Assembly: GCA_903952135.1 (NCBI GenBank) | Contig: CAJBER010000133.1 | Coordinates: 1-51,517, forward strand | DNA: 51,517 nt | Direction: 5' to 3' | DNA from: an uncultured Algoriphagus sp. | GTDB taxonomy: Bacteria > Bacteroidota > Bacteroidia > Cytophagales > Cyclobacteriaceae | Shown: positions 1-51,517 of the stretch, piece by piece | How positions within the stretch are numbered: the first letter of the stretch is position 1 | Layout: each line of letters starts with the position of its first letter | Notes under the pieces: model-generated | What the model was told of the DNA's origin: nothing | Database searches by the model: none | The model's input: the letters and a program-made list of their open reading frames with translations, nothing else | Made by a program: the position numbers and the translations under genes

Positions 1-71
1 AGCCTAGCTAGGAATCGAACCTAGATCTAGCGTTTAGGAAACGCTTGTTCTATCCGTTGAACTACAAGGCC
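1..71 (-). tRNA. tRNA-Arg (anticodon CCT), 3' end at window edge
   Basis: Read on the minus strand, the segment folds as a cloverleaf: D stem GTTC/GAAC, anticodon stem AGCGT/ACGCT around loop TTCCTAA (anticodon CCT, reading AGG), 4-nt variable loop, and T stem CTAGG/CCTAG around TTCGATT. The acceptor stem starts with GGCCTTG at position 71 and its partner CTAGGCT ends at position 1, so the discriminator base and any CCA lie outside the window. The acceptor stem has one T-T mismatch and a terminal G-T pair by eye. Confidence 0.93.
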
Positions 72-129
72 AAATAGTCCTGCAAGATAGTCTCAATGTC
101 AACTTTTACGCAAATAATTTACAGGCAAC

Positions 130-161
130 TTGTGGCTTTTCAATCCTTTATCGTATCTTTG
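130..161 (+). promoter_or_regulatory. Bacteroidota-type promoter of the rpsP operon
   Basis: The -7 box TATCTTTG (154-161) fits the TAnnTTTG consensus of the Bacteroidota primary sigma factor. A TTG at 130-132 lies 21 bp upstream as a possible -33 element. The box is 53 bp before the rpsP start and downstream of the divergent tRNA gene. The transcription start is inferred, not seen. Confidence 0.6.
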
Positions 162-214
162 CAGTCCAAAATTAGGATGGACGGGTTCCATCCACTCACT
201 AAAAACAGTTAATT

Positions 215-952
215 ATGTCCGTAAAAATCAGATTAGCACGTCGTGGTCGCAAGAAACAAGCCATTTACGACGTGGTTGTAGCTGATGCAAGAGCTCCACG
301 TGATGGACGCTTCATCGAGAAACTCGGAACTTACAATCCGAACACGAACCCCGCTTCCATCAACATCAACAATGAGCGCGCTCTTACCTGGTTGTTGAAT
401 GGAGCTCAGCCTACCGATACCGTGAAAGCCATGCTTTCTTACCGCGGTGTCATGCTGAAGAAACACCTCCAAATCGGAGTGTTGAAAGGTGCTATTTCCC
501 AAGAACAAGCCGATGCTAAATTCAACGCATGGCTTTCTGAGAAAGACACTAAGATCGAAGGCAAGAAAGACCAACTTGCAGCTGCTAAGGCAGATGCACG
601 TAAGGCTGCACTTGCTGCTGAAACAGCCAAGAACCAGGCGCGTATCGACGCAATCAAAGCAAGAGAAGCTGCTGCTGTTGTCGCTGCTGAACCTGCAGTA
701 GAAGAAGTTGAAGAAGAAACTCCTGCAGCGGAAGCTCCAGTGGTAGAAGAAGAAACTCCTGCTGCTCCTGAAGTTGAAGCTACCTCCGCTGAAGAGCCGG
801 TAGTTGAAGCTGCTGAAGAAGTTGAAGCTCCAGTTGCTGAAGAAACTGCTCCTGCAGTGGAAGCTGCTGCTGAAGATACTACCTCCTCTGAGGCACCTGC
901 CGCTGACACAGCTGATGCTGGCTCAGCCGATGGTGGCGCTGCTGGAGAATAA
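215..952 (+). CDS. rpsP: 30S ribosomal protein S16 with long acidic C-terminal tail
   Basis: Small-subunit ribosomal protein S16, which binds 16S rRNA early in 30S assembly. The first ~85 residues carry the S16 fold, starting [19 protein letters not shown] and including the [14 protein letters not shown] segment. Bacterial S16 is usually 80-100 residues and Bacteroidota forms are longer, but this one is 245 residues. After a Lys/Ala-rich helix-like stretch (about 115-160) comes a low-complexity tail (about 160-245) made almost only of Ala, Glu, Val, Pro and Thr with imperfect EEETPAAPE-type repeats. The tail is in frame, uses normal codons and ends 12 bp before rimM, so it looks genuine. First gene of rpsP-rimM-trmD-rplS. 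The S16 identity is secure; the role of the tail is unknown. Confidence 0.97.
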
Positions 953-964
953 TAGATTCCTACC

Positions 965-1495
965 ATGAACAAGGACCAGTGCTTTTTGATAGGCCGGATA
1001 GCCAAAGTTCATGGACTTCGTGGTGAAGTAAATGTGGTGCTCGACGTAGATTATCCTGAGGAATACGAAGGATTAGAGCACCTCTTCCTCGATCAAAAAG
1101 GGCGCTTGATTCCCTTCTTTCTGGAACACTTTGTGATCCAGCACGGAGGCAAAGCACTCGCCAAGTTTGAGGAACTCGACCGCATCGAAGAAGTGGAACA
1201 TCTCGTAGGATCGGAAGTATATCTTCCACTCTCCGAGCTGCCCGAACTCGATGAAGATCAGTATTACTTCCACGAACTGATAGGTTTTGACGTCATCGAC
1301 GTGACGATGGGACCCATCGGACCTGTGCAGGTCGTCTACGATCTGGAAACACAGGACCTCCTCGGAGTGACCCACCAGGGCAAAGAAGTGCTGATTCCCA
1401 TACAGGACGGCATCATTACCCAAGTGGACAAGGCAGCAAAAAAAGTTTTCTGCCAGTTGCCCGAAGGCTTACTTGACATTTATCTGGAAGATTGA
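965..1495 (+). CDS. rimM: 16S rRNA processing protein RimM
   Basis: Ribosome maturation factor that binds S19 and the 30S head during late 16S rRNA processing. The 176-residue product starts with the family signature (IGRIAKVHGLRGEVNV, about residues 8-23) of the N-terminal RimM beta-barrel. The C-terminal PRC-barrel half holds YFHELIGFDV and the VLIPIQDGIITQVD region (about 137-150). Length matches the usual 165-180 residues. It lies 12 bp after rpsP and 3 bp before trmD, the standard order of this operon, so translational coupling is likely. Confidence 0.97.
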   Translation: MNKDQCFLIGRIAKVHGLRGEVNVVLDVDYPEEYEGLEHLFLDQKGRLIPFFLEHFVIQHGGKALAKFEELDRIEEVEHLVGSEVYLPLSELPELDEDQYYFHELIGFDVIDVTMGPIGPVQVVYDLETQDLLGVTHQGKEVLIPIQDGIITQVDKAAKKVFCQLPEGLLDIYLED

Positions 1496-1498
1496 GCC

Positions 1499-2188
1499 AT
1501 GCAAATTGACATCATCTCGGTCGTTCCCGGACTATTGGAAGGCCCTTTTTCACATTCCATCCTCAAACGAGCGGAAGAAAAAGACATCGCCACGGTTCGG
1601 ATACACAACCTCCGCGATTATGCCACCGGCAAACAAAAGCAAGTGGACGATTATGCATTTGGTGGGGGCGCAGGGATGGTCTTGATGATCGAACCCATTG
1701 CCCGCTGCATCGAAGCCCTTCAGCAGGAGCGTGTATATGATGAAATCATCTACATGACCCCCGATGGAGCCACCTTCGATCAGCCCATGGCCAATGCCCT
1801 CTCCCAAACGAAAAACCTCCTGATCCTCTGCGGTCATTACAAGGGGGTCGATCAGCGGGTCAGGGATGCCTTCATCACCAAAGAGATCAGCATCGGAGAT
1901 TACGTGCTGTCGGGTGGCGAGTTGGCTGCAGCGGTTGTCGCTGACGCCATCATTCGACTCATCCCAGGCGTACTCAACGACGAAACCTCTGCGTTGACGG
2001 ATTCCTTCCAAGATAACTTACTTGCCCCGCCGGTATATACTCGGCCGGCAGTATACGAAGGAAGAGAAGTTCCCGAGGTACTGCTCTCAGGGCACGAAGC
2101 CAAGATAAGTCAATGGAGATTTGAAGCGTCGGTTCGCCGAACTCGAGAAAAACGACCAGATCTTCTAGAAGATTCGGGTTGGGAGTAG
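1499..2188 (+). CDS. trmD: tRNA (guanine-N1-)-methyltransferase TrmD
   Basis: SAM-dependent enzyme that makes m1G37 in tRNAs with G36, preventing +1 frameshifting. It is a SPOUT-class trefoil-knot protein. Visible signatures are the [12 protein letters not shown] segment (about residues 50-61), [12 protein letters not shown] (about 103-114) and [12 protein letters not shown] (about 124-135), the last two forming the knot and SAM pocket. The later ALTDSFQ segment carries the family's catalytic aspartate. The 229-residue length is normal. It starts 3 bp after rimM; a 78-bp gap separates it from rplS. Confidence 0.97.
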
Positions 2189-2223
2189 GCGAGACAAGAG
2201 TATAGAAGTAGTAATTCATTTAT

Positions 2224-2237
2224 ACCGCTGCGGCGGT
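2224..2237 (+). promoter_or_regulatory. Small GC hairpin in the rplS leader
   Basis: ACCGC (2224-2228) can pair with GCGGT (2233-2237) in the 78-bp trmD-rplS gap, 29 bp before the rplS start. The gap is unusually long for this operon, and r-protein leaders are common control sites. One short stem is weak evidence, so a leader function is only a suggestion. Confidence 0.25.
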
Positions 2238-2266
2238 GCACTGCGAAAGCATAAAAACATAGAGCT

Positions 2267-2632
2267 ATGAGCGATCTAATGAAAATTGTAGAAGCGGAAT
2301 ACAGCGAGGCGAGAGCCAAATTCCCTTCCTTCAAAGCCGGTGATACCATCAACGTACACGTACGTATCAAAGAAGGTAACAAGGAGCGTATCCAGCAGTT
2401 CCAAGGAACTGTGATCCAGCGCAAAAACCCAAACTCCAATGGTGAGACCTTTACCGTGCGTAAAGTATCCAATGGTGTAGGAGTAGAGCGTATCTTCCCA
2501 ATCATCTCTCCAGCCATCGAGCAAATCGACTTGGTACGTGAGGGTAAGGTGAGAAGAGCACGTCTATTCTACTTGAGAGGACGTCAAGGTAAGGCGGCTC
2601 GTATCAAGGAAAAAATCAGACCAAGAAACTAA
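2267..2632 (+). CDS. rplS: 50S ribosomal protein L19
   Basis: Large-subunit protein L19, located at the 30S-50S interface. The 121-residue product has the L19 hallmarks [20 protein letters not shown] (about 21-40), [10 protein letters not shown], and a basic C-terminus with the [21 protein letters not shown] segment split across residues 97-117. Length is within the 110-125 range of the family. It closes the rpsP-rimM-trmD-rplS operon and is followed 15 bp later by a strong intrinsic terminator. Confidence 0.97.
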
Positions 2633-2647
2633 TTCTAGTCTATTCCC

Positions 2648-2684
2648 AAAAAAAAAGGCCCCGTATTTACGGGGCCTTTTTTTT
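2648..2684. terminator. Intrinsic terminator of the rpsP-rplS operon
   Basis: GGCCCCGT (2657-2664) pairs with ACGGGGCC (2669-2676), an 8-bp GC-rich stem with a 4-nt loop. It is flanked by nine A on the left and eight T on the right, so it could work in both directions. The first palindromic repeat starts immediately after its T-run. Confidence 0.95.
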
Positions 2685-2859
2685 AACCTTTGCTGTTTTC
2701 AAAACAGCGAAGGTTTTAGACTAAAACAACTAAACTAGACCTTCGAGGTCTGGGAGACCTCAAAGGTTGCGCCCAACCTTTGCTGTTTTTTTTAACAGCG
2801 AAGGTTTTGTATTCCATTTCAAGCATTTAAACCTTCGAGGTCTAAAAGACCTCAAAGGT
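2685..2859. repeat. Block of four palindromic repeats (family 1), two-hairpin module duplicated
   Basis: Four inverted repeats lie between the rplS terminator and the gltX promoter: A 2685-2715, B 2739-2767, C 2775-2806, D 2831-2859. A and C share outer arms AACCTTTG/CGAAGGTT with an inner CTG/CAG stem and a T-rich loop. B and D have arms ACCTTCGAGGTCT/AGACCTCAAAGGT. A+B and C+D form the same module in tandem, about 90 bp per unit. In each palindrome the arms differ at the same position (CCTTTG versus CCTTCG), which gives every copy a direction: A and C point one way, B and D the other. The same family recurs at 32901-33100. The organisation resembles REP/BIME elements of other bacteria. Confidence 0.9.
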
Positions 2860-2873
2860 GCCCGACAAATTCC

Positions 2874-2881
2874 TATCTTTG
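2874..2881 (+). promoter_or_regulatory. Putative -7 box of gltX
   Basis: TATCTTTG fits the Bacteroidota TAnnTTTG consensus and lies 24 bp before the gltX ATG, just after the last palindromic repeat. No clear -33 element is visible, because that position falls inside repeat D. Confidence 0.55.
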
Positions 2882-2905
2882 TGGGCTTAGTAGCCACAAA
2901 AATCT

Positions 2906-4447
2906 ATGACCAAAGAAGTTCGCGTACGATTTGCACCTTCCCCAACGGGAGCACTCCATATCGGAGGGCTGCGCACCGCCCTCTACAATTACCTTTTTGC
3001 CCGAAAAATGGGAGGAAAATTTCTCCTGCGCATCGAAGATACCGACCAAACGCGCTTTGTGCCTGGCGCCGAAGAATACATCCAAGAATCCCTAGACTGG
3101 ATGGGGATCTCCCCAGACGAAAGTCCCTGGAAGCCAGGAAGCGTAGGCCCCTACCGCCAGTCCGAGCGCAAGGCGAGCTACATGAACTATGCCCTGGACT
3201 TAATCAAAAAAGGGCACGCCTACTACGCCTTCGATACCGCCGAAGAATTGGAAGCCATGCGCGAGCGCCTCACCGCTGCCCGCGTAGTGCAGCCTCAGTA
3301 CAACAGCATTACCCGAACCCAAATGAAAAACTCCCTCACCCTCTCTGCAGAAGAAGTGAAGGAACGATTGGCTTCGGGAGATCCCTACGTCATTCGCGCC
3401 AAACTTCCCCTCAAGGAGGAGGTGCGCTTTCATGACTTAATCCGCGGCTGGGTGCTTGTGCATTCCAGTACCCTAGACGATAAGGTCTTGATGAAATCAG
3501 ACGGCATGCCTACCTACCACCTGGCCAACATTGTGGATGACCACCTGATGGGCATCACCCACGTGATTCGTGGAGAAGAATGGCTTCCCTCAGCTCCCCT
3601 GCACGTATTGCTGTACCGATTTTTTGGTTGGGAGGATACCATGCCCCAGTTTGCCCACCTGCCCCTGCTCCTCAAGCCGGATGGCAATGGCAAGCTCTCC
3701 AAGCGCGATGGTGACAAGTTGGGCTTTCCCGTATTTCCACTCAACTGGACCGATCCTTTTACAGGGGAAAAATCCAGCGGCTTCCGCGAAAACGGCTACC
3801 TGCCGGATGCGCTCCTCAACTTCCTTGCCTTCCTAGGCTGGAACCCAGGGGATGAGCGCGAGATTTTCTCCTTGGAAGAACTCGTAGAAGCCTTCTCCAT
3901 CGAGCGCATTGGCAAGTCGGGAACCAAATTTGACATCGCCAAAGCGAAGTGGTTTAACGAACATTACCTCCGTAGCAGCGCGCAGGAGGACTTGATCGCC
4001 TACCTTCAGCAGGATGCGCATGCAGCAGGCACCACCCTTTCCCAAGAAAAAGCAGGAGCTATCGTCTCCCTTCTTCGAGATCGGGTCACCTTCCCTGGGG
4101 ACTTCTGGAGAGACAGTCAGTTTATCAGCCATGCACCTACTCAATTTGATACAGAGGTAGCGGCCAAAAAATGGAATGCCGATGCAGCCACCTTGCTTCA
4201 AGGCTATGCAAACGCACTGGAATCTGGGGTAGCCGCTCCTTTTGATGGAACGGCAGCCAAGGCACTCTTGGAAAGTACGGCCGAAGCCACGGGCATCAAG
4301 CTGGGCAAAGTCATGCAGGCAGTCCGTCTGGCGGTCACTGGACTAGGTGCCGGCCCTGACCTAATGGAAGTTTTTGCGATTTTAGGTCCTCAAGAGGTGG
4401 CCAAAAGAATTCGATTTGCGTTAGATACGCTAGCAATCGTAGACTGA
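2906..4447 (+). CDS. gltX: Glutamyl-tRNA synthetase
   Basis: Class I aminoacyl-tRNA synthetase charging tRNA-Glu in the cytoplasm. The 513-residue product opens with RFAPSPTGALHIGGLRTAL, the HIGH-type motif being HIGG at residues 18-21. The KMSKS-type loop is KLSKR at residues 263-267. RIEDTDQTR and the GEEWLPSAP segment are also typical. The helical anticodon-binding half fills the C-terminus. Length and motifs fit bacterial GluRS of the Bacteroidota. It is separated from the ribosomal operon by the family-1 repeat block and its own promoter. The next small gene starts 1 bp after its stop. Confidence 0.97.
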   Translation: MTKEVRVRFAPSPTGALHIGGLRTALYNYLFARKMGGKFLLRIEDTDQTRFVPGAEEYIQESLDWMGISPDESPWKPGSVGPYRQSERKASYMNYALDLIKKGHAYYAFDTAEELEAMRERLTAARVVQPQYNSITRTQMKNSLTLSAEEVKERLASGDPYVIRAKLPLKEEVRFHDLIRGWVLVHSSTLDDKVLMKSDGMPTYHLANIVDDHLMGITHVIRGEEWLPSAPLHVLLYRFFGWEDTMPQFAHLPLLLKPDGNGKLSKRDGDKLGFPVFPLNWTDPFTGEKSSGFRENGYLPDALLNFLAFLGWNPGDEREIFSLEELVEAFSIERIGKSGTKFDIAKAKWFNEHYLRSSAQEDLIAYLQQDAHAAGTTLSQEKAGAIVSLLRDRVTFPGDFWRDSQFISHAPTQFDTEVAAKKWNADAATLLQGYANALESGVAAPFDGTAAKALLESTAEATGIKLGKVMQAVRLAVTGLGAGPDLMEVFAILGPQEVAKRIRFALDTLAIVD

Positions 4448-4448
4448 G

Positions 4449-4634
4449 ATGACCAAAAAGAAGAAAAAAGAAGAAGACCCCCGTGTACACGAAGAATTGA
4501 AGGGATTCAAAATGGAAATCAACTCCTTTGGAGAAATCTCTTCCAGCCTTCCTATCGAGGCAATCAATGACTTCCTCAATAAAAATGTGGAAGATAAAAA
4601 ACTCAAAGAGCGAGAGGATCAAACACAGGATTAA
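4449..4634 (+). CDS. Small charged protein downstream of gltX
   Basis: A 61-residue, highly charged protein with a Lys/Glu-rich start (MTKKKKKEEDPRVHEELKGF), a central segment EINSFGEISSSLPIEAINDFLN and a charged end. It has no signal peptide, membrane segment or cysteine. It begins one base after the gltX stop and ends in the foot of the shared terminator, so it is almost certainly co-transcribed and translationally coupled with gltX. I do not recognise a functional family; I expect relatives next to gltX in other Cytophagales, which I cannot check here. Its coding status rests on position, codon-like composition and clean boundaries. Confidence 0.75.
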   Translation: MTKKKKKEEDPRVHEELKGFKMEINSFGEISSSLPIEAINDFLNKNVEDKKLKEREDQTQD

Positions 4635-4692
4635 ACCCTAAACTACCTACAAAAGCTTCTTTAATCGAGGCTTTTGTGGTTTTAGGGGTTTC
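4633..4692 (+). terminator. Intrinsic terminator of gltX operon
   Basis: A two-part hairpin. The inner stem is ACAAAAGC (4649-4656)/GCTTTTGT (4670-4677). The outer stem pairs AAACCCTAAA with TTTAGGGGTTT. A T-run follows at 4694-4700. The left foot overlaps the last bases of the 61-aa gene. Confidence 0.85.
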
Positions 4693-4720
4693 ATTTTTTT
4701 AAGTTCAACACCCAAACCTC

Positions 4721-7426
4721 ATGGTACACCAAAAAGAATTTTCAGCAAGTGAACATCCCTCAAGGAGTAGGTTGAGGCAAACACAGCTCTTCCTACTGAA
4801 CCTATCGTGGGCGTTCATTCTGTTGTGTTTTCTTGCCACTTCCACACAGGCACAAACCGGAAGTCTCAGCGGAACTATCCTCGCAAAACCAGCAAATACC
4901 CCGCTTTCGGATGTCCATGTTTTCATTCCCAACACCACCTTTCAAGCCTTTTCTGATGGGGAAGGCAACTTTCTGTTGGCCAACTTGCCGGAAGGCACCT
5001 GGGAGCTGCAAGTGCGAGGACAGGGATGGGGGAGTTTTAGTCAACAGATTCAAATCAAAGCAGGGCTGCCTGTGCGCTTAGCCATTGCGCTCAACAAGGC
5101 CGCAGAGCCAGCACCCAGCTCAGCTACTCTATCCAAATCCAAGCGAGCCAAACTGACTGAGGCTGTCCAGGAGGCCTTAGTTGGAAAGGCCGAAGAAGGG
5201 AAGCGCCCCCAGCTCTTAAATCCGGATAAGCTGATTTTTGAGGAGCAAAAGGATAAATCCTTCCGGGCGCATTCAGCTGGGCCCTTGTTTTTTTCCAACG
5301 AGGAAACCGGCTACTTGGTGGCTGTATATTTTGATCCCTTTACCTTAGAGATCTCCGCCCCTCAGCGCCTGACTTACGCATATTTTGAGTTGCCCAAGGA
5401 AGAAAGTAAGGAAGAAGCAAGGAGGGCGGCACGTCTAAAGGCCTATCAAACTAGCCCAGCCTTTTATATTGCCCAGCTGATGGAAGGAAAGACGGAGCTT
5501 TTTTCTACTCCAGCACAACCTGAAGTGGCATTTACAACCCAGCCAGGCACCTACCGACTTACCTTTGCCAAGCCGCTGTCCATTAGCTTGCCTGACGGCT
5601 CTCAAGGCTCACTAGACTATAGTGGGGAAAAGCTGCTCGTTCACCTCAACGGCAATCCCGTGTCCCAGGCTCAACTCAATTTGGGTGGGTTTTTTGTGAA
5701 CCAAAACCCCATCTTCGGAGTGCCCTTCAATTTCAATGCGGAGCGCTTGACCAAATTGGCCAATCTAGAAAAAAATGAAGAGGTGATGCAAGAACGCCTC
5801 TACCTGCATACCGACCGCAAGCACTATTGGCCAGCTGAAAACATCTATTTCAAAGCCTACCTCTCCTATGGTAATCCACTGATGGCAGAAGAGTTGAGCA
5901 AGGTTCTGCATGTGGAGTTGATCGATACCACAGGCTACGAATGGATACATCAGGTGGTAGAAATCAAAGACGGGGTTGCCCAAGGGCACCTATCCCTTCC
6001 GGACTTATCCGAAACGGGTAATTTTTTCCTGCGTGCCTACACCGCCTGGAGTCTAAATTACGAGCAGGAAGAATTTGTATTGCCTATTCAGATTTTAGCG
6101 CACCAGAAGCAACCTGCCCCATCCCTGCCTTACTTGGATTCAAAGCATGTTCGTGTTTTCTCGGATAAGCAGTCCTATGGCCCAGGAGAAAAAGTCACGC
6201 TTAATATCCTAGCGCTAGATCAGGAGGGAAAACACCTGAAATCCAACCTTTCTGTGTCGGTGCTCGATGCCAATCAGGCGGTCTATGTGCCCGAGCCAAA
6301 AGGGATGGAAGTACTCGTTTCCCCTTCCAAACGAAAAAGTCAAGGCCCCGAAGCGGCCTATCCCGTAGAAAAGGGGTTTGAGCTGGCTGGAAATCTGCTG
6401 AACGATAGCGGAGTACCAGTGCAGGGCTCCATCAAAGCCTTTGTCAACGGATACGAAGATGTGCGTACCCTTAAATCTGGGAAAGACGGCACCTTCAGCT
6501 TTCCGGCATCAAACTTCCCTGGGGAGTTTGAAGTGTCCCTACAGGCTACGGATCAAAATGCCCGTCCCATACGCGTGATCCAATTGAAGGTAAAATCATA
6601 TCCCACCCAAAATTCCTTCGGTCAACTCCCTTTCCCTAGCGTAGTGCCCAGGGGAATGCAGGATGCTTCCTTCCTGCCTATTCAGCCCTTGAAACAAGGC
6701 GAAATCATGCTGGAGGAAGCGGTGGTCGAAGAAAAAAAGGAAAACTCCATAGGACCGATGATTTATGGGGAACCAGATAAAGTAGTGATGACTGAGGGAA
6801 TGAATCTAGTGGGGACGACCCTCCAGTTTATTTATTCCTTATCCGCTCAAGTAGCAGGAATGAGAATTGTAGGCACTCCTCCAAATGTCCGGGTGTCCTT
6901 TAGAGGGGGCGAACCCCTAGTTCTAATCAATGGAGTGCCCGCAAATGGGTCTTCTGGAACTACCCTGGGAGGTGATGGAGGGGGTAGAACTTTTTATGAG
7001 GTGTTAGATGGGGTCAATATCTTCAACATCGAGCGCGTGGAGGTCATTCGGCGCTTGGTGCCCATGTATGGGGACTTAGGGAGAAATGGGGTCATCTCCA
7101 TCATCTTGAAGTCTGGGGAGCAACTCCAAAAAGAGGGCAATAACTTTACCCTGCTGAAGCTTCAGGGATTTGCACCACGCATTCCTTTTGAAACCGCAGA
7201 AGCGAGACGGAAGTTTTATCTATTCTTACAACCATTCCGGCCTACCCTGTATTGGAATCCAACCCTAAGTAACGACGGATCTAGACCTTCCATCCCCATT
7301 GAATTTATGCTCAATGAAAAAGCAGGGCCAATTTTGGTAGAAGTCCGTGGGATTACGGAACTTGGGGAGCCGATTTACGGTACCTTTGTGTTCAACGAAC
7401 CCATCAAAGAATCCGGTCAAAACTAA
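4721..7426 (+). CDS. Surface protein: regulatory-like domain, MG2-like region, TonB plug, no barrel (paralog 1)
   Basis: A 901-residue exported protein. A signal peptide follows a basic n-region (hydrophobic core about residues 22-40, ending STQAQ). Next is a carboxypeptidase-regulatory-like beta domain (about 47-125, SGTILAKPANTPLSDVHVF). A long middle part contains the Bacteroidota MG2-like signature YLHTD at 361-365 followed by YFKAYLSYGNP. A TonB-receptor plug-like domain (about 690-800, VRVSFRGGEPLVLINGVP and the IERVEVIRRLVPMYGDLGRNGVISI segment) comes last. The C-terminal ~100 residues end in LVEVRGITELGEPIYGTFVF instead of a 22-strand barrel, so this is not a complete TonB-dependent transporter. 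It is the first of three genes likely co-transcribed (gaps 27 and 14 bp). Families of this architecture are known but functionally uncharacterised. A role in outer-membrane/periplasmic binding is inference. Confidence 0.88.
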   Translation: MVHQKEFSASEHPSRSRLRQTQLFLLNLSWAFILLCFLATSTQAQTGSLSGTILAKPANTPLSDVHVFIPNTTFQAFSDGEGNFLLANLPEGTWELQVRGQGWGSFSQQIQIKAGLPVRLAIALNKAAEPAPSSATLSKSKRAKLTEAVQEALVGKAEEGKRPQLLNPDKLIFEEQKDKSFRAHSAGPLFFSNEETGYLVAVYFDPFTLEISAPQRLTYAYFELPKEESKEEARRAARLKAYQTSPAFYIAQLMEGKTELFSTPAQPEVAFTTQPGTYRLTFAKPLSISLPDGSQGSLDYSGEKLLVHLNGNPVSQAQLNLGGFFVNQNPIFGVPFNFNAERLTKLANLEKNEEVMQERLYLHTDRKHYWPAENIYFKAYLSYGNPLMAEELSKVLHVELIDTTGYEWIHQVVEIKDGVAQGHLSLPDLSETGNFFLRAYTAWSLNYEQEEFVLPIQILAHQKQPAPSLPYLDSKHVRVFSDKQSYGPGEKVTLNILALDQEGKHLKSNLSVSVLDANQAVYVPEPKGMEVLVSPSKRKSQGPEAAYPVEKGFELAGNLLNDSGVPVQGSIKAFVNGYEDVRTLKSGKDGTFSFPASNFPGEFEVSLQATDQNARPIRVIQLKVKSYPTQNSFGQLPFPSVVPRGMQDASFLPIQPLKQGEIMLEEAVVEEKKENSIGPMIYGEPDKVVMTEGMNLVGTTLQFIYSLSAQVAGMRIVGTPPNVRVSFRGGEPLVLINGVPANGSSGTTLGGDGGGRTFYEVLDGVNIFNIERVEVIRRLVPMYGDLGRNGVISIILKSGEQLQKEGNNFTLLKLQGFAPRIPFETAEARRKFYLFLQPFRPTLYWNPTLSNDGSRPSIPIEFMLNEKAGPILVEVRGITELGEPIYGTFVFNEPIKESGQN

Positions 7427-7453
7427 CTTGCTACCTACTCCCGCTAAACTCCT

Positions 7454-10198
7454 GTGAAAAAACTCCTTCTTTTAGCTTTCTTTTTGATTTATGCTGTTTG
7501 TGTTTTTGCACAGACCGCTACGATTACCGGAAAGGTAAAGGATGCGGAGACTGGGGAAGCCTTGCCTTTTTGCTCGGTCTTTGTCAACAACACCACCCTT
7601 TCTACCGCTACGGATCTCGAGGGAAACTTTACCCTTTCGGGCTTGGAACCTGGAACCCTAGAGATTGGCTTCTCCTTCATGGGCTATACGGCCGAAACGC
7701 GCAAGGTGACACTAAAACCAGGAGGGACCTTTACGCTGAATCTGAGCATGAACCCATTGGAACAGGAGCTTTCCGAACAGGAAGTAAAGGCATCTCGCGA
7801 TAAAAGTTGGGAGCGTGACCTCCGTAAATTCCAAAGTCTTTTTTTAGGGATAGACGAGGCTGCTGCACAAACCAGCATTCTCAACCCCTGGGTCATTGAT
7901 TTTCCAGAGGCCACCGAGAAAGGAAGTTTTGTGGCGCGCGCAGAGCAGCCGATCGAACTCGAAAACCGCTACCTGGGCTACAAAATCACCTTCAACCTCA
8001 AGGAATTCGTAGATGCACCCACCGCCTACCGGATCGTGGGTGCAGCTCGATTTGAGTTGCTGCCCTCAGACTCTGAAGCGCAACAGGCGCTCTGGGAAAA
8101 GAACCGGGCAGAGATTTACCGCCGTTCGCCGATGAACCTTTTCCGCTCCATCCTAAAGGGATCCTACGAGCGGGAAGGATTTTACCTCTATGGGGATAAG
8201 GCAGGTGGTTCGGCGAGCATGAATATCCGAACGGACATCTTTGCCAATGAGCTGGGTAAATCCGTAGTGCCTTACAAGGCCGATCCACTTGTGATTCCAA
8301 GTAATCCTCCCGGAGATTACCTGCTGCAGCTTAAGGGACGCATCGAAATACACTACCAAAAGGGCTTTGCTCAAGCCAATACTTACCGGGATGCTCCCTA
8401 TCCCATCTCCTGGTTGGAGGTGAAAAATGGGCAGGTTCGTGTACGGGAAAATGGTTCGATCCTCAATCCCGAAGACCTGGTTTTCTCCGGAGACATGGAC
8501 CGCAAGCGAATATCAAATTTGCTGCCCTTGGACTACAATGCCGAAAAGGCACTGCTGCTTCAGGACCTTTCCAAGACAGCCAAAAACTTACAAGAGAAGG
8601 TTTACCTTCATACCGACAAGCCCTACTACTACGCAGGGGATTCCCTTTTCTTCAAAGGGTATTTTGCCTACGGCAATCCTTATCTGCGTGATGTACTAAG
8701 CAAGGTGCTGCATGTGGAACTCATCTCCGAGGAGCGGGATATTCTTTTGGCCAAAAAATACCCTATCCGAGACGGTATCGTTGTGGGGGACCTGCAGCTA
8801 CCTGACTCTTTGGATGGGGAGCGCTACTACCTGAGAGCTTACACCAACTGGATGCGAAACTACGGTCCCAACCAGTATTTTATGCAGGCACTTCCTGTGC
8901 TGAATCCCTACAAGCGGATTGTGGCTGCGGAAGGGATTAGCCAATGGACCAATCAAGGCGTTAGCTTCCAATCGGATAAGTCGAATTTTGGTCCTCGTGA
9001 AGAAGTCAATTTAAAATTGCAGCTGAGCGATGCAAAAGGCCGGCCAGCCCCTGCCACGCTATCCGTGAGTGTTTGGGATGCGGAGCAACTTGTGCCTATT
9101 CGCCGAGAAAAAGACATTCAAACCAGTCTTCAGCTAAGCCCTATTGCAGAGGAATTAGGTACAGATCGATTTTCCTATCCGATCGAAACCAGCATTTCTG
9201 TTACCGGGAAAGTGACCGATGCCAAAGGGAATGGGGTAGGCACCGATGTGACTGCCTTTGTGAATGATTTTCAGGGAATGATAGACCTCAGTTCCAATAC
9301 TGCTGGGGACTTTGCATTGGAGAGCATGGAATTTTATGGATCCATGCGCTTGGGTCTGTTGGCTGCTGACAAAAAAGGCAGGCCGCTCAATGTTCAACTC
9401 CAAGAGCCGCTCAAAGCGCCGGTAGTCTTGCCTGTCGCACCCTATTTTCCCAAAGTCACGACCCTAGCTACACCTGCGAAAGTTCCCGATCCTGAAGTCG
9501 CCAACCCGGAAGCAAAGGAGGAAAAGGTCCAGCAAAAAGCAATTTACGGCAATCCGGATTTTATCATCGAAGGAGAAAAATTGACGAAGACGGGCAGCGC
9601 TACCGACCTGGTGAATAGCATAGTAGGCAACATTCCAGGTGCCCAGGTAACCCTGGTCGGAGGTACGGGGCAACAAACTATCCGACTTCGTGGAGGAGCT
9701 GTTTCGGCTTTTGGTTCGATGGAGCCCGTCGTGATGGTAGACGGAATAGTTCTAGTAGGTGGAGGAATGTCTACCGCAGCGGACAATTTGCGCACCATCA
9801 ATCCCTTCGATATTGATCGCGTAGAAGTGGTCACCCGGATGGTGCCGATGCTCGGGGATCAGGGCAAAAATGGAGTCATTGCCGTTTACCTCAAGGATAA
9901 GCTAGAAGAGGGCGAAGAAGAGCTCCTAAAAGCCCAAGGGATGGTGAGCTACACCTTGGAGGGCTTTCAAGTGCCGAGCAATTTTACCCCACGAGTCTAT
10001 GGGCCTGCTAGCCCAGTGGGAGATAAAGACGATCGACAGACCTTGTATTGGAATCCTTATCTGGTCACCAACGAAAAAGGAGAACTCTTGCTTTCTTTTT
10101 TCTCCAACGACTTAGGAGGTGCAGTGGTCATCGAAGTACGGGGCTTGACTGTGGAAGGTAATCCAATTCAGGGTACATTTGTGCTCAATAAAAAATAG
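7454..10198 (+). CDS. Surface protein: regulatory-like domain, MG2-like region, TonB plug, no barrel (paralog 2)
   Basis: A 914-residue paralog of the preceding gene with the same domain order. A clean signal peptide (MKKLLLLAFFLIYAVCVFAQ) is followed by a carboxypeptidase-regulatory-like domain (about 22-98, ITGKVKDAETGEALPFCSVFV). The MG2-like signature YLHTD is at 384-388 with FFKGYFAYGNP after it. A plug-like domain (about 705-815) holds the IDRVEVVTRMVPMLGDQGKNGVIAV region. The end is VIEVRGLTVEGNPIQGTFVL. The start codon is GTG; an in-frame stop 9 bp upstream excludes an earlier start. No barrel strands follow the plug. Sequence is conserved with paralog 1 mainly around the MG2 and plug segments (for example LSKVLHVELI in both), so the duplication is old. 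Function unknown. Confidence 0.88.
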   Translation: MKKLLLLAFFLIYAVCVFAQTATITGKVKDAETGEALPFCSVFVNNTTLSTATDLEGNFTLSGLEPGTLEIGFSFMGYTAETRKVTLKPGGTFTLNLSMNPLEQELSEQEVKASRDKSWERDLRKFQSLFLGIDEAAAQTSILNPWVIDFPEATEKGSFVARAEQPIELENRYLGYKITFNLKEFVDAPTAYRIVGAARFELLPSDSEAQQALWEKNRAEIYRRSPMNLFRSILKGSYEREGFYLYGDKAGGSASMNIRTDIFANELGKSVVPYKADPLVIPSNPPGDYLLQLKGRIEIHYQKGFAQANTYRDAPYPISWLEVKNGQVRVRENGSILNPEDLVFSGDMDRKRISNLLPLDYNAEKALLLQDLSKTAKNLQEKVYLHTDKPYYYAGDSLFFKGYFAYGNPYLRDVLSKVLHVELISEERDILLAKKYPIRDGIVVGDLQLPDSLDGERYYLRAYTNWMRNYGPNQYFMQALPVLNPYKRIVAAEGISQWTNQGVSFQSDKSNFGPREEVNLKLQLSDAKGRPAPATLSVSVWDAEQLVPIRREKDIQTSLQLSPIAEELGTDRFSYPIETSISVTGKVTDAKGNGVGTDVTAFVNDFQGMIDLSSNTAGDFALESMEFYGSMRLGLLAADKKGRPLNVQLQEPLKAPVVLPVAPYFPKVTTLATPAKVPDPEVANPEAKEEKVQQKAIYGNPDFIIEGEKLTKTGSATDLVNSIVGNIPGAQVTLVGGTGQQTIRLRGGAVSAFGSMEPVVMVDGIVLVGGGMSTAADNLRTINPFDIDRVEVVTRMVPMLGDQGKNGVIAVYLKDKLEEGEEELLKAQGMVSYTLEGFQVPSNFTPRVYGPASPVGDKDDRQTLYWNPYLVTNEKGELLLSFFSNDLGGAVVIEVRGLTVEGNPIQGTFVLNKK

Positions 10199-10212
10199 CA
10201 AAAACAAAAATT

Positions 10213-10887
10213 ATGATTGATTCGGCTGTGGTAAAAAAGCTGGCACTCCTAGTCTTAGTCCTCTTGCCTGGTATGGCTTGGGCACAGCTGAGCTTGGGCA
10301 TCCGTGGGGGGCTCACGACGAGTTCCTACAGCTACCAAGCCACCGCAGGTACCCGAGTCAAAAAAGTAGACGGGATTTCTGCCCCTACCTTTGCATTGGT
10401 GCTGGAGTATTTCGACTCCAAAAATGCAGGCGTTGAACTCAATATACAGCAGCTGACCCTTGGCTTCGCCCAAGTCAACGATGCCGGCAAGGTCAATCAA
10501 ACCGAGTTTACTTACCTCAAAATTCCAGTGCTAGGCAGTGTTTTTGCGGGACGTTCTGGTCGATTTCAAATCAAGTTTGGCCCCCACTTCGGTGTGTTGA
10601 GACAGGCCGATGACATTTCTCGGGAGTATTCTGGTGCTACTCCAAAAGAGCTTCCTACCTTCGGACAGCCTGCAGATGCACCCAGAAAACGAATGTATGG
10701 CTTAACTGGGGGAGCAGGAATTTCCAAACTCTTTGGCAAGTCCACCTTGTCAGCGGAGGCACGGTTTGGGTACGACTTCACCAATCCCGAGTCCCAGGAT
10801 CGAATTTTTGACATGAGTTCGACCAATCTGGAATTTACGCTGGCCTATTTATTTAGAGTCAAAGAGCGCAAGCAAAAAACTCCTTGA
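10213..10887 (+). CDS. Outer-membrane beta-barrel protein (PorT-like)
   Basis: A 224-residue exported protein. An N-terminal signal peptide (VVKKLALLVLVLLPGMAWAQ) is followed directly by LSLGIRGGLTTSSYSYQ, typical of the PorT-like/OMP_b-brl_2 barrels of Bacteroidota. Alternating hydrophobic strands recur (GVELNIQQLTLGF, FTYLKIPVLGSVFAG, FQIKFGPHFGVL, LSAEARFGYDF), and it ends in LEFTLAYLFRV plus a short basic tail. It lies 14 bp after the second plug protein, so the three probably form one expression unit, and a barrel next to two plug-only proteins is suggestive. No substrate can be inferred. Confidence 0.85.
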   Translation: MIDSAVVKKLALLVLVLLPGMAWAQLSLGIRGGLTTSSYSYQATAGTRVKKVDGISAPTFALVLEYFDSKNAGVELNIQQLTLGFAQVNDAGKVNQTEFTYLKIPVLGSVFAGRSGRFQIKFGPHFGVLRQADDISREYSGATPKELPTFGQPADAPRKRMYGLTGGAGISKLFGKSTLSAEARFGYDFTNPESQDRIFDMSSTNLEFTLAYLFRVKERKQKTP

Positions 10888-10950
10888 GGGAAGCTTTGGC
10901 AAGCTTGACCTGAGTCAATACCTTTATAGTCAATTCTTTTCGATGTACGC

Positions 10951-11379
10951 ATGAAAATCCAGGTAATCAACGGCCCCAATCTCAACTTGCTCGGCAAGCG
11001 AGAGCCCGAAGTGTATGGCAGTGAATCTTTTGAAAGCTATTTTGTGCAGCTTCAGGCCCAGTTTCCAGCGGTAGAATTTTCCTATTTTCAAAGCAATGTA
11101 GAAGGGGAGCTGATCAACAAGATTCAGGAGGTAGGCTTTTCTGTAGATGGCATTATTTTGAATGCGGGAGGCTATACGCATACCTCGGTAGCCCTTTCCG
11201 ATGCAGTGGCCGCGGTCACCACACCTACGGTGGAGGTGCACATTTCCAATTTGTATAAGCGTGAAGAGTTTCGCCACAAAAGCATCCTTTCCAAATCCTG
11301 TGTGGGCATGATTGCTGGCCTAGGATTAACTGGCTATGCGCTGGCAGTACAGTATTTTCTAACTACAGCAAGCCGATGA
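10951..11379 (+). CDS. aroQ: 3-dehydroquinate dehydratase, type II
   Basis: Third step of the shikimate pathway, 3-dehydroquinate to 3-dehydroshikimate, in the cytoplasm. The 142-residue length is that of the dodecameric type II enzyme. Visible active-site elements are NGPNLNLLGKREPEVYG with Arg17 and catalytic Tyr22, LNAGGYTHTS (Asn71, His77) and EVHISN with the general-acid His97. The stop codon overlaps the start of the next gene (ATGA), so the two are translationally coupled. Another shikimate gene, aroC, lies 2.5 kb away on the opposite strand. Confidence 0.97.
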   Translation: MKIQVINGPNLNLLGKREPEVYGSESFESYFVQLQAQFPAVEFSYFQSNVEGELINKIQEVGFSVDGIILNAGGYTHTSVALSDAVAAVTTPTVEVHISNLYKREEFRHKSILSKSCVGMIAGLGLTGYALAVQYFLTTASR

Positions 11380-12431
11380 TCACATTTGCTCCAGGACCTT
11401 CCAAGGTGTATGACGCAGTCCCGCAGTACCTTCAAGATGCCTATGCACAAGGGATCCTGAGTGCCAACCACCGCAGTGCGGTTTTTATGAATTTGTATCG
11501 GGATACCGAGCAGCTTTTTCGAGAGAAGTTGCAGGTTCCAGCTGACTTCACCTTGCTTTTCACCTCTTCGGCGACAGAAAGCTGGGAGATCATTTCCCAA
11601 TCCCTGGTAGAGCAGTCCAGCTACCACTTGTATTCGGGTTCTTTTGGTAAAAAATGGTTGGAATATGCACAGTACATCCTTCCTGCTACTCAAGGCCAAA
11701 AGCTCGGGGCCAATGAATCCATTCCGGTGGATCAATTGCAATTAGGGCCTGATGTTGACTTGATTGCGGTAACGCAAAATGAAACAGCCAATGCCTCCCA
11801 AGTGCCGATGACCGTGCTCAAAGCACTGGCAGCGCGCTATCCTGAAAAAATGATTGCTGTGGATACAACCTCTTCCATGGGGGGGATCGCCCTAGATTTT
11901 TCCTTGGCAGATGTGTGGTATGCATCTGTACAGAAATGTTTTGGCTTGCCAGCAGGCTTGGGCATTCTTTTACTATCGGGCAAGGCCAAAGAAAAGGTAG
12001 CTCGAAAAGGAGAAAAAGGGCGTTACAACAGCCTCAGCTTTATGTTGGAAAATGCTGCGAGTTACCAGACCCATTACACCCCAAACGTGCTGGGCATTTA
12101 CCTGCTGTTCCGTGTTCTTCAAGGCATGGATCCCATCGCTCAGGTGGATACTAGGCTTCGGCTGCGTATGGAGACCTTAGAGCAAACCATCTCACAATCG
12201 GCAGCTTTCCAACTTTTGGTAGACAATCCTGCCACAAGAAGTACTACCGTAGCAGCTATTTCTGGTGAGGAGCAAGCGATTGTTGCCATCAAAAAGGCAG
12301 CTGAAAAAGAAGGCATGCAACTCGGTGGAGGCTATGGCCCACTCAAGGCAAGCAGTTTTCGGATTGCCAACTTTCCAGCGATCACTGATGCCGAGTTTAT
12401 GCGCTTGGTCGATTTCTTGAAGAGTTACTAA
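11376..12431 (+). CDS. Class V aminotransferase, SerC/alanine-glyoxylate type
   Basis: A PLP-dependent fold-type I aminotransferase of 351 residues. It starts with FAPGPSKVYDAVPQYLQDA and contains ILSANHRSAVFM, FTSSATESWEIISQSL, the PLP-aspartate region AVDTTSSMGGIALDF, and the Schiff-base lysine in YASVQKCFGLPAG (Lys187). GYGPLKASSFRIANFP near the end matches the C-terminal domain of phosphoserine aminotransferases. It resembles the divergent SerC-like proteins of Bacteroidota, so phosphohydroxypyruvate to phosphoserine conversion is the best guess. Alanine-glyoxylate or serine-pyruvate activity cannot be excluded. It overlaps aroQ by 4 bp and ends at a bidirectional terminator. Confidence 0.85.
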   Translation: MITFAPGPSKVYDAVPQYLQDAYAQGILSANHRSAVFMNLYRDTEQLFREKLQVPADFTLLFTSSATESWEIISQSLVEQSSYHLYSGSFGKKWLEYAQYILPATQGQKLGANESIPVDQLQLGPDVDLIAVTQNETANASQVPMTVLKALAARYPEKMIAVDTTSSMGGIALDFSLADVWYASVQKCFGLPAGLGILLLSGKAKEKVARKGEKGRYNSLSFMLENAASYQTHYTPNVLGIYLLFRVLQGMDPIAQVDTRLRLRMETLEQTISQSAAFQLLVDNPATRSTTVAAISGEEQAIVAIKKAAEKEGMQLGGGYGPLKASSFRIANFPAITDAEFMRLVDFLKSY

Positions 12432-12451
12432 CCAGTTGAAAATCTAAGAAT

Positions 12452-12483
12452 AAAAAAAGTCCCGCAGATGCGGGACTTTTTTT
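12452..12483. terminator. Bidirectional terminator between convergent genes
   Basis: GTCCCGC (12459-12465) pairs with GCGGGAC (12470-12476) around loop AGAT, with seven A on the left and seven T on the right. It serves the aroQ-aminotransferase unit on the plus strand and the batD-aroC-symporter unit on the minus strand. Confidence 0.95.
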
Positions 12484-12500
12484 GTGCATGTAGGGAATGT

Positions 12501-13823
12501 TTATTGCTTTTCGGTAGGGACAGAATCCGTCTCTACACCTTCCAAAACTTCTCCTTCCTTACTCGCTATGACAGCTGCGACCACCACGTCGCCAGTGATA
12601 TTGACTACCGTCCTAAACATGTCAAGAATCCGATCTGGAGCCATGATCAAGGCAATGCCGGCTGCTGGGATACCAATGGCTTCGAGCACGACGATAAGCA
12701 TGATCAAACCTGCACCAGGTACGCCTGCAGACCCTACTGCAGCCAAAGTGGAGGTCAACACAATCATCACTTGCTGGCCGAAGGTAAGCTCCATCCCAAG
12801 CGCTTGGGCTATAAATACGGCGGCCACACTTTGGTACAAACTGGTACCATTCATGTTAACAGTGGCTCCTAGAGGGAGAACAAAGCTGGAAATGTTTTCA
12901 GACACGCCCAGTTCTTCTTCCGTAATCTTCATGGTTACGGGAAGCGTTGCATTACTGGAACTCGTAGAAAATGCGAGTAACTGTGCAGGGCGGATGGCAC
13001 GGAAAAAGTGACCCACCGGAACCTTGGTCATGAACTTGAGTAAGAGAGGGAACATGACTACCATGACAATGAAAAGACCTCCTAGGACGATCAAACTGTA
13101 CTTGAGCAAAGCCAAAAGTAGGGTGACGGCGGAATCGGGATCGTCTCCAGCAATCTCCACAATCAAGGAAGCCATCAAGGCAAATACACCATAGGGTGCA
13201 ATGACCATGATGTAATTGACAATTTGGGTAATCACTTCGTTGAATCCGTCAAAGAAAGCCATGACAGGTTCGGCTTTCGATCTAGGAATTTGCAAGAGTG
13301 CAATGCCCGCTAGAATGGCAAAGAATACGACTTGCAGCATCGCTGCATTGTCCGTAGTTGCCAAAAAGAAGTTTTGAGGCACCATATCGATCAAGGGCTG
13401 TAGTGGGCTCTGTTCCTGAAGCTGCGAGGCAGAAGCTGCACGCTTACCGGCATCTCCTTCGTACAAGGCCATGAGGTTTTCCCGAGTAGAATCAGGAAGA
13501 TCTGCACCAGGTTGGAATACGTTGACTAGGGTCAAGCCGATGCAGATGGATACCACGGTGGTGATCAAGAAAAGGAATAGCGTCCTGCCACCAATACGAC
13601 TCAACTTGGAGATATCACCTAAGTTAGATACACCAATAATCAGGGAAGCAAGCACCAAGGGCATGGCAATCATCTTCAATCCATTGATGAAGATGGTGCC
13701 TATGGGTTTGATGTAATCCAAGGTGATCCACTTGGGCATTCCGGTCTTGATGGAAACCAGTCCAAAGATCAGTCCAAGAACAAGTCCGATAATAATTTGC
13801 GTGTGAAGAGGTATTTTTTTCAA
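12501..13823 (-). CDS. Dicarboxylate/amino acid:cation symporter (DAACS family)
   Basis: A 440-residue secondary transporter of the inner membrane, Na+- or H+-coupled, for dicarboxylates or acidic/neutral amino acids. The start MKKIPLHTQIIIGLVLGLIFG begins the first membrane helix. The re-entrant hairpin signature STSSSNATLPVT, the NMNGTSLY helix-7 motif and the DRILDMFRT helix-8 motif are all present. NMNGT replaces the NMDGT of glutamate transporters, so the substrate is left open. The start codon is TTG at 13823; the only in-frame codon upstream is a stop at 13836, inside aroC's stop. It lies 12 bp after aroC, the third gene of batD-aroC-symporter. Confidence 0.92.
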   Translation of the reverse strand: MKKIPLHTQIIIGLVLGLIFGLVSIKTGMPKWITLDYIKPIGTIFINGLKMIAMPLVLASLIIGVSNLGDISKLSRIGGRTLFLFLITTVVSICIGLTLVNVFQPGADLPDSTRENLMALYEGDAGKRAASASQLQEQSPLQPLIDMVPQNFFLATTDNAAMLQVVFFAILAGIALLQIPRSKAEPVMAFFDGFNEVITQIVNYIMVIAPYGVFALMASLIVEIAGDDPDSAVTLLLALLKYSLIVLGGLFIVMVVMFPLLLKFMTKVPVGHFFRAIRPAQLLAFSTSSSNATLPVTMKITEEELGVSENISSFVLPLGATVNMNGTSLYQSVAAVFIAQALGMELTFGQQVMIVLTSTLAAVGSAGVPGAGLIMLIVVLEAIGIPAAGIALIMAPDRILDMFRTVVNITGDVVVAAVIASKEGEVLEGVETDSVPTEKQ

Positions 13824-13835
13824 AAGTTCTTTGGG

Positions 13836-14921
13836 TTAAAGTGCTTCGAGTTTATTGGATTTTGAAAGTAATAGAAAGTCAGCGATAACCAATGCAGCCA
13901 TAGCTTCTACAATGGGAACTGCTCGAGGAACTACACAAGGATCGTGTCGGCCCTTGCCGCTCACTGTGACCGCTTCTCCAGCCGTATTGACTGAGGCTTG
14001 GTCCTGCATCAGGGTAGCTACTGGCTTAAAGGCAACTCGGAAATAGATGTCTTCCCCATTGCTGATGCCACCTTGAATTCCTCCTGAGTGATTGGTGAGG
14101 GTTTGGATTTTTCCGTCTTGCTGTACAAAGGCATCGTTGTGTTGGGAGCCGCGGAGGGTTACCCCTTCAAAACCACTTCCATATTCAAATCCTTTAACAG
14201 CATTGATGCTTAGCATGGCCTTGCCGAGGTCGGCATGGAGTCGGTCAAATACGGGTTCACCCAATCCTGGAGGACAATTTTTGATCACACAGGAGACGAT
14301 GCCTCCGATGGTGTCGCGGTCCTTTCGCACTTGATCGATGTGTTCAATCATTATTTCCGCCAAGGCTGGGTCTGGGCAGCGAAGGATGTTGTCTTCCGCC
14401 AAGTCCAAGTTGAGTGCGGTGTAGGGTTTTTCAAGTCGAATTTCTCCCACCTGGGATACATAGGCTTGAATGCTGATTCCTTTGGTGGCGAGCAATTGCT
14501 TGGCAATGGCTCCGCCTGCCACTCGGGCGGCTGTTTCGCGGGCACTGGATCTTCCTCCGCCGCGGTAGTCCCGGTGGCCATACTTTTCAAAGTAGGTATA
14601 GTCGGCGTGGGAAGGGCGGAAGGTGTCTGCGATGTGTGCGTAGTCCTTGCTTTTCTGGTCCTCGTTAGGGATGAGGATGCCTATGGGTGTTCCGGTTGTT
14701 TTTCCCTCAAATACTCCAGAAAGCAATTCGATTTCGTCTTCTTCTTTACGCTGGGTAGTGATTTTGGATTGGCCTGGTTTCCGACGCTGCATTTCAGCTC
14801 GTATTTTTTCCAAGTCCAGGGTCAAGCCTGCAGGACAGCCGTCTAGGATTGCACCTAGGGCTTTTCCATGGGACTCTCCAAAGGTGGTGAGTCTAAACAG
14901 CTTGCCGAATGTATTGCCCAT
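13836..14921 (-). CDS. aroC: Chorismate synthase
   Basis: Last step of the shikimate pathway, 5-enolpyruvylshikimate-3-phosphate to chorismate, requiring reduced FMN. The 361-residue product shows [20 protein letters not shown] at the N-terminus (first family signature), [19 protein letters not shown] (second signature, about residues 121-139), and the [13 protein letters not shown] segment. The end [13 protein letters not shown] is usual. Its ATG overlaps the batD stop by one base (TAATG), indicating translational coupling. A DAACS symporter follows after 12 bp. It does not sit with aroQ, which is on the other strand. Confidence 0.97.
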
Positions 14922-16372
14922 TATTTTTTTCGGATGATGATTACTGCCAAGAGGATGAGAGCACCCAGGAGTAATACATTGATTGCGTTTGTAAAATAGT
15001 ACTTATATCGCTGGTTTAAAAACTGGTTGCTTTCAGTGGCGATTTTATCGTAAATCCCGCCTAGCCGTTGTCCAGAAAGGGCTTCGTTGACCTTTGATTC
15101 TCCAGTTACCTTAATTATCGCTTGAGGCTTGAGCGTATCGTACACTTCGCGTTTCGGATCAAAGTAGATCCAGTTGAAGTACTGATCAAGCCGATATTCT
15201 CCTGCTTCGTTTAGGGTAATAAAGTAGTCAAACTCTTTGGTTCCCGATACCTGGCCATAGCCGCGATTGATCTGCTGACGCACGTTGGGATCAAAGGTAT
15301 TCAGATTGGTGCCCGGTAGTCGCTTGGGAGCAGCAAGGGAATTGATATTTCCTACCCCTGCAATTCCAAAATTGTAAGCAACCCCTTCACCTGTTTTGGC
15401 TTCAAGTGTTGTGATGTTTTCGCGAAGCTGGAAAACTCCTACGGCTACTTCACTTTTTAAAGGATGTGGAGGCAGTGGTTTGACCGTGATTATGCGAGGA
15501 GCGGAGTAAAAGGTCTTGAAATCTTCCTGTCTATTGGCACCAAATAGCGAGGGATTTTTCGCGATCTTGTATTTGATCATTTCCCAGGGTACACGAGGAA
15601 TTTCGATTTTCCCTTCGGAAAATGGAAAAAAGGTGCTTTCAAAAACCTTGAATTTCACCCATCTTTTCCCGTTTAGTTCGACCGTTTGCGGTTCGATGGT
15701 AGTGATGCTGAAGTTTTCTTCCCAGGCGTTGGCGGGCTTCAATTTTTTGAGAATGCCATCGAGCTGCTTGCCTGCTTCATAGAATTGGAAGGGAGCTTGG
15801 TTTTGCTCCGACATAAAAAAGGAGATATCCATCGTAAATCCTTCGCCTGCATAAATTTCGGATTTATCGATACCTACAGAGAAGAAAGCATCGTCTGCGA
15901 TTTCCACAAATTCTGGGAGCTCATTGCTTCTGCCAAAAAAATCCGCGAAGGGATCGTAGGCATTTCCTCCCCCTGCGGAATTGCTAGCGGCTGCATCGGC
16001 CACTGTAATTCGCTTTCCTGGCGAGGAATAGGGTTTTCCATTGATGGTGATCGAAAATTTCCCAAGGGTATACTGTCCCTTTTTTGTGGGTTTGTAGTAC
16101 TGGATGATGCTGTTGGAGCTACTCATCTGACCATTGATGATATTCGTGGCCGAAGACTGAGAAATGCCTTGTTTTTGAAATCCCGTTATTTCTGGAAATT
16201 GGTCGTAGGACTTTATTTTTTCGTTGGACAGGGTGACTTTGATGGTGAAAGTCTCGTTGATTCCAATTTGATCGGGTCCAAGGTCCACTTTAACTTCCTG
16301 CCCAAATACTTCCTGTCCTGCTAGCAGGAGAAAGCAAAAGAATACCAGTAGGTGTCGTGCTGTTGTCATCAT
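14921..16372 (-). CDS. BatD-family protein (oxygen-tolerance/aerotolerance family)
   Basis: A 483-residue exported, membrane-anchored protein. The signal peptide is [25 protein letters not shown]. The N-terminal beta domain starts [28 protein letters not shown] and includes [22 protein letters not shown] second repeat follows ([26 protein letters not shown]). One C-terminal membrane helix ([19 protein letters not shown]) would leave the body in the periplasm. This is the BatD family, usually encoded with the MoxR/BatA/BatB/BatC/BatE genes. Here none of those is present; instead it is translationally coupled to aroC. A stand-alone BatD paralog is the simplest reading. Molecular role unknown. 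Confidence 0.87.
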
Positions 16373-16484
16373 CGTTGCGAAAATAGGGGAATTTCAGCTA
16401 GGTCCCTCAAAATAACGCAACATCTTGGGATATGCTGCCGTTGAAAAACTTAAAATCAGTTAATGCCTTCAAAATTTTTAGACC

Positions 16485-16688
16485 ATGCTGGATTACGTAA
16501 AGACTATTTTACAGAAAGTAAGCTTCAACAGGTTTCTTTTTGAACGGGAGCTGAAAAAAGGGCTTGGGTATTTGTTGCCGGAGGAATTTGTAGAATTCAA
16601 GGCCTGGTGCTATGCCAAGTTTGGGCACCTCCATCAAGCCATCTTGCTTCGTCATGTAGGTCCGTTGATCCTCCTCCCCAATGCATAA
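16485..16688 (+). CDS. Conserved small basic protein (67 aa)
   Basis: A 67-residue protein, MLDYVKTILQKVSFNRFLFERELKKGLGYLLPEEFVEFKAWCYAKFG followed by a variable end. It has no signal peptide. The helix-rich segment with KTILQKVSF, FERELKKGL and ELxEFKxWCYxKFG-like spacing matches small uncharacterised proteins I recall in many Bacteroidota, an impression from memory. It stands alone between the divergent batD start and a bidirectional terminator shared with amt, so it is a single-gene unit. It is short but bounded by a clean ATG and terminator. Function unknown. Confidence 0.72.
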   Translation: MLDYVKTILQKVSFNRFLFERELKKGLGYLLPEEFVEFKAWCYAKFGHLHQAILLRHVGPLILLPNA

Positions 16689-16692
16689 AAGC

Positions 16693-16727
16693 AAATCCCC
16701 TGAGAAGTCAATCTCAGGGGATTTTTT
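16693..16727. terminator. Bidirectional terminator (small gene / amt)
   Basis: AATCCCCTGAGA pairs with TCTCAGGGGATT, 12 bp around a 6-base loop, followed by seven T. It sits between the convergent 67-aa gene and amt. Confidence 0.93.
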
Positions 16728-16740
16728 TGTGGTTTAGTTT

Positions 16741-17982
16741 TTAATCTTTCGTTGCAAAATCCGGGTAAGCCCGCATCTGGTGTTCGTTGATGTCTAGGCC
16801 TTCGATTTCTTCCTTTTCATCGACCCGAATGCCGACCGTTCGCTTGAGGGTAAAGAAAATCAGCCAGGAGCTGCCAAAACAGAAGGCGCCTACTGAGGCG
16901 ATGCCAATGAGTTGGGAACTAAGCTGGTTCAAACCTGCCAAATCCCCAAAAATTCCCACGGCCAATGTGCCCCAGATCCCACCAATTAGGTGTACAGCAA
17001 TGGCTCCTACTGGATCATCGATTTTGAGTTTGTCAAAAGCAATGACAGCAAGTACCACCAAGACTCCACCAATGGCTCCGATGTACACTGCATCCATCAC
17101 GCCCATTTTGTCAGCGCCAGCGGTGATGCCTACGAGACCAGCCAAGATACCATTGAGCACCATGGTGATGTCATAAGTTTTGAATTTGATGTAAGAGGTA
17201 AGGAGTGCTCCGATGGCGCCGGCAGAGGCAGCTAGCGAGGTGGTCACAAATACGCGAGAAACAGTACCTGGATCTGCACTTAGGACAGAACCGCCATTGA
17301 ATCCAAACCAGCCAAACCAGAGGAGAAATACGCCCATTGTCGCCATGGGAATGTTGTGGCCTGGAATTGCCTTCATCCCTGTTGGGGTATACTTTCCGAT
17401 GCGAGGGCCTAGTAGAAATGCGCCTACCAAGGCAGCCCAACCTCCGACGGTGTGTACGATGGTGGACCCAGCGAAATCATAAAATGGGGTTTCTAGGGTA
17501 TTCAAGAATCCTCCTCCCCACTTCCACATGCCTACCACTGGGTAGCAAAAGCCTACATAGATTAGGGAGAAGATGATAAAGGGCCCCAGCTTTACTCTTT
17601 CGGCAACTGCTCCAGATACGATGGTGGCAGCTGTAGCGGCAAACATGGCCTGAAATATAAAGTCGGTGAAATAGGTATAGCCTGCATTGTAATTGCTGCT
17701 GTCCCAGCCCTCAGGAAGTGAGAGGCCAAATCCAGAGAATCCAAAGAAGGAACCGGCAAAGTCAGCTCCAGGATACATCAGATTGAAGCCAACAAAAGCA
17801 TAGGTTAGGAGGCCTAAAGCCGGAATAATCGTGTTTTTAAAGAGGATATTGACTGTGTTTTTGGCTCGGGTGAGCCCTGCTTCCAGGGTAGCAAATCCGA
17901 GGTGCATGATAAAGATCAACAAGGTGGATATCATCATCCAGAGGTTGTTGACGGTGAATAGGTCTTGAACAGGTGCTTCCAT
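16741..17982 (-). CDS. amt: Ammonium transporter Amt
   Basis: Trimeric inner-membrane ammonium channel, 413 residues and about eleven membrane helices. The N-terminus lacks a long cleavable signal and starts VNNLWMMISTLLIFIMHLGFATLEAGL. The two pore histidines are visible in STIVHTVGGWAAL (His177) and VGAIAVHLIGGIWGT (His331). GFNGGSVLSADPG is also typical. The cytosolic tail (VDEKEEIEGLDINEHQMRAYPDF) is short. It is the second gene after glnB (39-bp gap); PII-Amt pairing is the classic arrangement in which PII blocks the channel when nitrogen is sufficient. Confidence 0.97.
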   Translation of the reverse strand: MEAPVQDLFTVNNLWMMISTLLIFIMHLGFATLEAGLTRAKNTVNILFKNTIIPALGLLTYAFVGFNLMYPGADFAGSFFGFSGFGLSLPEGWDSSNYNAGYTYFTDFIFQAMFAATAATIVSGAVAERVKLGPFIIFSLIYVGFCYPVVGMWKWGGGFLNTLETPFYDFAGSTIVHTVGGWAALVGAFLLGPRIGKYTPTGMKAIPGHNIPMATMGVFLLWFGWFGFNGGSVLSADPGTVSRVFVTTSLAASAGAIGALLTSYIKFKTYDITMVLNGILAGLVGITAGADKMGVMDAVYIGAIGGVLVVLAVIAFDKLKIDDPVGAIAVHLIGGIWGTLAVGIFGDLAGLNQLSSQLIGIASVGAFCFGSSWLIFFTLKRTVGIRVDEKEEIEGLDINEHQMRAYPDFATKD

Positions 17983-18021
17983 AGGTGAAAGAGCGAATGC
18001 GTTAGGTTTAAATAGGAGTGA

Positions 18022-18360
18022 TTAGAGAGCAGCTTCGCCCGTGTCTTGGTTGCGAATGCGGTAGGCCTCGAGTACTTCGTAGACGAATATTTTTCCATCA
18101 CCTACCTCGTTGGTTTTTCCTTCTTGGAGGATGCAATTGATGACGCCTTCTGCCATATCGTCTGGAACGACGATTTCAAGTTTGGTGCGAGGGATGTAAG
18201 CGGGCTCGTAGGCTACTCCTCGGTACGTTTCCTGTCGGGCATGTTCAAATCCCATCCCTTTTACTTCGTAGAAGGAGAGAAACTTGACGCCCAACTTGGA
18301 GATGCATCGGTGGATGTAATCAAAGCGAGAGGTGCGGATGATGGCTTCGATTTTTTTCAT
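18022..18360 (-). CDS. glnB: Nitrogen regulatory protein PII
   Basis: Trimeric PII signal protein of 112 residues, the canonical length. The start is the internal ATG giving MKKIEAIIRTSRFDYIHRCI; an upstream in-frame ATG at 18429 would add 23 residues unlike any PII. The T-loop region YEVKGMGFEHARQETYRGVAYEPAYIP keeps Tyr46 and the usually uridylylated Tyr51. KLEIVVPDD and the B-loop/C-loop GKTNEVGDGKIFV are conserved. The T-loop lacks the RQKGH run of enterobacterial GlnB. It is first in a glnB-amt operon, so control of Amt is its likely job. The sequence alone does not separate GlnB from GlnK. Confidence 0.93.
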   Translation of the reverse strand: MKKIEAIIRTSRFDYIHRCISKLGVKFLSFYEVKGMGFEHARQETYRGVAYEPAYIPRTKLEIVVPDDMAEGVINCILQEGKTNEVGDGKIFVYEVLEAYRIRNQDTGEAAL

Positions 18361-18628
18361 TTTTTCAAGGAAGGAAAGGTTTTGTTGAAAACAGGATGGA
18401 AAATAAGTTAATAATTTGCTAAAAATCAAAAAAGAAGATTAAAAAAGAATCAAAAAAATAAAAAAATATGTTTTTGATTAAAAAACTGGTTTAAAAATGA
18501 AGTCAAAAAGAAAAAAATAATTCAAAAAAATTAAACATAGGGTTAAAAATGAACTTAATGAAAATGGATCTGTATTTGCTCGGAATAGAATTCGGGGTAA
18601 TTTTGCCTACGTTTTTTTAAGAGAGACA
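18361..18628. other. AT-rich divergent intergenic region between glnB and a nucleotidyltransferase gene
   Basis: 268 bp with long A- and T-runs (densest at about 18420-18545) and no credible coding frame. It must hold the glnB-amt promoter on the minus strand, which I cannot assign to a consensus, and the plus-strand promoter described separately. The A-tracts may bend DNA; that is only a suggestion. Confidence 0.6.
18575..18605 (+). promoter_or_regulatory. Canonical Bacteroidota promoter of the nucleotidyltransferase gene
   Basis: TTTG (18575-18578), 19-bp spacer, then TAATTTTG (18598-18605) matches the -33/-7 consensus of Bacteroidota in both elements and spacing. The start codon follows 23 bp later. 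Confidence 0.7.
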
Positions 18629-19531
18629 ATGACAAGCAAACCAACACTCGTAGTCTTAGCAGCCGGAATGGGCAGTCGCTATGGAGGAAACAAGCAAATT
18701 GATGGTTTTGGCCCGAATGGGGAGACTATTTTGGAGTATTCGATTTTTGACGCCATCCGAGCCGGATTTGGAAAAGTAGTATTTATCGTACGGCAGGAAA
18801 TCCTGGAAATTGCTCAGGAGAAGTTTATGCCCAAGCTTCAAGGGAAAATTGAAGTGGACTGGGTCCTCCAATCTTTAGACAGTTTTGTGCCTGCCGATCT
18901 GAAGCAAGCGGATCGTGTCAAGCCTTTTGGAACGGCGCATGCGGTACTTTGCGCAAAGGATGCGGTGCATGAGCCTTTTGCAGTGATCAATGCAGATGAC
19001 TTTTATGGAAAAGAGGCCTTTGCTGTTTTGGGTAAGTTTTTGACCACGGACGTTCAGCCTAATTTGCATGCCATGGTGGGCTATGCCTTGAAAAATGTGC
19101 TATCAGCACACGGAACGGTGAGTCGTGGGGTTTGCGAAACGAATGCCAAAGGGCAATTGATCGGCATGACTGAGCGAACTTCCATTGCGCAGGAGGGTGA
19201 CAAAATTCTCAGTCGTGGAGAAGGGGAAGCTTTGGAAATTGCACCCAACACGCCGGTAAGTATGAATTTCTGGGGATTTCACCCTGCGGTATTCCAAGCT
19301 ATTGAAACGATGTGGAAGGAGTTTTTACCTGCCAACTTGGGGAATTTGAAGTCAGAATTTTACATTCCTACTGTAGCCAACAACCTGATTCAAGCCAATG
19401 AAGCGGCGTTTGAAATTTTGCCAGGAGGAAAAACCTGGTTTGGGGTGACCTACACTGAAGATCGTCCGGTAGTGATTGAGGCCTTACAGCAGCTACACGC
19501 GCAAGGTGAATATCCAACTACCTTATGGTAA
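18629..19531 (+). CDS. Sugar-1-phosphate-type nucleotidyltransferase
   Basis: A 300-residue NTP-transferase-fold enzyme. The nucleotide-binding signature is LAAGMGSRYGGNKQIDGFGP (Gly-rich loop at residues 13-20, Lys22). VINADDFYG (residues 119-127) holds the acidic metal-binding pair Asp123-Asp124. GTAHAVLCAKDAV is the usual base/sugar contact region. This subfamily is often found with hexosamine-kinase-like proteins and may form UDP- or other NDP-sugars; its substrate is not fixed by sequence. It is a single-gene unit with its own promoter and a UUCG-loop terminator. A NahK-like kinase lies about 8.4 kb downstream on the minus strand. Confidence 0.85.
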   Translation: MTSKPTLVVLAAGMGSRYGGNKQIDGFGPNGETILEYSIFDAIRAGFGKVVFIVRQEILEIAQEKFMPKLQGKIEVDWVLQSLDSFVPADLKQADRVKPFGTAHAVLCAKDAVHEPFAVINADDFYGKEAFAVLGKFLTTDVQPNLHAMVGYALKNVLSAHGTVSRGVCETNAKGQLIGMTERTSIAQEGDKILSRGEGEALEIAPNTPVSMNFWGFHPAVFQAIETMWKEFLPANLGNLKSEFYIPTVANNLIQANEAAFEILPGGKTWFGVTYTEDRPVVIEALQQLHAQGEYPTTLW

Positions 19532-19534
19532 ACT

Positions 19535-19563
19535 AAAAAAGGGGCTTCGGCCCCTTATTTTTT
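19535..19563. terminator. Bidirectional terminator with TTCG tetraloop
   Basis: AAGGGGC (19539-19545), TTCG loop and GCCCCTT (19550-19556) are flanked by A and T runs. It lies between the nucleotidyltransferase (plus) and the antitoxin (minus). Confidence 0.93.
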
Positions 19564-19602
19564 GATGAATGGATTACTTGGTAAGAGGTCGAATTTTCGA
19601 TT

Positions 19603-19908
19603 TCAAAGTTTGATCGAAAGTTCAAGCCGGCCCCCAAAACCAAGCTCAATGATTTTTTGAAGCGTAGAAATTCGAGCTTCTTTCATATTGTTTTCAATTT
19701 TGGAAATATAGGATTTTGTTGTCCCAACCTTTTCTGCAAGTTGCTCCTGTGTCATTCCCCTTTCGAAACGGGCCTGTTGAATCAAGGCCCCAATTTTAAA
19801 CGCCTCATAGCCCGCTTCAAGCTCGTCACGCTCTTTTGTCCCACGTTTGCCGTAGTTTTTTTCTTTAAACTCCTCAAGGGTCATCAAGTTTTTACCTTTC
19901 GTTTTCAT
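19603..19908 (-). CDS. XRE-family antitoxin (HigA-like)
   Basis: A 101-residue helix-turn-helix protein. After a charged N-terminus (MTLEEFKEKNYGKRGTKERDELEAGYEAF) comes a Cro/C1-type HTH: LIQQARFERGMTQEQLAEKVGTTKSYISKIE, with turn and recognition helices in the last half. Its start lies inside the 3' end of the toxin gene (17-bp overlap), the toxin-first order of HigBA modules. It probably neutralises the toxin and represses the joint promoter. The pair is visibly more AT-rich than the genes around it, which suggests acquisition. Confidence 0.88.
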   Translation of the reverse strand: MKTKGKNLMTLEEFKEKNYGKRGTKERDELEAGYEAFKIGALIQQARFERGMTQEQLAEKVGTTKSYISKIENNMKEARISTLQKIIELGFGGRLELSIKL

Positions 19909-20239
19909 AAGCTGCCTTTATTTTGAGTGCCCTTTCTATTTCTTTCTTTGGGGTCTTTTGGGTTTTCTTTTGAAATCCGTTCGCTAACACAACCAATTGT
20001 CCTTGATCAAAAAAACAGAAAATTCTAAATATGTCGCTCCCAAGTTGAACTCGGATTTCATAAAGTCCGTCCGTATAGTCTAGGTGTTTCAGATAGGATT
20101 CAGGTACTCTTGGTAAATCTTCAACCAAGTCAAAAGTCCAAACAATTTTTGCTTTTACTTTCTCATTTTGTTGGGAAAAGAAGTCTTGAAAGTAGTTTTT
20201 GTAAAACGTTATCTTTCTGTGTTTTTGATTTTTTTCCAA
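19892..20239 (-). CDS. RelE/HigB-superfamily toxin (phage Gp49-like)
   Basis: A 115-residue protein of the Gp49-like HigB family, ribosome-dependent mRNA interferases in characterised members. Diagnostic stretches are LKHLDYTDGLYEIRVQLGSD, IFRIFCFFDQGQLVVLANGF and QKKTQKTPKKEIERALKIKAAY. The start is TTG at 20239 (MEKNQKHRKITFYKNYF); no ATG or GTG is available in frame before the conserved core, so translation may be weak. It precedes and overlaps the antitoxin gene. The core residues of the family look intact, so it is probably functional. Confidence 0.87.
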   Translation of the reverse strand: MEKNQKHRKITFYKNYFQDFFSQQNEKVKAKIVWTFDLVEDLPRVPESYLKHLDYTDGLYEIRVQLGSDIFRIFCFFDQGQLVVLANGFQKKTQKTPKKEIERALKIKAAYENER

Positions 20240-20357
20240 AGTATAAAGTTAAAAAAGTTTCCCTAAAGTGAAACATAAATGTTGATGGATTCTATCCAAA
20301 AAAACCGTCATGTAAGAATAGCTAGTTAGAAGTAACTATCAACACTAACAAGTTCTT

Positions 20358-20383
20358 GGCTCCTGTTTTTGAGCCGTTTTTTT
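20358..20383 (+). terminator. Orphan plus-strand terminator-like hairpin
   Basis: GGCTC (20358-20362) and GAGCC (20371-20375) form a short stem followed by a seven-T run (20377-20383). Neighbouring genes on both sides are on the minus strand, so no known plus-strand transcript needs it. It could end a small RNA from the 20240-20357 gap or be fortuitous. Confidence 0.35.
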
Positions 20384-20427
20384 AGTAATTTTTACTAAAC
20401 TCAAAAAAGAATTGCAGAAAATGCAAA

Positions 20428-21537
20428 TCAAGTTGCTGAGTGACGAATCACCCCATCCTCCATGAAAAAATAAGCCACCTCAGCTTTAATTGTTCCCAGA
20501 ATTTCCTTGGACCGCTCCGGTCGCGCATCGGTAATGAATAGTTGCCCAAAGTTGCCCTGAGATACTAGTTGCAGAAGCTTGGCAATGCGCTCCTCATCTA
20601 GCTTGTCAAAAATATCATCGAGCAGCAGCAAGGGTTTTTCTCCCTTGGCTTTTTCAAACAATTCAAACTGTGCCAATTTCAAAGCAATGATAAAGGACTT
20701 CTGCTGCCCTTGGCTTCCGAGTTTGCGCAGCGGATGGGAATCGATCCGAAAATCAAAATCATCTTTATGAATGCCCGCATTGCAATTCTTAGTTGCGAAG
20801 TCCTTAGGCCGCATACTTAAATAGTATTCTGGGAAATCTTCCCGAAGCGCTTCGGTCTCGTAACCCAAGCCCACCAGTTCCCGACCCATAGACAGGGCTT
20901 CGTAATACTTCTGCAGCAATGGGCTTATTTCTTGGATCAATGCTGCCCGCTGCTTGGCAAGGGATTGACTTAAAGGAATCAGTTCCTCCTCGTAGGCAGC
21001 AAGCAAGGTGAGGTCTCGCCGACCAGTCTCGGCAAACTGCTTCAATAGGGCATTGCGCTGCTTGAGAAAATGATGGTAGCGAATCAATTGATCCAAGTAG
21101 GGGTGGTCCAACTGGGCAAGGAGGCCATCGAAAAATTTACGTCTACCCTCGCTGCCCCCTTTGATCAGTTCGGTATCGTCAGGAGCAATCAAGACCAATG
21201 GAATTTTGCCCACATGGTCGCTGACTTTTTCCACGGCCTTCCCGTTTTGGAAAATCTGTTTCTTTTTCCCCTGCTCCAAGGTGCAGCGCACTTCCAAAGG
21301 ACTAGCGTCTACCGTAAACTTGCCTTTCACCGTAAAAAATTCAGCATCATGCTGAATGCTCAAGGCATCGCTAGACTGCAAGGCACTTTTGGTAAGGGAG
21401 AGGTAATGGATGCCGTCTAGCACATTCGTTTTTCCACTCCCATTTCGGCCAAGCAAACAATTGATTTGCGGGCTGAAGGACAGCTTGCTGTGGTGGTGGT
21501 TTTTAAACTGAATGAGTTCTAGGGACTCTAAAATCAT
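20428..21537 (-). CDS. recF: DNA replication and repair protein RecF
   Basis: SMC-like ATPase that loads RecA at single-strand gaps with RecO/RecR. The 369-residue product has Walker A GRNGSGKT (residues 30-37) in INCLLGRNGSGKTNVLDGIHYL, the signature region LGSQGQQKSFIIALKLAQ, and Walker B LLLLDDIFDKLDEER. Length is normal. It is divergent from pdhA with a 91-bp gap. No minus-strand terminator is obvious between it and the toxin gene. Confidence 0.97.
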   Translation of the reverse strand: MILESLELIQFKNHHHSKLSFSPQINCLLGRNGSGKTNVLDGIHYLSLTKSALQSSDALSIQHDAEFFTVKGKFTVDASPLEVRCTLEQGKKKQIFQNGKAVEKVSDHVGKIPLVLIAPDDTELIKGGSEGRRKFFDGLLAQLDHPYLDQLIRYHHFLKQRNALLKQFAETGRRDLTLLAAYEEELIPLSQSLAKQRAALIQEISPLLQKYYEALSMGRELVGLGYETEALREDFPEYYLSMRPKDFATKNCNAGIHKDDFDFRIDSHPLRKLGSQGQQKSFIIALKLAQFELFEKAKGEKPLLLLDDIFDKLDEERIAKLLQLVSQGNFGQLFITDARPERSKEILGTIKAEVAYFFMEDGVIRHSAT

Positions 21538-21587
21538 GTGAACGGCGAATTATTTGCTTTGCATCCTAATTTTTAGGTCGGGATTAG

Positions 21588-21595
21588 TATATTTG
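21588..21595 (+). promoter_or_regulatory. -7 box of pdhA; fixes the start codon
   Basis: TATATTTG fits TAnnTTTG. Because it lies downstream of an in-frame ATG at 21554, it favours the ATG at 21629 as the real pdhA start, 33 bp after the box. No good -33 element is seen. Confidence 0.6.
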
Positions 21596-21628
21596 AGGCC
21601 TAAAATAGCACATTTTGATCAGTACCCT

Positions 21629-22648
21629 ATGGCAAAGAAAACTGCAGCGGCAAAGACCAAGGTAAACTACTCCAAAGAGACGTACGCGTATTGGTACGAA
21701 AGCATGCTTTTAATGCGGCGTTTTGAGGAAAAAGCAGGTCAATTGTATGGCCAACAGAAGATCAGAGGATTTTGTCACCTATACATCGGTCAAGAGGCTT
21801 GCGCTTCTGGCGCGATCACTGCCTTGACCAAAGACGACAAATGGATTACGGCTTACCGTTGCCATGCCCATCCACTAGGTTTGGGTACAGATCCAGGAGC
21901 TATTATGGCGGAATTGTATGGCAAAGCTACCGGAACCACCAAAGGTAAAGGGGGCTCCATGCACATTTTTGACAAGGAACGAAATTTCCTAGGTGGCCAT
22001 GGAATTGTAGGTGCACAGATCCCGATGGGTTTGGGCGTAGCCTTCGCTGAAAAATATGCAGGCACTAAAAATCTATGCATCGCGAAGATGGGGGATGGTG
22101 CCGTGCGTCAAGGTGCAGTCCATGAAGCCTTCAACCTAGCGATGATCTACAAGACCCCAGTTATTTTTGTGATTGAAAATAATGGCTATGCCATGGGTAC
22201 CTCTGTGGCACGTACCTCCAATGTGACTGAATTGTATAAAATTGGAGAGGCTTACGATATGCCTTCCTTCCCAGTAGATGGAATGAATGTAGAAGCCGTG
22301 CACGAGGCAGTAGCAGAAGCAGCTGCTCGAGCTCGTCGAGGCGATGGACCTACGCTTTTGGAATTTAGAACCTACCGATTCAAAGGACACTCCATGTCCG
22401 ATCCGCAGAAATACCGCAGCAAGGAAGAAGTAGAGGAATACAAGCAGCGCGATCCAATCGAGCAGGTACTTGCTACCATTCAAGAAAACGAACTGATGAC
22501 CGAAGCGGAAATCGAAGCAATCAACAAAAAAGTAAAAACTCAAGTGGATGAGGCGGTAAAATTTGCCGAAGAGTCTCCTTGGCCAGATGGCATGGATGCC
22601 TTCAAGGACGTGTACGTTCAGGAAGACTATCCTTTTGTAATGGAATAA
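21629..22648 (+). CDS. pdhA: Pyruvate dehydrogenase E1 component, alpha subunit
   Basis: Thiamine-diphosphate-dependent decarboxylation of pyruvate in the PDH complex. The 339-residue product has the TPP/Mg motif GDGA (155-158) through NN (184-185), the tetramer contact HLYIGQEACASGAI, and the phosphorylation-loop-like TYRFKGHSMSDP. GTTKGKGGSMH is typical of PDH rather than branched-chain E1 alpha. An upstream ATG (21554) would add a 25-residue extension containing the promoter; 21629 is preferred. No E1-beta, E2 or E3 gene is adjacent, so the complex is encoded at several loci. Confidence 0.93.
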   Translation: MAKKTAAAKTKVNYSKETYAYWYESMLLMRRFEEKAGQLYGQQKIRGFCHLYIGQEACASGAITALTKDDKWITAYRCHAHPLGLGTDPGAIMAELYGKATGTTKGKGGSMHIFDKERNFLGGHGIVGAQIPMGLGVAFAEKYAGTKNLCIAKMGDGAVRQGAVHEAFNLAMIYKTPVIFVIENNGYAMGTSVARTSNVTELYKIGEAYDMPSFPVDGMNVEAVHEAVAEAAARARRGDGPTLLEFRTYRFKGHSMSDPQKYRSKEEVEEYKQRDPIEQVLATIQENELMTEAEIEAINKKVKTQVDEAVKFAEESPWPDGMDAFKDVYVQEDYPFVME

Positions 22649-22675
22649 GCGCCGCGAAGGCCACACAGGGACTGC

Positions 22676-22704
22676 TTGTGTAATCGATAAAAACCGTATA
22701 TTTG
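22676..22704 (+). promoter_or_regulatory. Promoter of the TPR protein gene
   Basis: TTG (22676-22678), 18-bp spacer, TATATTTG (22697-22704), a good Bacteroidota match. The ATG at 22724 follows 20 bp after the box. Confidence 0.65.
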
Positions 22705-22723
22705 CGACCGAAATTTGAGCAAC

Positions 22724-23428
22724 ATGGCTAAGAAAGAAACAAAAAAATCAGACCAAAACGAACTCATCGAAAACCCTGAGGTACTCGCAGAGAAGATAGT
22801 TCCTGGAGAGGATTTTTTGAAAAGTAACAGCAAAATACTAGCAGGAGTACTTGTAGTAGCTATAGTATTGATTGGAGGAATTCTGTTTTTCCAGTACAAT
22901 ACCCAACAACAAAACGAAAAAGCTCAGGCTGAAATGTTTCAGGCGGTTTATTTCTTTGAACAAGACAGCGTGGACTTTGCACTGAATGGTGACGGAATCA
23001 ACAAAGGCTTTTTGAACATCATTGAGAGCTATCCACGTACGGATGCGGCCAACTTGGCACATTTCTATACTGGATCAATCTACCTTTCTCAGAAAAAATT
23101 TGAAGATGCTTTGACACACCTTCAAGAGTTTTCTTCTGATGACTACTTGGTACAAGCAAAAGCGTATTCCTTGGTTGGTGATGCCAACCTAGAGCTAGGA
23201 AAGACCGAAGAGGCGATCGCACAGTACACCAAAGCTGCTCGTACAAACGAAAACAAGTTTATGTCTCCAAAGTACTTGGCTAAACTTGCGGTAGCTCAAG
23301 AGGAAGCAGGTAAGATCGAAGACGCAATCAAGACTTACACAGAGATCGAAGAGAAATACTACGAGTCTTTTGAATTTGCTGCAGCACGAAAACATAAAGC
23401 ACGCTTGGAAGGCCTTGCCGCTAAGTAA
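22724..23428 (+). CDS. Membrane-anchored TPR protein (YfgM-like topology)
   Basis: A 234-residue protein with a charged cytosolic N-terminus (about 1-36), one membrane helix (KILAGVLVVAIVLIGGILFFQ, about 37-57, given here in part) and TPR repeats from about residue 85 to the end (LAHFYTGSIYLSQKKFEDAL, AKAYSLVGDANLELGKTEEAI, KYLAKLAVAQEEAGKIEDAI). The topology resembles YfgM, a periplasmic chaperone partner of the Sec machinery; that function is not shown here. A TTG at 22715 would add three residues; the ATG is better placed after the promoter. It ends at a terminator, separate from ribH. Neighbourhood with recF and ribH is common in this phylum, as I recall. Confidence 0.87.
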   Translation: MAKKETKKSDQNELIENPEVLAEKIVPGEDFLKSNSKILAGVLVVAIVLIGGILFFQYNTQQQNEKAQAEMFQAVYFFEQDSVDFALNGDGINKGFLNIIESYPRTDAANLAHFYTGSIYLSQKKFEDALTHLQEFSSDDYLVQAKAYSLVGDANLELGKTEEAIAQYTKAARTNENKFMSPKYLAKLAVAQEEAGKIEDAIKTYTEIEEKYYESFEFAAARKHKARLEGLAAK

Positions 23429-23450
23429 TGCTTTTTTGAAGTATACTAGA

Positions 23451-23482
23451 AGAGTAAGGCGCATGGTGTCTTACTCTTTTTT
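23451..23482 (+). terminator. Intrinsic terminator after the TPR gene
   Basis: AGAGTAAG (23451-23458) pairs with CTTACTCT (23470-23477) across an 11-nt loop, followed by a T-run to 23482. Confidence 0.85.
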
Positions 23483-23513
23483 GTTTTAACCCCATTTCCC
23501 CAAATCCTTTCCT

Positions 23514-23990
23514 ATGGCCAGTTCCCTAAAAAACCTCAGCGACTACAGCTCCCATAACTTGATTGATGTTTCCAAAAAGCGTTTTGCAGTGGTGGTCTCC
23601 GAATGGAACGCGGAGGTTACTGAATCCTTGTATTCCGGAGCCTATGAAACCCTAGTTCAGCATGGCGTGAATCCTAAAAACATCCTTCGCAAGCAGGTTC
23701 CTGGATCCTTCGAACTTTCACTAGCCGCACAGTGGTGTGCGCAAGATGAGCAGATCGACGCAGTGATTTGCCTGGGATGTGTGATTCAAGGGGAGACCCG
23801 CCACTTTGATTTTATCTGTGATGCGGTAGCACATGGGATCACCCAAGTAAGTTTGAAATATAATAAACCAGTCATTTTTGGGGTCCTCACACCCAACACC
23901 CAGCAGCAAGCCCTTGACCGAGCGGGAGGAAAGCATGGCAACAAGGGAGATGAGGCCGCCATCACGGCCATCAAAATGCTTGGATTCTAA
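23514..23990 (+). CDS. ribH: 6,7-dimethyl-8-ribityllumazine synthase
   Basis: Penultimate step of riboflavin synthesis, joining 5-amino-6-ribitylaminouracil and dihydroxybutanone phosphate. The 158-residue product has the usual segments: FAVVVSEWNAEVTESLYSGA (N-terminal strand with the conserved Trp-Asn), VPGSFELSLAAQWC, LGCVIQGETRHFDFIC with the catalytic His in TRHFD, and FGVLTPNTQQQALDRAGG. Length is normal. The gap to lysC is 24 bp with no terminator, so read-through into lysC is possible. Confidence 0.97.
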   Translation: MASSLKNLSDYSSHNLIDVSKKRFAVVVSEWNAEVTESLYSGAYETLVQHGVNPKNILRKQVPGSFELSLAAQWCAQDEQIDAVICLGCVIQGETRHFDFICDAVAHGITQVSLKYNKPVIFGVLTPNTQQQALDRAGGKHGNKGDEAAITAIKMLGF

Positions 23991-24014
23991 CAAACCTATT
24001 CAACTGATTTACGC

Positions 24015-25334
24015 GTGAAAATAATGAAGTTTGGAGGGACCTCCGTGGGACGTCCCGAACGGATGCATCAAGTGAAGGACTTGATCACCCGAAGCACAGA
24101 GCCGACTTTAGTGGTGCTGTCCGCCCTATCTGGGACGACCAATGCCTTGGTAGGTATTGGGGAAGCTTTGGCCGCTGCCGATAAGGTGCTTGCCAAGGAT
24201 CGAATTGATACCCTGCATGCCCATTATCTGAATTTTTACCCTGAACTATTGGCTAGCACATCCGGCAGAGCAAAGGCAGAGGGGATCCTGAAGGAGCACT
24301 TTGAATTCCTGAATATCCTACTCAAAATCTCATTTAACGAAGCGATTCAACGGGATATCTTAGCTCAAGGTGAATTGCTATCGACCAAACTTTTTCATAC
24401 GCTGTTGGAAGAGCTGGGGATTTCCTCCATGTTGTTGTCAGCTTTGGATTTCATGAGCATAGATGAAAATTCCGAGCCGGAGCTGGGGAAAATTTCGGAG
24501 CGCTTGAAAGCCATACTTGCCCAGCATTCCGATCAGCGCCTCTTCATCACCCAAGGCTATATCTGCAAAAACCACCGCAACGAGGTAGACAACTTAAAGC
24601 GTGGCGGCAGTGACTATACCGCTTCCCTTGTAGCTGCAGCCATACAGGCATCGGTATGCGAGATTTGGACCGACATTGATGGCATGCATAATAATGATCC
24701 ACGCGTGGTGGATCGAACCCGACCCATTGCAGAGATGTCCTTTGATGAGGCGGCAGAGTTGGCCTACTTTGGAGCCAAAATCCTGCACCCTGCTTCCATT
24801 TGGCCAGCCCAACTGCACAATGTGCCTGTACGGCTTTTGAACACCATGGATCCTGCCGCGGCAGGAACATTAATCAAAGCAGAGGTGGCAGAAACGGGGG
24901 TAAAAGCCATTGCGGCCAAGGATGGCATCACAGCCATCAAAATCAAATCCTCTCGAATGCTTTTAGCATACGGATTTTTGCGCCGCATCTTCGAAGTCTT
25001 CGAATCTTTTAAGACTCCAATCGACATGATTACTACCTCGGAGGTTGCCGTATCGGTGACCATCGATGATTTGAGCCATTTGGAGCAAATTGTAGAAGAG
25101 CTACGCCGCTTTGGCACCGTGGAGGTGGATTCCAATCAGGCCATTGTGTGCGTGGTAGGAAATCAGGTGGCGGAAACGAAAGGGGCGATCCAGTCGGTCA
25201 TGGATTCGCTGGTGGATATTCCCGTTCGCATGGTGTCCTTTGGAGGAAGCAAACACAATGTATCCATCTTGATCGATGCCCAATACAAGGTGCAGGCACT
25301 CAAAAGCCTCAATGAAGGCGTATTTACCTGGTAA
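24015..25334 (+). CDS. lysC: Aspartate kinase, monofunctional
   Basis: First step of the aspartate family pathway (lysine, threonine, methionine, diaminopimelate). The 439-residue product starts MKIMKFGGTSVG with the kinase signature KFGGTS at residues 5-10. GGSDYTASLVAAAIQA, EIWTDIDGMHNNDPR and the ELAYFGAKILHP substrate region are intact. Two ACT domains fill the C-terminus (about 290-439). The start is GTG at 24015; an ATG three codons later is possible, but GTG gives the family-typical N-terminus. No homoserine dehydrogenase is fused. asd, the next enzyme of the pathway, is 22 kb away. Confidence 0.95.
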   Translation: MKIMKFGGTSVGRPERMHQVKDLITRSTEPTLVVLSALSGTTNALVGIGEALAAADKVLAKDRIDTLHAHYLNFYPELLASTSGRAKAEGILKEHFEFLNILLKISFNEAIQRDILAQGELLSTKLFHTLLEELGISSMLLSALDFMSIDENSEPELGKISERLKAILAQHSDQRLFITQGYICKNHRNEVDNLKRGGSDYTASLVAAAIQASVCEIWTDIDGMHNNDPRVVDRTRPIAEMSFDEAAELAYFGAKILHPASIWPAQLHNVPVRLLNTMDPAAAGTLIKAEVAETGVKAIAAKDGITAIKIKSSRMLLAYGFLRRIFEVFESFKTPIDMITTSEVAVSVTIDDLSHLEQIVEELRRFGTVEVDSNQAIVCVVGNQVAETKGAIQSVMDSLVDIPVRMVSFGGSKHNVSILIDAQYKVQALKSLNEGVFTW

Positions 25335-25346
25335 TTTGCTAGAAAA

Positions 25347-25670
25347 ATGACTGAGCCCAAACCTGGATTTCTGCAGCGTCTGCAAAGCAAATGGCAGCTG
25401 AAAAGCCTTACCCAAGTGCTTTTGGTTTTACTTGTTTTTGCCTGTACAGGTACCACCATCTTACTGATCAAAAATCCGATCCTTGCTTTTTTTGGAATCG
25501 AAAGAGGTGGAGGATTTATGAACACCCTCGCGTACCTACTGCTGGTGCTGCCCTTGTACCAAATTATGCTGTTAATCTATGGCTTTATTTTTGGGCAGTT
25601 TCGATTCTTTTGGGAAAAGGAAAAGCAATTGGTGAAGCGGATAGGTGGAATTTTTATCCGAAAAAAATAA
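25347..25670 (+). CDS. Small membrane protein, DUF6787 family
   Basis: A 107-residue protein with two membrane helices: TQVLLVLLVFACTGTTILLI (about 22-41) and NTLAYLLLVLPLYQIMLLIYGFIFG (about 54-78, core given in part). Short basic ends (QSKWQLKS; WEKEKQLVKRIGGIFIRKK) follow. The FACTG and LPLYxxxLLxYGFxFGQFxFFWExEK patterns match small Bacteroidota proteins I associate with DUF6787. It starts 12 bp after lysC and is probably co-transcribed with it. It converges on recG with only 11 bp between stops and no clear terminator. Function unknown. Confidence 0.8.
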   Translation: MTEPKPGFLQRLQSKWQLKSLTQVLLVLLVFACTGTTILLIKNPILAFFGIERGGGFMNTLAYLLLVLPLYQIMLLIYGFIFGQFRFFWEKEKQLVKRIGGIFIRKK

Positions 25671-25681
25671 GAGCCTTATTT

Positions 25682-27799
25682 TTAGCTAATTCGGCTCCAG
25701 TTGACAGCAGTCTTTTTCTGCTGCCGTACCTGCCGAAGGATAGCGAAGTGTTCCGGATTTTCCAGAGTAGGATCTGCAGCTAAAACTTGCTGCGCAGCAT
25801 CCCTTGCTAAAATGAGGAGTGGAGCATCTTTACTCAAGTCAGCAATCAAAAGGTCGGTGATGCCACTTTGCTGGGTGCCCATCAGGTCGCCTGGACCACG
25901 TAGCCTCAAGTCGACGTCTGCAATTTCAAAACCGTCGTTGGTGCGTACCATCGTTTCCAAGCGGATTCTAGAATCCCGGCTGAGCTCGTACTTGCTCATC
26001 AGGATGCAGTAACTCTGTTCGGCACCCCGTCCCACCCTGCCTCGGAGCTGATGCAACTGGGAGAGTCCAAACCGTTCTGCATTTTCAATGATCATCACGG
26101 AGGCATTGGGTACATTGACCCCAACCTCAATCACCGTGGTGGCCACCATGATCTTCGTTTCCCCTTTCACAAATCGCTGCATCTCGTAATCCTTGTCTTC
26201 GGCTTTCATGCCCCCGTGGACGATGCTCAGCGGAACTTGCGGAAATGCCCGCGCAATGCTTTCGTAGCCATCCATGAGATTTTTAAGGTCCAGGCTTTGG
26301 GACTCTTCGATCAGCGGATAGACGATGTATACCTGCCGACCTTTTTTGATTTCCTCCTGCATAAAACCAAAGACCTTGAGGCGATCCTTGTCGTAGCGGT
26401 GCACCGTTTGAATGGGCTTGCGGCCGGCAGGGAGTTCATCGATCACCGAGACCTCCAAATCGCCATACAGCGTCATTGCCAAAGTGCGAGGAATAGGGGT
26501 AGCCGTCATGACGAGCACATGGGGCTGGTATTGCTCATTTTTAGCCCATAGTTTTGCCCTTTGGGCTACACCAAATCGATGCTGTTCATCTACAATTGCC
26601 AAGCCTAAGTTTTTGAATTGAACGACCTCTTCCAAAAGCGCATGCGTTCCTACCAGGAGGGTCAACTCCCCGGACTCCAAAGCTTCATGTAAGACTTTGC
26701 GAGCGGCTTTTTTGGTGGAGCCGGTAAGCAAGGCTATCTGCAGGCCCATGGAAGTAGCAAAGTGGCGTAAGCCTTCGTAGTGCTGGTTGGCCAGAATTTC
26801 GGTAGGGGCCATCAAGCATGTTTGCGCTCCTGAGCCGATCGCTAGGAGCATGCTGATGAATGCGACCATGGTTTTCCCACTTCCCACATCACCTTGAATC
26901 AGACGGTTCATCTGTTTTCCGGAGCGCATGTCCCCAAAAATTTCTCGAATCACCCGCTTCTGCGCATTGGTCAGTTCAAAAGGGAGGTGTTGGGTGTAGA
27001 AGTCAGTTAGCAGTTGGGTGGATCCGAGTACCTGACCAAGTGACTTTTCCGTTCGGGTTACTTTTAGGGTAAGTAATCGCAATTGGAGGTAAAAAAACTC
27101 CTCAAATTTCAAGCGCTTGCGTCCCTGGGAAAGTCCCTCAGGACTGCTGGGGAAGTGAATTTGTCGGATGGCTTCCTTTTTTCCCATTAGGCGATACTGA
27201 TCAAGAATCCCCGGAGACAAGGTTTCTTGCACCTGTGGGTAGACTAGCGGAAGCAATTGTTCGAGAATGCGGGAAAGGCCTCTTGAATCGAGAAATCGAG
27301 CCCTCAGTTTCTCGGTGGTGGAGTAGACCGGCTGAAATTTATTTCGGGCTTCATTGGCCGCGGTAATCGGCTCCATCTCCGGGTGGGCCATGCTCCATTT
27401 CCGACCAAAAAGGGCCGGCTTGCCCAAGAAAATATAGGAGGCGCCGAGGGGTAATTTCTTCTGTACCCAGGTGATGCCTTTAAACCAGGTCATCTCCATT
27501 TCTCCTGTATCGTCTGCCACTACAGCCACCAGTCGCTTTCTGGAACCCATCCCGACCAAGTCAATGCTTTTGATTCGTGCGATCACTTGGACATGCTCCA
27601 GTTCCTCGTGGAGGTCCTTGATTTTCAAAAAGGTGCTGCGGTCCTCGTAGCGAAATGGATAGTGCTGCAACAGGTCCCCATAGGTGAAAATACCCAATTC
27701 CTTATTCAAAAGTTCGGCCTTCTGTGGGCCAACCCCCTTGAGGTATTCGATGCGGGTATCAAAGATGGTAGACAAGGTTTCTTTTTTTGGGTAGAGCAA
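25682..27799 (-). CDS. recG: ATP-dependent DNA helicase RecG
   Basis: Superfamily 2 helicase that reverses stalled forks and branch-migrates Holliday junctions. The 705-residue product has an N-terminal wedge/OB domain (IEYLKGVGPQKAELLNKELG at its start), Walker A GDVGSGKT in LIQGDVGSGKTMVAF, the DEQH box in IVDEQHRFGVAQR, MTATPIPRTLAM, and the helicase C-terminal QLRGRVGRGAEQSYC. The start is TTG at 27799 or an in-frame TTG eight codons in; no ATG is available before the conserved region. 84 bp separate it from the upstream kinase gene. Confidence 0.96.
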   Translation of the reverse strand: MLYPKKETLSTIFDTRIEYLKGVGPQKAELLNKELGIFTYGDLLQHYPFRYEDRSTFLKIKDLHEELEHVQVIARIKSIDLVGMGSRKRLVAVVADDTGEMEMTWFKGITWVQKKLPLGASYIFLGKPALFGRKWSMAHPEMEPITAANEARNKFQPVYSTTEKLRARFLDSRGLSRILEQLLPLVYPQVQETLSPGILDQYRLMGKKEAIRQIHFPSSPEGLSQGRKRLKFEEFFYLQLRLLTLKVTRTEKSLGQVLGSTQLLTDFYTQHLPFELTNAQKRVIREIFGDMRSGKQMNRLIQGDVGSGKTMVAFISMLLAIGSGAQTCLMAPTEILANQHYEGLRHFATSMGLQIALLTGSTKKAARKVLHEALESGELTLLVGTHALLEEVVQFKNLGLAIVDEQHRFGVAQRAKLWAKNEQYQPHVLVMTATPIPRTLAMTLYGDLEVSVIDELPAGRKPIQTVHRYDKDRLKVFGFMQEEIKKGRQVYIVYPLIEESQSLDLKNLMDGYESIARAFPQVPLSIVHGGMKAEDKDYEMQRFVKGETKIMVATTVIEVGVNVPNASVMIIENAERFGLSQLHQLRGRVGRGAEQSYCILMSKYELSRDSRIRLETMVRTNDGFEIADVDLRLRGPGDLMGTQQSGITDLLIADLSKDAPLLILARDAAQQVLAADPTLENPEHFAILRQVRQQKKTAVNWSRIS

Positions 27800-27883
27800 G
27801 TTACCGCAGGACCTTGGATTTTGCCAAGACTTTGCGGGAAATTGTCGGAAAGGAAAAATTCAGGGTTTACTCCTGCTCGTCTG

Positions 27884-28939
27884 CTACAGTTGTGCAGCAA
27901 ATTGAGCAAAACGTGTGCGGTATGTCTGCTGACTTAGGAGCAATGCCAACTGATTTTTCGCACGGTGGAGGTTTTGAAGGGGGTAAGTGACCCGGTAGTA
28001 GACATTCCCTTCGAGGTGGTCGGTGAGAAACCGCAGACCCATAATCAGGGTCATAATTTCCCCGCCAAACAAAAGGGATTCTTTTTCCTCAGCAGAAAGT
28101 GCTCCTTCCAAGCCTTCTAGGTAGCCCGAAAGCAACTCTTCAACTAGTTCCGGAATGGCCTGAATCTGATTCCACTCGGTGCTCGTTTCGGGAAGGTTAC
28201 AGGCTACAGTACGTACCAGATCCCCAAAATCGTACATCAGATAGCCTCCCATCAGGGTATCCAAATCCACTAAGGCTTCTACCTTTTCAAGAGAAGGAGC
28301 AAAAATCAGGTTGTTGATTTTCGTGTCGTTGTGCATTACCCGAAGGGGCAACTGGTCAAGTTGCTTGACGTAGTAGTCAATCAAAGGCTGCTGTGCCAGG
28401 TAGCCTTCCAGGAGGTCTTGTTCCTCTTCAGCCAAGGAGGGCTGGTCTTGGGCCACTTCCTTCAACCGGGCATAACGCAAGTCTAGGCGGTGAAAGTTGG
28501 GAATGGTCTCCTCAAATGCAGTTGCTGGCAGTGGGGAAGCCCAGGCGGCGAACTTCCCATAAGCCTGAGCAGCCATCCTGGCTTGGGCGGGTTGCTGCAC
28601 TTGTTGTAGGGTAGTGCCCTGGACAAAGTCAAAGAGGCGGTACTGCTTTCCTTCGATGCTTGCGAGTCCTTTGCCTTCTCGTGTGAGTAAAGGCAGGGGA
28701 AGTTCGAAGGGAAGTGGGGATTGTTGGAGGTGCTTGGAAAGTAGGTCGAGGTTGTGAGCAATGCGTTCAGGAAAACGGAATACAGATGCGTTGAAGCCCT
28801 GGAGTATCCATTTGTCATCAGCTTGTTGGACCAAAAGGGTTTCGTGGATCAGTCCTTCCCCAAAAGGGGAAAGTACAAGGGGAGCATCCGTAAACTGGGG
28901 GTAGGCCTGCTTCAGGGCGGTGGCGAGCGCATCAAACAT
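27884..28939 (-). CDS. Phosphotransferase-family kinase resembling N-acetylhexosamine 1-kinase
   Basis: A 351-residue APH-fold kinase. The catalytic loop is VMHNDTKINNLIF with Asp205, and the metal-binding segment is LVDLDTLMGGYLMYDFGDLVRTVA (about 223-246, shown in part). The combination HNDTKxNN plus VDLDTxMxG and YDFGD is that of NahK-like sugar kinases rather than aminoglycoside or choline kinases. GEGLIHETLLV near residue 27 is the glycine-rich loop. Such kinases make hexosamine 1-phosphate for a nucleotidyltransferase; a matching NTP-transferase gene is at 18629-19531. Substrate assignment is inference. Confidence 0.82.
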   Translation of the reverse strand: MFDALATALKQAYPQFTDAPLVLSPFGEGLIHETLLVQQADDKWILQGFNASVFRFPERIAHNLDLLSKHLQQSPLPFELPLPLLTREGKGLASIEGKQYRLFDFVQGTTLQQVQQPAQARMAAQAYGKFAAWASPLPATAFEETIPNFHRLDLRYARLKEVAQDQPSLAEEEQDLLEGYLAQQPLIDYYVKQLDQLPLRVMHNDTKINNLIFAPSLEKVEALVDLDTLMGGYLMYDFGDLVRTVACNLPETSTEWNQIQAIPELVEELLSGYLEGLEGALSAEEKESLLFGGEIMTLIMGLRFLTDHLEGNVYYRVTYPLQNLHRAKNQLALLLSQQTYRTRFAQFAAQL

Positions 28940-29063
28940 GGGACGAAAATAGGAAAGAAATGAAGCAATCGATAGGAGGCGGATAGATTTGGAAAAAAAT
29001 GAGAGCGTCTCAGGGGACAGGGATCAAGAAAAAAATTGAAAAAGCCCCGTGGTCTTCACCAAA

Positions 29064-29071
29064 TATTTTTG
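29064..29071 (+). promoter_or_regulatory. -7 box of the SSS symporter gene; fixes its start
   Basis: TATTTTTG fits TAnnTTTG and lies between an upstream in-frame start (29049) and the ATG at 29103, favouring the latter. No -33 element is obvious. Confidence 0.5.
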
Positions 29072-29102
29072 TTTATTGTCAGCTCAATTAACCCAAAATT
29101 CC

Positions 29103-30881
29103 ATGAATGTAACCGCTTTAGATTGGGGCATTATTGCAGCCTTCTTTGTTATTTCTTTGGTGATCGGTCTAGCCTCTGCCAAAACAGCTGGCAGCTCGGC
29201 CAAGGAATTCTTTTTATCTGGAAGGAACATGCCCTGGTGGCTTTTGGGAGTGTCCATGGTGGCGACCACCTTTTCGGCTGACACACCCAACTTAGTGACC
29301 GACATCGTTCGAAAAAATGGGGTAGCCGGCAACTGGGCCTGGTGGGCCTTTTTGCTCACGGGCATGCTCACCGTATTTGTGTACGCCAAGTTGTGGAGAA
29401 GATCCGAGGCTACTACGGATTTAGAGTTCTATGAAATGCGCTATTCAGGCAAGGGAGCGGCTTTTTTGCGTGCCTTCCGAGCTATTTACTTAGGCGTATT
29501 TTTTAATGTAGTCATCATGGCTACAGTTTCCCTGGCAGCCATCAAGATTGGTGGGGTGATGTTGGGCATGTCTCCCATTCAAACCTTGCTTATTGCTTCA
29601 GTCGTAACCGTAGTTTACTCCTCTTTTGGAGGATTAAAAGGAGTATTATTGACCGACTTTTTCCAGTTTTTCATTGCGATGATTGGGTCTTTTGGGGCAG
29701 CTTATTATGTGTTGGAATTGCCTGAGATCGGTTCGCTTCAGCAGCTGCTCAGCCATGAGTTGGTAGCGACCAAGTTGGACTTTGTTCCAGATTTTACAGA
29801 CCCTAACATCTACATTCCGCTCTTTATCATGCCAATTGCTATCCAATGGTGGGCTACTTGGTATCCAGGTGCAGAGCCGGGAGGAGGAGGGTACATTGCC
29901 CAGCGAATGCTGTCTGCTAAGGATGAGAAAAATGCGATTGGAGCTACCTTATTGTTCAACATAGCTCATTATGCTTTGAGACCTTGGCCTTGGATCATTG
30001 TCGCTCTTGCCTCCTTGGTGGTCTTCCCTACCATTGCTGATCTGCAGGTGGCATTTCCTCATATTCCTGCGGACAAGATAGGTGATGATTTGGCTTATCC
30101 TGCCATGCTTTCTTTCCTTCCTACTGGTATGGTTGGAATCGTCTTGGCTTCTTTGATTGCAGCGGTAATGTCCACGCTTTCTACCCACCTCAACTGGGGT
30201 TCGAGTTACGTGGTGAATGATTTTTACTTGCGCTTTGTCAAGCCTGAGGCAAGTGACAAGGAGTTGGTATCTGTAGGAAGAATTTCTACTGTGGTGCTAA
30301 TGATCTTATCCTCTATTTTGGCTTTGGCACTTTCCTCAGCTTTGTCTGCCTTTGAGATTTTACTTCAAATCGGAGCAGGTACAGGCTTAATCTTTATTCT
30401 ACGTTGGTTTTGGTGGAGAATTAATGCCTACACAGAAATCTCAGCCATGGCTATCTCCTTTGCCGTTGCGATCTTCTTTGAAGTCATCAATCCTAAAGTG
30501 GGTTGGATTGATATTCCAGTAGAGGCTTCCTACCTCAAGTTGGTCTATTCGGTATCCATCACTACGGTAGGCTGGCTAATCGTCACCTTCCTTACCCAGC
30601 CTGAAAAAGACGAGGTCTTGCTTTCCTTTTACCGAAAAGTTCAACCTGCATCGCTAGGATGGAAGGCGGTTTTGAATCGCTATCCTGCGGAAAAGCAAGA
30701 AAAAGGAAGACTGGGAATGGAGATTGGCTTGATGCTCGTGGGCACGGTCATGGTCTATGCCGCCTTGTTTTCCACCGGATTTTTCATTTATGGAGAGATT
30801 GCCCAAGGGGTGATAGCAGGAGCCATTGCCGTAGCAGGGGGCTTGTTTATCTTGCTTTCTTGGAAAAAGTTAAATTCCTGA
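29103..30881 (+). CDS. Sodium:solute symporter (SSS family)
   Basis: A 592-residue inner-membrane transporter with about 13-14 hydrophobic helices. The start MNVTALDWGIIAAFFVISLVIG begins helix 1. FFLSGRNMPWWLLGVSMVATTFSADTPN is the family signature region and SSFGGLKGVLLTDFFQF the helix-5/6 signature. STLSTHLNWGSSYVVNDFY is the conserved region near the second sodium site. The upstream alternative start would add 18 residues before the promoter. The protein is closer to large sugar/unknown-substrate SSS members than to PutP by feel only. It lies 0.75 kb from the hydroxyproline genes but on the opposite strand and beyond gldD, so a link to hydroxyproline uptake is unproven. Confidence 0.9.
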   Translation: MNVTALDWGIIAAFFVISLVIGLASAKTAGSSAKEFFLSGRNMPWWLLGVSMVATTFSADTPNLVTDIVRKNGVAGNWAWWAFLLTGMLTVFVYAKLWRRSEATTDLEFYEMRYSGKGAAFLRAFRAIYLGVFFNVVIMATVSLAAIKIGGVMLGMSPIQTLLIASVVTVVYSSFGGLKGVLLTDFFQFFIAMIGSFGAAYYVLELPEIGSLQQLLSHELVATKLDFVPDFTDPNIYIPLFIMPIAIQWWATWYPGAEPGGGGYIAQRMLSAKDEKNAIGATLLFNIAHYALRPWPWIIVALASLVVFPTIADLQVAFPHIPADKIGDDLAYPAMLSFLPTGMVGIVLASLIAAVMSTLSTHLNWGSSYVVNDFYLRFVKPEASDKELVSVGRISTVVLMILSSILALALSSALSAFEILLQIGAGTGLIFILRWFWWRINAYTEISAMAISFAVAIFFEVINPKVGWIDIPVEASYLKLVYSVSITTVGWLIVTFLTQPEKDEVLLSFYRKVQPASLGWKAVLNRYPAEKQEKGRLGMEIGLMLVGTVMVYAALFSTGFFIYGEIAQGVIAGAIAVAGGLFILLSWKKLNS

Positions 30882-30903
30882 GTAATCCTTTTGAATTGAT
30901 TTT

Positions 30904-30951
30904 AACTCCCTCTAGTGACTCTCGTTGAGTTGGTGGAGGGAGTTATTTTTT
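30904..30951 (+). terminator. Intrinsic terminator of the SSS symporter gene
   Basis: AACTCCCTC (30904-30912) pairs with GAGGGAGTT (30936-30944) across a 23-nt loop, followed by a T-rich run to 30951. Confidence 0.75.
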
Positions 30952-30970
30952 CCCTTCCCTTCCCTCTTTT

Positions 30971-31555
30971 TTAGTTTCCTGCCTTCTTTTCAAAGTTGAC
31001 CGTATTAATCAGGTGAGCTAGGTCAATCTTGATGTATTCGATGACGGGTGCTAAGGAATCGTTTTTGAGGGCAGTATTGAAGTACAGGGCTCCTCTAAGA
31101 AAATGGGAGGTGGAGTCGGTCACAAAAAACTGAAACTGGGTTGGAACTTCTCCCGTGAGTTCGGCCACTACTGCCGAGTATCCATTCGGGGTGAGTAACA
31201 CTACTTCTTCGATGCCGTAAGCTTTGATTTGATGCTTGGCAGTCAGGTTAAAAGCGTCGTTGGATAGTGCCTTGAAATCGGTGTTTTGGTCAATTTTTTT
31301 GTAGGTCAGATGAACCTTTGCCCCCAGTTTTTTATAGTTCAGATTGATCCACTCCTTTTCAGAAAGGTTGAAGGAATCGGCTTCCACCTGGCTCAGGGTA
31401 GAAAAATCAAACTGATAGGGATAGCCTTCCTCTAAACGGTTGTACTCGTGTCGAGGCAGGTCGATGCGGTTGTACCCTGGAGGCTTAGGTAGCCAGTTGG
31501 TTTCACAGGCAAAACAAACTAGGACAAGAAAGGCTAAGGGGAAGAATCGCTTCAT
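30971..31555 (-). CDS. gldD: Gliding motility lipoprotein GldD
   Basis: A 194-residue lipoprotein required for gliding in Flavobacterium johnsoniae. The signal MKRFFPLAFLVLVCFAC has a Cys at 14 and at 17; Cys17 (CFAC-ETN) is the likely lipidation site, although Cys at -3 is atypical. The mature start WLPKPPGYNRIDLPRHEYNRL and the later GALYFNTALKNDSLAPVIEYI are characteristic of GldD. In many Bacteroidota gldD follows gldE; here no gldE is adjacent and gldD is 84 bp downstream of the hydroxyproline oxidase gene, so it may be transcribed partly from that locus. Confidence 0.92.
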   Translation of the reverse strand: MKRFFPLAFLVLVCFACETNWLPKPPGYNRIDLPRHEYNRLEEGYPYQFDFSTLSQVEADSFNLSEKEWINLNYKKLGAKVHLTYKKIDQNTDFKALSNDAFNLTAKHQIKAYGIEEVVLLTPNGYSAVVAELTGEVPTQFQFFVTDSTSHFLRGALYFNTALKNDSLAPVIEYIKIDLAHLINTVNFEKKAGN

Positions 31556-31639
31556 AATCTAAAAGTAGTTTTTGTAGCTGAATTCCTTGCCACTTGAAGG
31601 TAATTTTCCCTGGGGACTATTTTCATTTAAGCGTACAAG

Positions 31640-32887
31640 TTAGGCATACCTTCCCACCTCAAATCCCTTGATTTCCATGGAGGTGTCTTTCTGTTGATGC
31701 AACTCTGCTAGGATTTTGCCTGTGGCAGGAGCTAGCGAAATTCCCATCATGGAATGCCCACTTCCTACCAGCACGTTGGAATAGTTGGGTGCAAATCCGA
31801 TGTAGGGAAGGCCATCAGGAGAGCAGGGACGTAGACCTTTCCAGATCTGTTCCTCCTCAGGGAAGGAGGCCTCAAAGTCAGGATAGTATCGGTTGATGGC
31901 TTCAAAAATGCCCTTCACCCGATTTTTATTGATGGACTGATTGGTACCTGCAATTTCCATGGTGCCACCAAATCGGATTGTATCTCCGTAGGGGCTTACT
32001 GCTACTTTTTGTTCGGTAAGGATGGTGGCCTGTAGAATTTCGGGCTTATTTTTTTGAATGAAGGAGTAGCCTTTTCCACCCATCATTGGAAGAGAGAATT
32101 GGAGCATGCGGGCGAGTTCGCCAGACCAAGATCCACCACAAAGCAGAATTTTTTCACAGTCGATTTTGCCTTTGTCCGTAAGGACCGCTTGTACGGTGCT
32201 GCCGGACTTTTCGAAGCCGAGCACTTGGGTTTCGGTAAGGAATTTTACTCCTTTCTTTTCCAGGTAGCTCTTCAAAAAGCTGTACAAGGCTCCGGGATCT
32301 AGGTGGGCATCTCCTGGAAATAGAACGGCACCACGCGCCTTCAGGTGTAGGTAGGGTTCTATCCTTTTGAGGTCTTCGGGGGTAAGAATCTCTGCATCAA
32401 GGCCATATTTTCGTGCTAAATGGGCAAACTCCACCTCCTCCTTTTCCATGGATTCGGTTTGATAGGCCATCATGAGGCCCTTTTCTACCAGGGCTATGGA
32501 AGATTCAGGATGCTCCTGACGAAACTCTTGGTAGAGCGCCTTGCTCAGTAGGCTGATGTTTTTGAGGTAAGGGATGGCCTTATTGACCTGGCTGGGTGTG
32601 GCTGCCTTGAAGAAGAGGAGGCACCATTGGACTAGTTTAAAATCCAGTCGAGGGTGGATGTAGAAAGGGCTCTTGGAGGAAAACATCCAAGAAATGCCTT
32701 TGCTAATCATGCCAGGCGCAGCCAGAGGGATGATGTGGCTCGGAACGATCATGCCAGCATTGCCTGTGGAACAGTTGTCCTTCAAGTCCGTCCGGTCGAT
32801 TACGGTTACCTCGACACCTTCCTTTTGAAGGAAGTAGGCAGTAAATAAGCCGACGATTCCACCGCCGATCACAAGGGTTGGTTTCAT
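31640..32887 (-). CDS. FAD-dependent D-amino-acid oxidoreductase, probable D-hydroxyproline dehydrogenase/oxidase
   Basis: A 415-residue DadA/DAO-superfamily flavoprotein. The FAD Rossmann motif GGGIVG is at residues 8-13 in TLVIGGGIVGLFTAYFLQ. CSTGNAGMIVPSHIIPL is the typical second region, and the C-terminal FAD contact is LRPCSPDGLPYIGFAP with VGSGHSMMGISLAPATGK. DadA would deaminate D-alanine; here the position beside hydroxyproline epimerase, DapA-like deaminase and KGSA dehydrogenase argues for oxidation of cis-4-hydroxy-D-proline to 1-pyrroline-4-hydroxy-2-carboxylate. It has no signal peptide and presumably feeds electrons to the respiratory chain or oxygen. The family-1 repeat array ends 13 bp before its start. 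Confidence 0.85.
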   Translation of the reverse strand: MKPTLVIGGGIVGLFTAYFLQKEGVEVTVIDRTDLKDNCSTGNAGMIVPSHIIPLAAPGMISKGISWMFSSKSPFYIHPRLDFKLVQWCLLFFKAATPSQVNKAIPYLKNISLLSKALYQEFRQEHPESSIALVEKGLMMAYQTESMEKEEVEFAHLARKYGLDAEILTPEDLKRIEPYLHLKARGAVLFPGDAHLDPGALYSFLKSYLEKKGVKFLTETQVLGFEKSGSTVQAVLTDKGKIDCEKILLCGGSWSGELARMLQFSLPMMGGKGYSFIQKNKPEILQATILTEQKVAVSPYGDTIRFGGTMEIAGTNQSINKNRVKGIFEAINRYYPDFEASFPEEEQIWKGLRPCSPDGLPYIGFAPNYSNVLVGSGHSMMGISLAPATGKILAELHQQKDTSMEIKGFEVGRYA

Positions 32888-32900
32888 ATAAGATGCTTTT

Positions 32901-33100
32901 AACCTTTGAGGTCTTTCAGACCTCGAAGGTTTTGGTTTATCCTTTGAGGTTTTGGATTATCCTTTGAGGTTTAAAAAACCTCGAAGGATTAGAATTTGGA
33001 TTAAATCTTTGAGGTTTTGATTTATCCTTTGCGGTCTTTCAGACCTCGAAGGATTAGATTTTGATTTAAACCTTCGAGGTCAAAAAAGACCTCAAAGGTT
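32901..33100. repeat. Array of family-1 palindromic repeats between oxidase and epimerase genes
   Basis: Four full palindromes: E 32901-32931 (AACCTTTGAGGTC/GACCTCGAAGGTT), F 32960-32988, G 33025-33053, H 33069-33100. Two solitary half-sites (CCTTTGAGGTTTT at 32941-32953; CTTTGAGGTTTTG near 33006-33018) lie between them. E, F and G carry the CCTTTG arm first; H carries CCTTCG first and so is reversed. H ends on the first base of the epimerase stop codon (33100-33102 on the minus strand). The same family occupies 2685-2859. Solitary half-sites and reversed copies suggest amplification by slippage or transposition. Confidence 0.92.
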
Positions 33101-34104
33101 TAGATCACTTGGAATCCATGTACGTATGGATCGTCCTCGTCTAGGATGATCGTATTGTAGCCATAGACTTTTGCCCAGCCTTCGATGCTAGGGACGATGG
33201 CGGGTTTACCACCTATCGTGGTTTCTTCCTCGATGCGTCCGATAAACTTGGAGCCGATAAAGCTTTCGTGGATAAACTCGTCTCCGGGCTTCAACCAGCC
33301 TTTGGCATACCATTGCGCCATTCGTGCCGAAGTGCCCGTTCCGCATGGGGAGCGGTCAATGGCTTTGTCTCCGTAGAACACGGCATTGCGGGCAGTGCTG
33401 CTCGGATCGAGGGTTTTTCCGGTCCAAAGAACATGAGAAAGGCCCCTAATTCGCTTATGCTCGGGATGCACAAAGTCGTAGCGCTCGTTCATTTTTAGAC
33501 GAAGATTTCGAGCCATGGAGATGAGCTGCTCCGCTTTGAAGTGCTCAATTCCTGGGAAATTTTCCTGCGGATCGACAATGCAGTAGAAGTTGCCTCCATA
33601 AGCTACATCTACTTTGAGAGTTCCCAATTCCTCGATTTCGATGTCTAGGTTTTCTGCTGCGAGGTAACTTTTTACGTTCGTCAGTTTGACTGATTTTACC
33701 TTATTTCCCTCTTGGCGGTACTCCACCAAGACCAAGCCTGCCGGAGCCTCCATACGAAGAAAACCGGGTGTTTTGGGGTGAATCAAGCCTTCTTCGATCG
33801 CAATGGTGATCGTGCCGATGGTGCCGTGTCCACACATGGGAAGGCAACCCGAAGTTTCGATGAAAAGGACCGCAAAGTCATTCTCCGGATTGTGCGGGGG
33901 AAATAACATGGAGCCCGACATCATGTCATGGCCCCGTGGTTCAAACATGAGGCCTGTTCGAATCCAATCCAGGTTATCTAGAAAATATTGGCGTTTTTCT
34001 AGCATGTTGTCCCCTTTTAGAAAGGGTACTCCGCCTGAAACTACCCGTACGGGATTGCCACAGGTGTGGGCGTCGATGCAAGAAAAGGTATGGCGTGAAG
34101 GCAT
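33100..34104 (-). CDS. 4-hydroxyproline 2-epimerase (proline racemase superfamily)
   Basis: A 334-residue cofactor-independent enzyme. Both catalytic cysteines are present: Cys91 in LPMCGHGTIGT and Cys254 in RSPCGTGTSARMA. A Thr in the second site would instead mark the trans-3-hydroxyproline dehydratases. The N-terminus (IDAHTCGNPVRVV) and GYGGNFYCIVD-like segment (VAYGGNFYCIVD, about 167-178) fit. With its neighbours it should convert trans-4-hydroxy-L-proline to cis-4-hydroxy-D-proline in the cytoplasm. Proline racemase is the alternative but less consistent with context. Its stop codon abuts the family-1 array; its start follows a family-2 element by 37 bp. Confidence 0.9.
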   Translation of the reverse strand: MPSRHTFSCIDAHTCGNPVRVVSGGVPFLKGDNMLEKRQYFLDNLDWIRTGLMFEPRGHDMMSGSMLFPPHNPENDFAVLFIETSGCLPMCGHGTIGTITIAIEEGLIHPKTPGFLRMEAPAGLVLVEYRQEGNKVKSVKLTNVKSYLAAENLDIEIEELGTLKVDVAYGGNFYCIVDPQENFPGIEHFKAEQLISMARNLRLKMNERYDFVHPEHKRIRGLSHVLWTGKTLDPSSTARNAVFYGDKAIDRSPCGTGTSARMAQWYAKGWLKPGDEFIHESFIGSKFIGRIEEETTIGGKPAIVPSIEGWAKVYGYNTIILDEDDPYVHGFQVI

Positions 34105-34141
34105 TTTTTTGTGGAGTAGAATAGTTAAATGAAATGCAGTA

Positions 34142-34320
34142 GAAATAAGATGGAAATAAGGTAGAAATACCCGCCGCGGCGGGCCGCTTCGTGAAATAAG
34201 TTAGGGAAATACAATGGAAATAGACTTCGCTTCGTGAAATAGGTTGAAATAGAAATTGGTGTTTATATTTCACCGAGCCGGTAGGCTCGGTTTATTTCTA
34301 CTTTATTTCTACTCTATTTC
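34142..34320. repeat. Family-2 repeat element with inverted terminal 11-bp arrays (copy 1)
   Basis: The left end has GAAATA at 34142, 34153 and 34164, exactly 11 bp apart. The right end has the inverse TATTTC at 34293, 34304 and 34315, again 11 bp apart. Between them lie further GAAATA copies (34193, 34206, 34217, 34236, 34246), a perfect palindrome CCCGCCGCGGCGGG (34170-34183), two copies of CGCTTCGTGAAATA, and a hairpin CCGAGCC-GGTA-GGCTCGG (34273-34290). The right end overlaps the last codons and stop of the aldehyde dehydrogenase gene, whose final ATG-AAA-TAG contains the terminal repeat. A second copy is at 35803-35948. Confidence 0.88.
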
Positions 34321-35762
34321 ATAGTTACAATCCCATTCACTTGCCTCCAAATCCCGAGTGGATTTTGGTCTTGTAGGGCATCGGGCAAAAGAGCAGAGGG
34401 CATGTCTTGAAAGGCGATGGGACGCGCAAAACGCTTGATGGCATAAGCACCCACCGAGGTACTATTGGGAGCAGTGGTAGCCGGGAACGGCCCACCATGC
34501 TGCATGGCATTGCCTACTTCCACACCCGTAGGGGCACCCTTAAACAAGAGGCGTCCACATTTTTCTTCAAGCAAGTTGATGAGGAAAAGTTGAGATTGCA
34601 GTTCCTCAGCCTCTGCCCATACCGTAATGGTCAATTGGCCATGAAGCTGCTTGGCTACTTCCGACAATTCCGCCACATCTTGGTAAACGACCATCAGCGC
34701 AAATGAACCGAATACTTCTTTTTGAAACTGTTTATCCTTCAACCAATCGGCAACTTGGATTTCTGCCAAGGCGGCGCTGCCATTTAGGAGGTGTTTGGGA
34801 TCTGCCACTTTTATCCAGCGCAGTTCTTCACGGGATTCCAAGTATTGAATGGAATCGTAGTAGGCTTGCGCGATTCCAGGATGGAGCATGGGAGCTGCTG
34901 TGATGCCTTTTAATTCTTCGATCAAAAGAGCTTCGAAGGTCTTGGCCTGACTAGCAGGAACAAAGATCAAACCCGGGTTAGTGCAAAATTGCCCTACACC
35001 CAAGGTGAGCGATGCAATAAATGCCTTTGCTAGCGACTCGGTTTCTTTGGAAAGTTTGTGAGGGAAGCAGAAGATTGGATTGACGGAGCCCATTTCAGCA
35101 TACACCGGGATGGGTTCCTCCCGTTGGTTAGCCAATTGGAATAGTGCCATTCCTCCAGCATGAGAGCCTGTAAAAGCTACTGCTTTGGCAAGGGGGTGCT
35201 GTACCAAGGCTTGTCCTTCAGCAATGCCACCTTCTACATGGGTGAATAACCCAGTAGGAAGCCCAGATGCGTTCAATGCTTCTTGGATACACGCTGCTAC
35301 TTTCTTGGAGGTTTCGGGATGCGCAGGGTGTGCCTTGTAGATCACGGAGCAACCTGCCGCCAAGGCGGAAATGGTATCCCCTCCTGCTGTGGAAAATGCC
35401 AACGGGAAATTACTCGCCCCAAAGACCACTACAGGACCTAGTGGAGTTAAAAATCGGCGAATATCTGCTCTAGGAAGCGGGCTTCGATCCGGAAGAGCGG
35501 GATCGATAGTGGCTTCTACCCAAGAACCTTCCTTGACCAAATTGGCAAACAGGCGAATTTGCCCCGTAGTCCTGCCTAGTTCACCATTGATCCGCCCTTC
35601 TGGGAGATTGGATTCGCGTACTGCGAGCGGTACGATTTCAGCCCGTTGGGATTCCAGGATGTCGGCAAGTTTATCCAAAAAAGCCCCCTTTTCTTTGCCG
35701 GAAAGGTTTTTGTAGAAGAGGAATGCTTCTTGGGCTACCTGAAAGATGGAATTGGTATTCAT
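34314..35762 (-). CDS. 2-oxoglutarate semialdehyde dehydrogenase (2,5-dioxovalerate dehydrogenase)
   Basis: A 482-residue NAD(P)-dependent aldehyde dehydrogenase. Catalytic Cys260 lies in GVGQFCTNPG, general-base Glu223 in YAEMGSVNP, and Asn118 in GASNFPLAF. The AEMGSVNPIF and GQFCTNPG sequences, plus the AMQHGGPFPATT end region, are those of the type III KGSA dehydrogenases in hydroxyproline and sugar-acid catabolism. It is somewhat shorter than the ~520-residue relatives. In context it oxidises 2-oxoglutarate semialdehyde to 2-oxoglutarate, the entry into the TCA cycle. Family-2 repeats flank it on both sides; the downstream copy overlaps its stop codon. Confidence 0.9.
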   Translation of the reverse strand: MNTNSIFQVAQEAFLFYKNLSGKEKGAFLDKLADILESQRAEIVPLAVRESNLPEGRINGELGRTTGQIRLFANLVKEGSWVEATIDPALPDRSPLPRADIRRFLTPLGPVVVFGASNFPLAFSTAGGDTISALAAGCSVIYKAHPAHPETSKKVAACIQEALNASGLPTGLFTHVEGGIAEGQALVQHPLAKAVAFTGSHAGGMALFQLANQREEPIPVYAEMGSVNPIFCFPHKLSKETESLAKAFIASLTLGVGQFCTNPGLIFVPASQAKTFEALLIEELKGITAAPMLHPGIAQAYYDSIQYLESREELRWIKVADPKHLLNGSAALAEIQVADWLKDKQFQKEVFGSFALMVVYQDVAELSEVAKQLHGQLTITVWAEAEELQSQLFLINLLEEKCGRLLFKGAPTGVEVGNAMQHGGPFPATTAPNSTSVGAYAIKRFARPIAFQDMPSALLPDALQDQNPLGIWRQVNGIVTMK

Positions 35763-35802
35763 GGTGTATTGGATTTAGGGGAATTACTAGGAAAACAAGG
35801 TA

Positions 35803-35948
35803 GAAATACGGTGGAGATAGAGTTGAAATAGCCCTAGCCGAAAGGCTAGGGGAAATAGGGAATTCAAATTCGAATTTCCATTGTATTTCCCTAGATTATT
35901 TCACGGAGCGAAGCGCAGTGTATTTCCACTGAATTTCCACACTATTTC
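35803..35948. repeat. Family-2 repeat element with inverted terminal 11-bp arrays (copy 2)
   Basis: Same architecture as the copy at 34142-34320. GAAATA, GAGATA and GAAATA at 35803, 35814 and 35825 (11-bp period) sit at one end. TATTTC, AATTTC and TATTTC at 35921, 35932 and 35943 (11-bp period, inverted) sit at the other. The core has a hairpin CCCTAGCC-GAAA-GGCTAGGG (35832-35851) with a GNRA-type loop. TATTTCACGGAGCGAAGCG (35897-35915) is the inverse of the CGCTTCG...GTGAAATA motif of copy 1. It ends 1 bp from the stop codon of the DapA-like gene and 40 bp before the aldehyde dehydrogenase start. Confidence 0.88.
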
Positions 35949-35949
35949 T

Positions 35950-36840
35950 TTATAGTGCCGGCCTATTCTTAATTCCGTCCGTGATTATTTTTTCAATTCG
36001 TGCGCGTTCTTCACCAATTAGGGTCAAGCGCGGGGCGCGAACATGTTCGGAACCAATGCCGCAGTGCTGCTCGGCAAGCTTGATGTACTGTACCAACTTG
36101 GGATGAATGTCCAGTTCCAAAAGCGGTAAAAACCAGCGGTAAATTTTGCGTGCTTCTTCGATTTTTCCTTCCTGAACCAAGTTGTAAATCACCACGGTCT
36201 CCTTCGGGAATGCACACACCAAGCCTGCTACCCATCCTACAGCGCCCATGAGCAACTCTTCGAGGGCTAGGGTGTCTACACCGCAAAGAATCTGGAAGCG
36301 GTCACCAAATCGGTTGTACATACGGGTGACATTGGAGATGTCACGGGTAGATTCTTTGATGGCTTGGATATTTGGGCAGTCTGCGAGTTCAGCAAACATG
36401 TCCAGAGTGACCAAAGTCTTGTAGTCTACCGGATTGTTGTAGATCATCATGGGTAGTTTGGTGGAATTAGCCACCGCTTTGAAGTAGGCGACCACCTCAC
36501 GAGCATCTGCCCCATAGCGCATGGGAGGCAGGATCATCAATCCAGAAGCACCGAGTTCCTCCGCCTTTTTGGCCCAGAATAGTGCGTCTTGTGTGGCACC
36601 TTCTGCGATGTTCAGGATTACGGGCACACGTCCGTTGACGTAGTTGACAGTTTCTCGGGTTAGCGTGATTTTTTCTTCTTGGGAGAGCACAGAGCTCTCA
36701 CCGAGTGTGCCGCCTAGAATAATTCCATGCACGCCAGCCGCGAGTTGTGAGTCTAGGTTTTTGAAAAACAGGTTCATGTCTAGACTGCCGTCTGCATGAA
36801 ATTTAGTGGTTACTGCGGGGAATACGCCTTTCCAGTTCAT
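35950..36840 (-). CDS. DapA-superfamily deaminase, probable 1-pyrroline-4-hydroxy-2-carboxylate deaminase
   Basis: A 296-residue class I aldolase-fold protein. The Schiff-base lysine is Lys162 in NIQAIKESTRD, the catalytic Tyr134 lies in MMIYNNP, and GGTLGESSVLS (about 43-53) replaces the GTTGE carboxylate-binding motif of true dihydrodipicolinate synthase. This pattern and the neighbours suggest the deaminating step 1-pyrroline-4-hydroxy-2-carboxylate to 2-oxoglutarate semialdehyde plus ammonia, rather than lysine synthesis. It is the first gene of the minus-strand series and lies 165 bp from the divergent AraC-type regulator. Another lyase of the family cannot be excluded from sequence alone. 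Confidence 0.86.
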   Translation of the reverse strand: MNWKGVFPAVTTKFHADGSLDMNLFFKNLDSQLAAGVHGIILGGTLGESSVLSQEEKITLTRETVNYVNGRVPVILNIAEGATQDALFWAKKAEELGASGLMILPPMRYGADAREVVAYFKAVANSTKLPMMIYNNPVDYKTLVTLDMFAELADCPNIQAIKESTRDISNVTRMYNRFGDRFQILCGVDTLALEELLMGAVGWVAGLVCAFPKETVVIYNLVQEGKIEEARKIYRWFLPLLELDIHPKLVQYIKLAEQHCGIGSEHVRAPRLTLIGEERARIEKIITDGIKNRPAL

Positions 36841-37005
36841 CGGATATCAGTTTGTGCCAAAGGTGGCGGGGTGAAACATTTATTCTTCAAAAATAGCATT
36901 TGCTAGCACTAAATTCTTTTCCTGAATTAATCCATATACATACTATATTGATCAAAATTGTTCGATTAAGGTTGCAATGGCTTTAATTTTATACCAATTT
37001 TAGCC

Positions 37006-37866
37006 ATGGAGAAAATCATTTCCTTTCAGATTCCAAAGTCACAGCGGGAATTTGTTCGCTACCAGGAGGATCGTGGGCCTTATTTTTACGACAAACTCCA
37101 CCAGCATCCCCAATGTCAGCTGACGGTTATTCTAGAGGGAAGCGGGCAGTTTCTCAGTGGGGATTATGTGGGTAGATTCCAGGGGGGAGATGTATTTTTT
37201 TTAGGGGAAAATGCTCCCCATGTGTTTCGGAGTGACGGGGTCTATTTTGAGGAAAAGTCTACCTTAACTGTGGCTGGAAATACCGTTTTTTTTGATTTTG
37301 AGGCATTAAAAAGTGGATTGCTGAACTTGGATGAGTTGCAGGCATTGAACCGATTCCGAGACTTTGCAGGATTGTGTTTCCAAGTTCAAGGTGTACCGGC
37401 CCAGCAGATTCAAGAGGTGCTCCATTCCTTCAAAAGTAAAGAAGGGCTTCAACGGTTTCAAGCGGCCCTTGAGCTCCTAGATCTACTCGAACAGGCTGGA
37501 GAGGAACTGCAGCAACTCAATTCGGGGGGAAGGCTATTGGGGCTTTCCGAAAAAGATGGGAGCCGGATGGATCGGGTGATGCAGTATGTATTGGCCCATC
37601 GCTTTCAAAAAATCACTTTGGGGGAGGTGGCGGCCGAGGCCAATTTGACCAAGGAGGCATTTTGCAGATTTTTCAAGTTGCGTACTCGAAAAACCTTCAC
37701 GGATTACCTCCTGCATTTGCGCATCAATGAGGCCCAGCAATTGCTGCAGGAGACAGAATTGGGGATTTCAGAAATTGCCTATCGGGTAGGTTTTGAAAAT
37801 TTATCCTATTTCAACCGAAGTTTTAAACGCATTTCGGGCAAAACCCCGCGAGCAGTAAGAGGTTGA
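37006..37866 (+). CDS. AraC-family transcriptional regulator
   Basis: A 286-residue regulator with an N-terminal cupin sensor (HQHPQCQLTVILEGSGQFL and GGDVFFLGENAPHVF, about 28-70). The C-terminal double HTH (about 185-284) includes ITLGEVAAEANLTKEAFCRFF and the AraC signature ISEIAYRVGFENLSYFNRSFK. It ends SGKTPRAVRG, as in many family members. It is divergent from the hydroxyproline deaminase gene, so it is the likely local regulator, sensing hydroxyproline or an intermediate. The 165-bp shared region would hold its operator; I cannot pick a site. Confidence 0.92.
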   Translation: MEKIISFQIPKSQREFVRYQEDRGPYFYDKLHQHPQCQLTVILEGSGQFLSGDYVGRFQGGDVFFLGENAPHVFRSDGVYFEEKSTLTVAGNTVFFDFEALKSGLLNLDELQALNRFRDFAGLCFQVQGVPAQQIQEVLHSFKSKEGLQRFQAALELLDLLEQAGEELQQLNSGGRLLGLSEKDGSRMDRVMQYVLAHRFQKITLGEVAAEANLTKEAFCRFFKLRTRKTFTDYLLHLRINEAQQLLQETELGISEIAYRVGFENLSYFNRSFKRISGKTPRAVRG

Positions 37867-37877
37867 TTTTTTTGATT

Positions 37878-37965
37878 AACCACATAGACACATAGAAAAA
37901 GGTCTTGGCTTGTAGCGGGACCTTGACTTATGGGGGCCATATAAACCTTATGAGTCTATGTGGTT
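37878..37965. repeat. Family-3 long inverted repeat (ACCACATAGAC type)
   Basis: AACCACATAGAC (37878-37889) is matched by GTCTATGTGGTT (37954-37965); with one mismatch the arms extend a further 4-5 bp inward. The 60-bp centre has no further symmetry that I can see. It starts 11 bp after the AraC-regulator stop. The motif is similar to long intergenic palindromes I recall from other Bacteroidota; that is memory, not a search. It may also act as a poor terminator, as no T-run follows. Confidence 0.8.
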
Positions 37966-38058
37966 TTCTAAAATGTGTAGGCCATGTAAATCAGTTAGGC
38001 ATTTCGGCAAAGATTTTCTATGTTTCTGACAGGTAATTCCTAGCCAAAATCTCTAGCC

Positions 38059-39741
38059 ATGAAAAAATTAATTCTTTTTCTTTCCCTCTCACTCTTCTCC
38101 TTACTGGCAAATGCCACCGAGCTCGTATCCCTCATTCAAACTTACCAAGCTGACCGTGGTGCATTAGGCCGTTTGTACACCCATCGGTTATCCAGTGAGT
38201 ACTTTGCTCGGATGGAATCTTTCAATAAAGACTACCTGAAGACTCTACAAGCCCAGAATTACACGGCACTATCTGAGGATGGGAAGATTGATTACCAGCT
38301 GTTTCGAAACTATCTAGAAAAGCAATTGGCGGAACTTGACTTGGAAAAGCGTGATTTTATGCAGATCCAATCCGTCCTTGAGTTTGGCAAGCCCCTAGAG
38401 GAATTTACGGTTGCTAGACGTAGGGCCGTTCAGCCCGATGCACAAGCCTTGGCGGCAAAATGGAATCAGGTGGCACAAACCTTAGATGCACAGCACAAGG
38501 CGCTTGCTTCGAGTTCCAAATACGATTCTTGGCAAAAAGCAGAACTAGCCGCCCTCGCGGTGGAAAGTTTGCACAAGGTGGTCAAAGAATCCTACGACTT
38601 TTATTTTGACTTTGATCCCGCATTTACCTGGTGGATGCCTACCCCATGGGAAAAATTGGATGCAGGCATGAAAGCATACGCCAAAGCCTTGCGTGCCCAC
38701 TACACCAACTCCGTGAAAGACGATGGATCTGGCATCATCGGCAAGCCGATTGGACGAGAGGCATTGGAAAAGCAGTTGGCTTATGAAATGATTGCCTATA
38801 GCCCGGAGGAACTCATCGCCGAGGCAGAAAAGCAGTTTGCCTGGTGTGAGAAGGAAATGTTGAAGGCATCCAATGAATTGGGCTTTGGAAACGATTGGAA
38901 AGCGGCCCTTGAAATGGTCAAGAACACCTACCTCCCGGCTGGCGCTTGGCCACAGGAAGTAGTCCGACTAGGAGATGAGGCCATTGACTTGATGGTTAAA
39001 AATGACTGGTTGACCGTCCCACCTTTGGCGATTGAAACCTGGAGAACGAGCATGATCTCGGCAGAGCGGCAGCGGGTGAGCCCCTTTTTCCTAGGAGGTG
39101 AAGTGATTCAGATTGCCTACCCAACCTCTGAAATGAGCCACGAGGATAAAATGATGTCCATGCGGGGCAATAATCCACATTTTTCCAGAGCTACGGTGCA
39201 GCATGAACTCATCCCAGGTCATCACCTGCAACAGTTCATGAATCAGCGGCACCTCATTCACCGTCGTCCTTTTGGTACGCCGTTTTGGACGGAAGGCTGG
39301 GCCCTGTATTGGGAGTTTGTCCTTTGGGATCGGCAGTTTCCTCGTGACGCCAAGGACAAGGTGGGCATGCTCTTCTGGAGAATGCACCGGGCGGCACGAA
39401 TTATTTTTTCGCTCAACTACCACTTGGGAAAAATGACTCCTCAGCAATGCATTGATTTGCTCGTTAATCGTGTAGGTCACGAATCTGCCAATGCCGAGGC
39501 GGAGGTGCGAAGATCGTTTGAGGGGAGTTATGGACCCTTGTATCAAATCGCCTACATGATCGGGGCTTTGGAGATCTATGCGCTTCGCAAGGAGATGGTG
39601 GACTCAGGAAAGATGCCTGAGAAAACCTTTCACGATTTGATTCTTACACAGAACGCTATGCCGATAGAAATTTTGAGGGCCAAGGTAACGGGTAAGCCCC
39701 TTACCAAAGACCACCGGGCCAGCTGGAAATTTTTGGATTAA
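38059..39741 (+). CDS. DUF885-family exported metallohydrolase
   Basis: A 560-residue exported protein with signal peptide MKKLILFLSLSLFSLLANA. It belongs to the DUF885 family, with the metalloprotease-like helix HELIPGHH (residues 382-389, HExxxGH form) followed by WTEGWALYWE, which supplies the downstream Glu. RVGHESANAEAEVRR and PLYQIAYMIGALEIYALR near the end are also conserved in the family. Relatives are annotated as putative zinc peptidases/carboxypeptidases; activity is unproven. It stands alone on the plus strand, 192 bp after the AraC regulator, with the family-3 palindrome between. The signal suggests periplasmic action. Confidence 0.9.
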   Translation: MKKLILFLSLSLFSLLANATELVSLIQTYQADRGALGRLYTHRLSSEYFARMESFNKDYLKTLQAQNYTALSEDGKIDYQLFRNYLEKQLAELDLEKRDFMQIQSVLEFGKPLEEFTVARRRAVQPDAQALAAKWNQVAQTLDAQHKALASSSKYDSWQKAELAALAVESLHKVVKESYDFYFDFDPAFTWWMPTPWEKLDAGMKAYAKALRAHYTNSVKDDGSGIIGKPIGREALEKQLAYEMIAYSPEELIAEAEKQFAWCEKEMLKASNELGFGNDWKAALEMVKNTYLPAGAWPQEVVRLGDEAIDLMVKNDWLTVPPLAIETWRTSMISAERQRVSPFFLGGEVIQIAYPTSEMSHEDKMMSMRGNNPHFSRATVQHELIPGHHLQQFMNQRHLIHRRPFGTPFWTEGWALYWEFVLWDRQFPRDAKDKVGMLFWRMHRAARIIFSLNYHLGKMTPQQCIDLLVNRVGHESANAEAEVRRSFEGSYGPLYQIAYMIGALEIYALRKEMVDSGKMPEKTFHDLILTQNAMPIEILRAKVTGKPLTKDHRASWKFLD

Positions 39742-39831
39742 ATAAACCTAAGGGTGTTAGCGTAAGGTGTATTTGTTTGAATGATTAAGAATACGTTTTA
39801 TGGGTAACTTTAGAACTTCAATCTACGCTAC

Positions 39832-40728
39832 ATGTGGCCTCAGCTGATCCGCCAATTTCGTCATTACCTCACCCTGGAGCGCTCCCTAAGCACCAATTCC
39901 ATTGAGGCCTATACCCGTGATGTAGAGAAGCTAGCGGATTATGTGTCCCGTGAGTTCCCCTCCAAAAGCCCGCTTGAATTGGAATTGGAGCACTTGCGGC
40001 GATTTGTGACGGCCTTGGCAAAATTGGAAATATCCGCCTATTCTCAGGCAAGGATTATTTCGGGTATCAAAGCCTTTTACCGCTTCCTGATGTATGAGGA
40101 TCGAATTACAGAAGATCCTGCACAGTTGCTCGAGGCACCTAAGTTGGGCCGAAAGCTACCCGACACCTTGAGTTTCCCGGAGGTGGAGGCCCTACTCGAG
40201 GCCATTCCCTTGGGCGAATCCGAAGGGCATCGCAATCGGGCCATGTTGGAAGTATTGTACAGCTCTGGCTTGCGCGTTTCAGAGTTGGTGGAACTCAAAA
40301 AAAGCCAGGTGTTTACCGAAGTTGGGTTTTTGAAGGTGGTCGGCAAAGGGAATAAAGAGCGACTAGTGCCGATTGGAAAGGCTGCTTTACACCACCTGAA
40401 GCTTTACGAAGAACATGTGCGATCTCAGCAAACCCCAGCTAGAGGGCAAGAGGAATACGTGTTTCTCAACCGACGAGGACAGAAATTGACGCGTGTGATG
40501 GTGTTTTTAATTATCAAAAAGACTGCAGCCCAAGCAGGGATTCAGAAAAATATCAGTCCTCACACCTTCCGGCATTCTTTTGCGACGCATTTGATTGAAG
40601 GGGGAGCTGATTTACGTGCGGTGCAAGAAATGCTCGGTCATGAGAGTATCACGACAACAGAGATTTATACGCACTTAGATCGGGATTATTTGAAGCAGGT
40701 GCTGCACAACTTTCATCCTAGGAAATAA
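39832..40728 (+). CDS. xerD: Site-specific tyrosine recombinase XerD
   Basis: Chromosome-dimer resolution recombinase acting at dif. The 298-residue product has the N-terminal core-binding domain (LTLERSLSTNSIEAYTRDVEKL) and a complete catalytic set: Arg148 in SSGLRVSEL, Lys172 in VGKGNKERLVP, His244 and Arg247 in HTFRHSFATHL, His270 in MLGHESITTT and the nucleophile Tyr279 in EIYTHLD. Size, absence of flanking att-like repeats and location among housekeeping genes argue for the housekeeping XerD/XerC rather than an element integrase. It converges on the DUF2752 gene with 6 bp between stops. Confidence 0.95.
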   Translation: MWPQLIRQFRHYLTLERSLSTNSIEAYTRDVEKLADYVSREFPSKSPLELELEHLRRFVTALAKLEISAYSQARIISGIKAFYRFLMYEDRITEDPAQLLEAPKLGRKLPDTLSFPEVEALLEAIPLGESEGHRNRAMLEVLYSSGLRVSELVELKKSQVFTEVGFLKVVGKGNKERLVPIGKAALHHLKLYEEHVRSQQTPARGQEEYVFLNRRGQKLTRVMVFLIIKKTAAQAGIQKNISPHTFRHSFATHLIEGGADLRAVQEMLGHESITTTEIYTHLDRDYLKQVLHNFHPRK

Positions 40729-40734
40729 GAAAAC

Positions 40735-41202
40735 TTATTGCCAGATGGACTCATTTAAAATCTGTAGGACACTGTGTGTAGATATAAAAATCACCAATCG
40801 AATTGCGTGGTACACGCCTAATAAAACAGCTAGGGTATAGGCAAGTTTTGTGCTGTAAAGTATGCTTGAAAAATAATTTTTTTGAGTGATTAGTTCTGTA
40901 ATAAGAACCAGGATAGCTATAAAACTAACAATTGGTACCACTGGACCTAAAATATGGTATTCCATACTTTTTAAGAGGTCTCCCTGATAAAAAAATATAA
41001 TTGATTTCGTAATTCCGCAGCCAGGACAAGGAAAGCCGGTCATCATTTTAAAGGGGCATAAAGACTGTTCTGTCTCAATGTGCCCATGACTAGTAAGCAT
41101 AATAAAAAATGGGACTGCCAGCATGCTAAGCGCGCCAGCAATCCCATATATTTTTCGCAAGCGTTGCTTATTCGTAAAGCTTGTTGATATCACCTTGTAC
41201 AA
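40735..41202 (-). CDS. DUF2752 membrane protein
   Basis: A small membrane protein (up to 155 residues) with the DUF2752 signature CPFKMMTGFPCPGCGITKSI (about 50-69): a cysteine-rich PCPGCG motif before a helix. About four membrane helices are visible (GIAGALSMLAVPFFIML, the motif helix, GPVVPIVSFIAILVLITEL, LAYTLAVLLGVYHAIRLVIF). The longest frame starts with TTG at 41202 inside the 3' end of the DUF4234 gene; GTG at 41193 is equally possible, so the start is unsure. It is coupled to the DUF4234 gene upstream, a common pairing. AT-richer than neighbours. Function unknown. Confidence 0.82.
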   Translation of the reverse strand: MYKVISTSFTNKQRLRKIYGIAGALSMLAVPFFIMLTSHGHIETEQSLCPFKMMTGFPCPGCGITKSIIFFYQGDLLKSMEYHILGPVVPIVSFIAILVLITELITQKNYFSSILYSTKLAYTLAVLLGVYHAIRLVIFISTHSVLQILNESIWQ

Positions 41203-41518
41203 TCATTGCAGCAACCATTGGAGCAAAGAAGCCTAATACCAATAATAGGGTAGATTGTTCTTTTCCAGCTTGTCCAGTACGCTCGTAAATTTTTGGAAGT
41301 GCTTCTTTTCCCACGAGGTAATAGAAATACAAGTTTACTGGCATGCAGCATCCTGAAAAAATAGCAATGGGTTGAGAGACTACTTCTTGTTCTGCAACTG
41401 CGTTGATTACTTGTGCTACCTTGATATTCCAATAGATCAAATACAAACCACAGGTAACAATGCCAAGTACCAGTACGAGCACTGGCTCATTTTTAAATTC
41501 GGGGATAGGTTGGGTCAT
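41168..41518 (-). CDS. DUF4234-like small membrane protein
   Basis: A 116-residue protein with about three hydrophobic segments: VLVLVLGIVTCGLYLIYWNIK (about 14-33, the GLYxIYW motif), AIFSGCCMPVNLYFYYLVG, and STLLLVLGFFAPMVAAMIVQG. Charged pieces EQEVVSQP and KIYERTGQAGKEQ lie between. GLYLIYW and the overall layout fit DUF4234. Its 3' end overlaps the DUF2752 gene by about 35 bp, indicating an operon of two. Upstream, 41519-41779 is AT-rich and empty. Function unknown. Confidence 0.78.
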   Translation of the reverse strand: MTQPIPEFKNEPVLVLVLGIVTCGLYLIYWNIKVAQVINAVAEQEVVSQPIAIFSGCCMPVNLYFYYLVGKEALPKIYERTGQAGKEQSTLLLVLGFFAPMVAAMIVQGDINKLYE

Positions 41519-41779
41519 AATGTTTTTTTTTGCTAGTTCTACTCTTAAGGCTTTTCGATTACGCCCCGTTTTTAATGGTTTCTGGCTCCATGATTATCCT
41601 CAATTCTATAATTAATTTTTCAATTATCAAACTTTGGAAACATAATTTTCCGAATTAGTTTCATCTAGAGAAATACTTAATTCCTTCAGTTTTTTCGTTC
41701 AAGCCTTTGTTTTGAAGTATTAATTCAACTAACTGACTGTTTATTAGAACCATTATTTTTTTTTATAAACATGCTAAGA

Positions 41780-42541
41780 TTAGGACTTAGACTTGATCCT
41801 ATCATACATTCCCTTCACTTGCAAGTCCCCAAACCCATAGATACCTGCTTGCCGATTGAATTCTTGAAAGAGTTGAGGAAAGTCTGTCTTTCCCGTCGAT
41901 AGGATTCCGTGAAGGATTCGTTCTGGCTTGCCCAAGCCATCTGAGCCTGGAAGTCGATCGAGTTGTGCTTGGCATGCTTCTTCGAGGAACTGGAAGCAGG
42001 GGGAAGATTGGATCGAGAGGCTTTTGAATACATCCCAATCTTGACTACTATAGGCTTGCCAGAGTGCTTTCCCTAGCGCTACATCCGAATTGGTCAATGG
42101 AACCCGAGCTTCATAGCAATCTTCAAGCGAACCCAGATCAGCCTGGCCAAATCCAGCCCATCGATCTTCGGTAGTTGAAATAGGTGGAAAAACCCGGAAT
42201 AGTTTGAGTTTGGGCTTGTCGGCAATCACCGATAGCATAAACCATAAATTGACCTGACAGAATAAATCGTCTTCAAACCAGAGACAAATCTCCGTGTCTT
42301 CTGGGAGCGCATGCAGCCGTTCGATTTCTGAAATGGTTTTCTGGGCATACTCCTCAGCAGTGGCCCCATAACTTGCGGCGATGAATTCAGTCCGAATCTT
42401 CCAAAACGCATCCAGGCTTGTGCTCTTTACTGGGCCAACGATCAGTGCCTCTCGAAAGACCAAAAGCTTTTGAAAATAGGAAGCGCCTTGAAGTTGATGC
42501 GCCAACTGGTCTCCATTTAAAACGTGCAAGGGAGGTGTCAT
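41780..42541 (-). CDS. DUF1835 domain protein
   Basis: A 253-residue cytosolic protein opening MTPPLHVLNGDQLAHQLQG, the typical HVxNGDxxxxxL start of DUF1835. The motif REALIVGPV (about 30-38) and ICLWFEDDLFCQVNLWFML (about 84-102) are the usual following elements: a small Rossmann-like fold with acidic residues. No signal or membrane segment is seen. It begins 3 bp after the stop of the M23-like gene, so the two are co-transcribed. Its biochemical role is unknown. Confidence 0.83.
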   Translation of the reverse strand: MTPPLHVLNGDQLAHQLQGASYFQKLLVFREALIVGPVKSTSLDAFWKIRTEFIAASYGATAEEYAQKTISEIERLHALPEDTEICLWFEDDLFCQVNLWFMLSVIADKPKLKLFRVFPPISTTEDRWAGFGQADLGSLEDCYEARVPLTNSDVALGKALWQAYSSQDWDVFKSLSIQSSPCFQFLEEACQAQLDRLPGSDGLGKPERILHGILSTGKTDFPQLFQEFNRQAGIYGFGDLQVKGMYDRIKSKS

Positions 42542-42544
42542 CTA

Positions 42545-43216
42545 CTATGCTTCTTTAAATTTTCCAATCCATAGACCAGGATCGGGGCAGTTCTCCAGGT
42601 AAAAATCCAGGTCTTTTTCAGCCGCCACACCAGGATAATCCCCCCAAAAATCACCCATGTCCCAGATCAACTGGAAGTGGAGGTGGGGCGGCCAATCTCC
42701 ATTTTCCGGGAAGGGACCAATTTCACAAATTCGTTCTCCAGCGCCTACTTCTCGGCCAACTTCGAACGAGGATAAACTAGTGCTACTGAGGTGTCCATAC
42801 AGGGAGTGCAAGGTCTTTTCACCCAATTGATGGGACAGGATCAGCGTAGGCCCATAATTTCCAAATCCCACATTGTCTTGGAAACTATGAATTTTTCCCG
42901 CTAAAGGGGCATAGACAGGGTTACCTGCTGCCGCCCAAATATCTACACCTAAATGAATGTTTCGAAAATTAGAAGATTCCGTGGCAAATACCTCGCTGCG
43001 TCGGTAAATGGCTCGTTTTTCCAAATAGCCTCCGACCCCGTATTTTTTTTCGGCAGTTTGCATTTGACCAAAGACAAAAGCATTGAACTTAGTCGTGTCG
43101 CTGAGGTTTACTTCCGCAAGTGCTTCATTGGCTTCCGTGAAATCCAAGGGGAGCGTATTTTCTGGGCGCAGCACTTCTCCCATTATGGGGAAGGCATGGA
43201 TAGTTGACAAGTTCAT
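42545..43216 (-). CDS. M23-family (LytM-like) protein without signal peptide
   Basis: A 223-residue protein whose body is an M23/LytM domain. The zinc ligands are His88 and Asp92 (IHLGVDIW) and His180, with His178 and His142 also present (PPHLHFQL; LYGHLSS). NPVYAPLAGKIHSFQDN and GYGPTLIL-type segments (NYGPTLILSHQ) complete the fold. There is no signal peptide, lipobox or membrane segment, unusual for a cell-wall peptidase. The domain resembles the M23-like module fused to phosphotransferase and class III aminotransferase in multidomain proteins, suggesting a cytosolic substrate; this comparison is from memory. Co-transcribed with DUF1835. Confidence 0.85.
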   Translation of the reverse strand: MNLSTIHAFPIMGEVLRPENTLPLDFTEANEALAEVNLSDTTKFNAFVFGQMQTAEKKYGVGGYLEKRAIYRRSEVFATESSNFRNIHLGVDIWAAAGNPVYAPLAGKIHSFQDNVGFGNYGPTLILSHQLGEKTLHSLYGHLSSTSLSSFEVGREVGAGERICEIGPFPENGDWPPHLHFQLIWDMGDFWGDYPGVAAEKDLDFYLENCPDPGLWIGKFKEA

Positions 43217-43416
43217 GTGGAAAAAAGCAAGGATTTATCCTCTAAAATTGGGTTCAATGCATGAATCTACCCATTTGCCCGTTGAACTCCAATCCCGTCC
43301 CTGTTCACTTGTAATGGATGTCATTAAACTTCCCTATTTTTCCCTTTCTCCTTCGGATAATTTTTCTAATTTTACGCCAATTTGGACCTAAGTAAAATTT
43401 AATTTCTCCACTCCCC

Positions 43417-46236
43417 ATGCCTAAAGATTCGAGTATCAAACACGTATTAATCATTGGTTCTGGTCCTATCGTCATTGGGCAAGCATGTGAATTCGATTAT
43501 TCGGGTTCCCAAGCCTCCAGATCCCTTCGTGAAGAGGGGATTATCGTCACGCTGATCAACTCCAATCCGGCGACGATCATGACGGATCCGGTGACTGCCG
43601 ATCACGTGTACTTGCTACCTCTGGAGAAAAAATCCATTCGCAAAATTTTAACCGATCACCCGGATATCGATGCGGTCCTTCCGACAATGGGTGGGCAAAC
43701 AGCCTTGAATCTTGCTATTGATTGCGACAAGGCAGGGATTTGGAAAAATTTTGGAGTGAAGATGATTGGGGTGGATATCGAGGCAATCGATACCGCAGAA
43801 AATAGAGAAAAGTTTAAAGCCTTGATGGAGCAAATTGGTGTGGGTGTCTGCAAAGGAGATACAGCTACCTCCATGCTTCAAGGCAAAGAAATCGCCCAAG
43901 AGATTGGCTTCCCACTGATCATTCGTGCTTCCTACACCTTAGGAGGGGCAGGTGGGGCTTTTGTAGAAAAAGCAGAAGATTTTGAGCATTACCTCTCCGC
44001 AGGACTTCAGGCATCACCAGTGCATGAAGTGCTCATCGAACAAAGCATTTTGGGCTGGAAGGAATACGAGCTGGAAGTGATGCGTGACAACATTGGAAAC
44101 ATGATTGTCATCTGTTCCATCGAAAATTTTGACCCCATGGGGGTACATACGGGTGACTCCATCACGGTCGCTCCAGCGATGACGCTACCGGATACCGTGT
44201 ACCAGCGCATGCGAAACTATGCCATCACGATGATGAATAGCATAGGCAATTTTGCCGGAGGCTGTAATGTGCAATTCTCAGTAAGTCCAGACAACCAAAC
44301 CATCATTGGCATCGAGATCAACCCTCGGGTATCTCGCTCCTCTGCCTTAGCCTCCAAAGCCACAGGATATCCTATTGCGAAAGTGGCAGCGAAGTTGGCC
44401 ATCGGCTACAACTTGGATGAATTGTCTAATTCCATAACCGGTACGACTTCGGCCTATTTTGAGCCTTCGATTGATTACGTAATCGTCAAGATCCCTCGTT
44501 GGAACTTTGACAAATTCAAGGGTGCCGACCGCAAGCTTGGACTCTCCATGAAGGCCGTAGGGGAAGTCATGGGCATCGGGCGTAATTTCCAAGAAGCCCT
44601 GCAAAAGGCCTGTCAATCTCTCGAAATCAAGAGAAATGGCCTAGGTGCCGATGGAAAAGAATTGAAGGACCAGGCGCAAATCTTGTATTCCTTAGCCAAT
44701 CCAAGTTGGAACAGATTGTTCCACGTTTATGACGCCTTCAAATTAGGTATCTCCTTCCGAACCATTCACGACTTGACCAAGATTGACAAGTGGTTTTTGA
44801 AGCAAATCGAAGAATTGATTCACTTGGAAGCGGAGATTAGCAAGTACAAGCTCGAGACCATTCCTCGTGAGTTGATGGATGAAGCCAAGAAAAAAGGCTA
44901 TGCAGATCGTCAAATCGCCCATTTGCTAGATTGCCTTGAAAGCGATGTGTTTCACAAACGCTACGAGGAAATGGGAATCAAGCGGGTTTACAAGTTGGTG
45001 GATACCTGTGCGGCTGAGTTTGCCGCAAAGACCCCTTATTACTACTCCACTTTTGGGGAAGAGAATGAATCGGTTCGAAGTGAGAAGAAAAAAGTAGTAG
45101 TCCTTGGTTCTGGACCTAACCGTGTCGGTCAGGGAATTGAATTTGATTACTCTTGCGTGCATGGGGTCTTGGCAGCGAAGGAATGCGGCTACGAAACCAT
45201 CATGATCAACTGCAACCCGGAAACAGTATCCACGGATCCCGATGTGGCCGACAAACTCTACTTTGAGCCGGTATTCTGGGAACATATCTACGAGATTATC
45301 CTTCAGGAAAACCCAGTTGGGGTGATCGTCCAACTCGGAGGTCAAACTGCCTTGAAATTGGCGGAAAAGCTTTCCAAGTACGGTATTAAAATTATCGGAA
45401 CGAGCTACGAAGCCCTAGATTTGGCTGAAGATAGAGGCCTATTCTCTACCCTCCTGAAGGAAAATAACGTGCCTTACCCTGAGTTTGGCACCATTCACAA
45501 TACAGATGAAGCGCTCGAACTTTGCAAGACCATTGGTTTCCCACTATTGGTTCGTCCAAGTTATGTCTTGGGTGGGCAAGGGATGAAAATCGTGATCAAC
45601 GAGAAAGAGTTGGAAGAGCATGTGGTCAACGTACTTCGCGATATTCCAAACAACGAAATTCTTCTAGATCACTTCTTGGAAGGAGCGATCGAGGCGGAAG
45701 CTGATGCGATTTGCGATGGAGAAAATGTCTACATCATCGGGATTATGCAGCACATTGAGCCTGCGGGGATTCACTCTGGCGACTCCTATGCCGTGCTTCC
45801 CCCCTACAATTTGGGAGATTTGGTAATCCGACAAATTGAAACCTACACCCAAAGAATTGCCCTGGCACTGAGAACTGTGGGCTTGATCAATATTCAATTT
45901 GCCATCAAAAATGACAAGGTGTATGTGATCGAAGCGAATCCACGTGCTTCTCGTACGGTACCATTTATTTGCAAGGCCTACCAAGAACCTTACGTCAACT
46001 ATGCCGTAAAAGTAATGCTGGGAGAAAAAAAGGTCACTGACTTCAATTTCAAGCCTGTGAAGAAAGGGTATGCCATCAAGGAGCCTGTATTCTCTTTCCA
46101 TAAATTCCCGAATGTCAACAAAGAGCTTGGCCCTGAGATGAAGTCAACAGGTGAAGCCATTTACTTTATTGACGATTTGATGGATGATTATTTCTTGAAA
46201 ATTTACGCTGAGCGAAACATTTACTTAAGTAAGTAG
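43417..46236 (+). CDS. carB: Carbamoyl-phosphate synthase large subunit, lacking the C-terminal regulatory domain
   Basis: Makes carbamoyl phosphate for arginine and pyrimidines using two ATP-grasp domains. The first half starts IKHVLIIGSGPIVIGQACEFDYSG; the second repeats it (KVVVLGSGPNRVGQGIEFDYS, near residue 564). ATP-grasp motifs are present in both: IIRASYTLGGAGGAF and LVRPSYVLGGQGMKI. The product is 939 residues and ends soon after GPEMKSTGEAIYFIDDL, whereas the E. coli protein (about 1073) continues with an MGS-like allosteric domain binding UMP and ornithine. The end is clean, with no remnant downstream, so the shorter form is genuine. carA is not in the window. Confidence 0.95.
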   Translation: MPKDSSIKHVLIIGSGPIVIGQACEFDYSGSQASRSLREEGIIVTLINSNPATIMTDPVTADHVYLLPLEKKSIRKILTDHPDIDAVLPTMGGQTALNLAIDCDKAGIWKNFGVKMIGVDIEAIDTAENREKFKALMEQIGVGVCKGDTATSMLQGKEIAQEIGFPLIIRASYTLGGAGGAFVEKAEDFEHYLSAGLQASPVHEVLIEQSILGWKEYELEVMRDNIGNMIVICSIENFDPMGVHTGDSITVAPAMTLPDTVYQRMRNYAITMMNSIGNFAGGCNVQFSVSPDNQTIIGIEINPRVSRSSALASKATGYPIAKVAAKLAIGYNLDELSNSITGTTSAYFEPSIDYVIVKIPRWNFDKFKGADRKLGLSMKAVGEVMGIGRNFQEALQKACQSLEIKRNGLGADGKELKDQAQILYSLANPSWNRLFHVYDAFKLGISFRTIHDLTKIDKWFLKQIEELIHLEAEISKYKLETIPRELMDEAKKKGYADRQIAHLLDCLESDVFHKRYEEMGIKRVYKLVDTCAAEFAAKTPYYYSTFGEENESVRSEKKKVVVLGSGPNRVGQGIEFDYSCVHGVLAAKECGYETIMINCNPETVSTDPDVADKLYFEPVFWEHIYEIILQENPVGVIVQLGGQTALKLAEKLSKYGIKIIGTSYEALDLAEDRGLFSTLLKENNVPYPEFGTIHNTDEALELCKTIGFPLLVRPSYVLGGQGMKIVINEKELEEHVVNVLRDIPNNEILLDHFLEGAIEAEADAICDGENVYIIGIMQHIEPAGIHSGDSYAVLPPYNLGDLVIRQIETYTQRIALALRTVGLINIQFAIKNDKVYVIEANPRASRTVPFICKAYQEPYVNYAVKVMLGEKKVTDFNFKPVKKGYAIKEPVFSFHKFPNVNKELGPEMKSTGEAIYFIDDLMDDYFLKIYAERNIYLSK

Positions 46237-46259
46237 TGTTGCTCTTAACTAAATAAATC

Positions 46260-46526
46260 TTGGGTACCGCATTTAAAATTCTACTTATTCTTCTTGGTGT
46301 AGGCTGGCTTTTGGGACAGCTTCTCCGCTACTTCCTGCGGTCTAAGCTGGCACAATTGGCCCGAAGAGTCAATGAGGCAGCCATGGAGCAGCAGCGTGCA
46401 CAGCAGCAGGCACAGCGACCAAGGGATGGCGTAAATGTGGATTTTATCCCGAAAAAGTCTCCTCAAAAAATGAAGAAAGACATTGAAGGCGGAGAATACG
46501 TAGACTACGAAGAAGTGAAGGATTGA
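46260..46526 (+). CDS. DUF4834-family small membrane protein
   Basis: An 88-residue protein with one N-terminal membrane helix (FKILLILLGVGWLLGQLLRYFL), a Gln/Ala-rich coiled stretch (AMEQQRAQQQAQRP) and an acidic end (DFIPKKSPQKMKKDIEGGEYVDYEEVKD, given here for description; its GGEYVDYEEV motif is typical). It matches DUF4834 of Bacteroidota. The start is TTG at 46260: a stop lies two codons upstream and the next ATG (46383) would remove the helix. It is 23 bp after carB. Its stop lies in the loop of the terminator. Function unknown. Confidence 0.82.
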   Translation: MGTAFKILLILLGVGWLLGQLLRYFLRSKLAQLARRVNEAAMEQQRAQQQAQRPRDGVNVDFIPKKSPQKMKKDIEGGEYVDYEEVKD

Positions 46527-46541
46527 CCTTCACTTTTTTTT
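46514..46541 (+). terminator. Intrinsic terminator overlapping the DUF4834 stop codon
   Basis: AGTGAAGG (46514-46521) and CCTTCACT (46527-46534) form an 8-bp stem around a 5-base loop, followed by eight T. The gene's stop codon (46524-46526) lies in the loop, so the hairpin's left arm is coding sequence. Confidence 0.88.
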
Positions 46542-47727
46542 ATTGGACTCGTTTGCACCAGTACAATTTGAAACCAGTTGCTGTCTGGGTACCGATCAGA
46601 TAATCCTCCCCGCCATCCTTTAGCTCCAATTTTTTCTTGAGTTCTTCAGCTCCCATCACGTAGTTCCGGCAGATTACGTTGACCTTACCCGAAGGGAAAA
46701 TGGCTTTGGTTTCCTGCTTTTTTGGGCTGATTTCTCGAAGTACTTCGAAGACACGGCCTGGAATGCCTATAGTAAAGTTTTCGCTAGTATAGAGGTGACT
46801 GTTTCTCTCCAGCTTTTTGAGGCCAAATCGTTCGCCAAAACGGTTAAATGCACCCGCTTTGAGTATTCCAGCTAGGGGTTCAACTAGGTACTTTCCTGCT
46901 TCAGCAAACTGGGAATGCGCTTGTTCTTCAGCACTAGGTTCAAATTCGAAGGGTGGAAATCCACTGTCCAGATCAACTACGGAAATTATTCTTGGTGCTC
47001 CTTCGATGGCTTTATCCCAATGGAGCAGAAGTTCCTTGACTTCATTTCGAACCGATACCACCGTGATTTTTTGGAGGTCTGGTAGTTCTGTCCAGGCTTG
47101 AGTCAAATCCAGCATGGGCGAAACTTTGAGAAGAATGGAGTCGGATTTACTTTTCAAGAGGGGCCAGGCCTCCACTACATTCGGTTCGCAGTCTTGAAGT
47201 TTGTATAATTTCTGGTTGCCTGTACCCCGACGGGCAGGATCTGCGTAAATCAGGTCAAAGCGCTGGGTGGTTTTTTGTAAATAATCCAATCCATCCCCTT
47301 CTACAAAGTCGAACTTACCTGGATTTAAAGTACTTAAATTGTGGGTTGAGATCTGGAAAAGTTCGTTCTGCTGCTCACAATACACCCCTTTTTCAAATCC
47401 CTGACTGAGGTGATAGCAATCCACCCCAAAGCCTCCAGTAAGATCGACCATCCAGCCACCTCTGCGGCCTGCGGCCTTGAAGGCTGCTGTTAGCTCGGAG
47501 GAACATTGTTCGACCGAGATGCTGGCGGGGAAAAGGAGATTTAGATTTTTCGACCAGCTGGGCAATTTTTTACTTGCTTTCTGTCGGGCAGCGATTTGCT
47601 GTACGGCTACTTTTAGGTCAAACCCAACTTTTCCCTGGTACTTAAAAAGTAAAAGTGCAGGATCTTCTTCCAGATGATCCTGCACAAATTGAGTGAATTC
47701 GGCGCTATTGAATTCACTTAAGTTCAT
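46540..47727 (-). CDS. Class I SAM-dependent methyltransferase (PG_1098/THUMP-like family)
   Basis: A 395-residue protein. An N-terminal helical/ferredoxin-like region (NSAEFTQFVQDHLEEDPALLL) is followed by a Rossmann methyltransferase: motif I MVDLTGGFGVDCYHLSQG (Asp95, GGFG), motif IV-like LIYADPARRGTG, and a C-terminal THUMP-like domain (about 320-395, AIFPSGKVNVICRNYVMGAEEL). The DPARR motif hints at base or residue methylation related to RNA enzymes; the substrate is unknown. Its ATG overlaps the asd stop by one base, indicating coupling. Confidence 0.86.
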   Translation of the reverse strand: MNLSEFNSAEFTQFVQDHLEEDPALLLFKYQGKVGFDLKVAVQQIAARQKASKKLPSWSKNLNLLFPASISVEQCSSELTAAFKAAGRRGGWMVDLTGGFGVDCYHLSQGFEKGVYCEQQNELFQISTHNLSTLNPGKFDFVEGDGLDYLQKTTQRFDLIYADPARRGTGNQKLYKLQDCEPNVVEAWPLLKSKSDSILLKVSPMLDLTQAWTELPDLQKITVVSVRNEVKELLLHWDKAIEGAPRIISVVDLDSGFPPFEFEPSAEEQAHSQFAEAGKYLVEPLAGILKAGAFNRFGERFGLKKLERNSHLYTSENFTIGIPGRVFEVLREISPKKQETKAIFPSGKVNVICRNYVMGAEELKKKLELKDGGEDYLIGTQTATGFKLYWCKRVQ

Positions 47728-48716
47728 TAGGCCAATTTATTTTCCAAAAGATATTCTGCAATCTGCACCGCATTGGTGGCAGCGCCTTTACGAAGGTTGT
47801 CTGCTACGATCCACATATTGAGTGTGTTGGCTTGGGACTCGTCGCGGCGCAATCTGCCTACAAACACCTCGTCCTTTTTATGGGCATTGATTGGCATGGG
47901 ATAGATAAAGTTGGCTGGATCGTCTTGAACGATGATGCCAGGGGCATTTTCAAGTAGACTTCTCACCTCTGCCAAGTCAAAATCTTGTTTGAACTCCACA
48001 TTGACTGCCTCAGAGTGCCCGCCCATGGTGGGAATACGTACCGTCGTGGAGGTCACCTGAATGGTGTCGTCGCTGAAGATTTTCTTGGTTTCGTTGATCA
48101 TCTTCATCTCTTCTTTGGTGTATCCATTGGGTTGGAACACATCGATATGCGGAAGGACGTTAAGGTCAATTTTGTGTGGGTACACCATCTCAGGTGTTTT
48201 CCCTTCGCGTTCGGCCATCATTTGATCCACTGCGGCTTTGCCTGTACCTGTCACGGACTGGTAGGTGGAAACTACGATGCGTTTGATACCGTAGCGCTGG
48301 CGCAAAGGCTCTAGGGCCAGGACCATCTGTATAGTCGAGCAGTTGGGATTGGCAATGATTTTATCAGCTGGACCGATTTCCTTGGCATTGATCTCGGGCA
48401 CCACTAATTTTTTGCTGGGGTCCATTCTCCAAGCAGAGGAATTGTCGATGACAATAGTTCCTAGGGCAGCAAATTTGGGGGCCCATTCCAAGGAGGTACT
48501 TCCTCCAGCGGAGAAAATAGCAATGTCCGGTTTGGCGGCAACTCCCTCTTCTAGGTCCATGATTACGTGCTTTTTGCCGTTGTAAGTGATCTCTTTTCCC
48601 TTGGATCTAGCTGATGCCACCAGGAGGAGTTCAGTGTACGGAAATTGATGCTCTTGAAGCACTTCCAGAATTTCGGTGCCTACTAGTCCAGTGGCGCCTA
48701 CGACAGCAAGTTTCAT
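47727..48716 (-). CDS. asd: Aspartate-semialdehyde dehydrogenase
   Basis: Second step of the aspartate pathway, aspartyl phosphate to aspartate semialdehyde with NADPH. The 329-residue product has the Rossmann loop GATGLVG (residues 7-13), the catalytic Cys126 in IANPNCSTIQ, and IVVSTYQSVTGTGKAA. VRIPTMGGHSEAVNVEF includes the catalytic His region. It has its own TATTTTTG box upstream and is followed by the coupled methyltransferase gene. lysC, which supplies its substrate, is at 24015-25334. Confidence 0.96.
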   Translation of the reverse strand: MKLAVVGATGLVGTEILEVLQEHQFPYTELLLVASARSKGKEITYNGKKHVIMDLEEGVAAKPDIAIFSAGGSTSLEWAPKFAALGTIVIDNSSAWRMDPSKKLVVPEINAKEIGPADKIIANPNCSTIQMVLALEPLRQRYGIKRIVVSTYQSVTGTGKAAVDQMMAEREGKTPEMVYPHKIDLNVLPHIDVFQPNGYTKEEMKMINETKKIFSDDTIQVTSTTVRIPTMGGHSEAVNVEFKQDFDLAEVRSLLENAPGIIVQDDPANFIYPMPINAHKKDEVFVGRLRRDESQANTLNMWIVADNLRKGAATNAVQIAEYLLENKLA

Positions 48717-48745
48717 GGGATATCGGTTTGAAGGTTTTGAGAGTA

Positions 48746-48753
48746 CAAAAATA
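48746..48753 (-). promoter_or_regulatory. -7 box of asd
   Basis: On the minus strand the sequence reads TATTTTTG, fitting TAnnTTTG, 29 bp before the asd ATG. No -33 element with proper spacing is seen. Confidence 0.5.
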
Positions 48754-48854
48754 CGGATTCAAGTCTCAATACTTGGGCTATTGGGAAACATTTTTATGGC
48801 GTCTAGGTTTTGAAAAATTCTAAGTATCTTCCCTTACTTTTTAAACTTTTAGCC

Positions 48855-51371
48855 ATGAATCATTTTTTTAGAGTAGCAGGATTCCTGCTAGGCCTTCACT
48901 TCCATTTCTTCTTTCCCTCAGCATTGGCTCAGCACCAAGATTTTGAAGGGGCTTTTTCTAACGTTTCCTATCCCCAACCCTTCTTGCCGGGATGGTACGC
49001 CAATGAGTTTAGGAGTACTTCTTCCCGAATTTTTCGACTCTCCACGGGCGGCGTCAATGGCTCAGTTGCTTTGGCCATTCAGCCCATTAGCACCTTTACT
49101 GGACGACTATGGGTGCGCCTTCAGCCCAAAGGAATGGGGAATCCACATGTGGTATTTTGGGCGAAAACCCTAAAAAACGGAACGGGAACGCGTCCCGCGC
49201 TAGTCTATGCTTCTTGGTCGAGGACTTTGGAAGGAAATTACCAAGAACGGATGCCTGTGGGTGATGTCAATCAATTTCCCAATGCCACGACGGCCTTCCA
49301 TCAGGTGGATTTGGAAGTGCCTGCTTCATTCGCCGGCCTGGAGGAAGTGTTTTTGAGTTTGGAAGTGGGGATTGGTCCAGGAACTGGCAGTGGGGCCCGC
49401 TGGGTGATGGATGCCTTTAGTTTGCAGGATCAGGTAGTGGATGAAGTTGCGCCTCGGGTAGAGCAAGTCAAAGGTTATGGTCAAAAAGAAGTGATGATTA
49501 CTTTTTCAGAGCCCGTAGATCCTGTTTTTTCGAGATTACCGTTGGCTTACGCTTTGGAAGGCAAGGGGCCTTTGGAGACCCGTAGATTGGCGGATTCTGT
49601 GTTGGTGTTGGCATTTGATGAGGCCTTGCTAGAAGAAAAGGAGTACAGTCTCTTGGTACAACAAGTGCCAGACCTGCAAGGCAATTTTATGGCCGACACC
49701 TTGTTCAGGTTTAGGTATACCGACCCCAGCGCTTATGGATCTAAATCCCTAGTCATCAACGAGGTAATGGCTGCTCCTCGACAAGATCAGGACCTGCCCT
49801 TTGTGGAATATGTGGAGCTGATGAATCCCATGGAAAAAGAGTTGCGGTTAGATGGGCTCATCTTGTCCACATCCACATCCCAGGTGGTATTGCCATCCTA
49901 CTGGATTGCCCCTGGGCAATGGGTCATCTTGTGCCCCGCTTCGCAAGCAGTACTGCTACGCCCTTATGGAAAGGTGTTGCCTATCGAAGGTTGGCCTGTG
50001 CTCTCCAATTCTGGAACTACCCTTCGCTTGCGTTCTCCCATTGGGCAATGGATTGATCAACTGAGTTACAGTACGGCTACCTGGGGAGGAACTGAGTTTG
50101 CAAATGGAGGATACAGTTTGGAATTGCCCGATCCTTTGTATCGCTGTGAAGGATCAACCTTATTGGAGCCTTCTAAAGATCTGAGACGGGGCACTCCGGG
50201 GACTCAAAACTCAAATTTTAAGCGTCAAGATGATCCAGGACCTCTTCGGGTGGAGGCAAGTTGGTTTACAGATTCCAAAAAGGTGACGGTTTCAGTAAAT
50301 CAAGCGATACTCCCAGAGATTGGGCTTGCTCCTTTTGTGTTTACCCCCGAATTGGCGGTGGATTCCAGTTGGGTATTTGCTTCAGGGAAGCAAATTGGTT
50401 TGTCTTTACAGGCACCCGCTAAGCCTAGCCATCCCTACCAATTGAAGGTGTCTGCTCTAGGACCTTGTATAGGTGAGCCGGGAGGATTTGAAACCTCGCT
50501 GATTTTGGGGGAGGAACCCGCAGCGGGAGAACTGATTTTAAATGAGGTATTGGCAGATCCTAGGCCTGGAGACCCCAAGTTTGTGGAGATCCACAATACT
50601 AGTTCCCAGAAATACCTTTCCTTAAATGGATGGGCGCTTGCCACCCGTGAGGAGGAAGGCGCTCCACAGCAAGTACGAATTTTTGGAGAAGAGGGTCAAA
50701 TTTTACCTCCTCAAGGGTATTTGGCGCTGAGTACAGATTCGGATCGATTGCGAATCGCTTACCCGCAGTCTGCTACCGGTAATAGGATGCAGGTAAAGGG
50801 ACTACCGAGTTTGCCAATTGGAGGAGGTACCTTACTACTAATTTCTCCAGGTGGGCAGGTGATTGAATCCCTTTCTTACGATGAGGCTTGGCATCATCCT
50901 TTGCTCCGTACGAGCAAAGGGGTTTCCTTGGAGCGTATTGCTCCTTTTTCAGCGGCAACTGAGTCTAGGAATTGGCAATCGGCATCTAGTGCCGCCGATT
51001 ATGGTACTCCTGGAAGAGAGAACTCTACGGTCATGAGGGGAGATGTCGAGGGAAAAATCCTGCAAGTAGTTCCCCAGGTTTTTGATCCAGAAGGGAGTAG
51101 TGGGCCCAATTTTGTCACCGTGCAATACTCCTTAGAGCAAGCAGGCTGGGTGGGAACCTTCACCATCTATTCGGCGGCAGGTAGAGAAGTGGTCCTGCTG
51201 GGGCAACAGCAAATTTTGGGGACCTCAGGGGTATATTCCTGGTCGGGAACAGATGCTGCTGGAAGTAGGGTGCGGCCTGGATACTACGTGTTGGTTGCAC
51301 AACTCTTCGATTTGACTGGTCGCTTAAAGGTGATCAAAAAGGTGTTTGTAGTGGCTTCTCAATTGGATTAG
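48855..51371 (+). CDS. Secreted lamin-tail-domain protein
   Basis: An 838-residue exported protein; the signal peptide MNHFFRVAGFLLGLHFHFFF-PSALAQ starts at the ATG at 48855 (a TTG at 48810 would only put 15 residues in front of it). A beta-rich N-terminal region is followed by a SbsA/Ig-like part (VAPRVEQVKGYGQKEVMITF). The first lamin-tail domain is at about 295-410 (LVINEVMAAPRQDQDLPFVEYVEL) and the second at about 555-690 (LILNEVLADPRPGDPKFVEIHN). The last 80 residues form a FlgD-Ig-like domain (TFTIYSAAGREVVLL; GYYVLVAQLFD). No canonical T9SS C-terminal signal is obvious. LTD proteins are common surface or secreted proteins in this phylum; function unknown. Confidence 0.85.
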   Translation: MNHFFRVAGFLLGLHFHFFFPSALAQHQDFEGAFSNVSYPQPFLPGWYANEFRSTSSRIFRLSTGGVNGSVALAIQPISTFTGRLWVRLQPKGMGNPHVVFWAKTLKNGTGTRPALVYASWSRTLEGNYQERMPVGDVNQFPNATTAFHQVDLEVPASFAGLEEVFLSLEVGIGPGTGSGARWVMDAFSLQDQVVDEVAPRVEQVKGYGQKEVMITFSEPVDPVFSRLPLAYALEGKGPLETRRLADSVLVLAFDEALLEEKEYSLLVQQVPDLQGNFMADTLFRFRYTDPSAYGSKSLVINEVMAAPRQDQDLPFVEYVELMNPMEKELRLDGLILSTSTSQVVLPSYWIAPGQWVILCPASQAVLLRPYGKVLPIEGWPVLSNSGTTLRLRSPIGQWIDQLSYSTATWGGTEFANGGYSLELPDPLYRCEGSTLLEPSKDLRRGTPGTQNSNFKRQDDPGPLRVEASWFTDSKKVTVSVNQAILPEIGLAPFVFTPELAVDSSWVFASGKQIGLSLQAPAKPSHPYQLKVSALGPCIGEPGGFETSLILGEEPAAGELILNEVLADPRPGDPKFVEIHNTSSQKYLSLNGWALATREEEGAPQQVRIFGEEGQILPPQGYLALSTDSDRLRIAYPQSATGNRMQVKGLPSLPIGGGTLLLISPGGQVIESLSYDEAWHHPLLRTSKGVSLERIAPFSAATESRNWQSASSAADYGTPGRENSTVMRGDVEGKILQVVPQVFDPEGSSGPNFVTVQYSLEQAGWVGTFTIYSAAGREVVLLGQQQILGTSGVYSWSGTDAAGSRVRPGYYVLVAQLFDLTGRLKVIKKVFVVASQLD

Positions 51372-51517
51372 AGCCTGAAGAAAAATGTGAAAAATTCAAA
51401 GGTTGGAGGGGTATTTATAATCCTTTCTTTGTTTTGGTTTTCAAAAAGACTGCTGTATTTTAGGGAATTGTTTTTTAAACTAGTCCCACAAGTGAACCCC
51501 TAATTAGGAATTGTATG

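Follow-up and report, generated by a model that had tools for sequence, protein, structure and literature searches.

A hydroxyproline operon of an uncultured Algoriphagus is a hotspot of short intercistronic repeats with turnover

The STRR sequences of cyanobacteria are heptanucleotide arrays located in intergenic DNA. REP elements are reported to lie near the point where the upstream ORF terminates, and the ends of a REP can provide the TAG stop of that ORF (PMC3733652). For REPs of Escherichia coli, an effect is reported when no more than 15 nt separates them from a stop codon (Liang 2015, as cited in PMC12306157). Intergenic arrays of the heptanucleotide TAACTGA are present in Beggiatoaceae and some Bacteroidetes (PMC4679880), and the BrickBuilt MITE of Porphyromonas gingivalis, which includes a 23-nt minisatellite, is positioned 49-591 nt from genes (PMC4596501). 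It has long been asked if selection for a function in the mRNA accounts for REP-like repeats at the ends of genes or if they are just tolerated. No description of the repeat families presented here was found in the open-licence literature, a scope within which absence is not proven.

The window, the whole stretch of 51,517 nucleotides analysed, harbors a hydroxyproline-degrading operon on its minus strand. The genes were called with a simple codon-usage script, so that the stops are reliable and the starts may be off. The operon includes a DapA-like aldolase/dehydratase gene (35950..36840; an ORF with dapA as best NCBIfam match, under the curated cut-off), an aldehyde dehydrogenase-like gene (34314..35762; an ORF with NCBIfam matches under the curated cut-offs), a 4-hydroxyproline epimerase gene (33100..34104; NF010578, 586.5 bits against a cut-off of 376) and, as the next cistron, an FAD-dependent D-amino acid dehydrogenase-like gene (31640..32887; an ORF with its best match under the curated cut-off). 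An AraC-type regulator (37006..37866, plus strand; ORF with a profile match) is divergent from the operon. The DapA-like gene adjoins the epimerase gene in relatives.

The sequence-only reading had proposed that at three consecutive junctions a repeat begins at or inside the stop codon of the upstream gene, and this description holds, with offsets of 1 bp, inside the stop, and 1 bp. The stop of the DapA-like gene (35950-35952) lies opposite family-2 copy 2 (35803..35948, minus strand), which ends 1 bp away and comprises GC-rich hairpins flanked by inverted arrays of an 11-bp unit, GAAATANNNTN, with degenerate units running on to approximately 35781. Family-2 copy 1 (34131..34320, minus strand), also composed of inverted 11-bp arrays with inner hairpins, extends 7 bp into the end of the aldehyde dehydrogenase ORF and so includes its TAG stop. 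The final codons of this ORF are ATG AAA TAG, and the stop (34314-34316) is inside the array 34294-34320 (GAAATAGAGTAGAAATAAAGTAGAAAT, minus strand). The epimerase-FAD junction is occupied by a family-1 cluster (32903..33098, minus strand) of half sites and four complete palindromes (33071-33098, 33026-33052, 32961-32987 and 32903-32929), with 1 bp between the end of the first and the epimerase stop (33100-33102). Measured from the exact repeat motif, the DNA left before the next start is 40 bp at the DapA-aldehyde dehydrogenase, 26 bp at the aldehyde dehydrogenase-epimerase and 15 bp at the epimerase-FAD junction. Of the earlier values of 40, 37 and 13 bp, the first thus stands and the other two require correction; the second becomes 26 bp because an extra unit at 34131, GAAATGCAGTA, belongs to the array. 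No such repeat was detected by eye or by a motif cluster scan in the fourth gap, from the FAD gene to gldD (31556-31639), and the DapA-AraC divergent gap of the window carries none.

Both families recur in the genome of origin. A pattern of three 11-bp units gives 44 matches there, compared with 0 for the reversed control, and the family-1 palindrome pattern gives 17 places, compared with 0 for its control. All 17 places share the same asymmetric T/G position. Among the matches listed in a class-wide palindrome search, 16 of 16 within the genus are asymmetric and 5 of 5 outside it are symmetric. A second family-1 cluster of the window (2687..2858, plus strand) comprises alternating inverted palindromes in the interval from the rplS terminator to a promoter-like motif of gltX, 54 bp from a stop. 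By a hairpin pattern that misses degenerate copies, seven genomes have copies in the rplS-gltX gap; alternation is strict in four (the genome of origin, G000, and G008, G005 and G006), extends up to the final copy in G027 and G002, and is not displayed by G011. The family 1 copies at this site hence show inverted, alternating doublets of the BIME/REPIN type.

Comparison of 32 same-genus genomes, the genome of origin included, revealed repeats in 64 of 90 junctions of the operon, and in 42 of 64 outside the clade of the window, the junctions being phylogenetically related and the counts therefore not independent. The 90 junctions are those that remain after dropping any that were shorter than 20 bp, longer than 420 bp or incomplete, namely G022 at the aldehyde dehydrogenase-epimerase junction, G004, G006 and G022 at the epimerase-FAD junction, and G029 and G032, with a contig that lacks the DapA gene. 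Unused genomes were G001 and G005 (partial epimerase), G012 and G027 (none) and G045 (another family of the order, with only the epimerase found). The repeat family varies by lineage between 11-bp GAAATA arrays, the CCTTTGAGG palindrome, and period-7 or period-8 arrays, with at least 7, at least 11 and at least 6 state changes on the tree at the three junctions. Across 88 junctions, enrichment is displayed at lags 7 (n=19), 8 (n=9), 11 (n=13) and 14 (n=13), compared with 2 at lag 5, 0 at the remaining lags from 5 to 15, and an expectation of 0.0-0.2. The palindrome is confined to the epimerase-FAD junction (10/29, and 0/61 at the others) and the 11-bp arrays to the junctions upstream of it (19/61, and 0/29 at epimerase-FAD); the clade of the window supplies 8 of these 10 palindrome junctions and 14 of the 19 junctions with 11-bp arrays. 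In a separate set of named genomes, picked for holding the family-2 pattern, the frequency of that pattern is biased. Turnover extends to very close species. The aldehyde dehydrogenase-epimerase gap, 209 bp in the window, is 46 bp without a hairpin in the nearest relative, G013, and gaps of 46-47 bp without a hairpin are found in G013 and G006. Purines are richer in the first than in the last 30 nt of 49 of 52 array junctions; the same polarity is present in 19 of 23 junctions with no called repeat and in 1 of 10 palindrome junctions. The proposal that relatives would conserve the position of the repeats while changing their identity is thus borne out for this operon across the genus.

The hydroxyproline operon is therefore a repeat hotspot with turnover. 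Among same-strand gaps in general, repeats are present in 8 of 69 in G033 and in 8 of 50 in the genome of origin, three of the latter being from this operon. The gltX neighbourhood of genomes outside the clade bears repeats in 6 of 25 cases, and the DapA-AraC divergent gap in 2 of 25. In this operon the repeats also fit closely to stop codons: of the 64 repeat-bearing junctions, 40 have at most 5 bp between the stop and the start of the repeat. Array ends were placed with a low score limit, reachable by chance stretches, and under stricter limits the 24 of 35 period-7/8 arrays within 5 bp of a stop become 20/35 or 15/27. These arrays also end a median of 5-6 bp before the next start, which fits the filling of a gap rather than the targeting of a stop.

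Placement elsewhere was assessed on 30 loci per search, in one case 30 loci from 59 matches. Among the matches listed, the 11-bp family has 29 stop-facing edges, of which only 3 come as close as 5 bp to the stop, and two of these 3 belong to the window. Divergent gaps contain 11 of the 36 copies placed. The tally omits seven elements that sit where a locus or contig ends. Of the 25 TTACGA array places listed, 13 have a 5' edge facing a stop and 11 have one facing a start; the distance is 12 bp or less in 8 and 7 of these, respectively, the start calls being unsure. Genome-wide targeting of stop codons was rejected on the basis of these TTACGA edges near starts, the loose 11-bp copies and the family-1 cluster in a terminator-promoter interval. 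Nor do the tabulated distances support a preference for stop codons as such.

In the reading that we prefer, and to which we give an even chance, the repeats are filler of dispensable junction DNA in a permissive operon and form strong hairpins of putative function. Short repeat families would spread or expand in dispensable junction DNA, and little sequence would be required from a stop codon up to the short leader that precedes the following gene, so that a repeat could extend until it touches or even provides the stop codon and occupies the gap. The operon appears unusually permissive, with at least four kinds of repeats across lineages and both arms always of one kind. Once transcribed, the repeats are predicted to form very stable stems that start from the final base of the stop or directly after it, pairing at one junction running almost without a break for approximately 31 base pairs. 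Stems of this sort would be expected to stop 3'-5' exonucleases or to be processed by RNase III, dividing the polycistronic mRNA, an effect that may be a tolerated by-product free of base-by-base selection. The data show the anatomy of the junctions, their turnover, the hotspot and the in silico folds, and we infer permissiveness, spreading and any effect on mRNA. Tolerance by itself leaves unexplained the roughly 3-6x enrichment of the operon relative to other same-strand gaps of 40-350 bp. The small range of families at each junction and the frequent folding of the epimerase-FAD junction also count against it, and no mobility was seen, with no transposase link at the Y1 loci scanned.

That enrichment over background would be expected if intercistronic stem-loops were selected, guarding the cistron before them against 3'-5' decay or serving as RNase III sites to set cistron-specific mRNA levels, with selection acting on any hairpin at the stop and families freely swapped. 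This account also accommodates a conserved place with a changing family, and we consider it a realistic possibility, if a somewhat doubtful one. Including the stop codon, the sense-strand folds of the epimerase-FAD, aldehyde dehydrogenase-epimerase and DapA-aldehyde dehydrogenase gaps reach -83.5 (z -12.3), -52.8 (z -5.8) and -47.7 kcal/mol (z -4.6), a stability that 0 of 200 shuffles matched for any of the three, and the cluster 32903..33098 is predicted to form one long hairpin with its stem starting at the final base of the epimerase stop. Across the genus, z is -2 or lower in 53 of 90 junctions and, irrespective of repeat family, in 23 of 29 species at epimerase-FAD. Folds with z of -3 or lower are common in same-strand (12/50 in the genome of origin; 18/69 in G033) and convergent gaps (10/15; 9/14) and rare in divergent gaps (1/22; 1/23), although by eye most are terminators: the 12 same-strand cases, from gaps of 40-350 bp in approximately 279 kb of the genome of origin, consist of 4 family-1 or family-2 gaps of the window and 8 ordinary U-tailed terminators. 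Against selection, z of -2 or lower is absent from 18 of 31 aldehyde dehydrogenase-epimerase gaps, G013 and G006 dispense with a hairpin there, and the sense strand folds more stably than the antisense in only 29 of 90 junctions (14 of 25 in the period-7 class, the only one that is even). Co-evolution of the long hairpins was rejected because native arms pair no better than arms swapped within a family: for 16 family-2 elements of the genome of origin, permuted arms equalled the native stability in 4913 of 5000 permutations, and for six single-family sets of 4-9 operon junctions each they did so in 789-4499 of 5000. A mixed-family junction set did favor the native arms (37 of 5000 permutations as stable), because both arms are of one family. 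Selection for stem-loops at 3' ends, as first suggested, is thus not supported, the results on co-variation and strand being negative or contrary to it. A variant that we hold to be unlikely is that the intercistronic spacer of Cyclobacteriaceae is a maintained slot, rebuilt from the stop to near the next start as inverted 7-, 8- or 11-bp arrays or palindromes; the unit family would be swapped between species while the boundaries and the purine-to-pyrimidine polarity of arrays are kept, the cell needing a hairpin and not a sequence.

The remaining alternatives assign the repeats to other processes. By analogy with what is reported for E. coli REPs, a stem that close to the stop, at 15 nt or less, might slow termination and lower expression of the upstream gene; 52 of 64 repeats do begin within 15 bp, but the first repeat unit and the first stable pair are not at one and the same distance, and at other genomic sites the copies keep less tightly to stops, so this effect on translation seems very improbable. 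Insertion directed to gene ends by a transposase is a slim prospect. Y1 transposase (RAYT/IS200-like) genes are present in 34 of 36 genus genomes and the palindrome clusters are inverted doublets with fixed outer ends; yet many copies lie away from gene ends, and among 30 Y1 loci in the matches listed a full family-1 palindrome occurs at 1, a half site at 3, a family-2 pair at 1 and a different REP-like hairpin at 13, with neither family at the three loci of the genome of origin (0/3). A transposase-linked REP was therefore rejected, as the listed loci carry mostly other REPs or none, and family 2, viewed as a putative MITE, has inverted arrays but no transposase link at the Y1 loci scanned. 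A grading of expression from cistron to cistron by partial intrinsic terminators would fit the stable hairpin after each stop, and a scan of 32800-36100 returned 8 candidates against 4.0 expected. However, 6 of the 8 are antisense and the two sense ones are in the FAD gene (32850-32868); no sense-strand candidate lies inside the repeats, the intrinsic terminator reading was rejected, and partial termination is scarcely credible. A known structured RNA family was also rejected, as Rfam returned four matches, all to microRNA models far under the gathering threshold. A phage or plasmid origin was rejected for family-2 copy 1, the sole query, which has no blastn match in either collection.

Across 32 related genomes, a single conserved operon thus provides repeated replacement of repeats at the same three places, and very close species differ by presence or absence (G000 and G013). 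These natural replacements make the choice between selected and tolerated repeats directly testable through comparison of expression.

Among described systems, family 1 resembles the REP, BIME and REPIN elements of gammaproteobacteria in its imperfect palindrome, conserved asymmetric pair, inverted clusters and mostly extragenic location, with some copies near stops. It differs in that the 8 family-1 hairpins of the window have, judging their flanks by eye, no GTAG or CGTC foot, that no transposase link was found at the Y1 loci scanned, and that copy number is low (17 by the strict pattern in the genome of origin). The REP analogy drawn by the sequence-only reading is hence apt for the layout of the palindrome family, through its inverted doublets, and is not supported for a selected stem-loop function. 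The E. coli REPs with an effect near stop codons share the distance to the stop; they belong to unrelated families, and function here is putative. With the heptanucleotide arrays, the period-7 arrays have in common their period, their intergenic position adjoining gene boundaries and, in some cases, overlap with an ORF end, whereas the units here are degenerate, comprise several words, often form inverted arms, and at one junction present different words in different species. BrickBuilt is likewise intergenic, from Bacteroidota and built of tandem units with inverted ends, but it has another unit length and is not tied to stop codons.

The hydroxyproline operon of the window lies on the minus strand of a draft genome (2.84 Mb, 249 contigs, 90% complete, with the window as contig 133). 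It consists of a DapA-like gene (35950-36840), an aldehyde dehydrogenase gene (AldDH; 34314-35762) and a FAD-dependent D-amino acid dehydrogenase-like gene (31640-32887), all assigned by open reading frame and profile search, together with 4-hydroxyproline epimerase (Epi; 33100-34104; NCBIfam NF010578, over cut-off). An AraC-type regulator (37006-37866) is divergent from the operon, and gldD lies downstream. The DapA-AldDH, AldDH-Epi and Epi-FAD junctions measure 187, 209 and 212 bp. The sequence-only reading placed repeats at the stop codons of three successive genes, which is borne out in all three junctions: the DapA-like stop is 1 bp from the end of family-2 copy 2, the last 7 bp of the AldDH frame, stop included, fall inside family-2 copy 1, and the epimerase stop is 1 bp from the end of the family-1 cluster. 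Of the distances to the next start given there (40, 37 and 13 bp), the first stands and the other two become 26 and 15 bp by exact motif.

Both repeat families have copy numbers far above chance in the genome of the window, with 17 places for the palindrome of family 1 and 44 matches for the 11-bp pattern of family 2, against 0 for each reversed control. Family 1 has the form CCTTTGAGGTC...GACCTCGAAGG, in which T opposite G is kept in 17/17 own-genome places. A class-wide search finds the family-1 pattern in 7/295 genomes; among the matches listed, all 16 places in the genus are asymmetric and all 5 outside it perfectly symmetric. A family-2 element encloses small GC-rich hairpins between GAAATANNNTN units, to the left, and the complement of these units, to the right. 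All 18 own-genome clusters with both orientations open with plus and close with minus units, and 4 further clusters hold plus units only.

The comparison with relatives that had been proposed comes out positive: the position of repeats at this operon is kept across the genus and the repeat family changes between relatives. Of the 58 genomes searched for the epimerase, 36 have it; taken together with the window, the operon regions from 31 relatives in the genus yield 90 junctions of usable length (DapA-AldDH 30, AldDH-Epi 31, Epi-FAD 29). Repeats occur in 17/30, 22/31 and 25/29 of these, respectively: 8/9, 6/9 and 8/8 within the nine-genome clade of the window and 9/21, 16/22 and 17/21 outside it. 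Family 2 occupies 10, 9 and 0 junctions, family 1 only Epi-FAD (10, with 0 at the other two), period-7 arrays 4, 6 and 15, and period-8 arrays 3, 7 and 0. A family-blind count over 88 junctions recovers lags of 7 (19), 8 (9), 11 (13), 14 (13) and 5 (2), with the remaining lags from 5 to 15 at 0 (expected 0.0-0.2). Unit words vary by eye, AGAACCA, GTACCAA, GAAGACC and TTTACGA among them. On a 30-genome tree the state changes at least 7, 11 and 6 times at the three junctions, a count that does not separate gain from loss. The 11-bp pattern is present in 25/36 genomes of the genus (control, one match in total) and TTACGA arrays in 13/36, 0 of these within the clade. TTACGA heptad arrays also cluster, several recurring over some hundreds to some thousands of bases, in two comparison genomes (G033:C1:990050-990454; G014:C34:17892-23011).

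Eleven named genomes, picked for carrying the family-2 pattern, were examined by eye. Short AldDH-Epi gaps hold GAAATA arrays in 6/8 and other arrays in Cognataquiflexum; the five short Epi-FAD gaps hold family 1 in A. faecimaris and period-7-like arrays in 4. The operon genes lie farther apart in Indibacter, Belliella and Arthrospiribacter. The A. marincola AldDH-Epi gap (locus L362) has the family-2 layout with AAGATA/TATCTT replacing GAAATA/TATTTC, the same design with a different unit. Two metagenome-assembled genomes labelled Spirosoma fluviale (L258, L261) share epimerase coordinates with in-genus G011 and G007, so the label looks wrong.

The pattern is real and well placed, and the operon is a hotspot with turnover. 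With one classifier for all sets, repeats occur in 64/90 operon junctions (1.3 by shuffling), or 42/64 without the clade, compared with 8/69 gaps between same-strand genes of G033 (340 kb sampled; 2.0 by shuffling) and 8/50 in the genome of the window (1.0 by shuffling; 3 are this operon and 1 is rplS-gltX). Repeats occupy 6/25 gaps around gltX in non-clade genomes, and 2/25 divergent DapA-AraC gaps carry them. The Fisher test of non-clade junctions against G033 (p about 1e-10) overstates the evidence because the species are related.

In 40/64 repeat-bearing operon junctions the repeat begins no more than 5 bp from the stop, and in 52/64 no more than 15 bp (clade 12/22 and 20/22; non-clade 28/42 and 32/42). 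Stricter array limits lower the period-7/8 share within 5 bp from 24/35 to 20/35 or 15/27; the median distance of these arrays to the next start is 5-6 bp. Distances tabulated for family 2, TTACGA and family 1 show that stop targeting is not general to the families. Among the matches listed, family-2 elements could be placed 36 times in eight genomes, in same-strand (21), divergent (11) and convergent (4) gaps; stop-facing edges are within 5 bp in 3/29 and 20 bp in 13/29, start-facing edges in 5/43 and 10/43, and 15/21 same-strand copies are nearer the stop. At 25 TTACGA places, again among the matches listed, the 5' edge comes to 12 bp or less from a stop in 8/13 and from a start in 7/11, start calls being unsure. 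Given this looser placement elsewhere, the stop-abutting position belongs to this operon more than to the repeat families.

The best-supported mechanism, held with roughly even confidence, is that dispensable junction DNA is filled in a permissive operon. The main rival, which is less likely, is that intercistronic hairpins are under selection. At Epi-FAD in the window, the family-1 cluster opens after the stop with a U.G copy and closes with a C.A copy on the sense strand, so its outer halves match; a single long stem is predicted for the entire cluster, starting on the final base of the stop codon (z -12.3, -83.5 kcal/mol). For the family-2 gaps the values are -52.8 kcal/mol with z -5.8 (copy 1) and -47.7 kcal/mol with z -4.6 (copy 2). 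Across the genus, sense-strand folds at z<=-2 number 17/30, 13/31 and 23/29, so only Epi-FAD is mostly structured. Against the rival, arms do not co-pair specifically: own pairing of 16 family-2 elements is no better than swapped (4913/5000 permutations as stable), and the same holds for native arms within each of six junction sets drawn from single families (789-4499/5000). The antisense strand folds better, the sense strand being stabler in only 29/90 junctions (p 0.0016 the other way; family 2 5/19, family 1 2/10, period-8 1/10, period-7 14/25, none 7/26). In G013, the closest relative, the AldDH-Epi gap is 46 bp without a hairpin, versus 209 bp in the window; its other two junctions fold strongly. 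The arm-swap, strand and G013 results speak against stem-loop selection of a base-by-base kind; selection for any hairpin is a less likely alternative to filling.

Family-2, period-7 and period-8 junctions have a common polarity, with purines enriched behind the stop and pyrimidines ahead of the start (49/52), although these array families are mutually unrelated. It occurs in 55/91 background same-strand gaps and 19/23 junctions without a called repeat, and is reversed in family 1 (1/10).

A search of open-licence papers found no description of these repeats. Other REP-like hairpins, with cores such as CCGTAGG and CGATGGG, often lie beside the Y1-transposase genes of the genus (13/30 loci among the matches listed, by a rough pattern; L140, L141, L144, L148, L158 and L165), and the two probably form true REP/transposase pairs. 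Family 1 resembles REP/REPIN elements in layout, REPINs being described as inverted doublets in a passage of PMC3116915. It differs from REP elements in lacking a foot tag, by eye on the eight hairpins of the window, and a transposase link, with a full family-1 palindrome at 1 of the 30 Y1 loci listed. In nine genomes, seven from the clade plus G027 and G005 (neither on the tree), family 1 occupies by eye the stretch at rplS-gltX that runs from a U-tailed terminator to a promoter-like TATCTTTG motif. It was not seen by eye in the stretch upstream of gltX in the other 21 genomes, in most of which the upstream gene is different or distant; G024 and G035 have a short rplS-gltX gap with terminator and promoter-like motif and lack family 1 by eye. 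Each of the nine carries one to several doublets, and the number differs between close species (window 2687-2858; L211-L219), varying like a BIME array that expands and contracts.
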